64,000 bases of DNA from Gimesia algae. GTDB lineage: Bacteria; Planctomycetota; Planctomycetia; Planctomycetales; Planctomycetaceae. Position 1 is the stretch's first letter. Every line of letters starts with the position of its first letter. The notes below the pieces were generated by a model. That model ran no database searches. It was given only the letters and a program-made list of their open reading frames with translations, and was not told the origin of the DNA. Of the stretch, positions 1-64,000 are shown in pieces. The position numbers were made by a program, and so were the translations under genes. The stretch covers positions 5,431,357 to 5,495,356 of the forward strand of contig NZ_CP036343.1 in the NCBI RefSeq assembly GCF_007746795.1. Direction: 5' to 3'.

Positions 1-3000
1 CCAGACCGTTTCATACCGATCCTCGTTTCTTTTGGGGTAGTGCAGGAGTGATTGTTCTATTGCTCCTCGCCGTCACAGTTAGTTCATTACTTCCTGGGCA
101 AAAGGCAACCTCTGAACCATTAAATCAGGTTGCTTCCTCAGATCAATCAGAATTAAATGAATCTGTACCAGAAGAACCTGCTGAGTTGCCTACACCCTCA
201 ACAGGAAATGAGGCGCCCGTTACGTTGCCCCAATCTCCGGAGCCAGAAGACCAACCAGAGCCAGTTCAGGAACAAAAAACTGAACTCGAACCAAAAATTG
301 CTTTACAAATTGTTCCCACATCAAACCCGAAGATGAAACCCAAGAGTGCAGTTCCTGAATCCCCACAACTGCTGATCGCCCCCTTTAATAAGCTTGAGGT
401 GAAAAATATAAGGCAAGAATGGTCTGATTATCTCAAGCACGACAGTACTGTTACAAACAGCATTGGAATGAATCTCATCCTGATTCCCCCGGGAGAGTTT
501 ACAATGGGGAGTTCATATTCCCCTCAGGAACTACAGAAAATACTTCTATTGGGTCCAACATTTCCCGTTTCAGTGTTAGAAGATGAGTTCCCCCCACATC
601 AGGTACAGATCACCAAGCCATTTTATATGGGATCATACGAAGTCACGCGTGAAGAATTCAACACGCTGATCAAAGACAGTATGAATCAGGGTATGATAAA
701 GGGACTGGAGAGAGTCAATGTAAACAGGTTTCCAGCCTGGCGAATTTCCTGGTTCGATTGTGTTATGTTTTGTAATCAACTCAGTGAAAGGGAAAAACTC
801 CCTCCGTATTACAGTCTGAAAAATACAAAGCGCCGCTCTTTCCGTATTTCTACTGGAACAAATTCAGAGAAAACGATCAGCACCATTATTGAAGCAAATG
901 TTTCAATTAACGGCGGATTGGGGTACCGATTGCCCAGCGAAGCTGAATGGGAATATGCCTGTCGAGCTGGCACGACTTCACTCTTCCATTTTGGCTCTAA
1001 AGTTGACACAAGTAAAAGTAACCTGACCGGGATTAGACGCCCGGCACTTGGTAAGGGAATGGATTCAAGACTTGAGACGAGATTCGAGACGAGAGTGGGT
1101 TCTTATCGACCCAATAATTTTGATCTCTATGATATGCATGGAAATGTTGGAGAATGGTGCGAAGACTGGTATGAAAAAGATTTCTATCAACAATTCGACA
1201 GTCAAAAAGCAATCGATCCCTTGGGAAAGTTAGATCAGTCAGGCACACGCGTTTTTCGAGGGGCAACCTGGGTGATTCATCATTCCGCTTTTCGAAATTC
1301 TCATGGCCCCGACTCTCATGCTAATCCAATTGGCTTCCGAGTCGTACGAACTCTCGCGGCCCCAAATGACTCCCCTGGAACTCCCCAACCGCCAGATAAA
1401 ACCGCCACACATGACCTGAAGTTCTCGGTACTTTCGGAGTCCACTAAACAACCACTGAAACAAGTCATGATTCAATTATTACTTAATAATAAGGACAACC
1501 AATCTTTACTGGGAAGTACAACTACTGACGCACAGGGACTGGGACAGATTTCAATAGCTCTTCCCACCAATGCAAAGCTGGAAAACTGCCTGGTCAAACT
1601 AACCAGTAGCGGAATTAAATGGGAAAGAAAATTAGCTGATTTTCCTGAAGAATCACCACACGCTTTCACTATACCACTCCAGGATAATGCAGAGTATCTG
1701 AACCCTGAGTGGATTGAACAACGCCTCACCTCAGTCGGCGTGGATCAAATCATTAATGAATACAGCAATAGTAACAGTCTCGATGTACAAACAGTTAAAA
1801 AAGCCCTGCAGCTCTCACGACATGTTTTACTCGATAATCCACAAGCGGTACGTGAGCAGTTACAGGCCCGGCTGATAAGCCAGAAAGAGCCGGCTTTCAC
1901 TTTATTTCAAACGCTACCTGATCAGCAGATTCAAATTCGTTCCAGTTGGCCTTCTTTTAATCAGCCAGGCGGACCACTGATACGAACGCTTGCCGGGCAT
2001 TCCAGTAGCATTTCATGTCTGGCAGTCACTCCAGATGGAACGCGGGCTATTTCTGGTTCGACTGATGACACTCTCATAATTTGGGATCTTGCTACGAAAG
2101 AGAAAATTCGAACTCTCGAAGGACATTCGGATAACGTTCGTTGTGTGGCAATCACTCCCGATGGATCACAGGTCGTTTCTGGATCTTTTGATAAGACTCT
2201 CAAAGTCTGGAACTTGGCCGATGGTAAGTTGCTACGGACTCTGGCAGGACATTCGGATAAAATATCATGTGTCGCATTGACGCCAGATGGTAAAAAGATT
2301 ATTTCGGGAGACCTTGGTGGAACAATAAAAATATGGGACTTTGTCAGCGGGAGTATGATTCGAACATCGTCAGGAAATGCTTCCACGCGCCTCTCCAGTA
2401 GTATCCATTGTCTAGTCACAACACCGGATGGCAAGAATGCAGTTTCTAATGCTGGGTTTGGATTGAATCTATGGAATATCGCTTCTGGTAAATTGATTAG
2501 AACTCTCTCAGGACATTCAGGCACTATTATTTGCGTTGCAATTTCTCTAGATGGGAAGCAGCTCATTTCTGGTTCAATTGATCGGACGGTGCGTGTTTGG
2601 GATATTGTAAGTGGTAAGTTGCTTTGGGCTTTTAAAGCAAGTTCTGATTATCCAATCATGAGTGTAGGAATGACAAAAGATGGGCAACATGCAATCTCAG
2701 GTTCGCTTGGTGGTACATTGACTATTTGGAATCTTAGCAATGGCAAGATGAGCAGGAGACTAATAGACCAACTGGGAGATATTTTTTGTGTTGCAGTTAC
2801 GCCAGATGGAAAACAAGTTATTTCTGGCACCTACGAAGGAGCACTTAAAGTATGCAATCTCAATATTCAGAGTACCGCCTATCCCCAAAATAATATAAAA
2901 CATTCTAATCATGTCCTTACTGTGGCCTTGTTAACAGATGGCAAACATGTGTTTTCTGTGGAAAAAGACAATACGCTCAGGGTCTGGAGCTTAGAGAACG

Positions 3001-4721
3001 GCACGCTGGTTCGCACTCTTAAAGGACCTTCTGATCCAACATCCACTGATTTTGTAAGTTGTCTGGCCTTAATGCCAGATGGCAAATCTGCCATTTCCAG
3101 TTCCACGTTATCAAATGATTACACGCTAAAGGTTTGGAGTCTCTCTGATGGGAGAATACTGCAGTCACTCGAAGGGTATTCTGATCTCATTAGTTGTGTA
3201 GCTGTTACACCCGACGGGCAGCATGCCATCTCAGGTTCGAAGAACAATACGCTACAGCTCTGGGATCTGAGCAGTGGAAAATTAGTTAGAATACTCAGTG
3301 GACATTCTGATAGAATCAGTTGCGTGGCTGTCACACCAAATGGAAGAATGGCTGTCTCTGGTTCGTCAGATGAAACTCTTAGGGTTTGGGACCTGATGGG
3401 GGGCGGTTTGATTCATACTCTCGAAGGGCATTCTGATAGAATAAACTGTTTGAAAATAACGCCGGATGGGCAGCATCTTATTTCTGGCTCATCGGACAGT
3501 ACAGCTAAAGTCTGGGACCTGTCTAGTGGAAATTTAATTCGAACACTCAGCGGTCATTCGAACGATATCTCCTGTCTGTCTGTCTCTTCAAACGGTAACC
3601 AGATTATCTCCGGTTCTAATGACAGAACTCTTATAATCTGGGATCTCTCTGATGGTACAAAAATCAGAACATATGAATTAGATGATATTGCTACAGATAT
3701 TGCTATCAACCCGAATGATGATTTTATAATTGTTGGCAGCAGAGCAGGCCATGTTCATAATTTAGCTCTACAAGGACTCGATAAGACAAAAACCATAATA
3801 TCACCATCAACGACCTCAAAGCCTTCAACTCCTTCTAAGAAAAAGGAGAAAACTCCCCCAGTCAAAAAACTGGTCTTTTGGAATGAACCTCCGCTCCCGC
3901 GTTCCTGGCGAGCATTGAGTAAATCCACGCAGGATAAAATCGAATCCGTTCATGGGGTAGTGGATGAGCGTTTTATCTGGTGCTTGAATCTACCCCTGAG
4001 TTCGTTTCTGGAAATGCAGACAGAACTGAAGATTGCGAACTATCTCCCGCAAAGGATTCGCCCCTATAAGCACAAGGATGCCGTTTACGTTGCGTTTGTC
4101 TGTGTCCGGGATCAACATGTCTGGAAGTTGATTGCCAATGCATCTGCACAGGACATGATGAATGAAAATAAAAAACTACAGCCGGGTAACTGGATGCCTG
4201 TAGAAGCGGCTGGCTACTTTGATCAGGAAGAGAAATACACTGCAGTCTGGATCAAGGATGGCCCCTCTAAGGCTTATCTAGATATAGGCCTCACAAAAAC
4301 GGAACATAAGTCCAATTTTGATAAACTGACGAACCAGAAATGGTACATTTCACAACAAGATATATTTTATGGCGACAAGAAGCAGTTACGTTTCACAAAC
4401 GTATGGTATCCTGTCCCCAAATCTGCACCGAGATGGGCAAGCTGGTATGGTAGTTTACAAGAACATAAAAATAAGCAGGGCGTTTATTCATTTCAAACAG
4501 ACGTCTCTATTGCTGCAGCTGAATCTTTTTCAGCAAAATATGGGGGTTGCTGGATCGAACATCCCGACTATGTTTCGTTAGAACTGAATGAATTGAGTCC
4601 TGAGGAACATTACAAGGAAGCTACCCGATTGAAGAATCTTGGTTTTCGCCCCCAATCGATTGATGCAGAAGAAATGGAAGATAAGATCATCTCCGCTTCA
4701 GTCTGGTACCGACCTAAATAA
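1..4721 (+). CDS. Membrane-anchored FGE-like/WD40 repeat protein (5' end outside window)
   Basis: The frame is open from base 3, and the paralogue starting at 5166 has about 145 residues before the matching point. The true start therefore lies before the window, and the first in-frame start-like codon (GTG at 48) is inside the membrane helix. Domain order: a transmembrane helix (about 27-110), a Pro/Glu-rich linker, then a formylglycine-generating-enzyme (SUMF1) fold (about 450-1370; RLPSEAEWEYACRAGT, DMHGNVGEWCEDWY, GFRVVRT). Fourteen WD40 units follow (about 1975-3780, the last degenerate), fitting two seven-bladed propellers. A C-terminal domain (about 3880-4720; RIRPYKHKDAVYVAFVCV) resembles bacterial tandem-repeat domains. 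The FGE-like core reads RVFRGATWVIHHS, with no cysteine at the usual catalytic spot, so formylglycine synthesis is unlikely. Probable role is an envelope scaffold or sensor, with the propellers outside the cytoplasm (inference). Function is unknown. Confidence 0.85.
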   Translation, partial: RPFHTDPRFFWGSAGVIVLLLLAVTVSSLLPGQKATSEPLNQVASSDQSELNESVPEEPAELPTPSTGNEAPVTLPQSPEPEDQPEPVQEQKTELEPKIALQIVPTSNPKMKPKSAVPESPQLLIAPFNKLEVKNIRQEWSDYLKHDSTVTNSIGMNLILIPPGEFTMGSSYSPQELQKILLLGPTFPVSVLEDEFPPHQVQITKPFYMGSYEVTREEFNTLIKDSMNQGMIKGLERVNVNRFPAWRISWFDCVMFCNQLSEREKLPPYYSLKNTKRRSFRISTGTNSEKTISTIIEANVSINGGLGYRLPSEAEWEYACRAGTTSLFHFGSKVDTSKSNLTGIRRPALGKGMDSRLETRFETRVGSYRPNNFDLYDMHGNVGEWCEDWYEKDFYQQFDSQKAIDPLGKLDQSGTRVFRGATWVIHHSAFRNSHGPDSHANPIGFRVVRTLAAPNDSPGTPQPPDKTATHDLKFSVLSESTKQPLKQVMIQLLLNNKDNQSLLGSTTTDAQGLGQISIALPTNAKLENCLVKLTSSGIKWERKLADFPEESPHAFTIPLQDNAEYLNPEWIEQRLTSVGVDQIINEYSNSNSLDVQTVKKALQLSRHVLLDNPQAVREQLQARLISQKEPAFTLFQTLPDQQIQIRSSWPSFNQPGGPLIRTLAGHSSSISCLAVTPDGTRAISGSTDDTLIIWDLATKEKIRTLEGHSDNVRCVAITPDGSQVVSGSFDKTLKVWNLADGKLLRTLAGHSDKISCVALTPDGKKIISGDLGGTIKIWDFVSGSMIRTSSGNASTRLSSSIHCLVTTPDGKNAVSNAGFGLNLWNIASGKLIRTLSGHSGTIICVAISLDGKQLISGSIDRTVRVWDIVSGKLLWAFKASSDYPIMSVGMTKDGQHAISGSLGGTLTIWNLSNGKMSRRLIDQLGDIFCVAVTPDGKQVISGTYEGALKVCNLNIQSTAYPQNNIKHSNHVLTVALLTDGKHVFSVEKDNTLRVWSLENGTLVRTLKGPSDPTSTDFVSCLALMPDGKSAISSSTLSNDYTLKVWSLSDGRILQSLEGYSDLISCVAVTPDGQHAISGSKNNTLQLWDLSSGKLVRILSGHSDRISCVAVTPNGRMAVSGSSDETLRVWDLMGGGLIHTLEGHSDRINCLKITPDGQHLISGSSDSTAKVWDLSSGNLIRTLSGHSNDISCLSVSSNGNQIISGSNDRTLIIWDLSDGTKIRTYELDDIATDIAINPNDDFIIVGSRAGHVHNLALQGLDKTKTIISPSTTSKPSTPSKKKEKTPPVKKLVFWNEPPLPRSWRALSKSTQDKIESVHGVVDERFIWCLNLPLSSFLEMQTELKIANYLPQRIRPYKHKDAVYVAFVCVRDQHVWKLIANASAQDMMNENKKLQPGNWMPVEAAGYFDQEEKYTAVWIKDGPSKAYLDIGLTKTEHKSNFDKLTNQKWYISQQDIFYGDKKQLRFTNVWYPVPKSAPRWASWYGSLQEHKNKQGVYSFQTDVSIAAAESFSAKYGGCWIEHPDYVSLELNELSPEEHYKEATRLKNLGFRPQSIDAEEMEDKIISASVWYRPK

Positions 4722-5165
4722 CCTGACTATTATATCAATATTTGACAGTAAGGCTCTTACGGGGAAGGTTGGTACTACTAGCGGGGGAGGAGTCTGATTG
4801 AGACCTACCGGTAATTTCGTTTAATGATATCTTTATCCCCTCCTGTCACAACTGATATAGATCAAGATCAGTGACGCCAGCCAACTGATTCAAAAACGAT
4901 TAAGAAGCAAGTCTTCGTTTAGTAAAGCAAGATTTTGTTATATTCTATTCAAGGAAAAAGACCTGATTTATAAAACAATATTTCTTCACGGAAGAATCGA
5001 TCGTCTTCAGTATCCGGTAATGTAGAATCTGGAACACCTGTGGAAGAGTTAACGAGAAACATGAGATCTTAGAGATATTTTTAATTATCTGAAATGATGA
5101 TGTTCAATCCAGAACTTTACGTACAGACATAATTCTTCTTGATAACTCTCTAATCAAAGCGGTCC
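4722..5165. other. Intergenic region between two paralogous-module genes
   Basis: There are 444 bases without a supportable gene. The sequence is AT-rich and presumably carries the promoter of the gene at 5166. I could not pick out a convincing -35/-10 pair, and no clear Shine-Dalgarno precedes the ATG at 5166. No hairpin with a T-run was found after the stop at 4721. Confidence 0.5.
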
Positions 5166-7610
5166 ATGGCTAAATTTGACCCTTATTACAAATGGCTGGG
5201 CATTCCACCCAAAGATCAACCACCAAATCATTATCGATTGCTCGGTATCGATCTATTCGAAGAAGATCCCGATGTCATCGAAGCGGCCGCCGATCGTTGT
5301 ATGGCTTTTGTTCAGCAGTGTGCGTTGGGCGAGCATCTAAAGGCATCTCAACGGATCCTCAACGAACTCTCAGCTGCAAGAGTCTGTCTTCTGGTTTCTG
5401 AACAAAAAGAAAAATACGACAAAGAATTACGTGCCAAAATAAAACCTGCTGAACCAGAGTCTACTTACATGGATTCATGGTCGGAAGAAGTTGAGAATCA
5501 CGAAATCTACGATCAAGTCATCCACAATCAGGATGCTTTAAATCTAAGACCGCGCCGCTTACGCAGTAGGCAAAAAAAAACCAGCCCGAAAGCCAGACCG
5601 TTTCATACCGATCCTCGTTTCATTTGGGGTAGTGCAGGAGTGATTGTACTACTGCTCCTCGCTTTCACAATTAGCTCATTTCTTCCTGGGCAAAACGCAA
5701 CCTCTGAGCCATTGAACCAGGTTGCCTCCTCAGATCAATCTGAATTGAATGAATCAGTACCAGAAGAACCTGCAAAGCTGCTCCCCCAATCTCCGAAGTC
5801 AGAAGACCAACCAGAGCCAGTTCAGAAACAAAAAGCTGACGTCAAACCAAAAAATACTTTACAAAGTCTTACCGCACCAAAATCGGAGATGAAACCCAAG
5901 AGTGCAGTTCCTGAATCCCCAAAACTGCGTGTTGCGCCATTGAATGCAAAAAAAACTAAAGCTAAAGAGATGGAATGGTTGCCTGTGGAAGATCTGATTG
6001 CCAGCTTTGATCGCATGACCATGCATACCGGTCCTGTTCGCGAGAGTCTGAAGGGCAGAAAAAAAACGAACTCAGCAGAAGGTAATAAAGCAAAACCGGG
6101 TGAACCAGGATACGATCCTAACAAACAACGTGCCACAGGTATAGCCGATGGTATGGGGGGCTCAGGTGTCTCTGCTATGGCGGGCCTGACATTTGGTGAG
6201 CTTCCCGATGAATCAGAATTAATGACGGGAACGGAAGGCGGTATCGGTATGACTGGTCCTGTTCGTGAAGGGCGGGGGGTAAGGTTTGCCGCAGTACGCG
6301 GTGTCTTCGACCTGTCAACCCAGCAGGATAAACTTGAACGTTCATTAGGCAACGCCTTCTATTTCAAAAATATGCAGACAGGAAATATCCTAGAATTTCT
6401 CGATTTTCAGCTACAACGTAAAAAGGCCATTCCCGGCGGAGATCCCTGGGGAGGAGAGTGGAAAGATGTGGACATCGAAACGTCGATCAAAATATTGAAG
6501 GAATGTGCCGACTTTGATCCCGAAGTCGTCAACAGTGGGATTACGGACCGTGTCTTGACGATGCCGCTTCCCAGCCGCATTGCCGGTTCCTGGTATAAAG
6601 TCGCTACACATCCCCGCGTGGAATACTTTACTTTGAGCGAGGAAGAAATCGAACAGGAACTTGAATTCAATCGACGTATCTTGGATCAGTACAAAAACAC
6701 TCACTTAAATGAAAGAGTATTTAAAGAAAAACAGAAAGGATTCTCCACAGTGCAGCTTGATATGCGAGGCATGCGGAGTGAGTTGATGTACGGTGGAAGA
6801 GGTGCCAGTGAAATGGAATCGGTCATGCAGGGTATGACTGATTCCAAGCTTCAAAAGCTGAAAGCCAATATGACAGTTGCCGGTCGTCTGCTTCTATTCC
6901 GGTACTTTGATTTCGACATAATACCCGGTGAAACCTACAAGTACCGCGTCCGGCTCATAGTGCGGAATCCGAATTACCAGCGTCCCCTTGATGAAGTGGT
7001 ACTACCGGCAGTTGCCGAAGGTGAAACCCGCAGAACTCCCTGGAGTAATGAAACCGCAGCAGTGACTGCTGAGGAAGATGTGCACTTTTACCTGCTCAAT
7101 GTGGATCCTCCCTATGGTATTGCAGGGACCACTGCGAGCTTCGAAATCTACCAATGGTATCCTACAACAGGTACAACGATTCATTCTGTCTTAAAAACGT
7201 CCATTGGTGAAGAAATTGGCGGCGAGCAGGTTGTAGAGTTGTATGATGTCGCCAAAGAAGAGTATGACGAAGAAGCGAGGGTCGAATTTGATACCCAGAA
7301 TTACCTCGTCGATGCGATTTTCGCACCTACCATTCGATCGGAAGAGCATCCCGACCTGAAACTCAGAAGGCGCAGAAGACATCAGCCAATCGCACCGGAA
7401 GCAGTCATCGTTGACAATTTCGGTAATCTGAAAAGATCGCTTCCACCCGCTTTTTCCAGTTCCTATGCTGATGTCAAAATGAAATTCAGACATGAACGCG
7501 ACAGTTTAACCTGGGTCAAGAAAGCCGCAGAAGCACGCACTACTGCCCCCGCCGAGTCGCGTAGTAAAAAAAACAAGCGGAAAAAGAATCCAATCCGCGT
7601 GGGACTCTGA
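5166..7610 (+). CDS. J-domain-like membrane protein with planctomycete-type C-terminus
   Basis: An 814-residue protein. Residues about 1-90 form the N-terminal module common in Planctomycetes (YYKWLGIPPKD, NHYRLLGIDLFEEDP), which resembles a J domain but has no visible HPD triplet. A basic stretch (about 130-145) precedes one transmembrane helix (about 155-173), giving N-in/C-out topology. A Pro/Glu/Lys linker follows, then a long region rich in Gly and Met around residues 320-370. The C-terminus (about 575-810) contains DIIPGETYKYRVRLIVRNPN, which looks like a beta-sandwich. I do not recognise the C-terminal family. Bases about 5593-5930 are nearly identical to 1-375, so this gene and its upstream neighbour share an anchor-linker module joined to different C-termini. 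A terminator follows at 7651-7682. The function is unknown; an envelope-associated role is inferred. Confidence 0.8.
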   Translation: MAKFDPYYKWLGIPPKDQPPNHYRLLGIDLFEEDPDVIEAAADRCMAFVQQCALGEHLKASQRILNELSAARVCLLVSEQKEKYDKELRAKIKPAEPESTYMDSWSEEVENHEIYDQVIHNQDALNLRPRRLRSRQKKTSPKARPFHTDPRFIWGSAGVIVLLLLAFTISSFLPGQNATSEPLNQVASSDQSELNESVPEEPAKLLPQSPKSEDQPEPVQKQKADVKPKNTLQSLTAPKSEMKPKSAVPESPKLRVAPLNAKKTKAKEMEWLPVEDLIASFDRMTMHTGPVRESLKGRKKTNSAEGNKAKPGEPGYDPNKQRATGIADGMGGSGVSAMAGLTFGELPDESELMTGTEGGIGMTGPVREGRGVRFAAVRGVFDLSTQQDKLERSLGNAFYFKNMQTGNILEFLDFQLQRKKAIPGGDPWGGEWKDVDIETSIKILKECADFDPEVVNSGITDRVLTMPLPSRIAGSWYKVATHPRVEYFTLSEEEIEQELEFNRRILDQYKNTHLNERVFKEKQKGFSTVQLDMRGMRSELMYGGRGASEMESVMQGMTDSKLQKLKANMTVAGRLLLFRYFDFDIIPGETYKYRVRLIVRNPNYQRPLDEVVLPAVAEGETRRTPWSNETAAVTAEEDVHFYLLNVDPPYGIAGTTASFEIYQWYPTTGTTIHSVLKTSIGEEIGGEQVVELYDVAKEEYDEEARVEFDTQNYLVDAIFAPTIRSEEHPDLKLRRRRRHQPIAPEAVIVDNFGNLKRSLPPAFSSSYADVKMKFRHERDSLTWVKKAAEARTTAPAESRSKKNKRKKNPIRVGL

Positions 7611-7650
7611 ATAGAATATTTCAATCCAGTTATAAAATACAAAAAAGAGG

Positions 7651-7682
7651 AGTGGAATGTTCCAATATTCTACTATTTTTTT
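7651..7682 (+). terminator. Rho-independent terminator after the J-like membrane protein
   Basis: AGTGGAAT (7651-7658) pairs with ATTCTACT (7667-7674) through eight pairs including one G-T, with an 8-base loop. A run of T follows at 7676-7682. It lies 40 bases after the stop codon at 7610. Confidence 0.8.
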
Positions 7683-7873
7683 GAGGTGGCGTCGGATACA
7701 AAAAGACTGTCGCACGTAAAGTCCCATAGCCAACTGATCTTAGAAGAGAATATCTGGTGAAAGAACTGAGGTGGGACAGTGCAAGTATGCCGTGAAGGAT
7801 TGTTAGTTGTGACTTTTTCGGTGCGAACGCGCGTACGCTGAACGTGAAAAAATGACTTACTTTTCGATTTGAT

Positions 7874-7981
7874 CTACGCCGCAATCCGCCGGTATGAATT
7901 GATCAGTCCTCCGAGATGTTCCTCGAAGTGGATCTCATTGTGCCTTATCGTCTCGGATTTATGACTGTTCTGCTCGCTTAT
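7874..7981 (-). pseudogene. C-terminal fragment of an IS transposase/integrase
   Basis: The minus strand reads about 35 codons ending in HLGGLINSYRRIAA and a TAG stop (7876-7874). This tail looks like the end of a DDE integrase-type transposase. No start or catalytic region is nearby, so this is a relic. It is too short for confident family assignment. It lies in an otherwise empty stretch between the terminator at 7651 and the recombinase remains. Confidence 0.35.
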
Positions 7982-8012
7982 TAATTTTAATCTAATATGA
8001 AGCTGCCAATAC

Positions 8013-8057
8013 CTAAAAAATCATAACGGCAGCCGACCCTTCAGGCCGGCCTCCGTT
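8013..8057 (-). terminator. Terminator of the broken recombinase gene
   Basis: On the minus strand a long GC-rich stem (AACGGAGGCCGGCC against GGTCGGCTGCCGTT, one mismatch and G-T pairs) is followed by ATGATTTTTT. It lies about 25 bases after the recombinase stop codon at 8083. Confidence 0.65.
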
Positions 8058-8868
8058 GAGATCGTTAACTCAGCTTTCAGATTCACGCGGTCTGTTTAGG
8101 TCGCCACCGCGAAGCATTCTCTGGTGCTTCTGTAAGCGGGATAAAGGGATCTGTCAGCCCTCGCTCCTGCAGTTCTTTCCCCATCTTTAGAGCCAAATGG
8201 GCACCACGCTTTGAGATTTCCAGATGGGCTCCGATTTCTTCCAATGTGGGTCGATGATCAGGATCCCGGTCGTAAAACTCCAGAGCAGACATCGCATTTG
8301 CAGGGGTTGATGAAGCCTCAAATAAATCGACGGTGATCTCTTCTTCAAATACTTCCGGATTTGCTGCAAGTTGTTCTTCGCCGGGCAATTGAAGGGATAG
8401 ACCTTGGCCACCGAATTTCACCAGCTGAAGTGTCATCTCGGCCCGCAGTACCACTTTGTTGCTGCCGAGTTGCTGACAGGGAACCGCCCGAATGGGCCCT
8501 TTCAATATTCGTTCCAGGACATCTCCCGCGGTACGATCCATCGAGAGAACCTGCTCTGCAGCCTCCAGGAATTTCGCAGCGATCTTATCTCGGGTCGGCA
8601 GAGATCTGGCTTGGGACAGCTGACTTTGCAGTCGTTCTTCATCAAGCTTCAGATCATCCAGTTGAGACTGAATTTCCCTTGCCTTTTCGGCCACAAACTC
8701 AGGAGGGTCATCATTACCCATCACCAGCTTCAACAGGTTATTCTGCTGCCGCTTGAGTTCGGTACGACGTCTGTTTAACTGTATTCTAAGTTGTTCGATA
8801 TTCTCGGGCGTCAGTAGTAAACGCTCTGTGTAGGCAGTCAGAGGATCCAGAATCGACTCAGAGGACCT

Positions 8869-8874
8869 TAGGAT
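8869..8874. repeat. Target-site duplication, left copy (TAGGAT)
   Basis: TAGGAT lies directly outside the left terminal repeat of the IS21-family element. The same six bases lie outside the right terminal repeat at 11436-11441. Six bases fits the 4-8 bp duplications known for IS21 elements. Confidence 0.9.
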
Positions 8875-8990
8875 TGGAGATTGGCGTGCAAAGCGGACCC
8901 ACTTTGGGGGAGTTATTGGCGCGTAAAATGGACCCATCGTAGCAAGTTCCTGATACTGGAGGCTTTTGACCTTCAGTTTCGGGGTGAAGG

Positions 8991-10694
8991 ATGCTTACGG
9001 TGGACGATTACGGACGTATACGGCGTGCTCATCGCGACGGGATGAGCATCCGGGAAATCGCTCGGACATTTCATCATTCACGGCGAAAGATCCGCGAAGT
9101 ATTACACGGTGCAGGGCAACCGCAACAATATTCGCAGCGCCAGACTCAGGCGGCTCCCCGACTGGGCCCCTTCCATGAGACCATCCGACAGATTCTCGCC
9201 GATGATGAATCGCAACCACCCAAACAGCGGCACACAGCACAACGAATCTTTGAGCGACTGCGGGACGAGCACGGCTATCTCGGCGGTTACGATGCAGTTT
9301 GTCGATTCGTGCGGAAGCACCGAACCAATAAACGTGAAACATTCATCCCGCTTGATCACCAACCGGGCCAACGGCTGGAAGCCGACTTCGGCAAGATTTA
9401 TGTCGATTTTCCCGACGGACGACGACGGGTTTCAGTGTTGATTCTGGTCTGGTCGTATTCCAACGCCCCCTTTGTGATCGCTCTACCGACGGAACGGACC
9501 GAAGCGATTCTGGAAGGCATGGTGCAGGCGTTCGAGTATTTTGATCGCGTTCCCAAAGAAGTCTGGTGGGACAACCCGAAAACGGTAGCCGACGCGGTGC
9601 TCAGCGGGCGGAGTCGCAAAATCAACCAACGTTATGCAGCCCTGGCAAGTCATTATGTCTTTGAACCACTGTTCTGCCTGCCGGCCAGCGGGAACGAAAA
9701 ACCGGTCGTTGAGAATCGCGTGAAGACGTTGCAGCGGAAATGGTCGACTCCGGTTCCCAAGATGGAAGATTTCGAGGAACTCAACAACTATCTTCGGCAA
9801 TGCTGCCTCCAGGAACAGCAGCGTCTCAGTAGTGGTAAGACAGAAACCATCGGCACACGATTGGAACAGGACAAACAAAACGCCGCCGGGTTGCCCAGGC
9901 ACCGCTTTGATCCGTGCATCCGCCGGGAAGTAAAGGTCAACAAGTATCAGTTCGCCCGGTTTGAGAACGTGGATTACAGCGTGCCGCGACAGTGTGCGTT
10001 TCAGACGGTGAGCGTCAAAGGTTACGTTGACCGTGTGGAAATGGTCTTTAAGGGAACTGTGGTGGCAACCCATCAAAGAAGCTATGAGAAAGGGTGTCAG
10101 ATTCTTAACCCGTTGCATTACCTCGCAGCTTTGGGGCGGCGACCGGCTGCGTTAGATCATTCCAACGTCTACCGTCAGTGGAAGCTACCGCCGGTGTTTG
10201 ACGAACTTCGCGAACGGCTGGAAAACCGGCATGGCTTATGTGCGGGAGCAAAACAATATGTACGAGTGCTACAGCTATTGTCCGCACATCCAGTCCAGCG
10301 CGTCCAGAAAACCATCGAACAGTTGCGTGGCCCCGAAGGAGCGGATGCCGACCGGATCATTCGCCGGGTCAAACGCAGTACCGCGCATGCCCGCAATCAG
10401 CCTGATTTCTCTCCGGCAACTCTGAGCAAAGAAGAATTGAGTCGTCCGGAGGTCTTGTCGGTACAGGTTCCCTGTCCGAGCCTGAACCATTTTGATTTGT
10501 TTCTTTCTACGTCAACACAAGGAGATCATCGTGCCCCCACAAACAATACAGAAGAAAAACGATCCGAATCTACTGCTGCAGAGCAATCTCAAGCAGTTAA
10601 GGTTACCGGCCATGAATGCGGAGTTCGAGAAGTTGGCCCACGAAGCGGCCAACTCAAATCAGACGTTCGAGCAATATCTGCTGCAGTTGACTGA
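8991..10694 (+). CDS. istA: IS21-family transposase IstA
   Basis: A DDE-type transposase of 567 residues. The N-terminus has a helix-turn-helix (DGMSIREIARTFHHSRRKIR). The integrase core shows the three acidic residues in LEADFGKIYVDF, EVWWDNPK and NEKPVVENRVKT. It starts at an ATG 84 bases inside the left repeat. The last 55 residues or so, after SLNHFDLFLS, are low-complexity and read across the istB start, giving a 164-base overlap. Most IstA/IstB pairs overlap little, so this tail may be a neutral extension or the result of a small frameshift near 10495. It acts with IstB to cut and join the element's ends. Confidence 0.92.
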   Translation: MLTVDDYGRIRRAHRDGMSIREIARTFHHSRRKIREVLHGAGQPQQYSQRQTQAAPRLGPFHETIRQILADDESQPPKQRHTAQRIFERLRDEHGYLGGYDAVCRFVRKHRTNKRETFIPLDHQPGQRLEADFGKIYVDFPDGRRRVSVLILVWSYSNAPFVIALPTERTEAILEGMVQAFEYFDRVPKEVWWDNPKTVADAVLSGRSRKINQRYAALASHYVFEPLFCLPASGNEKPVVENRVKTLQRKWSTPVPKMEDFEELNNYLRQCCLQEQQRLSSGKTETIGTRLEQDKQNAAGLPRHRFDPCIRREVKVNKYQFARFENVDYSVPRQCAFQTVSVKGYVDRVEMVFKGTVVATHQRSYEKGCQILNPLHYLAALGRRPAALDHSNVYRQWKLPPVFDELRERLENRHGLCAGAKQYVRVLQLLSAHPVQRVQKTIEQLRGPEGADADRIIRRVKRSTAHARNQPDFSPATLSKEELSRPEVLSVQVPCPSLNHFDLFLSTSTQGDHRAPTNNTEEKRSESTAAEQSQAVKVTGHECGVREVGPRSGQLKSDVRAISAAVD

Positions 10695-11322
10695 ACTGGA
10701 AGTGGCGGCACGGTCCACGAATGCGCTGACCAGCCGGATCAAACAGGCTCAGTTCCCAGTGGAAAAAGGGCTGGAAGATTACGACTTCGCGGCCATGAAA
10801 TCAGTCAACAAACAGAAGGTGTTGGAGCTGGCCCGTGGTGAATGGGTCCGGCAACATACCAATCTCTGTCTGCTTGGTCAGCCGGGAACGGGCAAAACCC
10901 ATCTGGCGATTGCACTGGGCCTGGCCGCCTGTCGTGAAGGAATCCGAACGAAATTCTTCACCGCTGCGGCACTCGTCAATCAACTGGAAACCGCGCAACA
11001 GCAATACAGTCTGGAGCGTCTCCTGAACAGGCTCGACAAGCTCGATCTGCTGATTGTCGACGAGCTGGGTTATCTGTCTTTCAGCCGTGCTGGTGCGGAA
11101 CTACTGTTCCAGGTGTTTGCTGATCGTTATGAAAGACGAAGTCTGCTGATCACCAGCAACCTCGCCTTCAGCGACTGGGGCCAGATCTTTCAGGGCGAAC
11201 GGATGACGGCAGCACTTTTGGATCGATTAACGCACCATTGTGAAATATTTGAGATGAATGGTGAAAGCTATCGGTTCAAAGAGTCGATGAAACAAAAGAA
11301 GCCACCTCGCAAAAAAGCCTGA
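10531..11322 (+). CDS. istB: IS21-family helper ATPase IstB
   Basis: A 263-residue AAA+ ATPase with Walker A GQPGTGKTHLAIALG, Walker B LLIVDELGYLS and a sensor region TSNLAFSDWGQIF. I chose GTG 10531 because AAGGAG lies 7-10 bases upstream; the open frame reaches back to 10492 without a better start. It selects target DNA and activates the IstA transposase (family knowledge). The stop at 11322 is about 80 bases before the right terminal repeat. Confidence 0.92.
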   Translation: MPPQTIQKKNDPNLLLQSNLKQLRLPAMNAEFEKLAHEAANSNQTFEQYLLQLTELEVAARSTNALTSRIKQAQFPVEKGLEDYDFAAMKSVNKQKVLELARGEWVRQHTNLCLLGQPGTGKTHLAIALGLAACREGIRTKFFTAAALVNQLETAQQQYSLERLLNRLDKLDLLIVDELGYLSFSRAGAELLFQVFADRYERRSLLITSNLAFSDWGQIFQGERMTAALLDRLTHHCEIFEMNGESYRFKESMKQKKPPRKKA

Positions 11323-11435
11323 GTCGCTTCCACACTTTGGCATACTGACCACCACGTTACCCCACGTGGTTAACCCAACCCCAGGTGGGTCCCATTTCCG
11401 CGCCAAAGTGGGTCCGCTTTACACGCCAATCTCCA

Positions 11436-11441
11436 TAGGAT
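11436..11441. repeat. Target-site duplication, right copy (TAGGAT)
   Basis: TAGGAT directly after the right inverted repeat (ends CCA at 11435), identical to 8869-8874. It lies in the recombinase reading frame at the SEAIL codons. Confidence 0.9.
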
Positions 11442-12830
11442 CGCCTCTGAGATACTAACTCCGATCTGACGATATGAGAAATCACGTAGAGCTGTCGCTC
11501 TGTTCCAACATCCAGCACGCCGGGAAGCACTACATCTGAAGCCACCTTCGTTGCGTCCTTCCATATACATTTTGCTGCCACAGATCCCACATACAAAGAC
11601 GTTCGACAGAGGGCTGCGCGAGTCCCTGGGAACCCGATACAACGGATGATCGATACCGAAAACGGGGGCCTTATTGGTCGATCTCTCATCAATAGCTCGA
11701 TTTGCCTGATGCCAGACCCAGTCCTCAACAATACGCAAATGCGGCATGGATCGCGTTAGAATTTTCTTAGGGTCCGGGTTTCTGATCAGTTCTGATCTGC
11801 CCGTCGTATGCCTTTTGCGCGATATTCTTACGCGGTATTTTTCCTCCCCCCCGATAAATGGGGCATCGAATCATGGTAAGAACATTTCTGTCAGACCACT
11901 CTTCAATCTCGGCATTAGAATTTTTAGGAAGGGCCTGTTCTGTCAAATACCGGGCCACAGCATCCAACGAAAGACCAGCAGCAATTTTCATAAATACGGT
12001 GCGAATTGTTTCAACCCATTTTTGATCAATCCGATCATACTTGGGATCTTTATGATCTACCGGGTTACTCAGATACCGCTCGTATCCCGGGCGAAGCGGC
12101 CCCATCGCTGCCCCCATCGCCCATCGACCATCCTGAGTCCGCTTAATGCGATAGCGGGTATAATAATTATCCTGTCCATGGTGTTTCTGTGCATCTTCCA
12201 GACGCTGTGGCCAATCATCATTGGCGGTATCGACTCCGTCATTAATGCAGATGATACGAATGCCATTGTCGACGGCGGGGCTGAACAAATTCATGCAGGG
12301 AGCGATTCCTCGATAGAGGCGACTGGAATCTTCACAAATAATCAAGTCCCATTTACGTTTCGCGATTCCGTGTAGAACCTGATCGATACCAGGGCGACTG
12401 TAATGCTCACCGGATGTTCCTCGATCTGAAAGCTCATCGATCGATGAGACGTCCACATCCATCTCTGTGAGAAATTCCTTACAGTAGAGCAGTTGATCTT
12501 CGATACTGAATTTCCTCTGTTCATCTTTCGAATACCTCCCGTAGAACAGTATGCGAAGATGCTTCTGGATAGGCACGCACACAAAGTAAAAACCGAAGGC
12601 TGCCAGATACTTAATCGGTGTCACACAGCGCTCTTCACGCACGGCATCCAAGCCGGCGGATTGTGATAATTTTGTGTTAGATTGATTCCCCAACAACCGG
12701 TGATAACCATTGCCAACCGTGAACAACACACCGATCGCAAGTGTAGATACAGAAAGCACTAACAACAGAAACACAGACCGAGCAATAACTTGCGGAAACC
12801 GAGAGGTGAGTTTCCCCCCTGTCTCCGCAT

Positions 12831-13025
12831 TCAGAGAGCGATGGCTCGTAACCTCTTGTAAATAAGTGGTTTGCGAGCCATTGTTTTTTTGTGCCCCCCA
12901 CTTGTCCCGTTTTTGGCCCTGTGCAGAAACTCCTGATTTGTGGCCCCATGCAGCGATATTGCCAGTAACAACATTGCTACTGAAAAGCCTGCCAAGAATT
13001 TTGAAATGAATTTCAAACAACACAT
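12831..13025 (-). CDS. Possible small secreted or membrane protein
   Basis: A 64-residue frame whose ATG (13025) has AGGAGA nine bases upstream. The first 28 residues look like a signal peptide (MCCLKFISKF then a run of Val, Ala, Met, Leu, Ile). The tail KKTMARKPLIYKRLRAIAL is basic and is encoded across a hairpin (12841-12881). It overlaps the upstream extension of the recombinase frame in another frame. No family recognised; it could be part of the decayed recombinase cassette or not a gene. Confidence 0.3.
   Translation of the reverse strand: MCCLKFISKFLAGFSVAMLLLAISLHGATNQEFLHRAKNGTSGGHKKTMARKPLIYKRLRAIAL
12841..12890 (+). terminator. Hairpin with T-run, plus direction
   Basis: ATGGCTCG (12841-12848) pairs perfectly with CGAGCCAT (12874-12881), with AACC/GGTT adding four pairs after a small internal loop. 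TGTTTTTTT follows. No plus-strand gene clearly ends here, so it could be an orphan terminator or a recombination-site-like inverted repeat. Confidence 0.4.
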
Positions 13026-13074
13026 AGTCAAGTTCTCCTCTTTGTCTTAAGAACTAAAACAGACGGGGAATTCG

Positions 13075-13266
13075 TCACAGAACACCTGCCCCGATTCCCT
13101 GCCCTGAAAAAGGATTCCGCCTCGAATCAATTATTTGATTCGGTTGCCGGTCTGCATATTCCGTTGCCAGCCGCGTCAGACGCTGGTCTTCACTTTCACA
13201 CGCTGTCCCGACCATGGTCTGCATCAGCAGGATAACCAGAGTTAGTATTTTTCTTTCCCGGCTCAT
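13075..13266 (-). CDS. Truncated small lipoprotein of the recombinase cassette
   Basis: A 63-residue frame with a signal-like N-terminus (MSRERKILTLVILLMQTMVG) and a cysteine in GTACES that could be a lipid-attachment site, though the residue three before it is Gly, which weakens the lipobox. It then reads EDQRLTRLATEYADRQPNQ. From memory, relatives next to planctomycete recombinases continue as long coiled-coils after such a stretch. Here the frame changes to IIDSRRNPFSGQG and stops, suggesting truncation or frameshift. It overlaps the preceding small membrane gene by 71 bases in another frame, a layout also seen in phage spanin pairs. Confidence 0.45.
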   Translation of the reverse strand: MSRERKILTLVILLMQTMVGTACESEDQRLTRLATEYADRQPNQIIDSRRNPFSGQGIGAGVL

Positions 13267-13396
13267 GGGGCCTCCAGTGCTTGAGGATGTGTTTCAGAAC
13301 CTGTTGTAGAGCCATGCGCAACCGACGTTCACGCAGGATCACCATGCAGGCCAGTTGTAATGTCAGTGTCATAAGTATGGTTAGTATCCAGTTCAA
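13196..13396 (-). CDS. Small single-pass membrane protein of the recombinase cassette
   Basis: A 66-residue frame starting at TTG 13396 after GAAAGG. One N-terminal hydrophobic segment (ILTILMTLTLQLACMVIL) is followed by a basic stretch (RERRLRMALQQVLKHILKHW) and a polar tail. It follows the broken plasmid-related gene by 40 bases and overlaps the lipoprotein gene by 71 bases, so the three look like one minus-strand transcription unit ahead of the recombinase. The function is unknown. Confidence 0.45.
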   Translation of the reverse strand: MNWILTILMTLTLQLACMVILRERRLRMALQQVLKHILKHWRPHEPGKKNTNSGYPADADHGRDSV

Positions 13397-13436
13397 CTCA
13401 GTTTTCCTTTCGCTGGGAATTTAAGGGCAACCCTGG

Positions 13437-13717
13437 TCAATAATCTTCTGGTAACAAGAGCGTCGTAGCCGATCGGTCTGCTTCCGTAATAATCCAGAAT
13501 TTAGTCCCCTCGTTGGTGTGGTAGACAGAAAAGAGACGATTTCCGTTCTGTAATACCCGTTCACTCTCTACCGCGTCTGCCGGATCACAGTCCCCCATTC
13601 ACCCTGCAGATGACGAGAAGGGACCTGGAGGACTTCTTCTGCCGGAAGAACCCCTTGAGCATTGGTGGTACTCACAGCCTGCCCGACTTATTATTTCTGT
13701 GTTGTAGGTTGATGCAT
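13437..13717 (-). pseudogene. Frameshifted plasmid-related small protein
   Basis: Two frames together encode a small protein. The 5' frame reads STTNAQGVLPAEEVLQVPSR then HLQGEWG; the 3' frame reads ESERVLQNGNRLFSVYHTN then WIITEADRSATTLLLPEDY and stops at 13439-13437. The C-terminal signature (WIITEADRS, LLLPEDY) matches small proteins often found on plasmids and integrative elements (from memory). One missing base in the GGGGG run near 13605 would rejoin the frames. A possible original start, ATG 13717 with AAGGA upstream, is followed by two in-frame stops after eight codons; GTG 13675 is an alternative. This supports a decayed integrative element. Confidence 0.6.
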
Positions 13718-13731
13718 ATTTCATCCTTCTT

Positions 13732-13768
13732 AAAAAAGAAAAAAGCGAATCTCATCTCTTAGATCCGC
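13732..13768 (-). terminator. Second of two tandem terminators
   Basis: On the minus strand GCGGATCT pairs with AGATTCGC (one G-T pair, 8-base loop), followed by TTTTTTCTTTTTT. It lies directly after another terminator-like hairpin at 13773-13812 in the same direction, and just upstream of the plasmid-related pseudogene. Confidence 0.6.
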
Positions 13769-13772
13769 GCAT

Positions 13773-13812
13773 AAAAAAAGCCCCAACCAGTGAGTGTTTC
13801 ACCGATCGGGAC
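13773..13812 (-). terminator. First of two tandem terminators
   Basis: On the minus strand GTCCCGATCGGTGA pairs over 14 positions (several G-T pairs) with TCACTGGTTGGGGC around a 5-base loop, followed by seven T. No minus-strand gene ends just upstream, so it may terminate a short RNA from 13820-14000, insulate the recombinase cassette, or act as an attenuator for it. Confidence 0.6.
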
Positions 13813-14233
13813 AACCATTGAGTTAATATTTAAAATTAAGAATCTGACTCTGAGTCACCAGTGGTCTGATGCCGCCGTGATCTCAAATCCAGCATGGGCA
13901 TTTCACTGTATATTAGACGCAGACTCCTGTGATCAAGATAACGTGTCAGCTAAATAGGTGGTTTTAAGTCGTGTCCGCGATTTGATGAGTTTCGCGATCG
14001 ATTTAAGCACTTACCTCTGTCTTAATCGTTGTTTCGCTCCATACCCAAAACGAGTTCAATCAACAGAGTGAGTATGGATAGAGCATCGGCCTACGGAACC
14101 ACAGGGGAAGAGCCGTTTTTCTCTTCAAATGGCGATTCCTTTAACATTTGGTCTACAAAACCGAAACTTGAAAACGGAAATTGCTCGTCTTTTGATGTAA
14201 CACTTTGGCGACTCGCGCATTTATATTTACAGA
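13813..14233. other. Intergenic region upstream of the ECF sigma gene
   Basis: About 420 bases without a gene I can support. The short plus-strand frame at 14029-14265 has no family features and overlaps the sigma start. The minus-strand transcription stopped at 13773-13812 would have to begin in here. A TGTAACA element (14196-14202) and CGCGCAT (14214-14220), both close to the sigma gene start, could be a promoter; this is weak. Confidence 0.4.
14196..14220 (+). promoter_or_regulatory. Possible ECF-type promoter
   Basis: TGTAACA and CGCGCAT are separated by 11 bases, 14 bases before the sigma factor start codon. ECF sigma genes are often self-regulated, which makes such a site plausible. 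The assignment rests on position only. Confidence 0.22.
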
Positions 14234-14806
14234 ATGACCGATTGCCAAATATCAACCCGGAGTGAGCCGGTGGATGAAGTGGTAAAAGCCGCCCGTACAA
14301 GTCGAGAAGCGTTTGGACAGCTCTTTATTTACTTCTATCCGCCGATTTTCGCGTATTGCTCGCGACGGCTGTTGGTGCGCGCCTTGGCCGAAGATATCAC
14401 TTCTGAAGTCTTCCTCAAGGCCGCTGTTGGTATTACTGAATTTTCTGGATCGTGCGCCGAGGACTTTCGCCGATGGCTGTTTTGCATCGCTACAAACGAG
14501 ATCAACGCCCATCTGCGGCAGTCGATTCGTCGTCGCGAATTACTCGAAGCAGCCGTCCAGATGGGAACGGTCGAAGCGGCCGTAAGCACTTCCTTGCTCT
14601 CCAACGAAACTCCACTCACATGGGAAGAGGTTTACCAAGCGTTGTGCGAGTTGCCCGATCGCGAACAATCCATTATTTCGTTACGATTTTTTGCTGGATT
14701 CAAACACGAACAAATAGCCGCTGTGCTCGAAATCAAGACCGGAACCGTCCGCGTCGCATTAAACCGCGCACTCAACAAACTGCGCGACCACCTCCGCACA
14801 CCTTAA
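14234..14806 (+). CDS. ECF-type RNA polymerase sigma factor
   Basis: A 190-residue protein with the sigma-70 region 2 and region 4 pair of ECF factors. Region 2 (about residues 25-95): AFGQLFIYFYPPIFAYCSRR and LAEDITSEVFLKAA. Region 4 (about 130-185): EVYQALCELPDREQSIISLR, then the helix-turn-helix GFKHEQIAAVLEIKTGTVRV. It directs RNA polymerase to a stress regulon. The next gene, 37 bases on, encodes a membrane protein that is probably its partner. The start at ATG 14234 has no clear Shine-Dalgarno; an upstream in-frame start was not evident. Confidence 0.88.
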   Translation: MTDCQISTRSEPVDEVVKAARTSREAFGQLFIYFYPPIFAYCSRRLLVRALAEDITSEVFLKAAVGITEFSGSCAEDFRRWLFCIATNEINAHLRQSIRRRELLEAAVQMGTVEAAVSTSLLSNETPLTWEEVYQALCELPDREQSIISLRFFAGFKHEQIAAVLEIKTGTVRVALNRALNKLRDHLRTP

Positions 14807-14843
14807 CTTCGCGTCACACAAAGACAACTCATGGACATTACTA

Positions 14844-15836
14844 ATGAATGACCGCCTGAACGACGACTGGGAAAATTTGTTTGAGCACTTGCCGCTCGAC
14901 ACTTCCGCGCGTGAGGAACATTGCGAAGATCTCATGTTGGAGGTCTTCGCCGTTTATGAAAGCGATCCCACGCCACAACCCCAGCGTACCAGGCTCATAG
15001 ACATAGGAAGATTTCTCATGAAATACAAAGCTCCCCATTGGACCAGCGCAGCCATCATCATTGCCTGTGCTATTTGGTTTGTTCGTTATGAAAGCCCGTC
15101 GGCCTTTGCCATCGAAGAAATAGTCGACAACGTCATGAAAGCGCGATCGGCCCGTTTTGATATGCAGGTCAGCATCAACGGCGGATCAACACTAAAAACG
15201 AAGGGTTTGTTCTTGGCTCCCAACCATTATCGCCAAGAACTCGATAATGGTGATGTCATCATTTATGACTCGCAGTTATTCAAGATCGTCAGCCTTCATC
15301 CCAAGACGAAGCAGGCCGAGGTGTTCAACCTGCTCAATATTACCGAGGAAGCAAAACATAGCATGCAATCGAACCAGTTCGACATGGTTCGCGAATCGCT
15401 TAGTAAGGCGATCAGCGATCCAGATTCAAACATCGAATCGCTTGGCAAAAAGGAACTTGATGGCCGCACGGTCGTTGGTTTTCGATTAAAAACCGAGCTA
15501 CAGCCGATGACGGTCTGGGCAGATCCTCGGACCAAGTATCCAGTTCGCATTGAAGCGACTATGCCCGGTCCGACTCAGACCAAGGTCGTGATGACAAACT
15601 ATGAATTCAACGTCAAGCTCGACAAGTCGCTGTTTAGTCTTGTAATCCCGCAAGGCTATCATGTCACGAAAACGGATATCGACCTCTCTACGGGCAAAGT
15701 CGACCTCTCTCCGGCCCACGAACTGAAAAAGCGTCCTGCTGTAGTGAAAAAGGTTCCTGAAGTGAAAACGGTTCGTGGCGCGACAAAGGTTCCTGGCGTG
15801 AAGAAAACTCCTGACGCAAAGAAGATCACTCCCTAA
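14844..15836 (+). CDS. Membrane-anchored LolA-like protein, probable ECF partner/anti-sigma
   Basis: A 330-residue protein. The cytoplasmic N-terminus (about 1-62) contains LFEHLPLDTSAREEHCEDLM, resembling the short domain at the start of planctomycete ECF-linked membrane proteins. One transmembrane helix follows (about 66-82, SAAIIIACAIWFV). The external part (about 90-275) looks like a LolA/LppX-type half-barrel (VDNVMKARSARFDMQV, then YRQEL, WADPRTKYPVRIE). The last 45 residues are low-complexity repeats (KKVPEVK, TKVPGVK, KKTPDAK). It follows the sigma gene directly, so an anti-sigma or signal-input role is inferred. Confidence 0.65.
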   Translation: MNDRLNDDWENLFEHLPLDTSAREEHCEDLMLEVFAVYESDPTPQPQRTRLIDIGRFLMKYKAPHWTSAAIIIACAIWFVRYESPSAFAIEEIVDNVMKARSARFDMQVSINGGSTLKTKGLFLAPNHYRQELDNGDVIIYDSQLFKIVSLHPKTKQAEVFNLLNITEEAKHSMQSNQFDMVRESLSKAISDPDSNIESLGKKELDGRTVVGFRLKTELQPMTVWADPRTKYPVRIEATMPGPTQTKVVMTNYEFNVKLDKSLFSLVIPQGYHVTKTDIDLSTGKVDLSPAHELKKRPAVVKKVPEVKTVRGATKVPGVKKTPDAKKITP

Positions 15837-15924
15837 GAACGTGTCCTCAAATTGCGTGAATTGATGAAAATCGCTACGACTCCGCGTCTTTGGTTCTCAG
15901 GTCAAGGACGACGGAGACGCAGCC

Positions 15925-15975
15925 ATGAAGCGGCAGTATCCCAGCGATGTGACGGGCATGTTTAACGTATATTGA
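15925..15975 (+). pseudogene. N-terminal fragment of an IS5-type transposase
   Basis: Seventeen codons starting MKRQYPSDVT, which matches the beginning of many IS5-family transposases, then leaving the family sequence (GMFNVY) and stopping. A relic of an insertion sequence in a degraded stretch between the LolA-like gene and an antiporter fragment. The stretch 15837-16149 holds nothing else I can identify. Confidence 0.45.
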
Positions 15976-16149
15976 TTCTCGGCAATATACGGTAAAACTG
16001 AACGATTTATGGTTCCTGACAACTTTTTTCTATTCAGGTTGAGCATTTGGTTAGACGTGGTTTAGCCTTGCATTCGTTTAAGTGCCGCCCACAGTTCTGA
16101 GGAGTTAAAACGCTCCGAACAGTTTGAACAGGCCACTTAACCTCAACAC

Positions 16150-16602
16150 CGTGCCCACTATTTCTGGGAAAGTCCAATATCTGCTCAAACGGAAAAGTAT
16201 GTCGATCATTTCTGGGAAATGGTCGACATGGTCATTAACGCGATCCTGTTCGTCCTGATAGGTCTTGAGATACTGATTCTGCATGTCAAGACGGACTATA
16301 TTTATGCATCGTTCATCGCAATTTTGCTGGTCCTTGCAGCGAGGTACCTGTCGCTACTGGTTCCAATCAGGCTTTTAGCCAAACGTCTCAATTCTGTGCC
16401 GCACACTTTAACGATCATGACGTGGGGAGGACTTCGTGGCGGGATCTCGATCGCATTGGCATTGCAGATGACTCCGAGCATGAACCGTAAACTGTTCCTT
16501 ACTGTGACCTATGGTGTCGTAATCTTCTCAATCATCGTTCAAGGCCTGTCTATCGGTCCGCTGGCCCGTCGCCTGGTTACCGATCAGATCGCGACGGAAT
16601 GA
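16150..16602 (+). pseudogene. 3' fragment of an NhaP-type Na+/H+ antiporter
   Basis: The frame reads QTEKYVDHFWEMVDMVINA, then LFVLIGLE, TWGGLRGGISIALALQM and VVIFSIIVQGLSIGPLARRL. These are the last four or so membrane segments of a CPA1 antiporter. A full protein has about twelve segments and 400 residues or more, but only about 150 codons are here, and bases before about 16150 do not continue the homology. The apparent start at 16219 is internal to the family. It is probably a non-functional remnant left by mobile-element activity. Confidence 0.75.
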
Positions 16603-16704
16603 TATCATCTCCGGAAACAGCCGACAATAAACGCATGCCGCAAGAATGCAATCACAAATACTTTCCATTTCCTGACGGATCGAAGACGGCGGGGTCGATT
16701 GCAC

Positions 16705-18060
16705 TCAAATCATATTTCGAATATCTGATGCTGATGTGGGGAATGCAAACAGGACCGATTTGAGATCTGTTGTCGTCAGGCGGAACTTCATGCCCAGCGC
16801 AAACAGATTGATGGTTTCTGCAGCATCAGGGGCGAGCAGATGCGCTCCCAGAACCTGATCCGTCTGCCTGTCAATGAGAATCTTATATGCAGCACAGGTG
16901 ACTCCCACTTTACGGAGCGAACCCCAGCTGCTCATGTCATCAGTCTGAACCTTGAAATTGTATCCCGCTTCACTGGCCTGGTCTTCGTCCATCCCTACCG
17001 ATGCCAGCTGAGGCACAGTAAACAACACGCGAGGCACCACTCCGTAATCCGGCGTCGCATAATTCCCCTCTATTATATTTTTCACAACGGTATAGCCCTG
17101 CTGATTCGCGACGGGTGTCAGTTTGGGCTGATCGGTGTCAACCACATCACCGGCGGCATAGACATGTGAGTTGGAAATGCTCTGCATAAACTGATTGACT
17201 TTGATTCCCTTCTCATCGTATTCAATCGCAGCCCGCTCCAGCTCGAGCCCCTCGGTCGCCGGAACTCGACCGGCACCATGCACGACCATGTCAGCGTAAT
17301 ACTCTTTCTGTATCCCCTTTTGTATTGCCGTCAGTTGCAGTTTCTTATCCTTGTTTTTGATTAAGGACTGCGCATTCGAAGACAGAACGATTTCGATTCC
17401 CAGGGTACGCGAATAGTCCCCAAGCCTCTCGACTAAAGAGGGTTCAAAACCACTCAGAGGTCGTTCGTTGTGTTCCATGATTGTGACTGCTGCACCTGCG
17501 CGCTGCGCCGCGTGAGCAAATTCGAATGAAATATAACCACCTCCAATAAAAATCAGCTCAGCTGGTAAGCGGCTGGTTTGCAGGAACTGATCGCTGTGAG
17601 TGATTAAATCCTCACCGGAAATCTTCAGTGGCGTCGGTCTGGCCCCTGTGCAGATCACAATTTTTTCACCTTCGAGTTCAGCACCCTCGACTTCGATGGT
17701 TTTCAATCCCGTGAATCGAGCATCTCCCTGGAAAATGCTGATATTTTTCTTTTTAAACTTTTTTGTCTTTTGAGGTGTCACCGGATTTGTGAACGTCTCT
17801 TTGAATGCGATTAATTGTGACCAGTCAATACTGGTGTGGCTATTATTATCAATCAGCTGTCCTTTCGACCGGTGCGTCCAGTCGACTAATTCTGCAGCGT
17901 GAACCAGAACTTTTTTGGGATTGCAGCCGTGTAACGCACAGGTCCCGCCAATCTCCTGCGAATCGATAACCGCGACCTGATATTTCTCCGCGCACTGCTC
18001 AGCAATACGGGTGGCCGCAGGCCCCGATCCCAAAATCAAGATGTCGAATAGCATTGTCAT
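16705..18060 (-). CDS. FAD-dependent pyridine nucleotide-disulfide oxidoreductase-like protein
   Basis: A 451-residue member of the glutathione reductase/lipoamide dehydrogenase family. It shows FAD-binding ILGSGPAATRIAEQCAEK, redox-active CxxxxC in GGTCALHGCNPKK, an NAD(P)-binding region (ELIFIGGGYISFEFAHAA), a second FAD motif (VYAAGDVVDT) and a C-terminal dimerisation domain. I chose ATG 18060, just before the FAD motif and preceded by AAAGGA; the frame reaches back to 18150. The usual C-terminal His-Glu pair (HPTxxE) is replaced by FAFPTSASD, so the general-base histidine is missing. The substrate is unknown and classical reductase chemistry may be altered. It follows the SbnA-like gene by 114 bases in the same direction. 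Confidence 0.82.
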   Translation of the reverse strand: MTMLFDILILGSGPAATRIAEQCAEKYQVAVIDSQEIGGTCALHGCNPKKVLVHAAELVDWTHRSKGQLIDNNSHTSIDWSQLIAFKETFTNPVTPQKTKKFKKKNISIFQGDARFTGLKTIEVEGAELEGEKIVICTGARPTPLKISGEDLITHSDQFLQTSRLPAELIFIGGGYISFEFAHAAQRAGAAVTIMEHNERPLSGFEPSLVERLGDYSRTLGIEIVLSSNAQSLIKNKDKKLQLTAIQKGIQKEYYADMVVHGAGRVPATEGLELERAAIEYDEKGIKVNQFMQSISNSHVYAAGDVVDTDQPKLTPVANQQGYTVVKNIIEGNYATPDYGVVPRVLFTVPQLASVGMDEDQASEAGYNFKVQTDDMSSWGSLRKVGVTCAAYKILIDRQTDQVLGAHLLAPDAAETINLFALGMKFRLTTTDLKSVLFAFPTSASDIRNMI

Positions 18061-18174
18061 AACCAATCCTTTACACCAGATCTGATCCGAACACGAAAAG
18101 AGTTTTCGTATTTCGGATTGATTGACGCCTCCGTGAACGCATGAAAGCACGGGCAGTATCGGGAAAATCGATCA

Positions 18175-19266
18175 TCAGAATTGGGATAAGTCAGAGTACT
18201 GAGGAGGGTGAAAGGCAAAACCACGGTCACGCAGGCCACAATCAATACAGAGATTACTCTCCAGACGCTGTTGCACCTCGGATTCGGTATACCCCAGTTG
18301 GCTTTTCACCCACTCCGGGGAAAAGATGGTGTTCAGGTAACGAGTGCCTGAATCGTGTAGAATGACTGCACAGATTTTGTCGTGCAGTTCGTGTTTCATT
18401 GCGCGAACCGTTTCCAGAACTCCCCCTGCCGAACCACCAACGAGCATCGCTTCTTTCTGAACCATGCGCCAGCAACCTGACACACAATCCAGTTCTGAAA
18501 CGCGACGGACGGCATCGAACTGCTGACCTTCTGCCAGCTCGGGAACATTTCCTGCTCCCAGTCCGGGGATACGTCTCTCTCCTGCTGTACCACCAAACAA
18601 AACGCTACCCATGGCATCGACAGCGACGATTTTTGTTTTTCGACCACGCTTCCTCAAATAATCCCGACAACCGCGAATGGTCCCCGTACTGCTCGTCGCC
18701 ACAAACAGATAATCGAGCTGACCATCGAGAGCTTCGTCGATTTCTTTGATCGTACCGTTTTCATGTGCGCCGGGGTTGTGCCTGTTACCATACTGATTGG
18801 GCCAGAACGACTCAGGAATCGTTTCCAGCAGGGACTTCACTTTCGCCAGTCTTGCTTTGAGAAAGTCGCCTTCCAGTGGCTCCGTCACCATTTCGATCTC
18901 CGCACCCAAGGCTTTCATAATCGCGATATTCTGAGGTTGAGCCCGCACATCCACCACACAGATAAAGGGGAGCCCGTAATACCGACAGACTTGAGCCAGA
19001 CCGATTCCCATATTGCCTGAAGAAGACTCAATGATCGTGGTATTGGAATTAATCTCGCCTGTATTAAAGGCTTCTTCAATCATGGCACGCGAGGGACGAT
19101 CTTTCGCACTGCCTCCCGGGTTATAGCACTCCATTTTTGCAAACAGGGCCACATCGGGACTGCCCAGATAGCGGCGCAGGCGGATCAAAGGAGTTGATCC
19201 GATGGTTTCCAGCACCCCTTCTTGAGCCTGGACCTTTAGTACTGTACTTTTTCGGTTGTCAATCAT
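18175..19266 (-). CDS. SbnA-like PLP-dependent enzyme (cysteine synthase superfamily)
   Basis: A 363-residue fold-type II PLP enzyme. The PLP lysine is in NPGGSAKDRPS, and the substrate loop is ESSSGNMGIGLAQVC. Across its length it resembles Staphylococcus aureus SbnA more than CysK (VVDVRAQPQNIAIMKALGAE, VAVDAMGSVLFGG, RRIPGLGAGNVPE, MLVGGSAGG; from memory). SbnA makes N-(2-amino-2-carboxyethyl)-L-glutamate from O-phosphoserine and glutamate, a precursor of 2,3-diaminopropionate. Its usual partner SbnB is not in the window, so the product is uncertain, and O-phosphoserine or O-acetylserine sulfhydrylation is an alternative. The C-terminal 40 residues carry CIDCGLRD, a possible metal or redox pair. 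Confidence 0.75.
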   Translation of the reverse strand: MIDNRKSTVLKVQAQEGVLETIGSTPLIRLRRYLGSPDVALFAKMECYNPGGSAKDRPSRAMIEEAFNTGEINSNTTIIESSSGNMGIGLAQVCRYYGLPFICVVDVRAQPQNIAIMKALGAEIEMVTEPLEGDFLKARLAKVKSLLETIPESFWPNQYGNRHNPGAHENGTIKEIDEALDGQLDYLFVATSSTGTIRGCRDYLRKRGRKTKIVAVDAMGSVLFGGTAGERRIPGLGAGNVPELAEGQQFDAVRRVSELDCVSGCWRMVQKEAMLVGGSAGGVLETVRAMKHELHDKICAVILHDSGTRYLNTIFSPEWVKSQLGYTESEVQQRLESNLCIDCGLRDRGFAFHPPQYSDLSQF

Positions 19267-19516
19267 CGGCTGCGACCTCTGGATACATTCTGTGGTAGGG
19301 ATTGTAGGTTTAAAAACAGGAATATGAGATTAATAGCTAAAAATGTGCCAAACTTTCAGGCTTTGTTTGCAGCAGATTTCCCTGTTTAAACACTGAAAAC
19401 ACATGTAAATAGAGGAGCCCGGCAGAAATGCGCGAGTGTCGGACAGCCAGTCTGGTCGGTCAGAATACATCGTATTCCGGAGAGAGTTCTGAACAGATTG
19501 CATGAAATCAGAATGA

Positions 19517-20521
19517 TCATTCGCTCACTTTCACGACCGCTTTTCCCATTTTGCTGCCGTGAAATAAATCAATGAATGCTTGCGGAGTCTGTTCCAGTCC
19601 TGTCGTCTCAGTCTCCTCCCAATGCATTTTTCCCGCCTGGATCCATTCTGTCATTCTATTCCGGAACTCATCCTGCTGATCACCATGATCACGGACGATA
19701 AATCCCTGCATTCTCAGTCGTTTGGTGATGATTTTAAACAGGTTGTCCGGCCCTGGCTGAGGAGACTTGTCGTTATAAGTCGAGATCATGCCACAGCAGA
19801 CGATGCGTCCGAAGTCATTCAGGTTATCAAGGGCTGCCTGCAGATGATCTCCTCCCACATTGTCGTAATAGAGATCGATGCCTTCAGGAGCCAGTTCTTT
19901 CAACCGGGCGGACACGTCATCCACCTCCTTATAATTGAAAGCAGCATCAATGCCAGCTTTGTCTTTCAGCCAGTCGAGCTTCTGTTTTGAGCCGGCACTT
20001 CCCACTACAAAGCAACCGTGAAGTTTTGCAATCTGGCAGACAGTCGAACCGACGGCACCGGACGCCGCTGATACAAACACGCGGTCTCCCTCTTTCAGTT
20101 CGCCGATCTTCAGCAGTCCTACGTAAGCGGTCATACCGGTCATCCCCAGAATACCCAGGTAAGCCTGAAGGGGAACCGCTTCGGGATCGACTTTCATCAC
20201 CCCGGTTCCATCAGACAGCCAGACATCCCGCCAGCCCTGGTTACCCAGGACATAATCCCCCTCGGAAAACTCCTGATTCCGGGATTTTATCACCTTGCCG
20301 ACGCAGGCGCCTTCCATCGGCTCGCCAATCTGAAACGGCTTCACATAGCTCTCACCTTCACGCATCCGTCCCCGCATGTAAGGATCTACCGACAGCCATT
20401 CGTTTTGCACCAGAAATTCATTTTCCCCGGGAGACTTGAGTTCCGTTTCTACCAGTTCAAAGTGATCCAGTGTGGGTAATCCCTCGGGATAACCTGTGAG
20501 CTGAAATTGTCGCGATTGCAT
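19517..20521 (-). CDS. NADPH-dependent medium-chain reductase, CurA-like
   Basis: A 334-residue zinc-independent MDR enzyme. N-terminal signature VQNEWLSVDPYMRGRM is typical of CurA and prostaglandin/leukotriene reductases. The nucleotide-binding motif is VSAASGAVGSTVCQIAKLHG, with YYDNVGGDHLQAAL after it. Such enzymes reduce alpha,beta-unsaturated carbonyls, including lipid peroxidation products, using NADPH. It lies just downstream of the aldehyde dehydrogenase (70-base gap), so the two may jointly detoxify reactive carbonyls (inference). Confidence 0.85.
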   Translation of the reverse strand: MQSRQFQLTGYPEGLPTLDHFELVETELKSPGENEFLVQNEWLSVDPYMRGRMREGESYVKPFQIGEPMEGACVGKVIKSRNQEFSEGDYVLGNQGWRDVWLSDGTGVMKVDPEAVPLQAYLGILGMTGMTAYVGLLKIGELKEGDRVFVSAASGAVGSTVCQIAKLHGCFVVGSAGSKQKLDWLKDKAGIDAAFNYKEVDDVSARLKELAPEGIDLYYDNVGGDHLQAALDNLNDFGRIVCCGMISTYNDKSPQPGPDNLFKIITKRLRMQGFIVRDHGDQQDEFRNRMTEWIQAGKMHWEETETTGLEQTPQAFIDLFHGSKMGKAVVKVSE

Positions 20522-20591
20522 ATCCTCTTTTCCTTTCGTCTTCGACGAGCATTACTGTTTGATAGCAGTGGTTCAGCGAGCTGACAGACTC

Positions 20592-21962
20592 TCAGGATTT
20601 CATCGCATGGATCAGTTTTTTATTGACAAATTCCAGAATCCCGAGATGAGACAGCTCACGACCGTATCCGGAATGTTTTGTTCCTCCGAAGGGTAATTCC
20701 GCCTGCGAGTTTGTCGGCTGATTAATGAACATCATACCCGTATCGACCTGTTCCGCGACGTGACGGGCCCGGTCAATATCCTTGGTATAGACAGAGCCAC
20801 CCAGTCCGTAAGACGAATCATTGGCAACCTGGATCGCTTCTTTTTCATCTTTAACGACATAGACACTCGCGACGGGACCGAATAATTCCTGATCATACGT
20901 CGGCATATCACGGGTAATGTCAGTCAGGATGGTCGGGTTATAGAATGCGCCCTCTCGGTCGGGACGTCCTCCCCCCAGCACGACGGTTGCGCCGGCATTG
21001 ATCGTTTTCTGCACCATTTCATCCAGGTTGACCGCCGCCTCCTCGGTCGACAGTGGCGCCACATCGGTTTCCGGATCCAACGGATCACCCAGCTTGAGTT
21101 TAGACATTTCCTCTTTAAAGGCAGACAGGAATTCATCAGCAACTTTCTGGACGATAATGAATCGTTTGGAAGCTGCACAGGATTGCCCTGTATTTGTCAT
21201 TCTTCCCTGGACAGCCATTTTAATCACATGTTCCATATCTGCATCTTCCAGCACAATAAACGGATCGTTGCCTCCCAGTTCCAGCACCGAACGCTTGAGT
21301 TTTTGTCCTGCCTCTCCAGCGACGATCGCACCAGCTTTATCACTGCCCGTCAGTGAAACTCCCTGGATGCGGTCGTCTTCAATGACAGACTTGATGAATT
21401 CCTTGGGAATAAAAAGATTCGTGAAAACGCCTTCAGGTGCGCCGCAGTCTCTGAACAGATCATGAATTGCCTGCGCGCACTGGGGAACGTTGCTGGCATG
21501 TTTTACCAGAACCGTATTCCCTGCCATGATATTCGGAGCGGCAAACCGAGTGACCTGGTAAAAGGGAAAGTTCCAGGGCATAATCCCCAACAGAACGCCA
21601 ATCGGCGCATATTGCACGTACGCATCCGCATCATCGACTTCCATAGGCTGGTCGGCCAGAAACTTTTCGGCACCATTGGCGTAGAACTCGGCAATTTCAG
21701 CACAGAAATTGATTTCTTCGCGGCTTTCTGAGATTCGTTTGCCCATCTCCAGTGTAATCAGCCTGGAATACTCATCGATGCGCTCTCGCAGCCCTGCTGC
21801 ATACCGCAACATCAGGTTTTTGCGTTCGTCAAAAGAGGTATGCCGCCAGCAATCGAAAGCCTCATCAGCCTGCTCAATCGCCTCGACAGTCTGTCCCCGG
21901 GTGAGCGGATCATATTCCTTGAGTGTTTCATTGGTGAGGGGATTAATACTGACATATGACAT
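20592..21962 (-). CDS. NAD(P)-dependent succinate-semialdehyde-type aldehyde dehydrogenase
   Basis: A 456-residue aldehyde dehydrogenase with catalytic Glu in LELGGNDPFIV and nucleophile Cys in TNTGQSCAASKRF. The start MSYVSINPLTNETLKEYDP and overall length resemble the YneI/Sad branch of succinate-semialdehyde dehydrogenases. It oxidises an aldehyde to the acid; the exact substrate cannot be read from sequence. Lies between the CurA-like reductase and the P450 gene, all on the minus strand. GGAGA lies shortly before the start codon. Confidence 0.85.
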   Translation of the reverse strand: MSYVSINPLTNETLKEYDPLTRGQTVEAIEQADEAFDCWRHTSFDERKNLMLRYAAGLRERIDEYSRLITLEMGKRISESREEINFCAEIAEFYANGAEKFLADQPMEVDDADAYVQYAPIGVLLGIMPWNFPFYQVTRFAAPNIMAGNTVLVKHASNVPQCAQAIHDLFRDCGAPEGVFTNLFIPKEFIKSVIEDDRIQGVSLTGSDKAGAIVAGEAGQKLKRSVLELGGNDPFIVLEDADMEHVIKMAVQGRMTNTGQSCAASKRFIIVQKVADEFLSAFKEEMSKLKLGDPLDPETDVAPLSTEEAAVNLDEMVQKTINAGATVVLGGGRPDREGAFYNPTILTDITRDMPTYDQELFGPVASVYVVKDEKEAIQVANDSSYGLGGSVYTKDIDRARHVAEQVDTGMMFINQPTNSQAELPFGGTKHSGYGRELSHLGILEFVNKKLIHAMKS

Positions 21963-22081
21963 GACTGATTCTCCTAATTAAAAAATCGACGGATAAGCCA
22001 TTTCTGAATTGGATTCCGTCTCGGGTTTATCATAATTCGAATGAACTCTATTCAACGACCGTGCCTCTATGGAGACTTCTG

Positions 22082-23383
22082 TTAAATCTGGACGCGATGC
22101 GGCTGGGAAGTCGAGGTGGCCACGGGCTGAATTCCTGCGGCACGTACCGAGGAAATCATGAACTGGTCTCGCGGTAAAGCCGGCATTTGAGAGAAGTCGA
22201 TCTCCAGCTTCTGATCTCGCACTTCGTAGTGAATCTTTTGTGTCAGAAACCGTGTAGTCAGTTTCATCAGACTGACCGTGATCCATTCTCCTGGGCAGCG
22301 ATGATTTAACGCATATTCACCACCTCCCTGGGGGATGAAATCATAGGGAGTCGGTTCACGCTGCAAAAATCGATCGGGTTGAAACAGCTCCGGCTCTTTC
22401 CAGATTCGGCTGTCGTGGTTCGTGCCATACAAATCGAGCAGCACACGCTTTCCCCGGGGAAATTCAAAACCGTTCCATTCGAAATAGGTCTGCACAATCG
22501 CCGCTGTAAAGGGAAAAAAAGGATAGTAGCGTCGCACTTCCTGCACAAAAGCTCTTACATATTCCTCAGAACCAGATTTCAGTTTATCCCGACAATCGGG
22601 ATGAAAATGCAGAGCATGGGTGATCAACGTCATATACACGGAAATTGCGACGACCGGTCTTAATAGATTCAACAGTTCGACGGCGGCGGCTTGCGGGTCC
22701 AGCAGATTATTTTTCAGATCACGATGCCACGCGATGGTCGACGCCGGGCTCTGTGCGGGGAGCGAAATCTGCCGGGCTCGGATTTGCTTTATCAAGTCTG
22801 TGATCCAGGCATTCGTCTGTCGCCGCGCCATACGTGCACGAATATGTCCCATGCCAATTTTCGCCGCATCGTGGAACAGCGAGGTCAACTGCCTGGTTCG
22901 TAACTCCACTTCGGAATCCGCCAGGAGAACTCCTGCCCAGTCACAGACAGCGATTGTCAGTACACGCTGAAATTCTTCGTACAAAGATACTTCCGCCATC
23001 TCTTTCCAGCGGGATACCGCAGCCGACAGTTGGCGTTCCGTCAGCACTTCTAAATGATCGATCTGCTCGGTTGTCATGATCGACAAAAACATCTGCTTGC
23101 GATGCCGATGTGCGTCTTCATCCAGGCCCTGAACGCCTCCCTGGCCAAACAACGTTTTCATGACCGCCTTGGGTGCCGCTCCCGCTCGACAAAAGAGGTC
23201 GGGATTATAAAACACCAGAGCCGCTTCCTGTCCTCGCATGCAGAACGTTTTCTGCAACAGCAGTCGCGCCTCAAACAGATCGGACTGCTGATTCTGACAG
23301 TTTCTGGAAATGAATCGATAAGGGTCTCTCAACAAATCAAGGGTACTGTCCCATTTCTGCAATTGTGGAATCGGAGTCATCAT
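22082..23383 (-). CDS. Cytochrome P450, CYP152-type fatty-acid peroxygenase
   Basis: A 433-residue P450. The haem-binding segment FIPQGGGEYALNHRCPGEW matches the CYP152 pattern, where the insertion before the Cys differs from ordinary P450s. The I-helix has LLNLLRPVVAISVYMTL; the Arg-Pro pair holds the fatty-acid carboxylate in CYP152 (P450-BSbeta, OleT). The residue matching P450-BSbeta Gln85/OleT His85 appears to be Gln (GGVQGLDEDAHRHRK), which favours hydroxylation over terminal-alkene formation (alignment by eye). CYP152 enzymes use H2O2 directly and need no reductase, and no ferredoxin or reductase gene is adjacent. The neighbouring aldehyde dehydrogenase may handle products (inference). 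Confidence 0.82.
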   Translation of the reverse strand: MMTPIPQLQKWDSTLDLLRDPYRFISRNCQNQQSDLFEARLLLQKTFCMRGQEAALVFYNPDLFCRAGAAPKAVMKTLFGQGGVQGLDEDAHRHRKQMFLSIMTTEQIDHLEVLTERQLSAAVSRWKEMAEVSLYEEFQRVLTIAVCDWAGVLLADSEVELRTRQLTSLFHDAAKIGMGHIRARMARRQTNAWITDLIKQIRARQISLPAQSPASTIAWHRDLKNNLLDPQAAAVELLNLLRPVVAISVYMTLITHALHFHPDCRDKLKSGSEEYVRAFVQEVRRYYPFFPFTAAIVQTYFEWNGFEFPRGKRVLLDLYGTNHDSRIWKEPELFQPDRFLQREPTPYDFIPQGGGEYALNHRCPGEWITVSLMKLTTRFLTQKIHYEVRDQKLEIDFSQMPALPRDQFMISSVRAAGIQPVATSTSQPHRVQI

Positions 23384-23704
23384 TTTCTTCCAGTTTATGA
23401 GAGTTTTTTTAAGTGCTGCCAGGACACATTATTCTCTTCATTGGATTTAAGTAGCTTGTCACTGTTTGCGATTGTCGCTTGAGCCTTCAGGCCGAACGCT
23501 TTGCGACCAGTCTCAACCGAGGTTTACTTCTGCTTTAGGAGGAATCTTCCTGCCAGGCAGGATCTTTTCATTTAAACGGTCATTCCCATCGATGGCTGAT
23601 TTTAGTTCACGCAATTCCTGTACCTTTAGAATCGGGGACAGCAGGAATTCTTCTGTTCCGAGTAAGGAGATTGAGATGAGGAACCTTAAGGGCGACAATC
23701 TGTC
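23384..23704. other. Intergenic region, no feature seen
   Basis: There are 321 bases between the P450 start and the end of the debranching-enzyme gene, both on the minus strand. It should contain the P450 promoter. The short open frames here have no family features. Confidence 0.4.
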
Positions 23705-25870
23705 TCAGGAGACCAGAACAATTTTTACATTGCCTTCTTTACGATCCACATTCATTCCCACATCTCGCGGGTGACGACGCAAGGTGCAGTCGATGGTTGC
23801 CTCACCCATGCGCAGATTTTTGATTGAGATCCACTGAATGGCAGGCGGCAGCATGGGGTTTTCAAAGCGAATTTCAGACAGATGGGAATAGAACTTGAGA
23901 CCCAGACAGGATTGCAGCAGCATGAACACGGAACCAGCGGCCCAGGCCTGGGGAGCACAGGCAACCGGATACAAGGTCGGTGCATGTCCGTTGATTCGAT
24001 CGAAACCACAAAAGAGTTCCGGCAAGCGATGCCATTCCAGAAAACAGGAGACATCAAACATCCCTACCAGCAGTCGGGTACACTCTGACTGATATCCATA
24101 ACGCGACAGGCCGGCAGCACACAGGGCAGTATCATGGGGCCAGATTGAGCCGTTATGATACGACATCGGATTATATTTCAGTTCTCCGCGGGAAATGGTG
24201 CGAATTCCCCAGCCATTGAAAGTATCCTCATCCATCAACGTTTCCGCGAGCCGCTTGACGTATTTTTCTTCCACAATCCCGGTATACAGCAGATGACCGG
24301 CGTTAGAATTTTTAACGGCACAGGGATTTTTCTCTCCATCCAGGGCAATGGCAAAGGTCCCAATCGAATCGACCCAGAACCGTTCATTAAATTTCTTCTT
24401 CAGATCAGTTGCCTCTGCACGCAGTTGGCTGGCCCATTCTTTTTCACCAAAGATTTCTGCCAGGTCAGCGGCCCTGTTTTTTGCCGCATACACATACCCC
24501 TGAACTTCGCTGAGTGCGATGGCGCCTTCTGCATTATTTCCATCAGCGTGAAAGATGGAATCATCCGAGTCTTTCCAGCCCTGTTGTTTTAAGCCATCTT
24601 CATTCTGCCTCATGTACTCTAGAAAGCCATCGCGGTCGGGATCTCCATAGCTGTCGATCCATGCGATCGCGCGTTTGATATTTGTCCAGATTTTTTCCAG
24701 GAACTCCAGATCTCCTGTCCGCCAGTAATAATGGGCAGCCAAGATTACAAACAAGGGAGTGGCATCCACCGTCCCGTAATATTGTCGAAAGGGAATCTCG
24801 CCTAAGGCCGCCATTTCCCCCTCACGGATTTCATGAAATATCTTTCCTGGTTCCGATTCAGCAACAGGATCGAGTTCTGTAGCCTGCGTAGCTGCCAGAA
24901 AGTTGAGAACGCCTTTTGAAAGCTGTGGATGAATCCACAGCGTCTGCAGAGCAGTAATGATTCCATCACGTCCAAAAGGAGTGGAAAACCAGGGTACCCC
25001 TGCATAAGGATAAGGGCCATGGGGGGTTTCAGACGTCAGCATCATCAGATCGGAGGTGGAACGGTTGATCCAGTCATTGAACTGTTCATTCGAAGTTTGG
25101 ATGCAGGTTCTCTCCTGATTGAACTGATCGATAAAAGTCGAAACCTGTTGGATCGCCTGTTGCTGGCTGCGTTTCGTGACCGGGATCTGGTCATTCTGGC
25201 AGGCGACGATGGTCCGCAGAGTATCAGATTCACCTGGCTGAAGTTGAATCCGAATGTTCGCTTCTTTGTCAGAGACGGTTTGCTCTTTTCCCTGGACATC
25301 GATTTCCGTGCTGCGTTCTATTTGATCCAGCCCCCGATATTTCAGAAGGGCGGAGTCAGAATCGACTTCTACCGGCAGCAGCGATCCCCGCCGACTGCGA
25401 TGATTCCCGCGCACTTCAAAAATATCGCGAAAATCAGCCGCGTAGTGATATTTTATTTCAAAAACCAGTGGCGCATTGGAATAGTTCGTCAGTTTCAGGT
25501 TTTCATACAGGATGGCGCCTTCAATGATAATGGAACGCGAGGCATGCAGTTCCCCTTTCCGTAACACCAGACGGTCTCCCTCATGTATATCAGGCGTTGT
25601 CAGTTCAACCATCAAAACGCTGTTGTCCTCTTTCATTGTAGAATTCAACAGCATGGGCCGACGATCGTTGATCAGCAACTCCCAATGAGAAAGATGTCGC
25701 GTTCCCAGGTGATAAACCCCCTGCTCGCCGAGTCCGGTACGGGAGATATCCCCCAGCAGGTCAAGCACGGCAAAGGTGTTTCCCTGTTTTAAAACCTGAT
25801 TTCGAGAGTCGGTTTTCTGTGAACCGGCAGCGTAATACCACTGATCGTCGATTTGAATGACGTCATCCAT
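23705..25870 (-). CDS. Glycogen-debranching-like amylo-alpha-1,6-glucosidase
   Basis: A 721-residue protein. The N-terminal domain (about 1-230; [32 protein letters not shown]) is the bacterial debranching-enzyme N-terminal module. The rest is an (alpha/alpha)6 barrel with [57 protein letters not shown] and [19 protein letters not shown]. It probably cleaves alpha-1,6 branches or related alpha-glucosides. A GT4 glycosyltransferase gene ends 76 bases upstream in the same direction; this pair recurs in stress-related clusters of other bacteria, where trehalose or glycogen metabolism is proposed (from memory). No signal peptide is visible, so it is likely cytoplasmic. Confidence 0.85.
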
Positions 25871-25946
25871 AGGGTGTTCTTTTCCAGTTAAGGCCGACAG
25901 CTTGTCTGAGCTGTTCTTTACTTTTGAAAAGCAATTCCCTTTGAAA

Positions 25947-27041
25947 TTACGGGCTGCGTTGCTGATGAAGCATGGTCCTGGGTTTAAAGACAGGTTTGCC
26001 GGGATTCGCTTTTCTCTTCCACTCAGCGAGTACGTTTTGATAAGTTTTCAGGTAGCCTTGTGCCATGTGCTGGCAGGTAAAACGGTTTTCAAAATATTTT
26101 CGGCAGAGCCGTCGGTCCAGCTGGCTGATTTTTGAAACCGCTGCAACCGCTTCCTGCACCGTCTCCACAATAAACCCGCTCACGCCAGGTTTGACAACTT
26201 CCGGGACAGAACCTTCCATGAAAGCAATCACGGGAGTGCCACAGGCCATTGCTTCGGTCATGACCAGCCCGAACGGCTCTGGCCACTTTATGGGAAACAA
26301 CAGGGCACGGGCACCACATATCAGTTCTGATTTTTGGGGCTCACCGACTTCCCCCAGATATTCAATCAGGGGATGCTCCAGAAAGGGTTTTATCCGGGAT
26401 TCGAAATAGGCTTTATCAGTCACATCCACCTTGGCTGCCATCTTCAGATGGGTATTGGATTTCAAAGCGATATCAATCGCTTCTTCCGGACCTTTATCAG
26501 GACAGAATCTTCCCAGAAACAGCAGGTAATCTCCGGGGCTGTCATTGTACTTTTCATTGACGGGAATTCCATTATACACTGTCGAAACCCAGTTGGCATC
26601 AGGAATAAAACACCGCTGCGCATCCGAGATGGAGACGACAGGCACTTCTGGGAATTCCTCATACAGGGAAATCACATCCGGTCGGTCCAGGCGGGAGTGC
26701 AGTGTGGTCACATGCGGGATGCCAAGATGACGCACCAGGGGATAATGAATCGTTTCGATATGAAAATGGATTATATCAAAACGGTCCCGCATCTGAATCA
26801 ACTTTTCCAGTTGAATGATCTGAGCGATCTCCGGATCTCGCGGTGACTGAGATAAACGCAACGATTGCTGTACTACCGCATACAGATCGGCGGTCGTTTT
26901 TGAATCTCCTGAAGCAAATAAGGTAACATCGTGACCTTCCTTAACAAGTGATTCCGTAAGATTAGAGACCACTCTTTCAATTCCCCCATAAGTCTGGGGA
27001 GGAACGCTTTCAATCAATGGTGAAACCTGGGCGATCCGCAT
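25947..27041 (-). CDS. GT4-family glycosyltransferase
   Basis: A 364-residue retaining glycosyltransferase of GT-B fold. N-terminal [20 protein letters not shown] and C-terminal [20 protein letters not shown] match the GT4 family. The nucleotide-sugar donor and acceptor cannot be read. It precedes the debranching-like enzyme on the same strand, suggesting work on an alpha-glucan or a compatible-solute glucoside (inference). The start at 27041 has a nearby GGAGAG. Confidence 0.88.
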
Positions 27042-27703
27042 TTTCTCTCCTTAGTTCAATGTGAACCTCGTAAGTATTTTCCTGTGCCACCATCTCCAAA
27101 TTTTGATGGCTTGTTACTGTCAAACAATTTTAAACTTATCAAGTGACATCTACTGAAAGGGCTCCCGTATCGTATCTCTCGACGTCTCTTTTTAAACTCG
27201 CAGAAAAAGAATGAAAACACGTCAGAATAAAGTCTCCTTCGCAGTGAGAAACACTCTTGCAAATGATGAGCCAGTCAGAACAGAAGATTTTAAACTATTA
27301 TCAAATCGTCTTTTTCGCGTTTCAGAAGCAAATTTCCACCCGCTTGAACCAGTCAGAATCATTGATCGCCCATGGCGCATCGTGCGCGTTGATAGACCAG
27401 AAACTGGGAAGTCGAAGAAGAAACATCACACGCATAGAGTCAGGCAGTGAGAAGAACCGGAAAATGCGACAGGCCACGGCATTACACGAAATATGATCGC
27501 TCAGGAACTCTGGACGAACTTTGTTTCTCTCCGATCCTGTGTAGTGGCCCGCTATTTGCTCGCTATATTTGCTGCTATTAGCAAATAGGAATGATCAGTT
27601 CGTATTAGTGAAGTGATTCTGAATGGCGGTTGCGTAAGTCTGCATACCAGTGAGCGCGCTTTCGATATGGGGATCACATCAGATAATAAAACGGAGAGCA
27701 AAG
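27042..27703. other. Divergent regulatory region with an inverted repeat
   Basis: There are 662 bases between the divergently transcribed GT4 gene and the SRPBCC gene, without a convincing gene. CTATTTGCT (27552-27560) and AGCAAATAG (27580-27588) form a 9-bp perfect inverted repeat, with an extra ATTTGCT between them, about 120 bases before the SRPBCC start. It may be an operator; this is inference from symmetry. Confidence 0.4.
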
Positions 27704-28504
27704 ATGAAAACGGGATTAATGAATTCAACGTGTTCTTCCAGTCAATCGGTAAAACAATGCCCTCTCTCACAGAATGTCGCTAACAGCGAGCGTGTGCTTT
27801 CGTTACTGGGAGGAGGAGGCTTGCTCTTGATGGGATTGAGACGTGGATCGGGCGCCGGTTTACTGGGCGTGGCCGCAGGAGCTTCACTGTTATATCGCGG
27901 ATGGACGGGGCATTGCCACCTGTATGAAGGTCTGGGGATTAATACAGCCGACTCGCAGAGAAAGAGACCCGGCGTCCCCGCGCACCAGGGAAGTAAGGTA
28001 AATAGCGCTCTGCACATCAATCGTGATCGCCAGGAAATATACGATTTCTGGCGAAAACTGGAAAACCTTCCCCAAATCATGCAGCACCTGGAGTCGGTGA
28101 CAATGCTGGATGAGAAGCGTTCTGAATGGGTGGCCCGCGCGCCGTTAGGAAAAACGCTGCAGTGGGAAGCGGAAATTATCACAGATAAACCGGGCGAAGT
28201 AATCGCTTGGCAGTCATTACCCGGTTCTCAGGTGGATACCGCTGGATCCGTTCATTTTAAAGATTCGTCTACAGGAGCCGGCACGGAATTTGTGGTTTCG
28301 ATTATGTACAATCCCCCCGGCGGACAAATCGTCACTCAAATCGCACATCTGCTGGGACAGGATCTTCAGGCGGAACTGAATCAGGATCTGAGGGAATTCA
28401 AACAACTCCTCGAAGCGGGTGAGATTGCGACGAACGCGATCGCACCGGAACCAGGTCAGATCCAGAAACCGGTGATGTCTGACCTGAAGGTAGTTAAATC
28501 ATAA
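27704..28504 (+). CDS. SRPBCC (cyclase/dehydrase-type) protein with N-terminal membrane segments
   Basis: A 266-residue protein. Residues about 25-65 (RVLSLLGGGGLLLMGLRRGS, GLLGVAAGASLLYRGWTG) form a small two-helix membrane module like DUF2892/YgaP-type domains. Residues about 100-240 form an SRPBCC ligand-binding domain (INRDRQEIYDFWRKLENLP, GEVIAWQSLPGS). I took ATG 27704, preceded by GGAGAG; the frame runs back to 27650. This architecture is frequent in stress clusters with Zn-alcohol dehydrogenase and SDR genes, as here (from memory). Ligand unknown. Confidence 0.75.
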   Translation: MKTGLMNSTCSSSQSVKQCPLSQNVANSERVLSLLGGGGLLLMGLRRGSGAGLLGVAAGASLLYRGWTGHCHLYEGLGINTADSQRKRPGVPAHQGSKVNSALHINRDRQEIYDFWRKLENLPQIMQHLESVTMLDEKRSEWVARAPLGKTLQWEAEIITDKPGEVIAWQSLPGSQVDTAGSVHFKDSSTGAGTEFVVSIMYNPPGGQIVTQIAHLLGQDLQAELNQDLREFKQLLEAGEIATNAIAPEPGQIQKPVMSDLKVVKS

Positions 28505-28579
28505 TTGTCGTTCTCCTTACTGGTGTTTTAAACAGGAGCCTACCCCTTCCGCTAACCATTCAATAGAAGTGAGATCATC

Positions 28580-29749
28580 ATGAGAGCTGTTTCCTGGCAT
28601 GGAAAAGAAGACATTCGTGTGGAAACGTTTCCCGATCCCCAGATTGTCAATCCCCGTGACGCGATCGTGAAAGTAAGTCTCACAGCCATTTGCGGATCTG
28701 ATCTGCATCTTTATACGGGACGAATTCCCACCATGCAGGCTGGAGATATTCTCGGTCATGAGTTTATGGGAGAAGTCGTCGCCGTTGGTCATGAAGTGAC
28801 AAATCTTAAGATCGGTGATCGTGTCGTGGTTCCATTCACCATTTCCTGTGGCGGCTGCTATTTTTGCAAACACGATCTCTGGTCTCTCTGCGACAATTCA
28901 AATCCCAATGCGTGGATGGTGGAAAAGTTATACGGTCATTCCCCCTCTGGACTGTTCGGGTACTCACATATGCTGGGAGGCTATGCCGGCGGACAGGCGG
29001 AGTATGTGCGCGTGCCCTTCGCCGACGTGGGGCCGATAACTGTTCCTGAAGGACTCTCCGATGAGCAGGTTCTGTTCCTCTCAGATATTTTTCCTACCGG
29101 GTATATGGCCGCTGAAAATTGTCAGATCAGAGAAGGTGACACTGTCGCAGTCTGGGGTTGTGGTCCTGTGGGACTGTTTGCCATCTGGAGTGCCTATAAA
29201 TTAGGGGCCGGAAAGGTGATTGCCATTGATCGCTTCCCCGAACGCTTGAAACTGGCCCGGGAATATTGCAAAGCCAAAACACTCAATTACGAAGAAGTAG
29301 ACGTGTTTACCATGCTCCAGGAATTAACGGGAGGACGCGGACCGGATTCCTGTATTGACGCAGTTGGGAGTGAAGCACACGGCACCACTCTTGATGCATG
29401 GTATGATCTGGCTGCCGAGAAACTGATGCTGGAAACAGATCGCGGGCATGTCTTGCGACAGGTCATTCATAGCTGTCGCAAAGGAGGCACCATTTCCATC
29501 CCCGGCGTTTATGGAGGCTTTCTGGACAAAGTTCCCATTGGTGCCGCGTTTGGAAAAGGACTACAGCTGCGGATGGGTCAGACACACGTGCATCGTTATT
29601 TACCACGATTGCTGGAATTTATTCGTGAAGGCGAACTCGACCCTTCGTTTCTGATTACACACCGCAGTTCCCTCGAACAGGCTGCAGACATGTATCGGAT
29701 TTTTGAACAGAAGCAGGACGAGTGTATTAAGGTAGTATTACAAACATGA
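28580..29749 (+). CDS. Zinc-dependent alcohol dehydrogenase, formaldehyde-dehydrogenase-like
   Basis: A 389-residue MDR enzyme. Catalytic zinc ligands are in [15 protein letters not shown] and [12 protein letters not shown]; structural zinc cysteines are in [22 protein letters not shown]-binding motif is [15 protein letters not shown]. The length and extended C-terminal half resemble glutathione-independent formaldehyde dehydrogenase relatives. It probably oxidises an alcohol or aldehyde with NAD. Its stop overlaps the start of the SDR gene by four bases (ATGA), so they are co-transcribed and probably translationally coupled. Confidence 0.88.
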
Positions 29750-30768
29750 ATTCGAACATTAAGCAACCACTTGTATTAGCAACAGCCGGGCTTGGACTGG
29801 CTCTGGCAGGCCGGGCTTTGTATCGACGCATGACCCGCCTCAATCTGGCTGGCCGCACCGTATTGATCACGGGTGGCTCCCGCGGACTGGGACTCGTACT
29901 GGCACGTCAGTTTGCTGCAGAAGGGGCCAATTTGGTTTTATGTGGTCGCAACAAAGATAAACTTCTGCAGGCAGGAAAAGAATTATTTGAAAAAGGCGCG
30001 AACGTCAGTTGTGTCACCTGTGATGTCACTCAACCGGAACAGGTTCAAGACATGGTCACACAGATTGAACGACATTTCAGCAGTATTGATGTCGTTGTGA
30101 ATAATGCTGGCATCATCCAGGTCGGTCCCATGGAATCCATGGAAAGACAAGACTACCAGGAAACGATGCAAACTCACTTTTATGGACCGCTGCATGTGAT
30201 TGAAGCAGTTCTACCCGGAATGCGGAAACGAGGTGCAGGACGCATAGTCAATATCTCCTCAGTCGGTGGTCGCATCAGTGTGCCTCACATGCTGCCTTAC
30301 AGTGCCAGCAAATTCGCCCTTGTCGGCTACTCACTCGGATTACGGAGTGAACTGGCAAAAGAGGGGATCGGCGTTGTAACGGTCTGCCCCGGTATGATGC
30401 GGACGGGCAGTCCCCAAAACGCCTATTTTAAAGGTCAACATGAAGCGGAATATGCATTGTTTAAAATCAGTGATTCACTGCCTCTGATCTCCATGAGTTC
30501 AGAAAGAGCTGCCAGGCAGATTCTCAAGGCCTGTCAACACAATGACGGATTTGTTGTCCTGGGCCTGCATATCAAGCTGGCAGAAAAACTGTACGCGCTC
30601 TGTCCCGGCCTGATGGCAGATGCGCTGGGTGTAGTCAATCGGATCCTGCCTGCAGCGGGTCCCGCTGGCTCGGTCAAAAAACAAGGATCAGAAAGTCAGT
30701 CGAGATGGTCTGAGTCCTGGTTAACGGAATTAACTCAGAAAGCCGCTGAACGTAACAACGAACTCTGA
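29746..30768 (+). CDS. Short-chain dehydrogenase/reductase with N-terminal membrane segment
   Basis: A 340-residue SDR. Cofactor motif TGGSRGLG, then NNAG, catalytic Ser in NISSVGG and YSASKFAL for Tyr-Lys. The first 28 residues ([20 protein letters not shown]) are hydrophobic, suggesting a membrane anchor or association. The C-terminal 70 residues extend beyond the usual SDR core. It overlaps the alcohol dehydrogenase gene by four bases. The substrate is unknown; pairing suggests sequential oxidation/reduction of a lipophilic alcohol or carbonyl (inference). Confidence 0.85.
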
Positions 30769-30930
30769 AGGCTTCAAAGCAATACATCATTATTACGTTA
30801 CAGCCCTTATAGACTGTGTCCAGTCTCACCGTAGCGTCGAGAAGTCCATTTAGACCGGGTTTCTCAGATTGACAGACGCTACAGTTAAATGTGGTGCGAT
30901 CCAGAATAAACAATATCGAAACAGAATTTC

Positions 30931-31185
30931 TTAGTGATTCCTGAGAGCATGAATCAATTCTTTTTTGTCCATTTTCGAACGCCCCTCAATACCCACTTCT
31001 TTCGCTTTATCATAAAGCTCTTCTTTCGTCCAGTCTTCGTATTTGCCTGCTTTACCTCCGCGTTTTCCTGTTGTCTGACGATCAGAATTCGCAATGCGTG
31101 CCGCCTTTTCCTTACTCATCCCTTTTTCACGCAGTGTCTGATATTGGGCATCATCTTTGATAGTGGGACCATGACTTTTAACCAT
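30931..31185 (-). CDS. Small Rho-N/KGG-like stress protein
   Basis: An 84-residue basic protein. The N-terminal half (MVKSHGPTIKDDAQYQTLRE, KGMSKEKAARIANS) is a known small-protein motif in stress clusters. The C-terminal half (WTKEELYDKAKEVGIEGRSK, MDKKELIHALRNH) is a Rho-N/SAP-like helical motif that may bind nucleic acid. I chose ATG 31185, preceded by AAAGGAGA; the frame extends to 31218. It is convergent with the SDR gene at 29746. The role is unknown, possibly nucleoid or RNA binding. Confidence 0.75.
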   Translation of the reverse strand: MVKSHGPTIKDDAQYQTLREKGMSKEKAARIANSDRQTTGKRGGKAGKYEDWTKEELYDKAKEVGIEGRSKMDKKELIHALRNH

Positions 31186-31256
31186 GATTATCTCCTTTAG
31201 ATTGACATTGAAATACAATCCGGTAAAAACAAATCTCTGCTAAGTTTTCAACTAAT

Positions 31257-32132
31257 TCAGCCGGCCCGTGTCGCCCCTCCCAGGATGGTCATAACTTCTC
31301 CGGTGACATAGCTGGAATCTGCATTGGAAGCGAAATACACATAAGCTGGTGCGATTTCTTCCGGCTGTGCGGGCCGCCCATAAGGCGTACCACTACCGAA
31401 GTCCTTTATCTCATCCTCGGAACGTTCCGCGGGATTCAGAGGCGTCCAGACCGGACCTGGGGCAACACAATTCACTCGAATTTTCCGGTCCACCAGGTTC
31501 TGGGCCAGGGACTTGGTAAAAGCATGAATGGCCCCTTTAGTTGCTGAATAATCCAGCAGGCGACCACTGCCCTCCAGTCCGGTGATCGAACCCGTATTGA
31601 TAATGTTCGCCCCCTCTTTCATGTGTTTCAAGGCAGCCTGCACCATGTGAAAGTATCCATAAATATTCGTCTTGAAAGTATGGTCCCACTGTTCTTCACT
31701 GATGTCATCTATCCCATCCTGGTGCTGCTGATAGGCGGCATTATTCACAAGAATATCCAGGTGACCATACTCAGTAACCGTTTGCTCAACCGCAGACTTA
31801 CAGAAGGAGGCATCAGTGACATCGCCGCAAATCAGTAGAACTTGATCGCTGCCGACAGTCTCTAGAATATAGTTGCGAATGGCTTCCGCGTCCTGCTGCT
31901 CCTCTTCCAGACAGACCAGAGCTATACTGGCGCCTTCGCGGGCAAACAGCGTTGCGACAGAACGTCCGATTCCAGAATCTCCACCTGTGATCAGAGCCAC
32001 CTTACCCTCCAGCTTATCCGCAGCTCGATAATCGGGAGCCTCAAAATGAGGTTGTGGATCCATCGCTTCTTCAATTCCAGGTTTTTCCAGTCCCTGTGGA
32101 GGAAATTCCGGAGCAGGTTGTTGGCGGGGCAT
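31257..32132 (-). CDS. SDR-family oxidoreductase (general-stress type)
   Basis: A 291-residue SDR of the YghA/YhdG type, with an N-terminal extension (PAPEFPPQGLEKPGIEEAMD), cofactor motif ITGGDSGIGRSVA, NNAAYQ, INTGSITG and YSATKGAIHAFTKSLAQ. The tail ITGL-like VTGEVMTILGG is typical. Relatives are induced by general stress in Bacillus. It lies 71 bases upstream of the Rho-N-like gene in the same direction and may be co-transcribed with it. Confidence 0.88.
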   Translation of the reverse strand: MPRQQPAPEFPPQGLEKPGIEEAMDPQPHFEAPDYRAADKLEGKVALITGGDSGIGRSVATLFAREGASIALVCLEEEQQDAEAIRNYILETVGSDQVLLICGDVTDASFCKSAVEQTVTEYGHLDILVNNAAYQQHQDGIDDISEEQWDHTFKTNIYGYFHMVQAALKHMKEGANIINTGSITGLEGSGRLLDYSATKGAIHAFTKSLAQNLVDRKIRVNCVAPGPVWTPLNPAERSEDEIKDFGSGTPYGRPAQPEEIAPAYVYFASNADSSYVTGEVMTILGGATRAG

Positions 32133-32398
32133 AATACGTTTCCTTTTTACTATTGATTCGAGTCAAATAATGAGAGCAATATGATTTCTCGTAGAGTGCT
32201 TAAGTCAGTGAGAACAGCACTTCGCGTACCAATCCAGAAAGGATTTTTCAGTGCCTGACGAGAAAAGACTTCAGTAACGCGTCTGGAAAAAAGGCACTCT
32301 TTGCCCGGGAGATGCCAGACCGAAACTGTTCTCTCTGCGAACAATCTGCTCGGTGAGGAATCAGCGGTTCTGACGAATATATTGTGAGAAACTGCGTT

Positions 32399-33535
32399 TT
32401 ATCTCTCAGGTAGTTCAGAGTAATAAAAGCAGACATCGCGAATCTGATCCGGCTTCAATCCATCGACGGCCGCATGCATCAGATTGGCAGACTGAGACCC
32501 ACCACGACTGCGGTTCTGAAAGAGTCTGATCTGCAGTTCCAGATAATCCTGATACTGTCCAATCAGTGCCGGATAAGCATTTTTGAAAGGCTTTCGTGTC
32601 GCAGGATGACAGTCTGCACAGGCGGGGACGTCCTGGCCTGCAATTCCTTCCGCCGCAATCTGGGCGCCGCGTTCGAACGATGCGTCTTCTTCTTGAGCAT
32701 CGCGGTTATTCGTTTTATCACTACCCTGACTTTCATTTGAAAGAAATGGTTTCAGTCGAGAATAATAGCGTGAAACCTCCTGAATCTCTTCCTGATTCAT
32801 TCTACTGGCAAGCTCTTCCATCGTACCGCTCATACGTTTGTCCTGATGATAGGCTTCCAGAGAAACCCGTAAATAAGCCTCATTCTGACCTGCCAGTCTG
32901 GGAAATACGCCGAGCCTCCTCCCCTGTCCGTCTACACCATGGCAACCGGCGCAGACTTCGATTACCAGATGAGGAACCGGTAACGAAGTTCCCTCGGCTG
33001 AATCGATCGATTGACCACTCTGTTTTTGATGCTGGCCCCAGACCAGTTCATCATATTCATTGAAATCCAGCTCAGGATATTTCAACAGAAATGCAACGAC
33101 AGGCCAGATTTCATCATCACGCTTTAACTCCGGCCAGGCGGGCATTCCGGTCATCTTAATCCCGTGTTTCACCACATAGAAAAGTTCCTGTGGCTTCCGT
33201 TCCGGAACGATGGTTTTTAAATTCGGAGGCTGGGGAGTCATCAGAGATACCAGTCGTGGACGTATGCCATCCGGTTTTCCGTGGCACATTCGACAACCTG
33301 CTTCGTAATGCCCTGCCCCCTTGACGATCATCGCCTGATTATCAAGGTCAGGAACTTTGATTCCAGTGCTGTGCGTCGCAACAGATCGTTCTTTGGTGAA
33401 ATTCAGAAACCACCTGGTAATTTCCCAGTGTCCTGAACTGGCTTTCACAGGAATCACGCCACTGACTACGACCAGAATCCCACCAATGGCAATCACCAGG
33501 ATGAGACCAGTCATAATTTTCCAGGGTCGTTTCAT
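32399..33535 (-). CDS. Membrane-anchored triheme cytochrome c
   Basis: A 378-residue protein with an N-terminal transmembrane/signal segment (about 8-28, MTGLILVIAIGGILVVVSGV) and three CxxCH haem-binding sites: CRMCH (about residue 81), CAGCH (about 195) and CADCH (about 309). Each sits in a cytochrome-c-like domain. It is the last gene of the oxidase operon and its start overlaps the ctaG stop by four bases. It probably delivers electrons to the caa3-type oxidase in the periplasm (inference). Confidence 0.85.
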   Translation of the reverse strand: MKRPWKIMTGLILVIAIGGILVVVSGVIPVKASSGHWEITRWFLNFTKERSVATHSTGIKVPDLDNQAMIVKGAGHYEAGCRMCHGKPDGIRPRLVSLMTPQPPNLKTIVPERKPQELFYVVKHGIKMTGMPAWPELKRDDEIWPVVAFLLKYPELDFNEYDELVWGQHQKQSGQSIDSAEGTSLPVPHLVIEVCAGCHGVDGQGRRLGVFPRLAGQNEAYLRVSLEAYHQDKRMSGTMEELASRMNQEEIQEVSRYYSRLKPFLSNESQGSDKTNNRDAQEEDASFERGAQIAAEGIAGQDVPACADCHPATRKPFKNAYPALIGQYQDYLELQIRLFQNRSRGGSQSANLMHAAVDGLKPDQIRDVCFYYSELPER

Positions 33536-34194
33536 GATGACAACTCCTTTCGCTGACTTTTAAGCCATAACAAATCCACCGTAAGCCAGAGACCTCCGGA
33601 AAGGTAAACAATGCCCCCCACCACCAGCATAATCGCTCCTCCCAGATGCTGATCCTGCATTGCAGACATGGTTGAAAAGCCTTGATGGTGCGCATAGACC
33701 GAGCGTGGTGCCAGCGCCAGCAAAGCCCCCAGGAGAGTCATATGCATGGAGGTTAACAGCAGCCCGATCACTCCCGCGGCACTGCGGGAACGACTGCGCG
33801 GACTGGTCCCACCAAATGCGGAGATCCAGACCGCGACCCCCGCCAGCAGAAACGATCCCTGTTCTGCCACAAGCCCCCAGGAAGTCATCCGGGCCAGATG
33901 ATGCAAGCCCGGTGCATGCCACGCCCAGACAATAATCAGTTCCGCTACGGATGCCGGTATTGGAGCGAAAAATACAGGATACTTAATGACTGGATCAAAA
34001 CGACTGCCGGCGATTGCCAGACTGAGTAAGGGAGCTGCTACAGCCACAACCAGCATGTGCATTGTCATGTGCGCAAAAAATGCATGATGCGCCAGTTGGG
34101 GTAGTGGCCCCGACCAGGCAACCGCCAGGCTAAGCAACCCCAGCAGTAACAACCAGACCTGTACTTTTCCATAACGCAAAGTAGAATAATCCAT
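33532..34194 (-). CDS. ctaG: Cytochrome c oxidase assembly protein CtaG (caa3 type)
   Basis: A 220-residue membrane protein with about six helices. It begins MDYSTLRYGKVQVWLLLLGL and contains HHAFFAHMTMHMLVVAVAAP and WAWHAPGLHHLAR, typical of the caa3_CtaG family, which is unrelated in sequence to the Cox11-type CtaG. I chose ATG 34194 because GGAGGGG lies ten bases before; the frame extends to 34248. The family helps assemble copper-containing caa3 oxidase. Confidence 0.85.
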   Translation of the reverse strand: MDYSTLRYGKVQVWLLLLGLLSLAVAWSGPLPQLAHHAFFAHMTMHMLVVAVAAPLLSLAIAGSRFDPVIKYPVFFAPIPASVAELIIVWAWHAPGLHHLARMTSWGLVAEQGSFLLAGVAVWISAFGGTSPRSRSRSAAGVIGLLLTSMHMTLLGALLALAPRSVYAHHQGFSTMSAMQDQHLGGAIMLVVGGIVYLSGGLWLTVDLLWLKSQRKELSS

Positions 34195-34247
34195 ATGAAT
34201 CCCCTCCAGTTGATTCGTCTTTGTCATTGCAGTCATAATAGATTTCA

Positions 34248-34646
34248 TCAGTTACAATTCCCGAAAAACAGAGCTACAGCCGCTACGAACAATGTCGCAA
34301 TGGCACTCAAAACAGAAAGCAGAAAGGTCGCCAGTCCCAGAAAACGATATCGATCCAGTGGAGTATCGTCATGATATGCCAGGTCTTCAGAAAGATGTCG
34401 ATGCCGCCTGTAACCGATCCAGCCAAGGGATCCAATGATGGCAATCGCCAGCAGGGTATAAATTCCAATCGCTACCCTTACGGTGATGAAATTATATGTC
34501 GTACCGGAATATTTCGCGCACCAGATCGCAGCGGTCAGGTAACAGGCCAGCAGGTGAATCGCCCAGACGAATGGTGGAATAAACATGAACCAGATTCGTT
34601 CATGTTTTTCTTGAAATTCTTCAGAATGATGATGTTGCTGCTCCAT
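34248..34646 (-). CDS. Small three-helix membrane protein of the oxidase operon
   Basis: A 132-residue protein. A His-rich N-terminus (MEQQHHHSEEF) is followed by three hydrophobic segments (about 20-40, 50-72 and 105-127). ATG 34646 has GAGGA eight bases upstream. An alternative ATG at 34658 overlaps the subunit I/III stop by four bases (ATGA) and would add MRNI. The position suggests an accessory or subunit-IV-like part of the oxidase; I do not recognise the family. Confidence 0.7.
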   Translation of the reverse strand: MEQQHHHSEEFQEKHERIWFMFIPPFVWAIHLLACYLTAAIWCAKYSGTTYNFITVRVAIGIYTLLAIAIIGSLGWIGYRRHRHLSEDLAYHDDTPLDRYRFLGLATFLLSVLSAIATLFVAAVALFFGNCN

Positions 34647-34654
34647 GATGTTCC

Positions 34655-37210
34655 TCATGATACACTGGGAAATCCTGCGATTACGCCGACAGTCATGGCC
34701 ACGGTCAAAGCCAGAAAGTGCCAGTACAGTGAGACATTCACAATGTCCGCGTCCCACTGGTTTGTCATTTTCCCTGCCGCCCTTCTCGCCAGACAGTACA
34801 ACTGCATGATGACCCCCAGAATCACATGCAATGCAGTCCAGCCCGTCAATACCCAGACAATTGCCGGGTAGACATGTGTCGTGGGATTAAGGCCGGTCAA
34901 CCAGGGACCGGCCAGTAGCGCACAGGTACCTGCCAGTGAAAAAACGACGGCCAGTGAGAGCGACAGATAAAAGGCACTGGTATACCCCGCCCGATTCCAA
35001 TGGCGGGAGAGCCATGTCAGCCCATACGCGATCATCAGTAGTACCATTCCCGTTACCGGCCAGAAGACTCCGGGCCCCTGCACTGGCTGCGGAGGAAAAT
35101 CTTCGTGAATCGTCCAGTAAAAGAAATAACCAAATATCAGTGAAACGAATGCGGTGATGTCAGCAGTCATCGTGATAAACATGGCCCACCAGCCGACTGC
35201 ATTGGGACCGGAGATATACAAAGGCAGCGAAAGTCCCAGCCCCACATCCTTGGTCTCTTTTTCAGGTATTTCAGCAGTCCCGGTCCAGACCCAGGTTAGA
35301 ATGACGCCGATCGCAATCAATCCGCTGATGATCGCAGCCAGCCACCAGTGATAGGTCGCGAAAATAAAGAAACCACCCGTAAACAACGCGGCAAAAAATG
35401 TAAGAAAGGTCGGCACTCCTACCCGCAGGCATTGGATGGGCTCTGCGTCGATTACCGTCGTGACCAGCGTCTCCCGTTTCCCTTCCACCGCATCGGGCAG
35501 GTAAAACCGGCCTTCATCTACATCACGCACAAAGTTGGGTTGTTCCCATAACGGATAACGGCTCTCGATGATGGGAATCGTACGCACGCCCCAGGGCTGA
35601 TCCGGCATTTGCGCCAGCCACTCCAGTGTACCCGCCTGCCATGGATTCCGTTCAGAAAGCGGCTGCTTTGTTCGTGGTCGAACCACATCATATAAAAAGA
35701 GCACGAAACCGGCAGCGAGAATCATCGACCCCAGGCTGGAGATCAGGTTCAACGTATCAAAGCCCATGTCAGCGGGATAAGTAAAAACCCGACGCGGCAT
35801 TCCCAGCAAGCCGGTGATATGCATCGGAAAAAATGTGATGTTGAATCCGATCAATACGAGCCAGAAAACAATCCTGCCGATCCGTTCCGAAAGCTGTTTA
35901 CCTTTAACCAGCGGAAAGAAATAGTAAAAGCCTGCCATGATCGGAAAGATGGTTCCCCCGATCAAGACGTAATGCAAATGACCGACGATAAAGAATGTGT
36001 CATGTGCCTGAAAATCAAATGGTGCCACCGCCACCATCACTCCCGTTAATCCGCCGATGATGAATGTCGCGAGACCGGCAAAAATGAAATGCAGACAAAC
36101 AGACCGTTTCACATTTCCTGCTGTCAATGTTGCCAGGAAACAGAAGAGTTGCACTCCGGTCGGAATTGCCACTGCCTGCGAAGCGGCTGAAAAGATGCCG
36201 ATGGAGATGCCAGGCAGACCGGTGGTAAACATATGATGGACCCATAACCCGAAACTCAGAAATCCGGTCCCCACCGCAGACAGTACCACCCAGCTGTAAC
36301 CGACCATCGGAGTTTTGGCAAACGTCGGCACCATCATCGCCATCAGGGCCACTGAAGGCAGGAATACAATGTAAACTTCCGGATGACCAAAGATCCAGAA
36401 CAGATGCTGCCACAACAGCGGATCCCCGCCTCGCTGGGGATCGAAGAAGGGCCAGTCAAAGGCACGTTCCATCTCCAGCAGAATGTCACCTGCGATCAAT
36501 GGCGGAAAAGCAAACAGAATCATTCCCGCAACGACCAGGATGTACCAGCAATACAGGGGAATCAGATTGATTCTCATACCGGGCGGACGACACTTGAGGA
36601 CGCCGACAATCAATTCAATCGCAGCTGCAATCGAGGCAATTTCAATAAAAGTTAATCCCAGCAACCAGATATCAGCGCCGATATCATCTTGAAAGGAGCT
36701 CGTCAGAGGAGGATACATGAACCAGCCCCCTTTGGGAGCTGCGTCAAAAAACAATGAACCACAAACGAAGATTCCACCGATCACGAAGCTGTAGAAGCCG
36801 TATGCTGACAAACGGGGAAACGGCAAATCGCGGGCTCCCAGCATTTCGGGAAGAATCATGATTGAAAATGCTTCAAAAATGGGGACGGCAAACAGAAACA
36901 TCATCACCGAACCGTGCATCGTGAAAATCTGATTGTACTGATCGGCGGTTAAAAACGTGTTTCCTGGCACAGCAAGTTGAATGCGCATCAGCAGTGCCAG
37001 CACTCCACCGAACAGAAAAAAACAGAACGAAGCGACGGTATACCACATACCCACTTCAGAATTGTTGACTGCCGACCAGTAACGCCAGCCGCGCGGAGTT
37101 TCCCAGGCCTTCAACAACCGCGCTGCAGACTGTCGACGGTATTCTGCAGAATCAAGATCCTGCTCTGAAATCAGGTTGGCTGGTTTAGAATCCATATCGT
37201 CTGGCTTCAC
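34655..37210 (-). CDS. ctaD: Cytochrome c oxidase subunits I and III, fused
   Basis: An 851-residue protein. Residues about 1-560 are subunit I of a haem-copper oxidase. Ligand histidines are in MHGSVMMFLFAVP (haem a), FWIFGHPEVYIV (CuB, with the cross-linking Tyr), VHHMFTTG (CuB pair) and HDTFFIVGHLHYVL (haem a3 and haem a). The HPEVY tyrosine marks an A-type oxidase. Residues about 640-851 are subunit III (VFWPVTGMVLLMIAYGLTW, HVYPAIVWVLTGWTALHVIL). Fused I-III genes are known in caa3 oxidases of several phyla. It pumps protons while reducing O2. The start overlaps the subunit II stop by four bases. Confidence 0.93.
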   Translation of the reverse strand: MKPDDMDSKPANLISEQDLDSAEYRRQSAARLLKAWETPRGWRYWSAVNNSEVGMWYTVASFCFFLFGGVLALLMRIQLAVPGNTFLTADQYNQIFTMHGSVMMFLFAVPIFEAFSIMILPEMLGARDLPFPRLSAYGFYSFVIGGIFVCGSLFFDAAPKGGWFMYPPLTSSFQDDIGADIWLLGLTFIEIASIAAAIELIVGVLKCRPPGMRINLIPLYCWYILVVAGMILFAFPPLIAGDILLEMERAFDWPFFDPQRGGDPLLWQHLFWIFGHPEVYIVFLPSVALMAMMVPTFAKTPMVGYSWVVLSAVGTGFLSFGLWVHHMFTTGLPGISIGIFSAASQAVAIPTGVQLFCFLATLTAGNVKRSVCLHFIFAGLATFIIGGLTGVMVAVAPFDFQAHDTFFIVGHLHYVLIGGTIFPIMAGFYYFFPLVKGKQLSERIGRIVFWLVLIGFNITFFPMHITGLLGMPRRVFTYPADMGFDTLNLISSLGSMILAAGFVLFLYDVVRPRTKQPLSERNPWQAGTLEWLAQMPDQPWGVRTIPIIESRYPLWEQPNFVRDVDEGRFYLPDAVEGKRETLVTTVIDAEPIQCLRVGVPTFLTFFAALFTGGFFIFATYHWWLAAIISGLIAIGVILTWVWTGTAEIPEKETKDVGLGLSLPLYISGPNAVGWWAMFITMTADITAFVSLIFGYFFYWTIHEDFPPQPVQGPGVFWPVTGMVLLMIAYGLTWLSRHWNRAGYTSAFYLSLSLAVVFSLAGTCALLAGPWLTGLNPTTHVYPAIVWVLTGWTALHVILGVIMQLYCLARRAAGKMTNQWDADIVNVSLYWHFLALTVAMTVGVIAGFPSVS

Positions 37211-38217
37211 TTCAACTGTTCTAAATATTTTGACAGAGTTTGGTATTCATCGTCTTTGAGCGCACGAAATGCGGGCATCTTCACGCCGGGTTTCAAAGCG
37301 GACACATGTGCGATCCACTTCTGAAGGTTTTCTCGATTATTAGGAAACATATCCGCTCCCAGAGAGTTACGACTGCCGATATGTGTCAAATCGGGGCCTA
37401 TCTTTCCATCAGCCTCTGTCCCTCGAATCGTATGACAGGCACCACAGCCTGTCTGCAGGAATAATGCCTCACCCCTCTCAACAGATGCAGATTGCGGCGT
37501 TATTCTGCCTGTAGACTGCTGCGCCAGCCACTCATCAAATTCCTCTTTCTCGACAACATCCACCGTAAAATTCATGTAGGCATGGGAAGCACCACAATAT
37601 TCTGCACAGGCCCCTCGAAAATGCCCCGTCTTCGTGGGATGCAATGTCAGGCGAGTGGTACGGCCGGGGATCATGTCGACTTTCCCGCCCAGTGAGGGAA
37701 TCCAGAATGAATGCACGACATCTTTACTGGTGAGGATAAACTCGACCGGTTCGCCTCGAGGTAATCGTATTTCATTAGCCAGTTCAACTGGCTTTCCACT
37801 TTGGGCCGGGTAACTCACTTTCCACCACCATTGATATCCCTCAACCTCGATCTGCAGTGTCCCTGCCGGAGGTCGGGCAAGCAGCGCGGGCAGAAGATTT
37901 AATCCATAGATCAACAGTATGGTGAGGATGATCGTGGGGGCTATTGCGCCTCCCCCGATAATAAACAGGGCGGATTTCTGACGATGATGGGCAACGGGAT
38001 TCAGATGCAGTGCATAGATCGACAAAGCGACCATGACTAACCAGATGATTGTTGCCCCCCCGGCCATCCACCAGAACAGTCTGGCAATCTGTTCGGCACC
38101 TGCCCCTGCAGGATTCAATGCTGATTGCGAACTGGAACAACCAGAAATCAGAACACCTGCGCAGATCAGCTTAGCCTTGACAGCATCACCTTCAGCAGGC
38201 ATTTCAATTACTTTCAT
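37207..38217 (-). CDS. ctaC: Cytochrome c oxidase subunit II fused to cytochrome c (caa3 type)
   Basis: A 336-residue protein. The N-terminus has a lipobox-like cysteine (AGVLISGCSSS), then two membrane helices (about 45-70 and 88-110). The CuA site is in the cupredoxin domain: HSFWIPSLGGKVDMIPG and CAEYCGASHAYM (two Cys, His, Met). A C-terminal cytochrome c domain carries CGACHTIRG with a distal Met near KPGVKMPAFRAL. This makes it a caa3-type subunit II that accepts electrons through its own haem. It is the first gene of the minus-strand oxidase operon. Confidence 0.92.
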   Translation of the reverse strand: MKVIEMPAEGDAVKAKLICAGVLISGCSSSQSALNPAGAGAEQIARLFWWMAGGATIIWLVMVALSIYALHLNPVAHHRQKSALFIIGGGAIAPTIILTILLIYGLNLLPALLARPPAGTLQIEVEGYQWWWKVSYPAQSGKPVELANEIRLPRGEPVEFILTSKDVVHSFWIPSLGGKVDMIPGRTTRLTLHPTKTGHFRGACAEYCGASHAYMNFTVDVVEKEEFDEWLAQQSTGRITPQSASVERGEALFLQTGCGACHTIRGTEADGKIGPDLTHIGSRNSLGADMFPNNRENLQKWIAHVSALKPGVKMPAFRALKDDEYQTLSKYLEQLK

Positions 38218-38304
38218 TCTGGCAGGTCAGAGACGTTCGATTTAATCTTATGCATTACAGGATCGTCAGATTCATCTGCAATTCAGGAATATAGTTAGAA
38301 ATGG

Positions 38305-38388
38305 TCTCTTTCATATTAAGGCCCGGCCAGATTGTGAAGCCAGCCTTTCCGCGTTTACAGAACGGCATCTGGCCGGGCCCGAAAGAGA
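38305..38388. repeat. Long inverted repeat between sodC and the oxidase operon
   Basis: GGCCCGGCCAGAT (38320-38332) and ATCTGGCCGGGCC (38367-38379) are perfect 13-base inverted repeats. Outside them TCTCTTTC (38305-38312) and GAAAGAGA (38381-38388) add eight more pairs after an asymmetric bulge. No strong T-run follows on the minus strand, so it may be a structured mRNA leader for ctaC, a processing site, or a REP-like element. Confidence 0.6.
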
Positions 38389-38430
38389 TATTTTTGATTG
38401 ATCTATTGTTTCTCTCGCATGCGATTTCGT

Positions 38431-39024
38431 TTAATGTCTGCTGGCACTTCGGGGCGAAACAGGCAATTCAGCTGTGACTTTCGGGGCTGATTTGGCAATT
38501 CCAATGACTCCTAAACCGGCTCGAGGACCTGAATCTCCAGATGGCTGACTGGCAAGATCATCAGCGCCGGCATGGACAACGATCGACCTGCCAATTACGT
38601 CTGAGAGTTTGAAGTCTTCAGATCGCATATCGATCACAGCGACTCCGTTATGATCTGCGGTAATATTCCCCAGGTCCCCGGCATGATGCTGACCTTTGCC
38701 TGGTTTCCCATGTTGATGACCTTCTGGAGCATAATGGCCCCCGGCTGAGCTGCCGTCGACCGCACTGAGATCACCAAACTGATGGATGTGAAACCCATGC
38801 TTGCCGGGAGTAAGTCCTTCGATTTTTCCTGTCAGATGCACGACTCCTTTGCTCTGCTGCAATTGAACCAGGCCTGTGGCACTGAAATCTTTGGTCGGCA
38901 TCACCACTACCACGGCCTTGGTTGTTTTTAGCTCTATCTCTTTCTGGTCAGATTTGACCGTAGACACCAGTGTAGTCGCAACAGGAATGACAGCAGATAG
39001 CAGATAGAATACTTGGGTTTTCAT
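38431..39024 (-). CDS. sodC: Cu/Zn superoxide dismutase
   Basis: A 197-residue protein with a signal-like N-terminus (about 1-22). All metal ligands are visible: HGFHIHQFGDLS (Cu His pair), GGHYAPEGHQHG (bridging and Zn His), HHAGDLGNI (Zn His and Asp) and SIVVHAGADD (Cu His). The two cysteines of the classical intrasubunit disulfide are absent: the usual ACGVIG near the C-terminus is GLGVIG. It removes superoxide in the periplasm. It lies upstream of the oxidase operon and downstream of the DUF892 gene on the minus strand. A second SodC is at 46949. Confidence 0.92.
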   Translation of the reverse strand: MKTQVFYLLSAVIPVATTLVSTVKSDQKEIELKTTKAVVVVMPTKDFSATGLVQLQQSKGVVHLTGKIEGLTPGKHGFHIHQFGDLSAVDGSSAGGHYAPEGHQHGKPGKGQHHAGDLGNITADHNGVAVIDMRSEDFKLSDVIGRSIVVHAGADDLASQPSGDSGPRAGLGVIGIAKSAPKVTAELPVSPRSASRH

Positions 39025-39150
39025 GGTTCAAGTCCTTTACTTGCTTTTAGTGATAGCATCCTCTGTTATCACTCCAGATTCTATTAGTGAACCCAGATTC
39101 AACCGCTAATTCGACACCTGAAGTAGCAAAGATCTGAGTCAACCATCAGA

Positions 39151-39184
39151 CAAAACCCCCTCACTACCATCGCCGGTAGTGAGG
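39151..39184 (-). terminator. Terminator after the DUF892 gene
   Basis: A perfect 10-base stem CCTCACTACC/GGTAGTGAGG with a 6-base loop, followed on the minus strand by GGGTTTTG. It lies 18 bases after the DUF892 stop codon at 39202. Confidence 0.8.
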
Positions 39185-39201
39185 AAGACCAAACTCATAT
39201 T

Positions 39202-39714
39202 TCAGGCACGCGCTGCCGCTTTATTCGTCGATTCTTCGGCGATCTGCGTCAGAATTTTGTCGGCATTACCTTCTTCATCTAATGTTTCCTGCAGAATTCC
39301 AGCAAGATTGGTTTTTCCCAGGCGCTGTGCAAAATTGCGGGCAGATCCATAACCGGCCATTTCGTAGTGTTCCACACGTTGAGCCGCGGCGATCAAGGCT
39401 GCGTCTTTGACATTGGAATCCCCTTTCGCATTAACCATCTCTTCGCCTTCGCTGATTAATCCTTTCATGGCTTCACAGGATTCTCTCTTAGGTTCGACAC
39501 CCATCCCTTTGAAAACAGATTCCAGGCGTTTCACATGTTCTTTGGTTTCTCCTAGATGCGTTTGGAACGCCGATTTCAGTTCCTGGCAGGAAGCGGCCTC
39601 AGCCATTTTAGGTAAGGCATCGACGAGCCGATTTTCCGCATCGTATAAGTCCTGAATCTGCTCAACAAATAAGTCTTCTAAATTGGAAAATTCTTTACTG
39701 GTGAATAAACCCAT
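39202..39714 (-). CDS. DUF892/YciF ferritin-like protein
   Basis: A 170-residue four-helix protein. FVEQIQDLYDAENRLVDALP, HLGETKEHVKRLESVF and AAQRVEHYEMAGYGSARNFA are the conserved metal-binding helices of the YciE/YciF family, with Glu/His ligands. I took ATG 39714 after AGGAGT; the frame extends to 39762. The family is linked to stress and stationary phase; its precise role is unsettled. It ends in a good terminator. Confidence 0.88.
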   Translation of the reverse strand: MGLFTSKEFSNLEDLFVEQIQDLYDAENRLVDALPKMAEAASCQELKSAFQTHLGETKEHVKRLESVFKGMGVEPKRESCEAMKGLISEGEEMVNAKGDSNVKDAALIAAAQRVEHYEMAGYGSARNFAQRLGKTNLAGILQETLDEEGNADKILTQIAEESTNKAAARA

Positions 39715-39762
39715 TTTGATACTCCTGAATCTTAAAACATTCCGTTCCGTAAAAAGTAGCAC

Positions 39763-40304
39763 AATGACACAATGTCACTGCGGCAATCTCAGATAATGTC
39801 CGCAATTTTTATGCCGCAGAAAAGAATTCGATACCACTTCGCCAGATTGATTTGCGATCGAATCAGGTAGCAGTGAATCTGAAAAGAGTGGTAAGATCTA
39901 TGCGATCAACATCGGTTTACGCAGCGCATACTGAGGCAGTTTTAAAAAGTTAATCATTGCTGCTTGAAAACACGAATACCGACACAGTTCAACAGGCAAT
40001 CAGATTGAACGACTGACCTTTCCCTGAAATGATTTCATTTTCTGCCGAAGGTGAAGGTTTCGGAACGACATGATATTCTCTCACCAATATCTAAAAAGCG
40101 CTTTTCAATAATCGTCAGTTCACAAACCATTCTGGTTGCTGGGCAGTCAGTAGGTTAATCGCCCAGAGACCGAAAAATGGAACTGAATACAAGACTCACG
40201 TTTCTTCATACGACAAATTGTCACAGACGTATTTCAGAATTTTCGTTGCATCTAAACTGGTTGTCGCCATCTCCTGCAGCCAGATTAAGTTGATTTGGTT
40301 GGTT
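39763..40304. other. Intergenic region, no gene seen
   Basis: About 540 AT-rich bases between the DUF892 gene start and the end of the RND pump gene, both on the minus strand. It should hold the promoter for the DUF892 gene. No open frame with family features and no clear hairpin with T-run was found. Confidence 0.4.
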
Positions 40305-43300
40305 TTAATTGAATGATGATCGGCTATGCTTTGTTGCGAATACCGTATACAGAGCCGGTACCATGTAGAGTGTAAAGATCGTTCCGATTGCCATCCCTAC
40401 GCCTAAGGTAAAACTGATGGCAAAGCGGCTGGCGGCCCCGGGCCCTCCGGAAACAATCAGCAATGGTAACAGCCCCACCAGCGTGGCGATTGTCGTCATC
40501 AGAATGGAACGCAATCGCAGCGAAGCTGCTTTTTCAATCGCCTGCCGACGGTCCAGACCTTCCTCGCGCTGGATTTCATTAGCAAATTCCACCAGTAGAA
40601 TTCCATGGCGAATAATAGAACCAATTAATGCCAGCAGACCGATCTGCGTATAGATATTGATACTGGAAATTCCCAGAGCAAAGAACAGCATCGCGCCCGC
40701 CAATGACATCGGAATGCTCACAAACATGATCGCCGGATCGCGAAAGCTCTCGTACTGGGCCGCCAAAGTCAGGTACATCATCAGGATTGCCAGGGCAAAT
40801 GCTACCAGCAAAGATGTATTTTCAGAAACAAACTGCCTGGACTGACCTTTCCAGTCGGTCACTACATTCTGCGCGACAGTCTCCTCGACGGTTGTCTGCA
40901 GAAATTCAATCAGTTGATCGAATGATACACCGGGAGCAGGGACGCCTGATAACGTCGCCGAGTTGAGTTGATTGAACCGTTTCAGTTGTCGCGGCTGAAT
41001 TTCATCTTCCAGTGAAACAAAAAGCGAGAGTGGAACCAGATCACCGCCACGGTTAGTCACTCGATAGTCGAGCAGTTGGTCTGTCTGCAAACGATGCTCG
41101 CGTGCCACCTGGGGAATGACACGATAGCTGCGGCCATCGTAGCTGAAATAATTGACATAGCCTCCACTCAACGTGGTGGCCAGATCTACTCCCAACGTAC
41201 TGATATTAATACCGAGTGCTGCTGCTTTATCGCGATCGATTTTAATTCTCTGTTCCAGCTTATCAAACTTGAAATCCGACTGAATGAAAGTGAATAAGCC
41301 GCTTTCCCGGGCTTTTTTCAGAATGGTCTGCGAAGTTTCATACACGACCCGCGGCTCATCAATCGAACTGATCACAAACTGCAACGGAGGACCTTCTCCC
41401 GCGCCGGGGAGTGTGGGGGGAGCGATGACCACCGCTTCCAGGCCTGCCACTTGAGCAGCAGTCATCTGAATCTGCTGCTGCAGTTGCAGCTGAGAAGGAT
41501 CGCGTTGTTCCCAGTCTTCTAAAATGACACCTCCAAAGGCGGAACTGCTCCCTCCACCAGTATTCCCTCCTCCACCATTCACCGCAAAAAAATACTGGAC
41601 TCCCTCTATCTGACTCACCTTCTTTTCCAGCACACCGGTCCAGCGTTCCAGATGATCGATCGAGATATTCGGATCTGCATTTGCAGAAACGATCAGGAAG
41701 CCCTCGTCTTCCGGCGGTGAAAGTTCTTTATTCGCAGCGCTAAACAGAAAATACAGACTGATGAGCATGCACATGCCTGCCGCCAGAATAATCCAGCGGG
41801 CATCCAGCGCCAGCCCCAGCGTTTTTCCATATCCACGGGAAAGGGCTTGAAAACCCTGATCGACTTTGCGGGACAACCATCTTTTCTGCATTCCGGTTTT
41901 AAGCAGCTGGGCACACATCATCGGCGAAACAGTTAATGCCAGTATACCTGAAATCAGCGTCGCGCCGGCGACCGTATAAGCAAATTCGGTAAACAGACTG
42001 CCCGTCAGACCTCCCATCAGTCCTACAGGAGCAAAAACGGCCACCACAACCAGATTCATGGCAATAATCGAACCGGTCAATTCGCGTACCGTGTTTTTCG
42101 CTGCCTCTTCAGGTGTCGCCCCTTCTTCAATATGGCGTGTGGCGTTCTCAACCATTACGATCCCGTCATCAACAACGGTTCCTATCGCCAGTATTAATGC
42201 CAGCAGAGTCAGCAGATTGACAGAATATCCCAGCATCTGCATCAGAAAAAATGCACCAATGATTGCCAGAGGCATCGCGATCCCCGGAACCAGTGCCGAA
42301 CGCAATGCCCCCAGAAACAGGTAAATCACAACAGTCACAATCAGCAATGCTTCAATCAGCGAGCGGATGACTTCATCGATCGAAGCTTCCACTGCTTCCG
42401 TGCTGTCATATACAACGATGCCTTCCAGTCCGCCTGGTAACTGTTTTTTCACCTGAGGAATCAGTTGCCGTACACCCGCTATGGTATCGAGCAGGTTCGC
42501 TTCAGGAGCGACCTGCACTCCAATGAAGGCTACATTTTTACCTTCAAAAATCACCGAACTGTCATAGCTTTCTGCGCCAAGTTCGACTTGAGCAATATCA
42601 CGCACGCGAACAATGGTGTCACCTTCTTCTCGGATCACCAGATTTTCAAAGGCTTCTACCGAACGCAGGTTCGTATCTGCTTTCAAGGGAATGGAAATCA
42701 GCGAGCCTTTGGTTTCTCCGATGGCGGAGAGAAAATTACTTTCAGCGATCGAACGACGGACTTGACTGGGAGTCACCTTAAAGGAAGCCATTTTCCCGGG
42801 ATCAAGCCAGATCCGCATCGCGATATTCTGAGCACCAATCACCTGTGCCTGCTGAACGCCGGGAACAGTCTCCAGTCGCGGGCGGACAGCACGGGTCAGA
42901 TAATCGGTAATCTCACTTGCTTTGAGGACCTCGCTGAAGAATGCCATATACATGGCGGCCTGATCGCTACCTCTGCTGATGGTAACGATTGAGTCTTCCG
43001 AACCTTCAGGCAGGCGATTTCGCACCTGTTGTATTTTAGTCAATATTTCAGCAACCGCAGCATTCGGATCATACCCCAACTCCAGGCGTGCCGTGATTGT
43101 ACTGGTTCCCAACGTACTGCTGCTCTCCAGGTATTCAATACCTTCTGCAGTGGCTATCGTCTGCTCAAGAGGAGTCGTGATAAAGCCCTGCACCAGCTCA
43201 GCGTTCGCCCCGATGTAGGGGGTGACAACTCGAATTGTTGAGGAAGTGGTTTCCGGATATTGCCGCACCGTCAGAGAGGTCAGCGCCTGTACTCCCAGCA

Positions 43301-43367
43301 GCAGGATTACCAGGCCAATGACAGTAGCCAGCACAGGACGTTCAATAAACCGATCAAAAATATTCAT
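40305..43367 (-). CDS. RND multidrug efflux transporter (HAE1 family)
   Basis: A 1020-residue inner-membrane transporter of the AcrB/MexF type. It starts MNIFDRFIERPVLATVIGLV and has twelve predicted helices and two periplasmic loops. TM4 has ILAIGTVVDDGIVMVENATR with the proton-relay Asp pair. In TM10 the usual Lys of the relay (K-H/N-G/A-I-L) reads SIIRHGILLVEFANE, an Arg instead. It exports hydrophobic compounds by proton antiport as a trimer with its adaptor. Its start overlaps the adaptor stop by four bases. No outer-membrane TolC-like gene is in the window. Confidence 0.92.
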   Translation of the reverse strand: MNIFDRFIERPVLATVIGLVILLLGVQALTSLTVRQYPETTSSTIRVVTPYIGANAELVQGFITTPLEQTIATAEGIEYLESSSTLGTSTITARLELGYDPNAAVAEILTKIQQVRNRLPEGSEDSIVTISRGSDQAAMYMAFFSEVLKASEITDYLTRAVRPRLETVPGVQQAQVIGAQNIAMRIWLDPGKMASFKVTPSQVRRSIAESNFLSAIGETKGSLISIPLKADTNLRSVEAFENLVIREEGDTIVRVRDIAQVELGAESYDSSVIFEGKNVAFIGVQVAPEANLLDTIAGVRQLIPQVKKQLPGGLEGIVVYDSTEAVEASIDEVIRSLIEALLIVTVVIYLFLGALRSALVPGIAMPLAIIGAFFLMQMLGYSVNLLTLLALILAIGTVVDDGIVMVENATRHIEEGATPEEAAKNTVRELTGSIIAMNLVVVAVFAPVGLMGGLTGSLFTEFAYTVAGATLISGILALTVSPMMCAQLLKTGMQKRWLSRKVDQGFQALSRGYGKTLGLALDARWIILAAGMCMLISLYFLFSAANKELSPPEDEGFLIVSANADPNISIDHLERWTGVLEKKVSQIEGVQYFFAVNGGGGNTGGGSSSAFGGVILEDWEQRDPSQLQLQQQIQMTAAQVAGLEAVVIAPPTLPGAGEGPPLQFVISSIDEPRVVYETSQTILKKARESGLFTFIQSDFKFDKLEQRIKIDRDKAAALGINISTLGVDLATTLSGGYVNYFSYDGRSYRVIPQVAREHRLQTDQLLDYRVTNRGGDLVPLSLFVSLEDEIQPRQLKRFNQLNSATLSGVPAPGVSFDQLIEFLQTTVEETVAQNVVTDWKGQSRQFVSENTSLLVAFALAILMMYLTLAAQYESFRDPAIMFVSIPMSLAGAMLFFALGISSINIYTQIGLLALIGSIIRHGILLVEFANEIQREEGLDRRQAIEKAASLRLRSILMTTIATLVGLLPLLIVSGGPGAASRFAISFTLGVGMAIGTIFTLYMVPALYTVFATKHSRSSFN

Positions 43368-44620
43368 GGCCTGGTCGCCCTCGCTTCCACATCGCGAGCA
43401 GCGTCGGTTTCGGAGATCTGGACAGGGCTGCCATCATCGATTTTCAGCTGGCCGGAAGTTACAACGCGTGCACCTGGCTCGATCCCTTTTCGGATTTCAA
43501 TCAGCTTTCCCCGACGTTCCCCGGTCTGAATGAATGCGCGCCTGGCTATCAGAGAGGTTTTTTGATTACTTCTGTTTTTTCCAGACGAATCTCCGGTATT
43601 GTCAATTTTCTCTGTGGGACGTTCCGAAGCGTTGGCTTCCTGCTTCGATTCCTGTTCCTGCACAAAATAAACGGACTTACCGTACGCATTAAATGCGACA
43701 GCAGTCTGCGGAATCACAACCACTTCGCGATCGCCTGAGATCTCGACGACCACTTGCGCAAACATCCCTGGTTGTAATTTACGCTCTTCATTTCCCAGCT
43801 GTGCCCGAACTTTGAAGCTGCGCGTCGACTCTTCGATAAGAGGATTGGTGGCTATGACTGTCCCCCGAAAAATATGCTTGGGATGGGCACTGACTAAGAT
43901 CCGGACAGACTGCCCCTCCTTGATGAGCCCGGCATCCTGTTCGGGCAGATCGAAGTCCACATAAATCGGATCAAGCTGCTGTAAAGTGGCAACTGCAGTT
44001 TCCGGCGAGAGATATTGACCCAGACTGATTTGACGGATGCCGATTTCACCACTGAAGGGCGCCAGAATTTCCTTTTTTTCGATAATCGCGCGCTGACGGT
44101 CAGCAGATGATTTCAGTCGCTCCACTTCGGTCATCAACTGTTCGTAATTCTCTTCGGTCGTCGCATCTTTCTGCAGCAATTCTTTCGCCCGCGCGAGATT
44201 CGAATGCGCCTGTTTCAGCTCGGCTTCGATGGATTCGAGTTCTGCCTTTTCGCTCGAAGCGTCCAACTGTACCAGCAGTTCCCCCCGTCGGACCCGTTTT
44301 CCCGATTCGAATAGAATTTCAATGACTTTTCCAGCCAGTTCGCTGGTCAGATCTGTCCCTTGAATCGCACGGATAGTGCCGATGCCGGTCCGCTCTTTCT
44401 GCCACGTCTGTTGCTCCGCCTGAGCAACGGTCACAGTCGCCGGGGGTCTGCGGGGGCCTTTCGATTTTTTGCCTTTCGCGGTGAAATACCAATAGCTGGT
44501 TGAGACTGCTGCCACAAACAGGATCACGAGAAAGATACTGGTAAAAAGAGCGGTTTTCCTCTTCCTGGTTTTTGCAGCTGCTGTCTGCTCTGGCCCCGAA
44601 ACCTGAGTTGATGAATCCAT
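43364..44620 (-). CDS. RND efflux periplasmic adaptor (membrane fusion protein)
   Basis: A 418-residue protein. An N-terminal transmembrane helix (about 25-45, ALFTSIFLVILFVAAVSTSY) is followed by a biotinyl-lipoyl half-motif (AGKVIEILFESGKRVRRGEL), an alpha-helical hairpin (about 125-185) and beta-barrel domains (DPIYVDFDLPEQDAGLIKEG). It couples the pump to an outer-membrane channel. The insertion around residues 325-360 is polar and low-complexity (EQESKQEANASERP). Translationally coupled to the pump gene. Confidence 0.9.
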   Translation of the reverse strand: MDSSTQVSGPEQTAAAKTRKRKTALFTSIFLVILFVAAVSTSYWYFTAKGKKSKGPRRPPATVTVAQAEQQTWQKERTGIGTIRAIQGTDLTSELAGKVIEILFESGKRVRRGELLVQLDASSEKAELESIEAELKQAHSNLARAKELLQKDATTEENYEQLMTEVERLKSSADRQRAIIEKKEILAPFSGEIGIRQISLGQYLSPETAVATLQQLDPIYVDFDLPEQDAGLIKEGQSVRILVSAHPKHIFRGTVIATNPLIEESTRSFKVRAQLGNEERKLQPGMFAQVVVEISGDREVVVIPQTAVAFNAYGKSVYFVQEQESKQEANASERPTEKIDNTGDSSGKNRSNQKTSLIARRAFIQTGERRGKLIEIRKGIEPGARVVTSGQLKIDDGSPVQISETDAARDVEARATRP

Positions 44621-44746
44621 TGATTCTCCACTTCCATTAGCCCCGCTATAAGATATCTCAACTCCCGTTCTGAAAAATGAAAATAAAGCTGGATCCCATT
44701 CCCCCTGTTTAATAACCAGGCTGAGACAACAGGAGCACGTCTGGTT

Positions 44747-45088
44747 TTATTTCTTATCCCGTTCGTGGATATGGGCTGGTGGGGCAGTTGCTTCCACCGC
44801 AACCAGTGGTTCCAGAATGCGGTAGCGGTGGACGGCTTCTCTGGGAACAACCCAGCTGTCACCAGCTTTCAGAATAATCTTCTGATCATCGATTTCCAGT
44901 TCGGCACTCCCTTTGATCACATAGCCAACCACTTCGTAATCGCGGCACATTGGCTGAGGATCCGGTTGAGTGGAATCTTCTTCCCAGAGCCGCATCGAGA
45001 CGGTCACACCAGAGGCAAGATATTTCTGTCCCATTGACCCCAGCGGTGAATGAGTGGAATCGACTTTCTTGATGCTCGTATCATTCAT
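44747..45088 (-). CDS. Small cupin-domain protein
   Basis: A 113-residue single cupin: CRDYEVVGYVIKGSAELEID and ILKAGDSWVVPREAVHRYRI. Metal-binding His positions are only partly kept. I chose ATG 45088, preceded by GGGAGA; the longer open frame up to 45457 has no family features. It lies 126 bases upstream of the efflux adaptor gene on the same strand and may sense or bind a small molecule linked to efflux (inference). Confidence 0.7.
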   Translation of the reverse strand: MNDTSIKKVDSTHSPLGSMGQKYLASGVTVSMRLWEEDSTQPDPQPMCRDYEVVGYVIKGSAELEIDDQKIILKAGDSWVVPREAVHRYRILEPLVAVEATAPPAHIHERDKK

Positions 45089-45808
45089 CAATATCTCCCG
45101 ACGTTGAGACGAAATACAAAAATTGTGACTATGAAGTAAAACAAGATCGAAGCAACTGATTGAAATAAATAATAGATGCTGCCTGACATGACATGTCACC
45201 CATCTGGTATGACACCAGACAATCCCTCCAGGAGACGAAGGTGCGGAAAGCCTTCCTTCATCGGGTTGGGGCAACCACATCATTTCTGACGCACCTGATC
45301 TTCGATTGGCAGCATCTATTATTTTGAATGATGAAATTGTTTCGCAAATCGCATGCCGCTTGGCTTGATATCCGAAGTGGTGTTCGACTGAATGTCTCAT
45401 TCCACACTTCCTTATCAATACAGCCTGGCTCCCTATTCGCTGGGAAGAAACTGACATTCAACAGGGATATCGCTCAGTAATTGATTCGAGATCGCAAATC
45501 TGATTACTGCCTGACAAGCCAGGTTCAATCATCAATATGGTTGCTGAGCGTTCATATTGTTCAATCAATGATCAGTCATACTTCACTAGTCCCCCTCATG
45601 CTCTGCCACGTCTTTCTGTCTTTTCAAAAGAAAATAATGGTTCGTTTATGGATGATTCTAACCGTGACACAACAATCATTTTCTCAGAATTGATGAAATA
45701 GGAATGCGATATGCAAACATTATCCTGTTAAAACAGGAATGCTGTTGATTGCGTGAAAGGAATCGGTCGGAAGTTTTAAGCAATGGTTAATTTCAGCAGG
45801 GCGAAAAT
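45089..45808. other. Divergent intergenic region
   Basis: There are 720 bases between the cupin gene (minus) and the quinone-oxidoreductase gene (plus). The open frame at 45089-45457 is an upstream extension of the cupin frame with no protein features. TGACATGTCA (45189-45198) is a perfect 10-bp palindrome and CTGGT/ACCAG flank it shortly after; either could be an operator. No regulator gene lies nearby. Confidence 0.4.
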
Positions 45809-46762
45809 ATGAAAGCAGTCACATTCAATGAATACGGATCGCCCCGGGTTTTAGAACTATCCCAGATCAACAGACCTGATCCTGATAAACACGAAGTACT
45901 GATTCAGGTCGCTGCAGCTGGTGTCAATCCCATTGATGCAAGATTGCGTCAGGGCGAAATGAAATGGTTGCTGCCGGGAGGCTTTCCCAGAGTCCCAGGC
46001 TATGATGTTGCGGGGATCGTCAAAGCGTCAGATCCTGCAAGTGATATCGAACCAGGCGACCGCGTTCTCGCGTTCCTGGATAATATTTATGGTGGTGCTT
46101 ACGCTGAGTATGCTGGCTGTTCGGCACAGTGCGTTGTCAAAATTCCGGATGCCCTTTCATTTACACAGGCAGCAGCTATCCCATTAGCTGGTTCAACGGC
46201 ATTACAGTCACTTCGAGATTTTGGTCATCTCAAGCCTCGTGATCGCGTCCTCATCAATGGTGCCAGTGGAGGTGTCGGCGCGTTTGCCGTTCAAATTGCA
46301 GTCGCTTATGGAGCTGAGGTAACCGCAGTTGCCAGCACCCGGCATGAAGACTTTGTCCGCTCACTGGGTGCCTCGCATTTCTTTGATTATAAACGGGAAG
46401 ACTTTACTGATTCCTCACAAAAATGGGAAATCATCTTCGATGTCGCAGGAAAGCGGTCCTTCTCTCAGGTAAAAGACTCCCTCGCTCGAACTGGACAGTA
46501 CGTCACAACTGAGCCCAGCTTTCGCGGTTTGGCCATTTCTGTTCTTACCTGGCCACAGTCAGAACAGAGCCATGTCATGTTGGCACATCCGAAAAAAGAA
46601 GATCTTACAGAACTTGTTCGGCTCTGGTCAGAAAAACTACTGGTTGTCACGCTGGCAGACACTATTTCATTCAGTGATGCTGTAAAAGCACATCAAATGA
46701 TCGAAGAAGGAGGCTTCTGCGGCAAGCTGGTTCTAAAGCCAGATCTCTTTAACGCTGACTGA
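45809..46762 (+). CDS. NADP-dependent quinone-oxidoreductase-like MDR protein
   Basis: A 317-residue zinc-independent MDR. AAGVNPIDARLRQGEMKW and GYDVAGIV are typical of the quinone oxidoreductase branch; NADPH-binding motif INGASGGVGAFAVQIAVAYG. Catalyses NADPH-dependent reduction of quinones or enones. Stands alone with 45 bases to the nearest upstream AT-rich stretch; followed by a second SodC gene on the same strand, so both may answer oxidative stress. Confidence 0.85.
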   Translation: MKAVTFNEYGSPRVLELSQINRPDPDKHEVLIQVAAAGVNPIDARLRQGEMKWLLPGGFPRVPGYDVAGIVKASDPASDIEPGDRVLAFLDNIYGGAYAEYAGCSAQCVVKIPDALSFTQAAAIPLAGSTALQSLRDFGHLKPRDRVLINGASGGVGAFAVQIAVAYGAEVTAVASTRHEDFVRSLGASHFFDYKREDFTDSSQKWEIIFDVAGKRSFSQVKDSLARTGQYVTTEPSFRGLAISVLTWPQSEQSHVMLAHPKKEDLTELVRLWSEKLLVVTLADTISFSDAVKAHQMIEEGGFCGKLVLKPDLFNAD

Positions 46763-46948
46763 AAATGTTTGAGATCCATGGCAAGCTGATCGCCAGCTGA
46801 AAGTTCCTGGCTGGTTCGGCATAGTTTTTGCGAATATTTTTTTGAGTTAGAAACGGTCAGATGATTTATCAGACCACCAGATCAAATCAATGTCGACTTT
46901 TTTTATTGAAATGGTCGTCCATCTCACTATGAGCGCAAGGAGAATCAC

Positions 46949-47563
46949 ATGTTACATCACTCACTTCCTTTAATGCTGCTTGTCCTATTTACGGTAGGTT
47001 GCACTCAGCAGGAAAACAGGCCGAATGAACCGGCAGAAAATAATCAGACGCAGACTGAAATGGGAGAGCCAGGCCAACTGACACCTCAGGCTGCAGATGA
47101 AACGGAGACTGTTACGAAAGCAGTCTGCAAACTCCAACCCATTGGTGACAGCCAGGTTTCAGGGATCATTCATTTCACCAGGGAAGGAAACAACATACAT
47201 GTTGAGGGAGAAATTACAGGTTTGAAACCAGGGAAACATGGATTTCACGTTCATGAGAAAGGGGACCTGTCTGATAAAGAAACCGGTAAATCAGCGGGAG
47301 GCCACTTCAACCCTACGGATAAGCCACATGGCAAGCCCACCGATTCAGAACGTCACGTGGGTGACCTGGGCAATATCGAAGCCAATGCTGACGGTCTGGC
47401 TAAAGTGGATATCGTTGATGAAGTGATCCAATTGAATGGAGAGAACTCAATTATTGGTCGTTCGATTGTTGTACATGCCGGGGAAGATCAGTTTACCCAA
47501 CCTTCAGGTGATGCTGGCGACCGGGTGGCCTTTGGTGACATCATCGAAGAAAAAACGGATTGA
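46949..47563 (+). CDS. sodC: Cu/Zn superoxide dismutase, lipoprotein type
   Basis: A 204-residue protein. The N-terminus is a lipoprotein signal (LMLLVLFTVGCTQQ), followed by a Glu/Gln/Thr-rich linker (to about residue 55). The metal ligands are HGFHVHEKGDLS, GGHFNPTDKPHG, RHVGDLGNI and SIVVHAGEDQ. As in the copy at 38431, both disulfide cysteines are missing (C-terminal RVAFGDI). The two proteins share the fold but diverge strongly, so they are not a recent duplication. Probably anchored in a membrane facing the periplasm. Confidence 0.9.
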   Translation: MLHHSLPLMLLVLFTVGCTQQENRPNEPAENNQTQTEMGEPGQLTPQAADETETVTKAVCKLQPIGDSQVSGIIHFTREGNNIHVEGEITGLKPGKHGFHVHEKGDLSDKETGKSAGGHFNPTDKPHGKPTDSERHVGDLGNIEANADGLAKVDIVDEVIQLNGENSIIGRSIVVHAGEDQFTQPSGDAGDRVAFGDIIEEKTD

Positions 47564-47612
47564 TTATTGAATCGAGCCATCGTTCCGTTTTAATCTCAAA
47601 GCAATTTACGGC

Positions 47613-47637
47613 CCTGGCAGATCGTTGACCTGCCAGG
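47613..47637 (+). terminator. Possible terminator after the second sodC
   Basis: CCTGGCAG (47613-47620) pairs perfectly with CTGCCAGG (47630-47637) around a 9-base loop, 50 bases after the sodC stop. No T-run follows, so Rho-independent termination is uncertain. Confidence 0.35.
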
Positions 47638-47700
47638 AAGCTGGTCCGTTTCTGGATTACCTGTGGTTGATTCTGTGGGTTGAGCGAGAAGAAAAGAAAT

Positions 47701-48507
47701 ATGCCTCATTATATCTGCACAAATTGTGGCACACAGTTCGCAGAAACAGTTCAACCTCCAGAAGAATGCACGATCTGTCTTGAAGAACGGGAGTTTGTTG
47801 CCTGGGATGGCCAGAACTGGACGACCTCCTACAAACTGGCAAAATCGCATCGAAATGTGATTCGGCAGGAAGAGGCGGGGCTGTTTGGCATTGGCATGGA
47901 ACCTTCTTTTGCCATCGGCCAACGCGGCTTACTCATTACGCATCCCGAAGGAAATGTGCTCTGGGATTGCATTTCCCTGCTGGATGACAGCCTGGTCGAA
48001 ATGCTGAACGGGATCGGCGGGCTCTCTGCCATCGCCATCAGTCATCCACACTATTATACATGCATGATCGAATGGGCCGAGACTTTTGAATGCCCTGTCT
48101 TTCTCCATCATGCAGATTGTAAATGGGTCATGCGGTCAGGTTCGGCGATTGAGTTCTGGGAGGGAGACCAGAAAAATATCGGCGCTGGTCTGACGCTCAT
48201 TCGCTGCGGCGGACATTTCGAAGGCGGAACTGTTTTACACTGGTCAGCGGGAGCTGGTGGGAAAGGCGTTCTGTTGAGTGGGGATATCATCCATGTCGTA
48301 CAAGACCGTCGCTGGGTCAGTTTCATGTACAGTTACCCCAATCTGATTCCGCTCTCTGTTTCGAAAGTACAGAAGATATGCGACTGCGTAGAGCCTTTCG
48401 AATTTGATCGGATTTATGGAGCGTGGTGGGGGAAATCGGTTTCAAGCGATGCGAAAGCCGCCGTTGACCGCTCCGCCAGGCGTTACATCCAACACCTGCA
48501 AGAATGA
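47701..48507 (+). CDS. MBL-fold hydrolase-like protein with N-terminal zinc ribbon
   Basis: A 268-residue protein. The first 35 residues (MPHYICTNCGTQF, CTICLEERE) form a rubredoxin-like zinc ribbon with two CxxC pairs. The rest resembles the metallo-beta-lactamase fold (LLITHPEGNVLWDCISLLDD, IAISHPHYYTCMIEWA, VLLSGDIIHVV), but the classical HxHxDH motif is reduced to SHPHYYTCM, so metal binding and hydrolysis are uncertain. I prefer ATG 47701; a TTG at 47680 would add seven residues. The function is unknown; similar fusions occur in stress clusters (from memory). Confidence 0.75.
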   Translation: MPHYICTNCGTQFAETVQPPEECTICLEEREFVAWDGQNWTTSYKLAKSHRNVIRQEEAGLFGIGMEPSFAIGQRGLLITHPEGNVLWDCISLLDDSLVEMLNGIGGLSAIAISHPHYYTCMIEWAETFECPVFLHHADCKWVMRSGSAIEFWEGDQKNIGAGLTLIRCGGHFEGGTVLHWSAGAGGKGVLLSGDIIHVVQDRRWVSFMYSYPNLIPLSVSKVQKICDCVEPFEFDRIYGAWWGKSVSSDAKAAVDRSARRYIQHLQE

Positions 48508-48602
48508 GATTCGGTCAGGCAATCAAAAACATGGAATCAACCTCGCTGTCGATGGGATCGAACTTCGCGCTCTTCGGTAAATAAGAATATCCAGTGACAG
48601 GT

Positions 48603-51600
48603 TCACCCCTGACCGGTATAACGCGATATCATCTTCAGCAGTTCACTGGAATTGATGGGCTTGCTCAGATAGTCATCACAACCCAGTTCAAGACATCGAT
48701 TCATATCTCCCTGCATCGCATCTGCAGTGAGAGCGATGATCGCCCGACTAAATCCGATTTCCCGCAGACGGGCCGCAGTCTGATAGCCGTCCATTCGCGG
48801 CATTTGCATATCGAGCAAGATTAAATCGACAGTCAAGCCGTTCTGTAACTGATTCTCGATCAGTTCCACTGCCTGGATTCCGTCGACTGCGAATTCGGTT
48901 TCGACTCCTGCCCGCTGCAGCAACAGATTCGTCAGATGGCGGACATCACGCTGATCATCCACAATCAGCACTCGGCATTGAAGCTGGTACTCCCGCAATG
49001 CGGTTTCAGTTTTCAATGGTACCGCTTCCAGATTTAGATTCGTCAATTTTACATTTTCTCTGACCGGCAGATTAATCGTGCAGCTGAATGTACTCCCTTC
49101 CCCCGGCTTACTTGAGACCGAGATATTGCCATTCAACATATTTGCCAGCCGTTGACTGATCGCCAGCCCCAGGCCGGTACCACCGTAATTGCGGGTGACG
49201 GAAGCATCCCCCTGCGAAAACGTTTGAAATAATCGAGCCTGCTGTTTGGGCGTGATCCCTATTCCGGTATCAATGACATCAATTTTCAAAGTGGCTTCTG
49301 TTTTCTCCCTGAGATAATTAATCACGACTTGCACGCTGCCCGTCTCAGTAAATTTGATCGCATTACTGATCAGATTCAACAGGATTTGACGTAAGCGTTT
49401 GGGATCTGTTTCAATTCGTTCCGGGAGTTCGCTGATAAATTCAATCCCAAATTCCAGTTTCTTTTCCTCAGCACGGACACGCATCATGGATCGTAAGTCC
49501 GCGAGCATCTCGTTCAGCGCAAATGATTCCTGGTTGATTTCCAGCTTACCCGCTTCAATTTTTGATAAGTCCAGAATGTCATTGATGATGTCCAGCAGGA
49601 AATTCCCATTGCGTTTGATATTCTGCAGGTACTCAGCTTTGTCCTGCTGCTGCTCCATTTCAATCAACAGATCGGTATACCCCAGAACGGCTGTCATCGG
49701 CGTGCGGATTTCATGACTCATGTTTGCTAAAAACGCACTCTTGGCAATATTGGCCTGCTGCGCCTGTTTCTCGCTTTTCCGAAGTGCTTCTTCCCCTTCT
49801 CGCTCCTGGGTAAAATCCCAGTTCAGTCCGAATATCTGGGTCACATTGCCCTGCTGATCTCGTACGATTTCACCGACACCGGCTAACCAGCGGATCTCTC
49901 CATCGGCGCGCACGACTCGAAATATCTGATCGTACTCCGTTACCCCCTGAATGGCCTCTTCCCATGCTTTGGCCAGACCGGGAACATCTTCCTTGTGGAC
50001 ACAGGAAAAGAATGTCTCTGGTGATGCGGTAGTGGTATTCGGGATTCCCAGCAGTTCATACAATTCATTGGACCAGAAACTGGCATCAGGCTGCCATTCC
50101 CAGGCTGCCATTCCCCCCGCTTTCAATGCCATGAACAGTCGTTTTTCATTTGCTTCGACTTCCTGCTGAAGCTGTTTCTGTCGAGAGATATCCAGGTTCA
50201 TGCCTACCCAGCGCAACACAGACCCTTCCGAATCGAGTTGGGGCACCGCACGCACCGAGGTCCAGCACCACTCCCCTTCCCGGTTTCGCAAGCGGTACTC
50301 ACAATCAAGCGGGGTGATTGATTCAAATGCTTTCTGCCAGTTCCGCAGTGTCTGCTCACGATCATCGGGATGGATCGCATCCATCCAGCCTTTGTCTTTC
50401 CATTTCTCATAAGTCTGGCCGGTAAATTCGCGCCAGGTAGGAGAATCTTCTACAGTCCGCGCATCGGGCGTCATCGTCCAGACCATGTGCGCGGAAGCTT
50501 CTACCAGCGCCTTGGCTCGTCCTTCACTATCCCGGAGCGCGGCTTCCTGCTCTTTGCGCAAGCTGATGTCCCTCAAACAGAGAGTGAAAAACGGCTGACC
50601 ATCGTCCAGATGAGTGACGCTAATGGCAAGTTCCACCGGAAAGTGACTTCCATTCTGATGCAGCACCGATAACTCGATGTGCCGTCCGATTAAATCGGCT
50701 TCACCCGTTTTTAGAAACTTTTCCAGCGCCGTATGATAGCGTTCACGATACTCTTCCAGAAGAATCAGATCACACAATGACTTCCCGATCACATCCTGCT
50801 TGTTGTGTCCAAAAGTCTGTTCTGCTGCCGGGTTGAAATCGATGATTTCCCCGGCGGCATCGGTAGTAATGATACAATCGATGGCCGAAGTCATAATGGC
50901 ATTTTTACGGGCGACTTCCTCATACAACTGATCCTGGATCCGGCAGCGGCTGAGAAATGAACCGATCTCATGACCGATGGAAGAGAACATGTTCGCCAGC
51001 AGGAGATCGCGTTTCAAATGTTCCCGGGTATAAAACTCCATGATTCCCTGACACTTCCTGTCTGCAATAATGGGAATCGCAATACCACTGATCAGCCCAC
51101 TCTTACTGGCTACTTCATTGCGATTATACCAGACGAGCGTTTGAATATCCTCGCACCACTCGATCTGCATGCTCTCCCAGGTTCTCCCCGGTAGTCCTGC
51201 ACCGCGATCAAACTGAATCGATGAATTACTCTTCAGAAAATTACGGTTCTTAGCGACATTGGTTGCCACACTGGTTTCCAGAACAAGCCGCTCATGCGTT
51301 TTGTCGGGAAGCCAGAGCAGACCCACACTCGCCTGCAGACATTTGCGAATGGTTTGCAGAATCGTATGATCGATTTCTTTTAATGAATTTGCTTCGGCCA
51401 ATAGTTGTGAAATCGTATGTTCGGTCTCCAGGCGAATCTCTGCCAGCTTGAATTCCGTGACATCCATAAAGGTCAGGATCATCCCGTCAAATTCACCATC
51501 ACTTTCATAAGGCAGTATGCGTCGCAACAGCCAGGTCCCGTTTTTCAGCTGCATCTCATCTTCGAACTGACCGTTTTGCCTCCTGGTGTTTTCGAGCGAG

Positions 51601-53936
51601 GGGATCCTTGGCATTCGTTTCACGTTATGAGTAATATCCGAAAGCGGACGGCCCACATCAGTCGCATTCAGATTATAAATTTCGCCGGCTGAGGAAGTAT
51701 AACTTTTGATCTGCATCTGACGATCCAGATAAATCGTTGCAATTTTTGTCCCGTTCAGCAGATTTTCCAGATCAGACTGAACGCGAGTCAGCGCTTCCAT
51801 ACTGGACTGAATTTCTTCCTTGGACGTCTCCAACTCCTCATTGGCCGACTGCAGTTCCTCATTGATGGATAACAGTTCTTCATTCGAGGATTTCAGCTCT
51901 TCATTGGAACCTTCCAGGTCCTGCACGCTGTTTTCCAGTTCCGTGCGTGCCCGCTCCAGTTCTGATTCCAGTTGCTCTATGACGGTGTCTGTCTCTGCCG
52001 CATCAGCGTTTGACCTTTCTGAAAAAGAAGTATGATGCACGATCGGTCCCTGGTCTTCAAAAATCACCAGAAACAATTCTGCATCCTGACTGATTTCGGG
52101 TAGCGGGTGAACCACCATTCGTGCGCGTCGCAGGCAGTCACCTGTCTTATAAGACAGGTCCTCGACTTCCACCTTCTGTCTCGTCTTACAGGCTTCCGTC
52201 AAAGCAGTCCTTAAGCCGTTCCGCAGACCGGTGCGCGTCATCTTGATGAGATTATTATGAAAACTCCCCTCAGGAAATTCCAGAAACTGCTCAATCCCGG
52301 CTGACGTGGTCAGAATATGTGCTTCCTCACTGACAACGGCATAACGGGGAGCATACTCTGTCAGCAGGATGCGTTCAGCAATCCCGGGGATATTTGCCGT
52401 TTGTACTTCCAGACTCTGTTTACCAGCCAGATAATTTTGGGATCGAGTCGAAGGGTAACGCAATGTAGAGGTTTGAATGGGAACCGATTTACGCTGGGAA
52501 ATACAATGTTTCTTATCCAGTGGACGAAACATTTCCGTGTGCATCATCATATTTTCAGATGGCCCCAGCAGTAAAAGGCCATTCGGTTTCAAGGCAAAGT
52601 GAAATATTGGAACAATACGCTGCTGCAATGGCGCGTCCAGATAAATCAGCAGGTTACGGCACGAAATCAGATCCTGTTGAGAGAAAGGCGGATCGCTGAT
52701 GAGATTATGGGTCGAAAAAACACACAACTCCCGGATCTCTTTGACCACACGGTAATGCTTCCCTTTTTTGATAAAAAAACGTCCCAGCCGCTCCTGCGAA
52801 ACATGTTCTTCAATGGAAAGTGGATAAACGGCCTCCCGCGCGATCGCCAGCGCCCGCTCATCAATGTCGGTCGCAAAAACATGCATTTCCACATCAATCT
52901 TTGCCTGTTCCCGGGCTTCATACAATAACATGGCCAGTGAATAGGCTTCTTCTCCACTGGCACAACCAGGAACCCAGATGCGTATCGGTTGATCCCGCTC
53001 CCGATCCTCAAACAGATTCGGAATATATTGCTTTCCCAGAATCGCGAAGGTTTCCGGATCGCGAAAAAAGTCTGTCACGCTGATCAACAACTCGCGAAAC
53101 AAGGACTGCGCTTCTTCGCGATTCGTTGCAAGCTGCGACAGGTATTCCTTCACGTCGCTCAGCCGCAATACCTGCATGCGACGGATAATCCGGCGTATTA
53201 ATGTCCCCGTTTTGTAATGCCGGAAATCGTGGCCGGTCTCTTCCAGTAACTGATCGCAGATGCGTGGCAGATGGTTTTCCACCTCGTTCAACAAGTCCCG
53301 CTCATCGTTCTTCTGCCGACTGGACTGTTTCAGAAACGACAGGTAAGCATCCAGTTCCGCTGGCATCTGCTCCGGCTGCAGGGTATGGTCGACGTGATCG
53401 ATTCGAATCGCATTAGCAGGCATATCTTCATACTCGGAAGATTTCGGATCCTGAACCATCGTCATTCCGCCGGCTTCCCGGATCGCATTCAGACCATAGC
53501 TGCCATCACTGCCCATTCCCGAAAGCACAATACCCACTGCATTCGGGCCGACAATCTCCGCCAGGGAACGAAATGAGGGATTGATCACTGGAGTACCCTG
53601 TCCCTCCTGCGGCACTGCGCTTGCGGAAAAATGAGAATCGTCGTCAAACTGGACGCTGCAATGCGGCGGGACAATATAAACGTGATCCTTTTGGACCCGT
53701 GTATTCTGATCGATGCTTGAGACAGGCAGAGGACAGATATGCTCCATCGATTTCAGTAGAGCCTGTGCACCTTCAGGCAACATATGCTGAATGACAACGA
53801 TCGCATAGCCGGGCTTGTCTTTAATGGTCGAAAAGAAATTCTTAACGGCATTCAGTCCACCAGCAGAAGCGCCGATTGCAACAACAATTAATGTGGAAGA
53901 GTTCTGAATGTGTTTTTTTTCCGCAGATTTTGGCAT
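48603..53936 (-). CDS. CheB-CheR-PAS-GAF hybrid histidine kinase with receiver
   Basis: A 1777-residue signalling protein. Order: CheB methylesterase (about 15-190; IGASAGGLNAV, HMLPEG, GMGSDGSYG give the Ser-His-Asp triad); CheR methyltransferase (about 220-490; VPGCASGEEAYSLAM, NLLIYLD); a long coiled-coil (about 640-740; ELKSSNEELLSINEELQSAN); PAS; GAF (about 870-1010); three PAS domains (about 1030-1400); HisKA with phospho-His in FLANMSHEIRTPM; HATPase (NLISNAIKF, DTGIGI, GGTGLGLAI); and a C-terminal receiver with the phospho-Asp in LILLDMQMPRMDG. No transmembrane helix is seen, so it is cytosolic. CheB/CheR modules in such proteins need not act on chemoreceptors. No partner regulator gene is adjacent. 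It probably controls a stress or behavioural output. Confidence 0.9.
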   Translation of the reverse strand: MPKSAEKKHIQNSSTLIVVAIGASAGGLNAVKNFFSTIKDKPGYAIVVIQHMLPEGAQALLKSMEHICPLPVSSIDQNTRVQKDHVYIVPPHCSVQFDDDSHFSASAVPQEGQGTPVINPSFRSLAEIVGPNAVGIVLSGMGSDGSYGLNAIREAGGMTMVQDPKSSEYEDMPANAIRIDHVDHTLQPEQMPAELDAYLSFLKQSSRQKNDERDLLNEVENHLPRICDQLLEETGHDFRHYKTGTLIRRIIRRMQVLRLSDVKEYLSQLATNREEAQSLFRELLISVTDFFRDPETFAILGKQYIPNLFEDRERDQPIRIWVPGCASGEEAYSLAMLLYEAREQAKIDVEMHVFATDIDERALAIAREAVYPLSIEEHVSQERLGRFFIKKGKHYRVVKEIRELCVFSTHNLISDPPFSQQDLISCRNLLIYLDAPLQQRIVPIFHFALKPNGLLLLGPSENMMMHTEMFRPLDKKHCISQRKSVPIQTSTLRYPSTRSQNYLAGKQSLEVQTANIPGIAERILLTEYAPRYAVVSEEAHILTTSAGIEQFLEFPEGSFHNNLIKMTRTGLRNGLRTALTEACKTRQKVEVEDLSYKTGDCLRRARMVVHPLPEISQDAELFLVIFEDQGPIVHHTSFSERSNADAAETDTVIEQLESELERARTELENSVQDLEGSNEELKSSNEELLSINEELQSANEELETSKEEIQSSMEALTRVQSDLENLLNGTKIATIYLDRQMQIKSYTSSAGEIYNLNATDVGRPLSDITHNVKRMPRIPSLENTRRQNGQFEDEMQLKNGTWLLRRILPYESDGEFDGMILTFMDVTEFKLAEIRLETEHTISQLLAEANSLKEIDHTILQTIRKCLQASVGLLWLPDKTHERLVLETSVATNVAKNRNFLKSNSSIQFDRGAGLPGRTWESMQIEWCEDIQTLVWYNRNEVASKSGLISGIAIPIIADRKCQGIMEFYTREHLKRDLLLANMFSSIGHEIGSFLSRCRIQDQLYEEVARKNAIMTSAIDCIITTDAAGEIIDFNPAAEQTFGHNKQDVIGKSLCDLILLEEYRERYHTALEKFLKTGEADLIGRHIELSVLHQNGSHFPVELAISVTHLDDGQPFFTLCLRDISLRKEQEAALRDSEGRAKALVEASAHMVWTMTPDARTVEDSPTWREFTGQTYEKWKDKGWMDAIHPDDREQTLRNWQKAFESITPLDCEYRLRNREGEWCWTSVRAVPQLDSEGSVLRWVGMNLDISRQKQLQQEVEANEKRLFMALKAGGMAAWEWQPDASFWSNELYELLGIPNTTTASPETFFSCVHKEDVPGLAKAWEEAIQGVTEYDQIFRVVRADGEIRWLAGVGEIVRDQQGNVTQIFGLNWDFTQEREGEEALRKSEKQAQQANIAKSAFLANMSHEIRTPMTAVLGYTDLLIEMEQQQDKAEYLQNIKRNGNFLLDIINDILDLSKIEAGKLEINQESFALNEMLADLRSMMRVRAEEKKLEFGIEFISELPERIETDPKRLRQILLNLISNAIKFTETGSVQVVINYLREKTEATLKIDVIDTGIGITPKQQARLFQTFSQGDASVTRNYGGTGLGLAISQRLANMLNGNISVSSKPGEGSTFSCTINLPVRENVKLTNLNLEAVPLKTETALREYQLQCRVLIVDDQRDVRHLTNLLLQRAGVETEFAVDGIQAVELIENQLQNGLTVDLILLDMQMPRMDGYQTAARLREIGFSRAIIALTADAMQGDMNRCLELGCDDYLSKPINSSELLKMISRYTGQG

Positions 53937-54498
53937 ACATGGTCCGCCTCATTTAGCAGTCACTTCACACATAATTCAGCTATCCATAAATGGCAGTTTT
54001 TGACTGTGATCAGAGTACCTGAAGATCCTGCAGATATTTTCAATTAAGTCACTGAGGAAGGCCACCAGAGTAAAGCCGGAAATGCTCTTTAGAACTTCAT
54101 CTCCGCCTACTCTACATCTGTATTACAAATTTTTCAAGGAATCCCCTGCTCACCGTGGGGGATTTCAAAGTCGATTTTCACATCTGAATTACAAAACTTC
54201 CCAAACAATACAGCCGGTCTCATCTGTGACAGTCTGTCGTACTGAGTCAATTACATTCAGTTCATATACGAAAACAACACAAAGCCACACAGTTATAAAT
54301 CCAGCATCAATACGCTTTCAAAGCCGATATTGGCATGCCCATGCTTCTGTCTGTAGATTAAAGCGGAAAGCAGAATCACATTCAGTAATAGTGTTATTGA
54401 AATCAGAAAGATTTCTCGCATTGCTTCCGACACCGGGGCTCTGTAGCCCAATCAACAGTATGGTCTTGTAGATATATAATCTCTTAACCAGCGTTCGA
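53937..54498. other. Intergenic region upstream of the hybrid kinase
   Basis: The plus-strand open frame at 54082-54471 has no protein features. CATCTGTATTACAAA (54115-54129) recurs as CATCTGAATTACAAA (about 54181-54195), and between them AATCCCC/GGGGATT forms a hairpin. Two copies only, so not a CRISPR. It may be regulatory or an IS scar. Confidence 0.35.
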
Positions 54499-54755
54499 TC
54501 AGTACCTTTCCAGCAAAATGGCTTTATCTAATTTCAACTCCACCAGCATTTTTTTGAGTCAGTCATTTTCCTTTTCAGCTGTTTCAGGCGTTTCGCCTGG
54601 CCCATCCTTAAATCGCCGTATTCTCGACACCACATGAAGTGAGTCTGCTGTTGATTTTTCACCTGTTTACACGTCAGGGTAACCTTCATTCCCTGGACTT
54701 CGACTTCCCCGAGTTTCGAAATAATCTGTTCGGATGAATGACGCTTGGTGGGCAT
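54499..54755 (-). pseudogene. IS3-family OrfA relic
   Basis: Starts MPTKRHSSEQIISKLGEVEV like IS3/IS407 OrfA, then drifts (KQVKNQQQTHFMWCREYGDL, GQAKRLKQLKRK). The listed frame ends KKCWWS, but a +1 shift gives MLVELKLDKAILLERY before a stop at 54501-54499, matching the family's LDKAIL tail. No OrfB follows. A decayed insertion sequence bordering the kinase region. Confidence 0.7.
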
Positions 54756-55080
54756 GTTCGCCTCCTTCTCTAAGTCCAGAAGCCTGTATTTTATACTAAC
54801 TGCAGGATTCGGTTAAAGGGGGCAAGGTCAACCAGAGTGATTTATTACCCAGGAATATACGATGAACTTCCGTCAGTGCCTGATCCGCAAAACATGATTG
54901 TTCCAGTTACATTCCAACTTACGTGAAGGATTTCAAAACTCATCACGTATTGATGGTAAGTATGAATGGCTCTCGATAGTACAGTCATTCAGAATGATTT
55001 CTTGCTTTGCGGGTCGTTAGCAAATATTAATGTGTTTCTGTCGGTTACTGAATAAAGAGAGTTTAAAGTGGCAGCTCATT
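54756..55080. other. Intergenic region, no gene seen
   Basis: About 325 bases between the IS3 relic and the FAD/Rieske gene end. Nothing recognisable; it may include the lost right end of the insertion sequence. Confidence 0.35.
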
Positions 55081-56595
55081 TCATTCCGTTTCCAGCTTCT
55101 TTTCCGGCGGCCCATACAGTCGTTCTCCACTGGCAGAGAACCGTCCTCCATGGACGGGGCAATCCCAGGTCTGTTCTACCTCATTCCATTGAACGACTCC
55201 CCCCATGTGAGTACAGATCGGACTGTGGGAATGCACACAACCGTTGCGGTCGCGGCAGACCGCTGCAAACTTTCCATCCACTTTACCCACGGCTCCCTCT
55301 CCAGGCTGCAACACATCCACATTGATTTTCTGAGCCGGTAAAACGCGTTCGGCCAGATTGACTGCCGTTGTAGTGCCTTCCGAGATCACCTTTCCAACTG
55401 ACGTTATATTTAACCGCCCAGGGGACAGTTCTTCTGTCAAGCTGTTTGACTTACCGATAATAAGATCAGCCAGCATCGAACCCGCAGCAGTTCCCAGGGT
55501 CAAACCTGTTCCACTGAAACCGGTCGCGATCCAGACATTCTCCTTGCCGCGCACTTTTCCAATAAAAGGCAAACCGTCGGTCGGCTCAAAAAACTCCGCA
55601 CTCCAGCGTGATACAATGGAGACCACCTGGAATCGTTCTCGAGTCCACTCTTCCAGATGATTCAACGAAGCCGTCGTGTCGCCAGCACCAGTCCGGTGAT
55701 CACAGCCTCCGACGAGAATGAGATCTTCCTCGTCTGTTGCACGACGAATATAGAAATAGGGGTCTGAGTCATCCCAGAACAATGCATCTTCCAGAGGGAC
55801 CCGAACTTTGGCAGCAAGAACATAAGATTGATAGGCGGGTGTTTCCAGATAGAGTTGCTGAAAGTCAGTAAAATTACAGTGAACTGCACAGACGACCTGA
55901 TTAAAATAAATCTCATGGTCGGCAGCCGTCTTCAGCGATGAAGGTGCTGGTTCGACGGGACCACTGACCTGCGTCTGTTCAAAAATCTGTCCCCCTTTTT
56001 GAACAACCAGTTCTGCCAAAGACTTGAGGTAACTCATACAATTTATGCGAGCCATTCCCTGAATAGCATAGCCGCCCACTGCCCGGGGAACAGGAACCTG
56101 GTCGGTCCAGTTCACAGAAAGCCCGATTTTCTTCGCGGCCTCATATTCTGCTTTGACATCATTCAGGGCCTCTTCGTGTTCGGTATAAAAATATCCCTCT
56201 ACAGATCGAAACTCACAGTTTTTGTCACATCGACTTTGAATCGCACGGATTGCTTCCAGTCTCATCAGGGTATAAGCGCGTGCCTTCTCTTCTCCCATCT
56301 GATTCAGTAACGCCTGCGGGCCGATCTCTGGATGAGCATCCAGGTGGCCGCTGCTGCCACCAGTTGTTCCTGCTCCGATGACGGATGCTTCGCACACGGT
56401 GACTTGCCGTCCGCGCTCCAGTAATTCCAAAGCGACACTCAGTCCTGCAATCCCTGCTCCCACGATCAAAACATCTGTATGATGATTTTCCTCCAGCACA
56501 GGGTACCTGGCATCCAGAGGCTGATCATGCAGCCAGAACGATTTATGAATAGCAGAGGGTGAGGATATTTTTTGTTGAGATATCGTTTGTTTCAT
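55081..56595 (-). CDS. FAD-dependent oxidoreductase with C-terminal Rieske domain
   Basis: A 504-residue protein. A DAO-type FAD domain begins at VLIVGAGIAGLSVALELLER and has an FSGTGLTLGTAAGSMLADLI motif near its end. The last 90 residues are a Rieske [2Fe-2S] domain with CTHMGG and CPVHGG as the ligand pairs. I took ATG 56595 after GGAGA; the frame extends to 56679. The family (YhfW-like) oxidises an amine or other substrate, with the Rieske cluster as electron relay; the substrate is unknown. No membrane segment or signal is seen. Confidence 0.88.
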   Translation of the reverse strand: MKQTISQQKISSPSAIHKSFWLHDQPLDARYPVLEENHHTDVLIVGAGIAGLSVALELLERGRQVTVCEASVIGAGTTGGSSGHLDAHPEIGPQALLNQMGEEKARAYTLMRLEAIRAIQSRCDKNCEFRSVEGYFYTEHEEALNDVKAEYEAAKKIGLSVNWTDQVPVPRAVGGYAIQGMARINCMSYLKSLAELVVQKGGQIFEQTQVSGPVEPAPSSLKTAADHEIYFNQVVCAVHCNFTDFQQLYLETPAYQSYVLAAKVRVPLEDALFWDDSDPYFYIRRATDEEDLILVGGCDHRTGAGDTTASLNHLEEWTRERFQVVSIVSRWSAEFFEPTDGLPFIGKVRGKENVWIATGFSGTGLTLGTAAGSMLADLIIGKSNSLTEELSPGRLNITSVGKVISEGTTTAVNLAERVLPAQKINVDVLQPGEGAVGKVDGKFAAVCRDRNGCVHSHSPICTHMGGVVQWNEVEQTWDCPVHGGRFSASGERLYGPPEKKLETE

Positions 56596-57023
56596 GTGAT
56601 TCTCCAGCAAACCGAACTTGTGATACGATTCGCGCATTCGTAGCCTGTTGATAATGCAACATCTCTCCCAACGGAGCATTCAAGAGTCCTCTGGAAGTTG
56701 CATTTTTCATGCCACACCTCTTACGGAAAGGACGGGAATCGAATTATTTAGCGGGAAGCAACTCCCCTTTCCGGCATTCCGTCTAAACAAATCCCAGGCG
56801 AAATCAGATGAGCAAAAAATAAGTTTCAGTTATTGGTCAAAATAAACCTGAAATATACCGTTCAGATACTGATTCTCTCTCTTTGAGTACGACATCCTGA
56901 CAGCCCTGCATGCTTCTCAAGGAAGCGCAGCAACAGTCTTGAACCATCTCCGGACCAGGGGTTTTTCAGATCGAACTGTCTGATCAGCGATCATGCTGAA
57001 CTGTCACCGTGCGGAAAGAAGGG

Positions 57024-57075
57024 GCAGGTCAGCACAGTGTTCGAGTAGAATTCGAACTACTTCAGCGTGACCTGC
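57024..57075. repeat. Nested inverted repeat
   Basis: GCAGGTCA (57024-57031) and TGACCTGC (57068-57075) are perfect inverted repeats, and within them GTTCGA (57039-57044) and TCGAAC (57052-57057) form a second. No T-run follows. It could be a regulatory or recombination site. Confidence 0.45.
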
Positions 57076-57549
57076 AGTCGACGCGTTGCGCAAACTTCTT
57101 CCGGAGACTCAATCCCCTGAACTGCGGCACATTTGCCCCTGGAGAAAAATGGATCATCTTCTGAATTCATCTCTTTTCTTTGTTTCAATGTAAAACAGGT
57201 CCATAAATCAAGTGGTTTCCTACTGAATAAACTCCCCTTGACTCAGCCATGAAGCCAGACAAGATAAGCGTCTCACTGAGTCGCGCGCGTGACCAGTTTA
57301 CAGTGCACTGAAACACACGCCAGTTGTTCATAATCTTCACTGCAAATGAGCCTGTTTTTTCCGAATTTGCACTGCCTGAAACCACACCCATTCGGGATGT
57401 AACCCTGCGGGTCGCCACACATCGCAAAGTTTCATCCCGGCACCGCCTCGACATCGCAATCTATCGGTCCCGTATCAACCTGTATCGCCACAATTGTTTA
57501 TTCATCTCCTCTTGCTCCCTCCAAGCCATTATCGATAATTCAAATCTGA

Positions 57550-57594
57550 CCGTGTTACCCATGTGTCCGAACGTGTGTTACCTATGTGTCCGGT
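57550..57594. repeat. Direct repeat resembling an IS481-type terminus
   Basis: GTGTTACCCATGTGTCCG and GTGTTACCTATGTGTCCG follow each other about 25 bases apart. From memory this motif resembles ends of IS481-family elements. No transposase lies next to it, so it may be a solo end left by a deletion. Confidence 0.4.
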
Positions 57595-57885
57595 CTTTAC
57601 TCTTGCCCAATAGTGCATATCTCACTCTCTCACATAACGAAACGGGTAACCCTGAATGCAATTCGGGGCGAGCATCGCGAGCAGGAAACTGTCAGTGCAA
57701 ACGATCAAACGTCCCTGCCAACCACCCACCCAAACAACCTGTCGGATGCCACTGTCAGCTCGCCCGATAGTGCGCGAAACACAATCCCCAAGGGATCAGA
57801 TAAATTCCCCGGAAGGCGCTCCGAGTAGAGTTCGTCCGCCATATCCATACTACTGAAAAGCCACCAAACCCGAGATATGAAAACA

Positions 57886-57906
57886 GGGCACTGCTGAACA
57901 GTGCCC
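57886..57906 (-). terminator. Terminator after the multimodular cellulase gene
   Basis: GGGCACTG and CAGTGCCC pair perfectly (eight bases, 5-base loop). On the minus strand TGTTTTC follows. It lies about 40 bases after the stop codon at 57945. Confidence 0.75.
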
Positions 57907-57944
57907 CATTCTCAAATCCAGATCATCTACTTTCTCTCAGTAAA

Positions 57945-60900
57945 TCAGACGGGACTTCCATTCAGAACAAAGTCCGAAAGTGGTTCGTCCAGACCGGTTG
58001 ACGTTCCGATAAAGCCGAAGGAGACCGTGCCACCAGCGGGAATATCAGAATTCCAGGAGGCACCCCGAATCACATACGTGTTTCCCACGTGTGAAACAAT
58101 CTCGGCGTTCCAGATATCCGTAATATTACCATCGAAGGTGAACTGCAGCATCCAGCCTTCCATAGGCTGGTCACTTTCATTCCGAATTTCCATCGCGCCC
58201 TGGAACCCGCTGTTCCAGGCATCCACGACATCAAAGTCCACGGCGCCCGCCGCAGTCGGTGCATCGTTGTCCTGAATACTTCCCGTGCCTGTAGTGGCCG
58301 CAATCGTACCACCCACTGGCTGATCAAGGATAACCTGGAAGCTTTCACTCCCTTCCTGATCCATATCACCCAGGATCGGCACCACGATCGTTTTCGTCAG
58401 CTCTCCTGGCTGAAAGATCAGCTGGCCATTCACCGACTGATAATCCGCACCAGCGACCGCCGTTCCATCGACTGTATGAAACTGAACTGTCACCAGTTCA
58501 GTCGTCGGTTGATCCAGTGAAACAGTAAACACTGCCTGTTGACTCCCACTGTCACCTTCTGTCACATTTACATCATTGATGGAAATTTCCGGGACAATCA
58601 CCATGAATGCTTCCACGGTGACATGCACCGTCGTACTGATGATGCTACCCGAATCAGAAACCGTTGTGAACACGAAGCTGTCTGCTCCTGAGAAACCAGC
58701 GTCTGGTGTATAAGTCAGCGTTCCATCCTGATTGTTGACCACCTCACCATGTACAGGTTGAGAAACAGACTGCAGCGTTCCTCCTGCTCCCAGCGAGGAC
58801 GAAGGACTGATGTAGTTGCCCGACATCACCAGCATACTCAACATCGACACAGAGTCCGCATAGTAATTCGAATGCGTCGTTGCCACACTGTCGAAGACCG
58901 AATTCATCCACGCCTGGTCACCCGCGTCTGAACCGGTCATCGCCGACACACCGACCGCCGCACGGAAAAATGGATCGCTCCAGCTGTTGAGCGGCGTTCC
59001 ATCCAAAGCATAGCCACCTCGAATCAATGCCGGATCCCCACCCGAAGACTGCTGAAAGAATTCCGACAGCATCTGCGCCTGCGTCAGCGAGACCGCGTCT
59101 CCACTCAACACCGCGTCAGCACCAATCCGCCAGGGCACACGCCCCGCGTTGTACCAGTAATGCTGATCATTCACTTCCAGGAAGCCCGAAGGCGCAGGCG
59201 AAACATTCCCGGTCGTCGGATCGACAATCACAAAGTCCGGCACCAGACCCGTACCCGATTGCTGCTGCAGTTTCGTCATCACAGCCTGAGTCGCCGCGAT
59301 CACTTCATTCCAGGCTCCCGTACCGGTTGCGGCTTCAAAGGCGCGGAAGTGACCATACATGAAATCGCTGGTACGTACAGACCACTGATTCCGCCCACCA
59401 CCATAAGGATTCACCCAGTCACCCAGCATCGGCAGATGACTGTCCGGTCCTATGGTCGAAGCGTACATGGCATCAATAATCGTAATCGCTTCCTGCAGAT
59501 AGTTGACCGCGCCGTCACTTCCCCATTGAGCATCTGCAACGAGCAGCGCATAGGCAATATCGGCGTCCCCATCGAAGGCGCTACTGTTTCCGTACGCATC
59601 CGGCTGCGCCCAGTCCATCAGATCAGGATTCCCTTCGCTGGGATTCGCACGCGAATACTGAAACAGGCCATCGAAAATCGCCTGGGCCTGTGGATCGCAT
59701 CCATCCATATGCGCCAGAACCAGCATCCCGTAACCCTGCGCTTCGGATGTGGTTCGACCTGACGCATCCATAATCACCCGGTATCCATTCCCTCCCGGGT
59801 CCGCACGCAACCAGTCCGCTTTCCAACTGTCATAGTAGTTGCTCACAATCTGATCCAGCTGCGCCTGACTATATTGGCTGGGGAATAACGTCCCGTCGAC
59901 ATACGATTGAACATGGCTGCCATAATCAGGATCGCCTCCCGAACTTCCCGCGGCTATTGTGACTGCCGTCTCATAAGGCGTCGTCACAGACAATTCATTC
60001 TCGCTAACCACTTCCGCATCGTCATTGGTAATGACTGTGGTCGCCGATGACAGACTCGCATCCAGCGTCGCTCCCACCGGACTGCTGAGTGTTACATAGA
60101 ACTGTTCGTCCGGCTCTACCAGGCTGTCACCAAATATCTGAACCGAAATCGTCTTCGAAGTTTCTCCTACTGCGAAGGTAACCTGACCACTGGAAGCTTC
60201 ATAATCCTCACTGGCGGTCGCCGTCCCATTGGAAGTCTGATAGTTAACGACAACCGTTTGAGTCGCTGGTTCAGACAGGGAAACCGTCAACGTAGCCGAC
60301 ACGGTCCCGCTAATACCTTCTGCAACAGTCGCTCCGCTGATACGAACTTCAGGAACCACTTCGTCAGGAGGCTCCACGATGCTGCCCTCCAGAGGAACCG
60401 GATTCTGATAATACTCCTGCACCCTGGTGATCCACCAGTAGTCATCCGTTGGTTCACTGCCGATTCCATCGGTGCTGATGCCGACCCCCGCCCCGAACAG
60501 AATCTGCCGGATACCGGCGGCGCGCGCTTCTTCCATATGCGATCCCCAGGTGATCGTGTTGCCGGAAACGGTCAGCTTCGCATCACCCAGATCATTCGTC
60601 GAGAAATAATCCAGCCGATTTCCACTGGCCGTAAACGTATCCCCCAAGAAGAAGGAAGCTGCGGAATCTTCATACTGCCGCGTTGTGTTGGTCAAGGGAT
60701 CAAACACACCATTCGCGTCATAGGGGTTCACCGCCTGGCTGTCATTGATGTGACCAACGGGCAACTGCCAGAGTACCATTTCACGTTCAGTCGTTTCCGT
60801 GAGCGTCTGCACAATCAGCAGGTAATTCTGCCAGTGATCGCTGTTCCAGAACCAGGTACTCGCTTCCGGATTACTGGCTGCCCCGTTCTGCGCCCCTGCA

Positions 60901-62735
60901 TCCAGTCCATACTTATCGAGGGAGACGAACCCCGCCCCGTAACTCAGAATACCGGCGTCCATGTAATACTCGGCAATCAGTTCTGCTTCACGGGCAATCG
61001 CTGCCTGACCGGCTGCGACTCCCATTGTATCCGTCAAATGCACGATTCCCGTGCCCGGAATGGGGGTTTCGATCCCAGGTGAAGCCCAGAGATTGAACTG
61101 CCAGCCAAACTCCACGTTCGGTGCAAAATGACTGATGGTATAATTGATCGCTTCAATCAGCCCCGTCACCGTATTGTCAAACTGGGGATCAACGCCTTCC
61201 TGCAAAACGCCACTGCTGTAAGCGGCACTCGTTACAGCCGAAATTGCACTCGCCGATGTGCCGGCATTCTGCATCAGGTAACCGATGAAGTCCGGTTCCA
61301 GAATCATCTGCACCAGTTCGTCACCTGCTTCGGTGCGAATGGTGTCCAGCGCGAATTTCAGGTCACGAAAATAGTTTTCCATATACGACTGACTCTGGAT
61401 GTGCTCCAGGTTGGTCGTATAACTTTCGCCGCCATCAGGAATATTGTAGTACACGAATTGCGGAATCATTCCCAGCTTCATGCTTTCGCGTACATAACTG
61501 CTCACACGGTCTGGATCCCAGCTTCGCCAGCCGGTAAGCGGCCCCCCATTGAGATAGATATAACGCGAGTCGACATATTTGCCGGTTAACGAATTGCTGT
61601 CATCAAAATCCTGCCAGAAAGCCAGGTCACCGGTCGTGTCTTCGCTGACCGAACCGATGGTCAGATAATCCGGAAGCCCCGGCAGTGCGCCCTCTGCCGT
61701 ACGTACGCGAAACCCGATATAACGATCTTCGCCGCTCTCAACATCGGTAATCCGCACAGACGACCGTCCTGCTTCGAGACCGGTAATCCGCAATGTATTG
61801 CCGTTAACGATCTCTGCGGTGACTGCCCGAGAATTACTGACTGCTACGCTGAACTGACTCGACTCACTCGAGGAGGCCAGCGTGTATTCGTAAACTGTTT
61901 CCTGATCAATGGTGACCTGTAAGGCCTGCCCGGCACTGTCGACTCCCTCAATGCTGATCAGACTGGCGTCACCAGCCACATACACGACTTCATCGCTCAA
62001 AGTTGCTCCGTTTGCGTTACTGACTTCGACCTGATAGCGAAACACACCGTAGTCCCGGTTCGTAATCAGCAGACTGTCCGTTTGCGGGGTCGCATTTCCC
62101 GTCAGATCTGCTTCATGAATCACTTCGCCATTCTCGTACAACTTCCAGTGATTCGCTGCTGACCCTGCCCACAGATTGAGAGTCACACGAAAACCGCCCG
62201 AAGCCTGATCTGTCAGCACACTCACGCTCGGCTGATTCGGTGCATTGACCACAGGATCGGGATCCGGGTCTGGATCCGGGTCGGGGTCAGGGTCAACGGG
62301 ACTTCCACTCCCGTTAAACGCAAACCCGCTGGGCTCACTGTAAGCGCCAACAGCCACAAGTCCAATCGCCAGCGTTTCACCTGCATCCAAAGTCGCATCC
62401 CAGCTGGGAGGCGTAATCCGATAGCGGCCCCCCCCGAGATTCTCCACTTCGGCATTCCACAGTGACTGGATCTCACCGCTGAAATCAAACTCCAGTTGCC
62501 AGTCGGTAAACGCCGTTGCTTCATCGTTATTCAGAATCAGGTTGGCTGTCCGACCGGAGCCCCAGTCCTGATCCACCTCAAATTGCACATCGGGTGCATC
62601 CGCCAGTGGATGGGCGGTGAGCATCGTCCGCACCTCCAGTGCCTCGATCTGTCTTGCTGCCTGAGCACGTGATCGCCTGGGAGTGCCGTGCTGTTGAATG
62701 AACCATTCAAGAAGTGTTGCGTAAAGTCGTTTCAT
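57945..62735 (-). CDS. Secreted multimodular glycan hydrolase (CBM2, unassigned domain, GH8, CBM2)
   Basis: A 1596-residue protein. N-terminus has basic residues and an ALEVRTMLTA motif typical of large planctomycete secreted proteins. Domains: CBM2 (about 48-146); a linker of repeated PD (150-165); Ig-like (about 170-255); about 255-345 beta-rich; a catalytic-sized domain (about 350-785) with VQMILEPDFIGYL, unassigned; Calx-beta (about 793-908); GH8 (about 935-1308) with GRTTSEAQGYGMLVLAHMDG and FDGDADIAYALL; a cadherin/Big-like domain (about 1315-1375; GTLTYTPDAGFSGADSFVFT); Calx-beta (about 1380-1490); CBM2 (about 1497-1596). GH8 members cut beta-1,4-glucans, so it probably degrades cellulose or similar glucan outside the cell. 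Its start follows a hairpin (62744-62759), with no clear Shine-Dalgarno. A terminator follows the stop. Confidence 0.85.
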   Translation of the reverse strand: MKRLYATLLEWFIQQHGTPRRSRAQAARQIEALEVRTMLTAHPLADAPDVQFEVDQDWGSGRTANLILNNDEATAFTDWQLEFDFSGEIQSLWNAEVENLGGGRYRITPPSWDATLDAGETLAIGLVAVGAYSEPSGFAFNGSGSPVDPDPDPDPDPDPDPVVNAPNQPSVSVLTDQASGGFRVTLNLWAGSAANHWKLYENGEVIHEADLTGNATPQTDSLLITNRDYGVFRYQVEVSNANGATLSDEVVYVAGDASLISIEGVDSAGQALQVTIDQETVYEYTLASSSESSQFSVAVSNSRAVTAEIVNGNTLRITGLEAGRSSVRITDVESGEDRYIGFRVRTAEGALPGLPDYLTIGSVSEDTTGDLAFWQDFDDSNSLTGKYVDSRYIYLNGGPLTGWRSWDPDRVSSYVRESMKLGMIPQFVYYNIPDGGESYTTNLEHIQSQSYMENYFRDLKFALDTIRTEAGDELVQMILEPDFIGYLMQNAGTSASAISAVTSAAYSSGVLQEGVDPQFDNTVTGLIEAINYTISHFAPNVEFGWQFNLWASPGIETPIPGTGIVHLTDTMGVAAGQAAIAREAELIAEYYMDAGILSYGAGFVSLDKYGLDAGAQNGAASNPEASTWFWNSDHWQNYLLIVQTLTETTEREMVLWQLPVGHINDSQAVNPYDANGVFDPLTNTTRQYEDSAASFFLGDTFTASGNRLDYFSTNDLGDAKLTVSGNTITWGSHMEEARAAGIRQILFGAGVGISTDGIGSEPTDDYWWITRVQEYYQNPVPLEGSIVEPPDEVVPEVRISGATVAEGISGTVSATLTVSLSEPATQTVVVNYQTSNGTATASEDYEASSGQVTFAVGETSKTISVQIFGDSLVEPDEQFYVTLSSPVGATLDASLSSATTVITNDDAEVVSENELSVTTPYETAVTIAAGSSGGDPDYGSHVQSYVDGTLFPSQYSQAQLDQIVSNYYDSWKADWLRADPGGNGYRVIMDASGRTTSEAQGYGMLVLAHMDGCDPQAQAIFDGLFQYSRANPSEGNPDLMDWAQPDAYGNSSAFDGDADIAYALLVADAQWGSDGAVNYLQEAITIIDAMYASTIGPDSHLPMLGDWVNPYGGGRNQWSVRTSDFMYGHFRAFEAATGTGAWNEVIAATQAVMTKLQQQSGTGLVPDFVIVDPTTGNVSPAPSGFLEVNDQHYWYNAGRVPWRIGADAVLSGDAVSLTQAQMLSEFFQQSSGGDPALIRGGYALDGTPLNSWSDPFFRAAVGVSAMTGSDAGDQAWMNSVFDSVATTHSNYYADSVSMLSMLVMSGNYISPSSSLGAGGTLQSVSQPVHGEVVNNQDGTLTYTPDAGFSGADSFVFTTVSDSGSIISTTVHVTVEAFMVIVPEISINDVNVTEGDSGSQQAVFTVSLDQPTTELVTVQFHTVDGTAVAGADYQSVNGQLIFQPGELTKTIVVPILGDMDQEGSESFQVILDQPVGGTIAATTGTGSIQDNDAPTAAGAVDFDVVDAWNSGFQGAMEIRNESDQPMEGWMLQFTFDGNITDIWNAEIVSHVGNTYVIRGASWNSDIPAGGTVSFGFIGTSTGLDEPLSDFVLNGSPV

Positions 62736-62743
62736 CGCATCAA

Positions 62744-62759
62744 CTCTGCGAACGCAGAG
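62744..62759 (-). promoter_or_regulatory. Hairpin just before the cellulase start codon
   Basis: CTCTGCG/CGCAGAG is a perfect 7-base inverted repeat with a 2-base spacer. Its end is nine bases upstream of the ATG at 62735, where a ribosome-binding site should be. No purine-rich Shine-Dalgarno is visible, so it may stabilise the mRNA or control translation. Confidence 0.45.
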
Positions 62760-63288
62760 CCCTTTCAGTCTCTGCCAGAACAGTGCGACGTTTCAAACTG
62801 AGAATCAGCCTGAAAGTGAAGGAATGGATACGAGTCTCGGAAGGTAGAAATGCTGAGACGCGTTTAACTCCCCGTAACACTGTTTATCGAAAGGCGCGAG
62901 AAGAGACCGCAACACAGGCAGGCCACCACAGGCTCTCACACGCCCAGGATGTCCTGGCGCGGAAGCTGTTTTGGCCCAGATCAAACAGCAGTTTCCGAGA
63001 TATTTAAGATAGGATTTGAACCGGGAACCAATCCCGATTCGGAACACTTTGATTGTAACCATAGCCACCCGCCCCCTGTCCAGACCTGATTTAAATTTTA
63101 TTAAATACTCTTCAAGGCAGCAGCTCAGAGGAACGTGAGGATCACTCATAATCAATACGATCCGATCAGCAGTGAAGTCCGAAAAGTAAACTGCGCATTG
63201 AATTCACATGTGAATTCGTTTACGTTTATGGTTACTTATCTGTGGAAATCCAGACCACGTATTGAAATTACCCGGAAAGGCTTATTCG
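62760..63288. other. Divergent intergenic region
   Basis: There are 529 bases between the divergent cellulase and NlpC-like genes. No gene supported; the frames at 62714-63007 and 62805-63155 lack family features. It should hold promoters in both directions. Confidence 0.4.
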
Positions 63289-64000
63289 ATGAACTTACCT
63301 GCACGATTCTCCCTGAATCTGCTCTTCTCACTCGTCAGTCTGATCTGCCTGCAGAACACTTCCACGGCAGCAGGACCACAGACCGAAAAGACAGACACAG
63401 ATCGTCTGCAAGCCTGGCAGAGAAAAGGAGTGGAATATGCGCGGATTATGTCGCAGGTGAAATGGACGCCGGTTGCCGAGGGAATGCCCCGCAGGAAAGG
63501 AACTTTCGAGCCCGGTAAAGAATACACGGGCGTCCCCTATTCGAGTGTAAAATATATCGGCCGTTATATCGGTTTTGATATTTATCTGAAGACCTTTCTG
63601 GCAGCCGTCGAAAATCCACACAGTGTGTTATACACAGAAAACCTGTATGGAAAGGTAGCCAATGCGGAATGCTACTACGGCAAAGTCTGCTCCTCTTACA
63701 CCAGTTATGCGTTACAGTGTGGCGTCTGGTATGTCAGCCGCCTGCATAACCCGCCCTATCGCGAAGGCGTCATGCTCGTAGAGCCCCAGACAGCCCAGGC
63801 GGCACAGGTGGGAGACATCATTTACACGCCTCCTCAGCCTGGCTCGCACGTGGAAATCGTCACGCGAGTCACCCGGAACGCTGAGGGAAAAGTCACACAT
63901 GTCCGTGTAGAAGAAAGTCGGCCGCTCACGACCAAAACCAGCAATCGCTCTGTCTCGACCTTTAACAGCCACCTCAAAGCGCGAGGCAGAAAACTGTTTC
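63289..64000 (+). CDS. Secreted NlpC/P60- or CHAP-like protein (3' end outside window)
   Basis: The frame starts at ATG 63289, preceded by GGAAAGG, and stays open to the window end, giving 237 codons so far. It begins with a signal peptide (LNLLFSLVSLICLQNTSTAA). A candidate catalytic Cys lies in YYGKVCSSYTSYALQCG, and a candidate His in PGSHVEIVTRVTR, preceded by QVGDIIYTPP. This spacing and order is that of NlpC/P60 or CHAP cysteine peptidases or amidases, which cut peptidoglycan peptides. Family is suggested, not proven, and the C-terminus is unseen. Divergent from the cellulase gene. Confidence 0.6.
   Translation, partial: MNLPARFSLNLLFSLVSLICLQNTSTAAGPQTEKTDTDRLQAWQRKGVEYARIMSQVKWTPVAEGMPRRKGTFEPGKEYTGVPYSSVKYIGRYIGFDIYLKTFLAAVENPHSVLYTENLYGKVANAECYYGKVCSSYTSYALQCGVWYVSRLHNPPYREGVMLVEPQTAQAAQVGDIIYTPPQPGSHVEIVTRVTRNAEGKVTHVRVEESRPLTTKTSNRSVSTFNSHLKARGRKLF

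Follow-up and report, generated by a model that had tools for sequence, protein, structure and literature searches.

On balance, the central barrel domain of a 1596-amino-acid protein from Gimesia algae appears to represent an undescribed family of glycoside hydrolases, distantly related to GH6, that would cut insoluble beta-1,4-glycans of the chitin or chitosan type, and possibly of the cellulose type. The domain (aa 350-786; 60378..61688, reverse strand) lies within the 64,000-nucleotide stretch of DNA analysed here, referred to as the window. Since its relatives are widespread and often joined to chitin-cutting enzymes, the barrel is probably an undescribed family cutting chitin- or cellulose-type polymers. 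In these relatives GH18 is the recognised enzyme, and the adjoining 437-residue barrel is nameless in Pfam and NCBIfam. Should the barrel prove to be an enzyme, the breakdown of chitin (or chitosan) by bacteria would include a widespread component not counted so far, and GH6 would acquire a distant sister family that kept the acid motif and replaced the base.

Domain organization of the Gimesia protein

The gene occupies 57945..62735 on the reverse strand and begins with an ATG, as delimited from the ORF list, its translation and Pfam matches. From the N-terminus, the product comprises a CBM2 module (62307..62588; Pfam PF00553, 61 bits in a search of the organism's own genome), a ChitinaseA_N-like domain (aa 181-253; 61977..62195; PF08329, 25.2 bits against a cut-off of 21.2), the barrel domain, a first Calx-beta spacer domain (aa 813-905; 60021..60299; Pfam), a GH8 catalytic domain (aa 963-1303; 58827..59849; PF01270, 86.9 bits in the genome search), a Big_9/cadherin-like repeat (aa 1319-1375; 58611..58781; Pfam), a second Calx-beta domain (about aa 1385-1480; 58296..58583; a second PF03160 stretch whose limits are approximate, being estimated visually from the PDB matches at aa 1390-1474) and a C-terminal CBM2 (57954..58241; PF00553, 86.8 bits), all encoded on the reverse strand. 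Pfam bears out the preliminary description of this DNA, which had placed CBM2 modules at both ends of the protein around a GH8 domain and a further domain of about 435 residues; the ChitinaseA_N-like domain was absent from that account. Across the 7.93-Mb genome, both CBM2 matches and the sole GH8 match found by Pfam lie inside this gene.

The product is a large secreted-type bacterial protein, and its N-terminus contains, near aa 30-41, IEALEVRTMLTA, which we take to resemble a motif of large exported planctomycete proteins. A chance origin of the reading frame was ruled out, because the barrel domain is retained free of stop codons, at 66-100% identity, in 13 of 40 related genomes (12 of 17 from the same organism or genus and 1 of 23 others); three plus-strand ORFs within the gene (59160-59762, 60258-61082 and 61128-61589) are probably shadows. 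Elsewhere in the window we observed a 1777-aa fusion of CheB, CheR, PAS domains, a histidine kinase and a receiver (48603-53936, reverse strand), an FAD-dependent oxidoreductase with a C-terminal Rieske domain (55081-56679, reverse strand), and a 1572-aa ORF, open at the window edge, with an FGE-sulfatase domain and many WD40 repeats (3-4721, forward strand).

The GH8 domain exceeds its Pfam cut-off (82.7 bits versus 24 in the protein scan) and matches, among PDB sequences, the glucanase 5xd0 at 1.3e-71, chitosanases at 9.7e-57 and 1.1e-56, and CelA at 1.1e-29. The Glu of the TSEAQGYGM motif is present, and the Y-[DN]-x-x-R site carries Asn in the window (YNAGR), in chitosanase (YNASR) and in 5xd0 (YNSCR), but Asp in CelA (YDATR). 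An Asn replacing the CelA base Asp marks the chitosanase/lichenase-type subgroup of GH8. CelA, the classical cellulase, is accordingly the more distant relative of the partner domain, and the glucanase and chitosanases are the nearer ones, which speaks against the label "cellulase" originally given to the protein.

Searches of family libraries with aa 350-786 returned no family over cut-off in Pfam (E<=10) and no match in NCBIfam (E<=1). The only Pfam similarities at E<=10 were to GH6, over domain residues 63-154 and below threshold (15.2 bits, E 0.019; the cut-off is 27), and to FGFR3_TM, an implausible match that we attribute to chance. A phmmer search of the PDB with the whole protein matched the barrel region to scaffoldin only (E about 0.02-0.05). 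Among the matches listed from the open-licence literature, no title or beginning of an abstract dealt with the barrel domain. Named by neither Pfam nor NCBIfam, the family may correspond to a recently created CAZy GH family.

Relatives of the barrel domain and their enzymatic partners

A pattern scan of GTDB contigs recovered 115 relatives of the barrel domain, of which 80 (60 of clade A and 20 of clade B) form the basis of the locus-level analyses. Alignment A3 comprises 54 rows, namely 53 of these 80 loci and the window sequence, and splits into a clade A of 46 rows and a clade B of 8, the latter from Enterobacterales, Vibrio and Aquimarina; the 27 loci outside it (15 of clade A, 12 of clade B) are near-copies or partial matches. 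The two clades were joined by hhalign with a probability of 100% over 404 columns, and NCBIfam produced a single weak match to urease, in one of the 54 rows. The 54-row tree carries 12 phylum labels, several of them belonging to metagenome bins that may be misnamed. Among planctomycetes, the domain was detected in 21 of 392 genomes, in 12 of these at E below 1e-100. A weaker, separate planctomycete branch outside A3 (L108-L116; 9 of the 22 matches listed, spread over 8 genomes with E-values from 1.3e-16 to 9e-4) matches domain columns from about 37 to 321; five pieces of it gave no Pfam family at E<=0.1, and it may constitute a further sister family. A viral origin was rejected after a scan of viral_contigs gave two pattern matches and no relative.

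Four records of a plasmid collection also carry the barrel domain, three labelled Salmonella and one Vibrio campbellii. Locus L014 (OX345454.1) comprises a LysR-like gene (identified by eye), GH108, GH18 and the barrel domain, which is also carried by two short Salmonella "plasmid" records similar to it. Since locus L076 possesses a similar GH18-plus-barrel arrangement on a 426-kb contig of S. enterica diarizonae, the L014-type Salmonella records, judged from L014, look like pieces of chromosome and not plasmids. At L095 (S. enterica arizonae) the ORF at 7848-8747 encodes no more than 299 aa, where related ORFs reach about 1000, and this barrel-domain gene is probably decayed or interrupted.

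The partners of the barrel domain point mainly towards chitin. Of 41 full-length proteins of clade A scanned with Pfam (E<=1e-4), 25 contain CBM2, 13 GH18, 11 ChitinaseA_N and 4 CBM5/12; the 21 families detected included no GH5, GH6, GH8, GH9 or GH48. By tblastn, 17 of 60 clade A loci have GH18 within the barrel ORF itself and 23 of 60 have it in or near that ORF, while 8 of 20 clade B loci have it nearby (31 of 80 loci overall, in or near the barrel ORF). Because two of the four GH18 queries derive from the same lineages as loci in the set, the matches at L019 and L076 represent self or near-self hits; similarly, the eight clade B loci were probably all matched by the same-branch GH18 query, and may reflect one inherited arrangement. 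These counts are lower bounds, since a Pfam scan of L056 revealed a GH18 neighbour additional to that found by tblastn. Further evidence is provided by the tree, in which the rows nearest Gimesia (L017 and L020) are GH18-fused with support of 100/100, as are 7 of 9 further rows in the next starred clade. Given that Gimesia has GH8 where its nearest relatives have GH18, the partner enzyme has probably been exchanged. GH8 was found at 1 of 80 barrel loci, a Gimesia MAG, and in 9 of 12 Gimesia-genus genomes searched, which are exactly those possessing the barrel domain.

Chitin operons around the barrel genes were rejected as a possibility from a scan of neighbouring proteins. The neighbour set consisted of 113 proteins from 20 loci, chosen mostly because they lack a GH18 fusion, of which 102 (18 loci) were scanned with Pfam; GH18 was present in 4 of these and CBM5/12 in 3, and the best 25 of 125 neighbour families were mostly unrelated. 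Within the genus itself, GH18, GH20 and LPMO10 were detected in none of the 12 Gimesia genomes searched (one of them 76% complete), so that chitin use by Gimesia is doubtful. The available excerpt of one report states that a Gimesia isolation medium included N-acetylglucosamine, which says nothing on polymers (PMC7716864).

These results bear on an alternative reading, in which the barrel would be a cellulose- or beta-glucan-active GH6-like enzyme and the whole protein a bifunctional cellulase. CBM2 modules, which suit cellulose equally well, stand at both of its ends, the best PDB match of GH8 is a glucanase, the barrel is kin to GH6, and the chitin-related families sought in the 12 Gimesia genomes went undetected. 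The relatives argue otherwise: GH18 accompanies the barrel in 13 of the 41 full-length proteins, where the cellulase-associated families GH5, GH6, GH9 and GH48 are missing from the Pfam matches, GH6 was found by tblastn at 0 of 80 loci, the sister rows are GH18-fused, and GH18 lies nearby at 8 of 20 clade B loci. An absence of GH6 from 199 planctomycetes is given no weight here, the controls of that search having been silent. We consider this alternative unlikely, and the observations on relatives undermine the earlier wording of a "cellulose-bound" enzyme. A chitin- or chitosan-type substrate is favoured for the barrel family as a whole; in Gimesia itself chitosan, mixed-linkage glucan and cellulose are all candidate substrates.

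Predicted fold, conserved residues and kinship with GH6

AlphaFold2, supplied with A3, modelled the Gimesia barrel domain at a pLDDT of 91.4 and a pTM of 0.92. Its core strands, read from the strand list, span domain residues 10-14, 41-47, 75-81 and 126-131, followed by 192-199, 254-258, 303-309 and 393-398, with three short extra strands between the last two. A model of clade B, generated from an alignment free of clade A rows (pLDDT 85.1, pTM 0.89), also has eight core strands, ordered as in the Gimesia model.

Profile searches revealed a consistent similarity to GH6. Run against 177,635 PDB sequences, the A3 profile gave five matches at E<=10, all five of them GH6 (best 0.0016), with the similarity spanning strands 3-4 and the EPD motif over about 100 residues. 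A profile weighted to clade B (A8) yielded eight PDB matches, the top four being GH6 (E-values of 0.0007, 0.0017, 0.0024 and 0.21), followed by four unrelated sequences at 0.7-3. When aligned by hhalign to nine GH6 sequences, the family reached 90.9% (clade A alone 81.9%, clade B alone 49.9%) with a score of 51.0, compared with at most 22.6 when the columns were shuffled 200 times and match columns set from the first row. One shuffle of an earlier 20-shuffle control had reached 99%; we treat this as an artefact of column setting, since a rerun with match columns taken from the first row gave 0.1%. The corresponding comparison with four GH18 sequences gave 0.1%, and kinship of the barrel with GH18 was rejected.

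Structural comparisons were less discriminating. With the Gimesia model, Foldseek placed GH6 at rank 1 (E 3.1e-6; TM 0.30 over the query and 0.43 over the target) and GH53 at rank 2, with other barrels scoring almost alike; with the clade B model, GH1, GH10, GH113 and GH53 outranked the first GH6, and GH6 occupied ranks 7, 13, 23 and 30 among the best 50. Matches of the barrel domain in BFVD were mostly to generic or unnamed proteins at low TM. Based on the profile, hhalign, shuffle and Foldseek results, we regard the domain as a barrel of the glycoside hydrolase type whose link to GH6 is real but distant. The preliminary description had anticipated a catalytic-sized barrel with a GH6-like EPD motif: the AlphaFold2 model is indeed a barrel, the GH6 echo exceeds its controls, and a barrel with conserved acidic residues belonging to no Pfam or NCBIfam family is what was found. 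The comparison with GH6 and other TIM barrels that it proposed put GH6 first for the Gimesia model, at low TM values and with GH53 close behind.

Conservation across A3 highlights a putative active site. The barrel domain contains VQMILEPDFIGYL, with EPDF at aa 480, as well as YLNGGPLTGWRSWDPDRV. Three residues are Asp in 54 of 54 rows, namely D482 (domain D133; codon 61290..61292, reverse strand), the Asp of the EPD motif just past strand 4; D607 (domain D258; 60915..60917, reverse strand), in the DKYGLD motif at the end of model strand 254-258, the sixth; and D612 (domain D263; 60900..60902, reverse strand). Also invariant, among others, are domain residues W201, W286, W307, Q308 and G312, with W656-Q657 of the protein (60765..60770, reverse strand) belonging to a WQxPxGH motif at strand 7; D350 and D415 (domain numbering) are Asp in 53 of 54 rows. 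The conservation of W201, W307, Q308 and G312 is biased, as these residues lie within the patterns used for finding loci, WQxPxGH being one of the two; D482, D607 and D612 lie outside both. The Glu preceding the EPD Asp (E131) is present in 46 of 46 clade A rows and 0 of 8 clade B rows, where it is N or S in all eight.

From this arrangement, D482, the proposed general acid, would protonate the leaving glycosidic oxygen in the manner of the GH6 EPD Asp; D133 occupies the position of the GH6 proton donor, T. reesei D221. Either D607 or D612, to which the base role is assigned because the GH6 base motif is missing, would activate or orient a water molecule for a single-displacement attack, and the family is thus probably inverting. 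The CBM2 modules would hold the protein on the polymer surface, where GH8 (GH18 in relatives) could make a complementary cut; two cutting modes on one chain, as originally proposed, are likely.

An alternative explanation is that the barrel is a degenerate enzyme serving as a non-catalytic module for polymer binding or chain lifting. Consistent with this are the missing GH6 base and second Asp motifs and the loss of E131, replaced by N or S, from all 8 rows of clade B. Across 54 divergent rows, however, three Asp and a number of aromatic residues never vary, and at loci such as L028 and L035 the barrel is the only domain of catalytic size, as judged from ORF length and domain position. Furthermore, mean identity to the window protein in seven Gimesia-genus orthologues is 88.7% for the barrel and 89.0% for GH8, compared with 81.3 and 77.7% for the CBM2s and 69.7-81.0% for seven other parts. 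The barrel is conserved like GH8, a pattern that a second working catalytic domain would show, and we therefore view loss of catalysis as unlikely.

The resemblance to GH6 does not extend to its other catalytic motifs. The general-acid Asp of the EPD motif is present and was aligned with the GH6 EPD by both HMMER and hhalign. Conversely, the second Asp of the LPDRDC-type motif, which we take to be T. reesei D175, is missing: R-D is invariant in the nine GH6 rows, where the window reads IPDGGES and clade B NASGG, domain residue 86 being Gly in 35 of 46 clade A rows and Ser in 8 of 8 clade B rows, and residue 87 Gly in 37 of 46 and 8 of 8, respectively. Similarly, the W(I/V)K..GE.DG-type motif of the last strand, whose W, K, G and D are invariant in the nine GH6 rows and whose candidate base is presumably D401, was not seen in A3; the last core strand of the window domain reads ILFGAGVG. 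The GH6 fold is a 7-stranded distorted barrel. The sole Pfam similarity besides a chance match, and all A3 matches in the PDB, acid motif included, might suggest that the domain is a diverged member of CAZy GH6. This is very improbable given the 15.2 bits against a cut-off of 27, the eight core strands of the models against seven in GH6, and three types of motif that the nine GH6 rows have but that were not seen in A3, namely RD(x)C, D(T/S)SRNG and W(I/V)K..GE.DG. The GH6 idea of the preliminary description consequently survives as distant kinship, through profiles and hhalign, and not as membership. The marks of clan GH-A are likewise missing: its barrels (GH10, GH53, GH1) carry the acid Glu at strand 4 (NEP) and the nucleophile Glu at strand 7, whereas strand 4 here ends in (E/N/S)PD and the WQxPxGH motif at strand 7 has no invariant Glu.

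In its most specific form, the preferred reading of an undescribed family describes an Asp-based inverting enzyme attacking chitin or chitosan that pairs a GH6-type acid with a new base at strand 6, occurs under about a dozen phylum labels and is frequently fused to GH18; judged from sequence and models, we give this full combination somewhat less than an even chance. If true, multidomain chitinases would contain a further way of cutting chitin that has escaped notice.

Comparison with known systems

A possible parallel is found in Andreprevotia ripae, for which the available excerpt of a published study describes a secreted protein, IGB42_00302, with two CBM5/12 and no predicted CAZyme activity, increased on alpha-chitin and with homologues mainly in chitinolytic bacteria (PMC8802321). 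The A. chitinilytica member of the barrel family (L055) likewise has two CBM5/12 stretches and adds ChitinaseA_N and Big_2 (Pfam), whereas the two CBM5/12 are the only recognizable feature reported for IGB42_00302 in that excerpt (PMC8802321). Judged from this description alone, IGB42_00302 may be a member of the barrel family, and we offer it as a lead only. GH8 glucanase and chitosanases (5xd0, 1v5c, 7cju) resemble the GH8 of the window, with an Asn at the CelA base position in common, a likeness that concerns the partner domain and not the barrel.

GH18 chitinases, which are characterized by the motif DxxDxDxE, share a barrel fold with the domain but show no profile similarity to it, and their motif was not seen in A3. 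Compared with GH6 (PF01341; 6fao, 1dys, 3a64), the barrel domain is longer (about 437 residues versus about 300), has another strand order, lacks the GH6 base motif and differs in its invariant residues (DKYGLD, WQxPxGH); the two share strands 3-4 with Y-N-I/L-P-D and (L/I)EPD, and an Asp at the proton-donor position.
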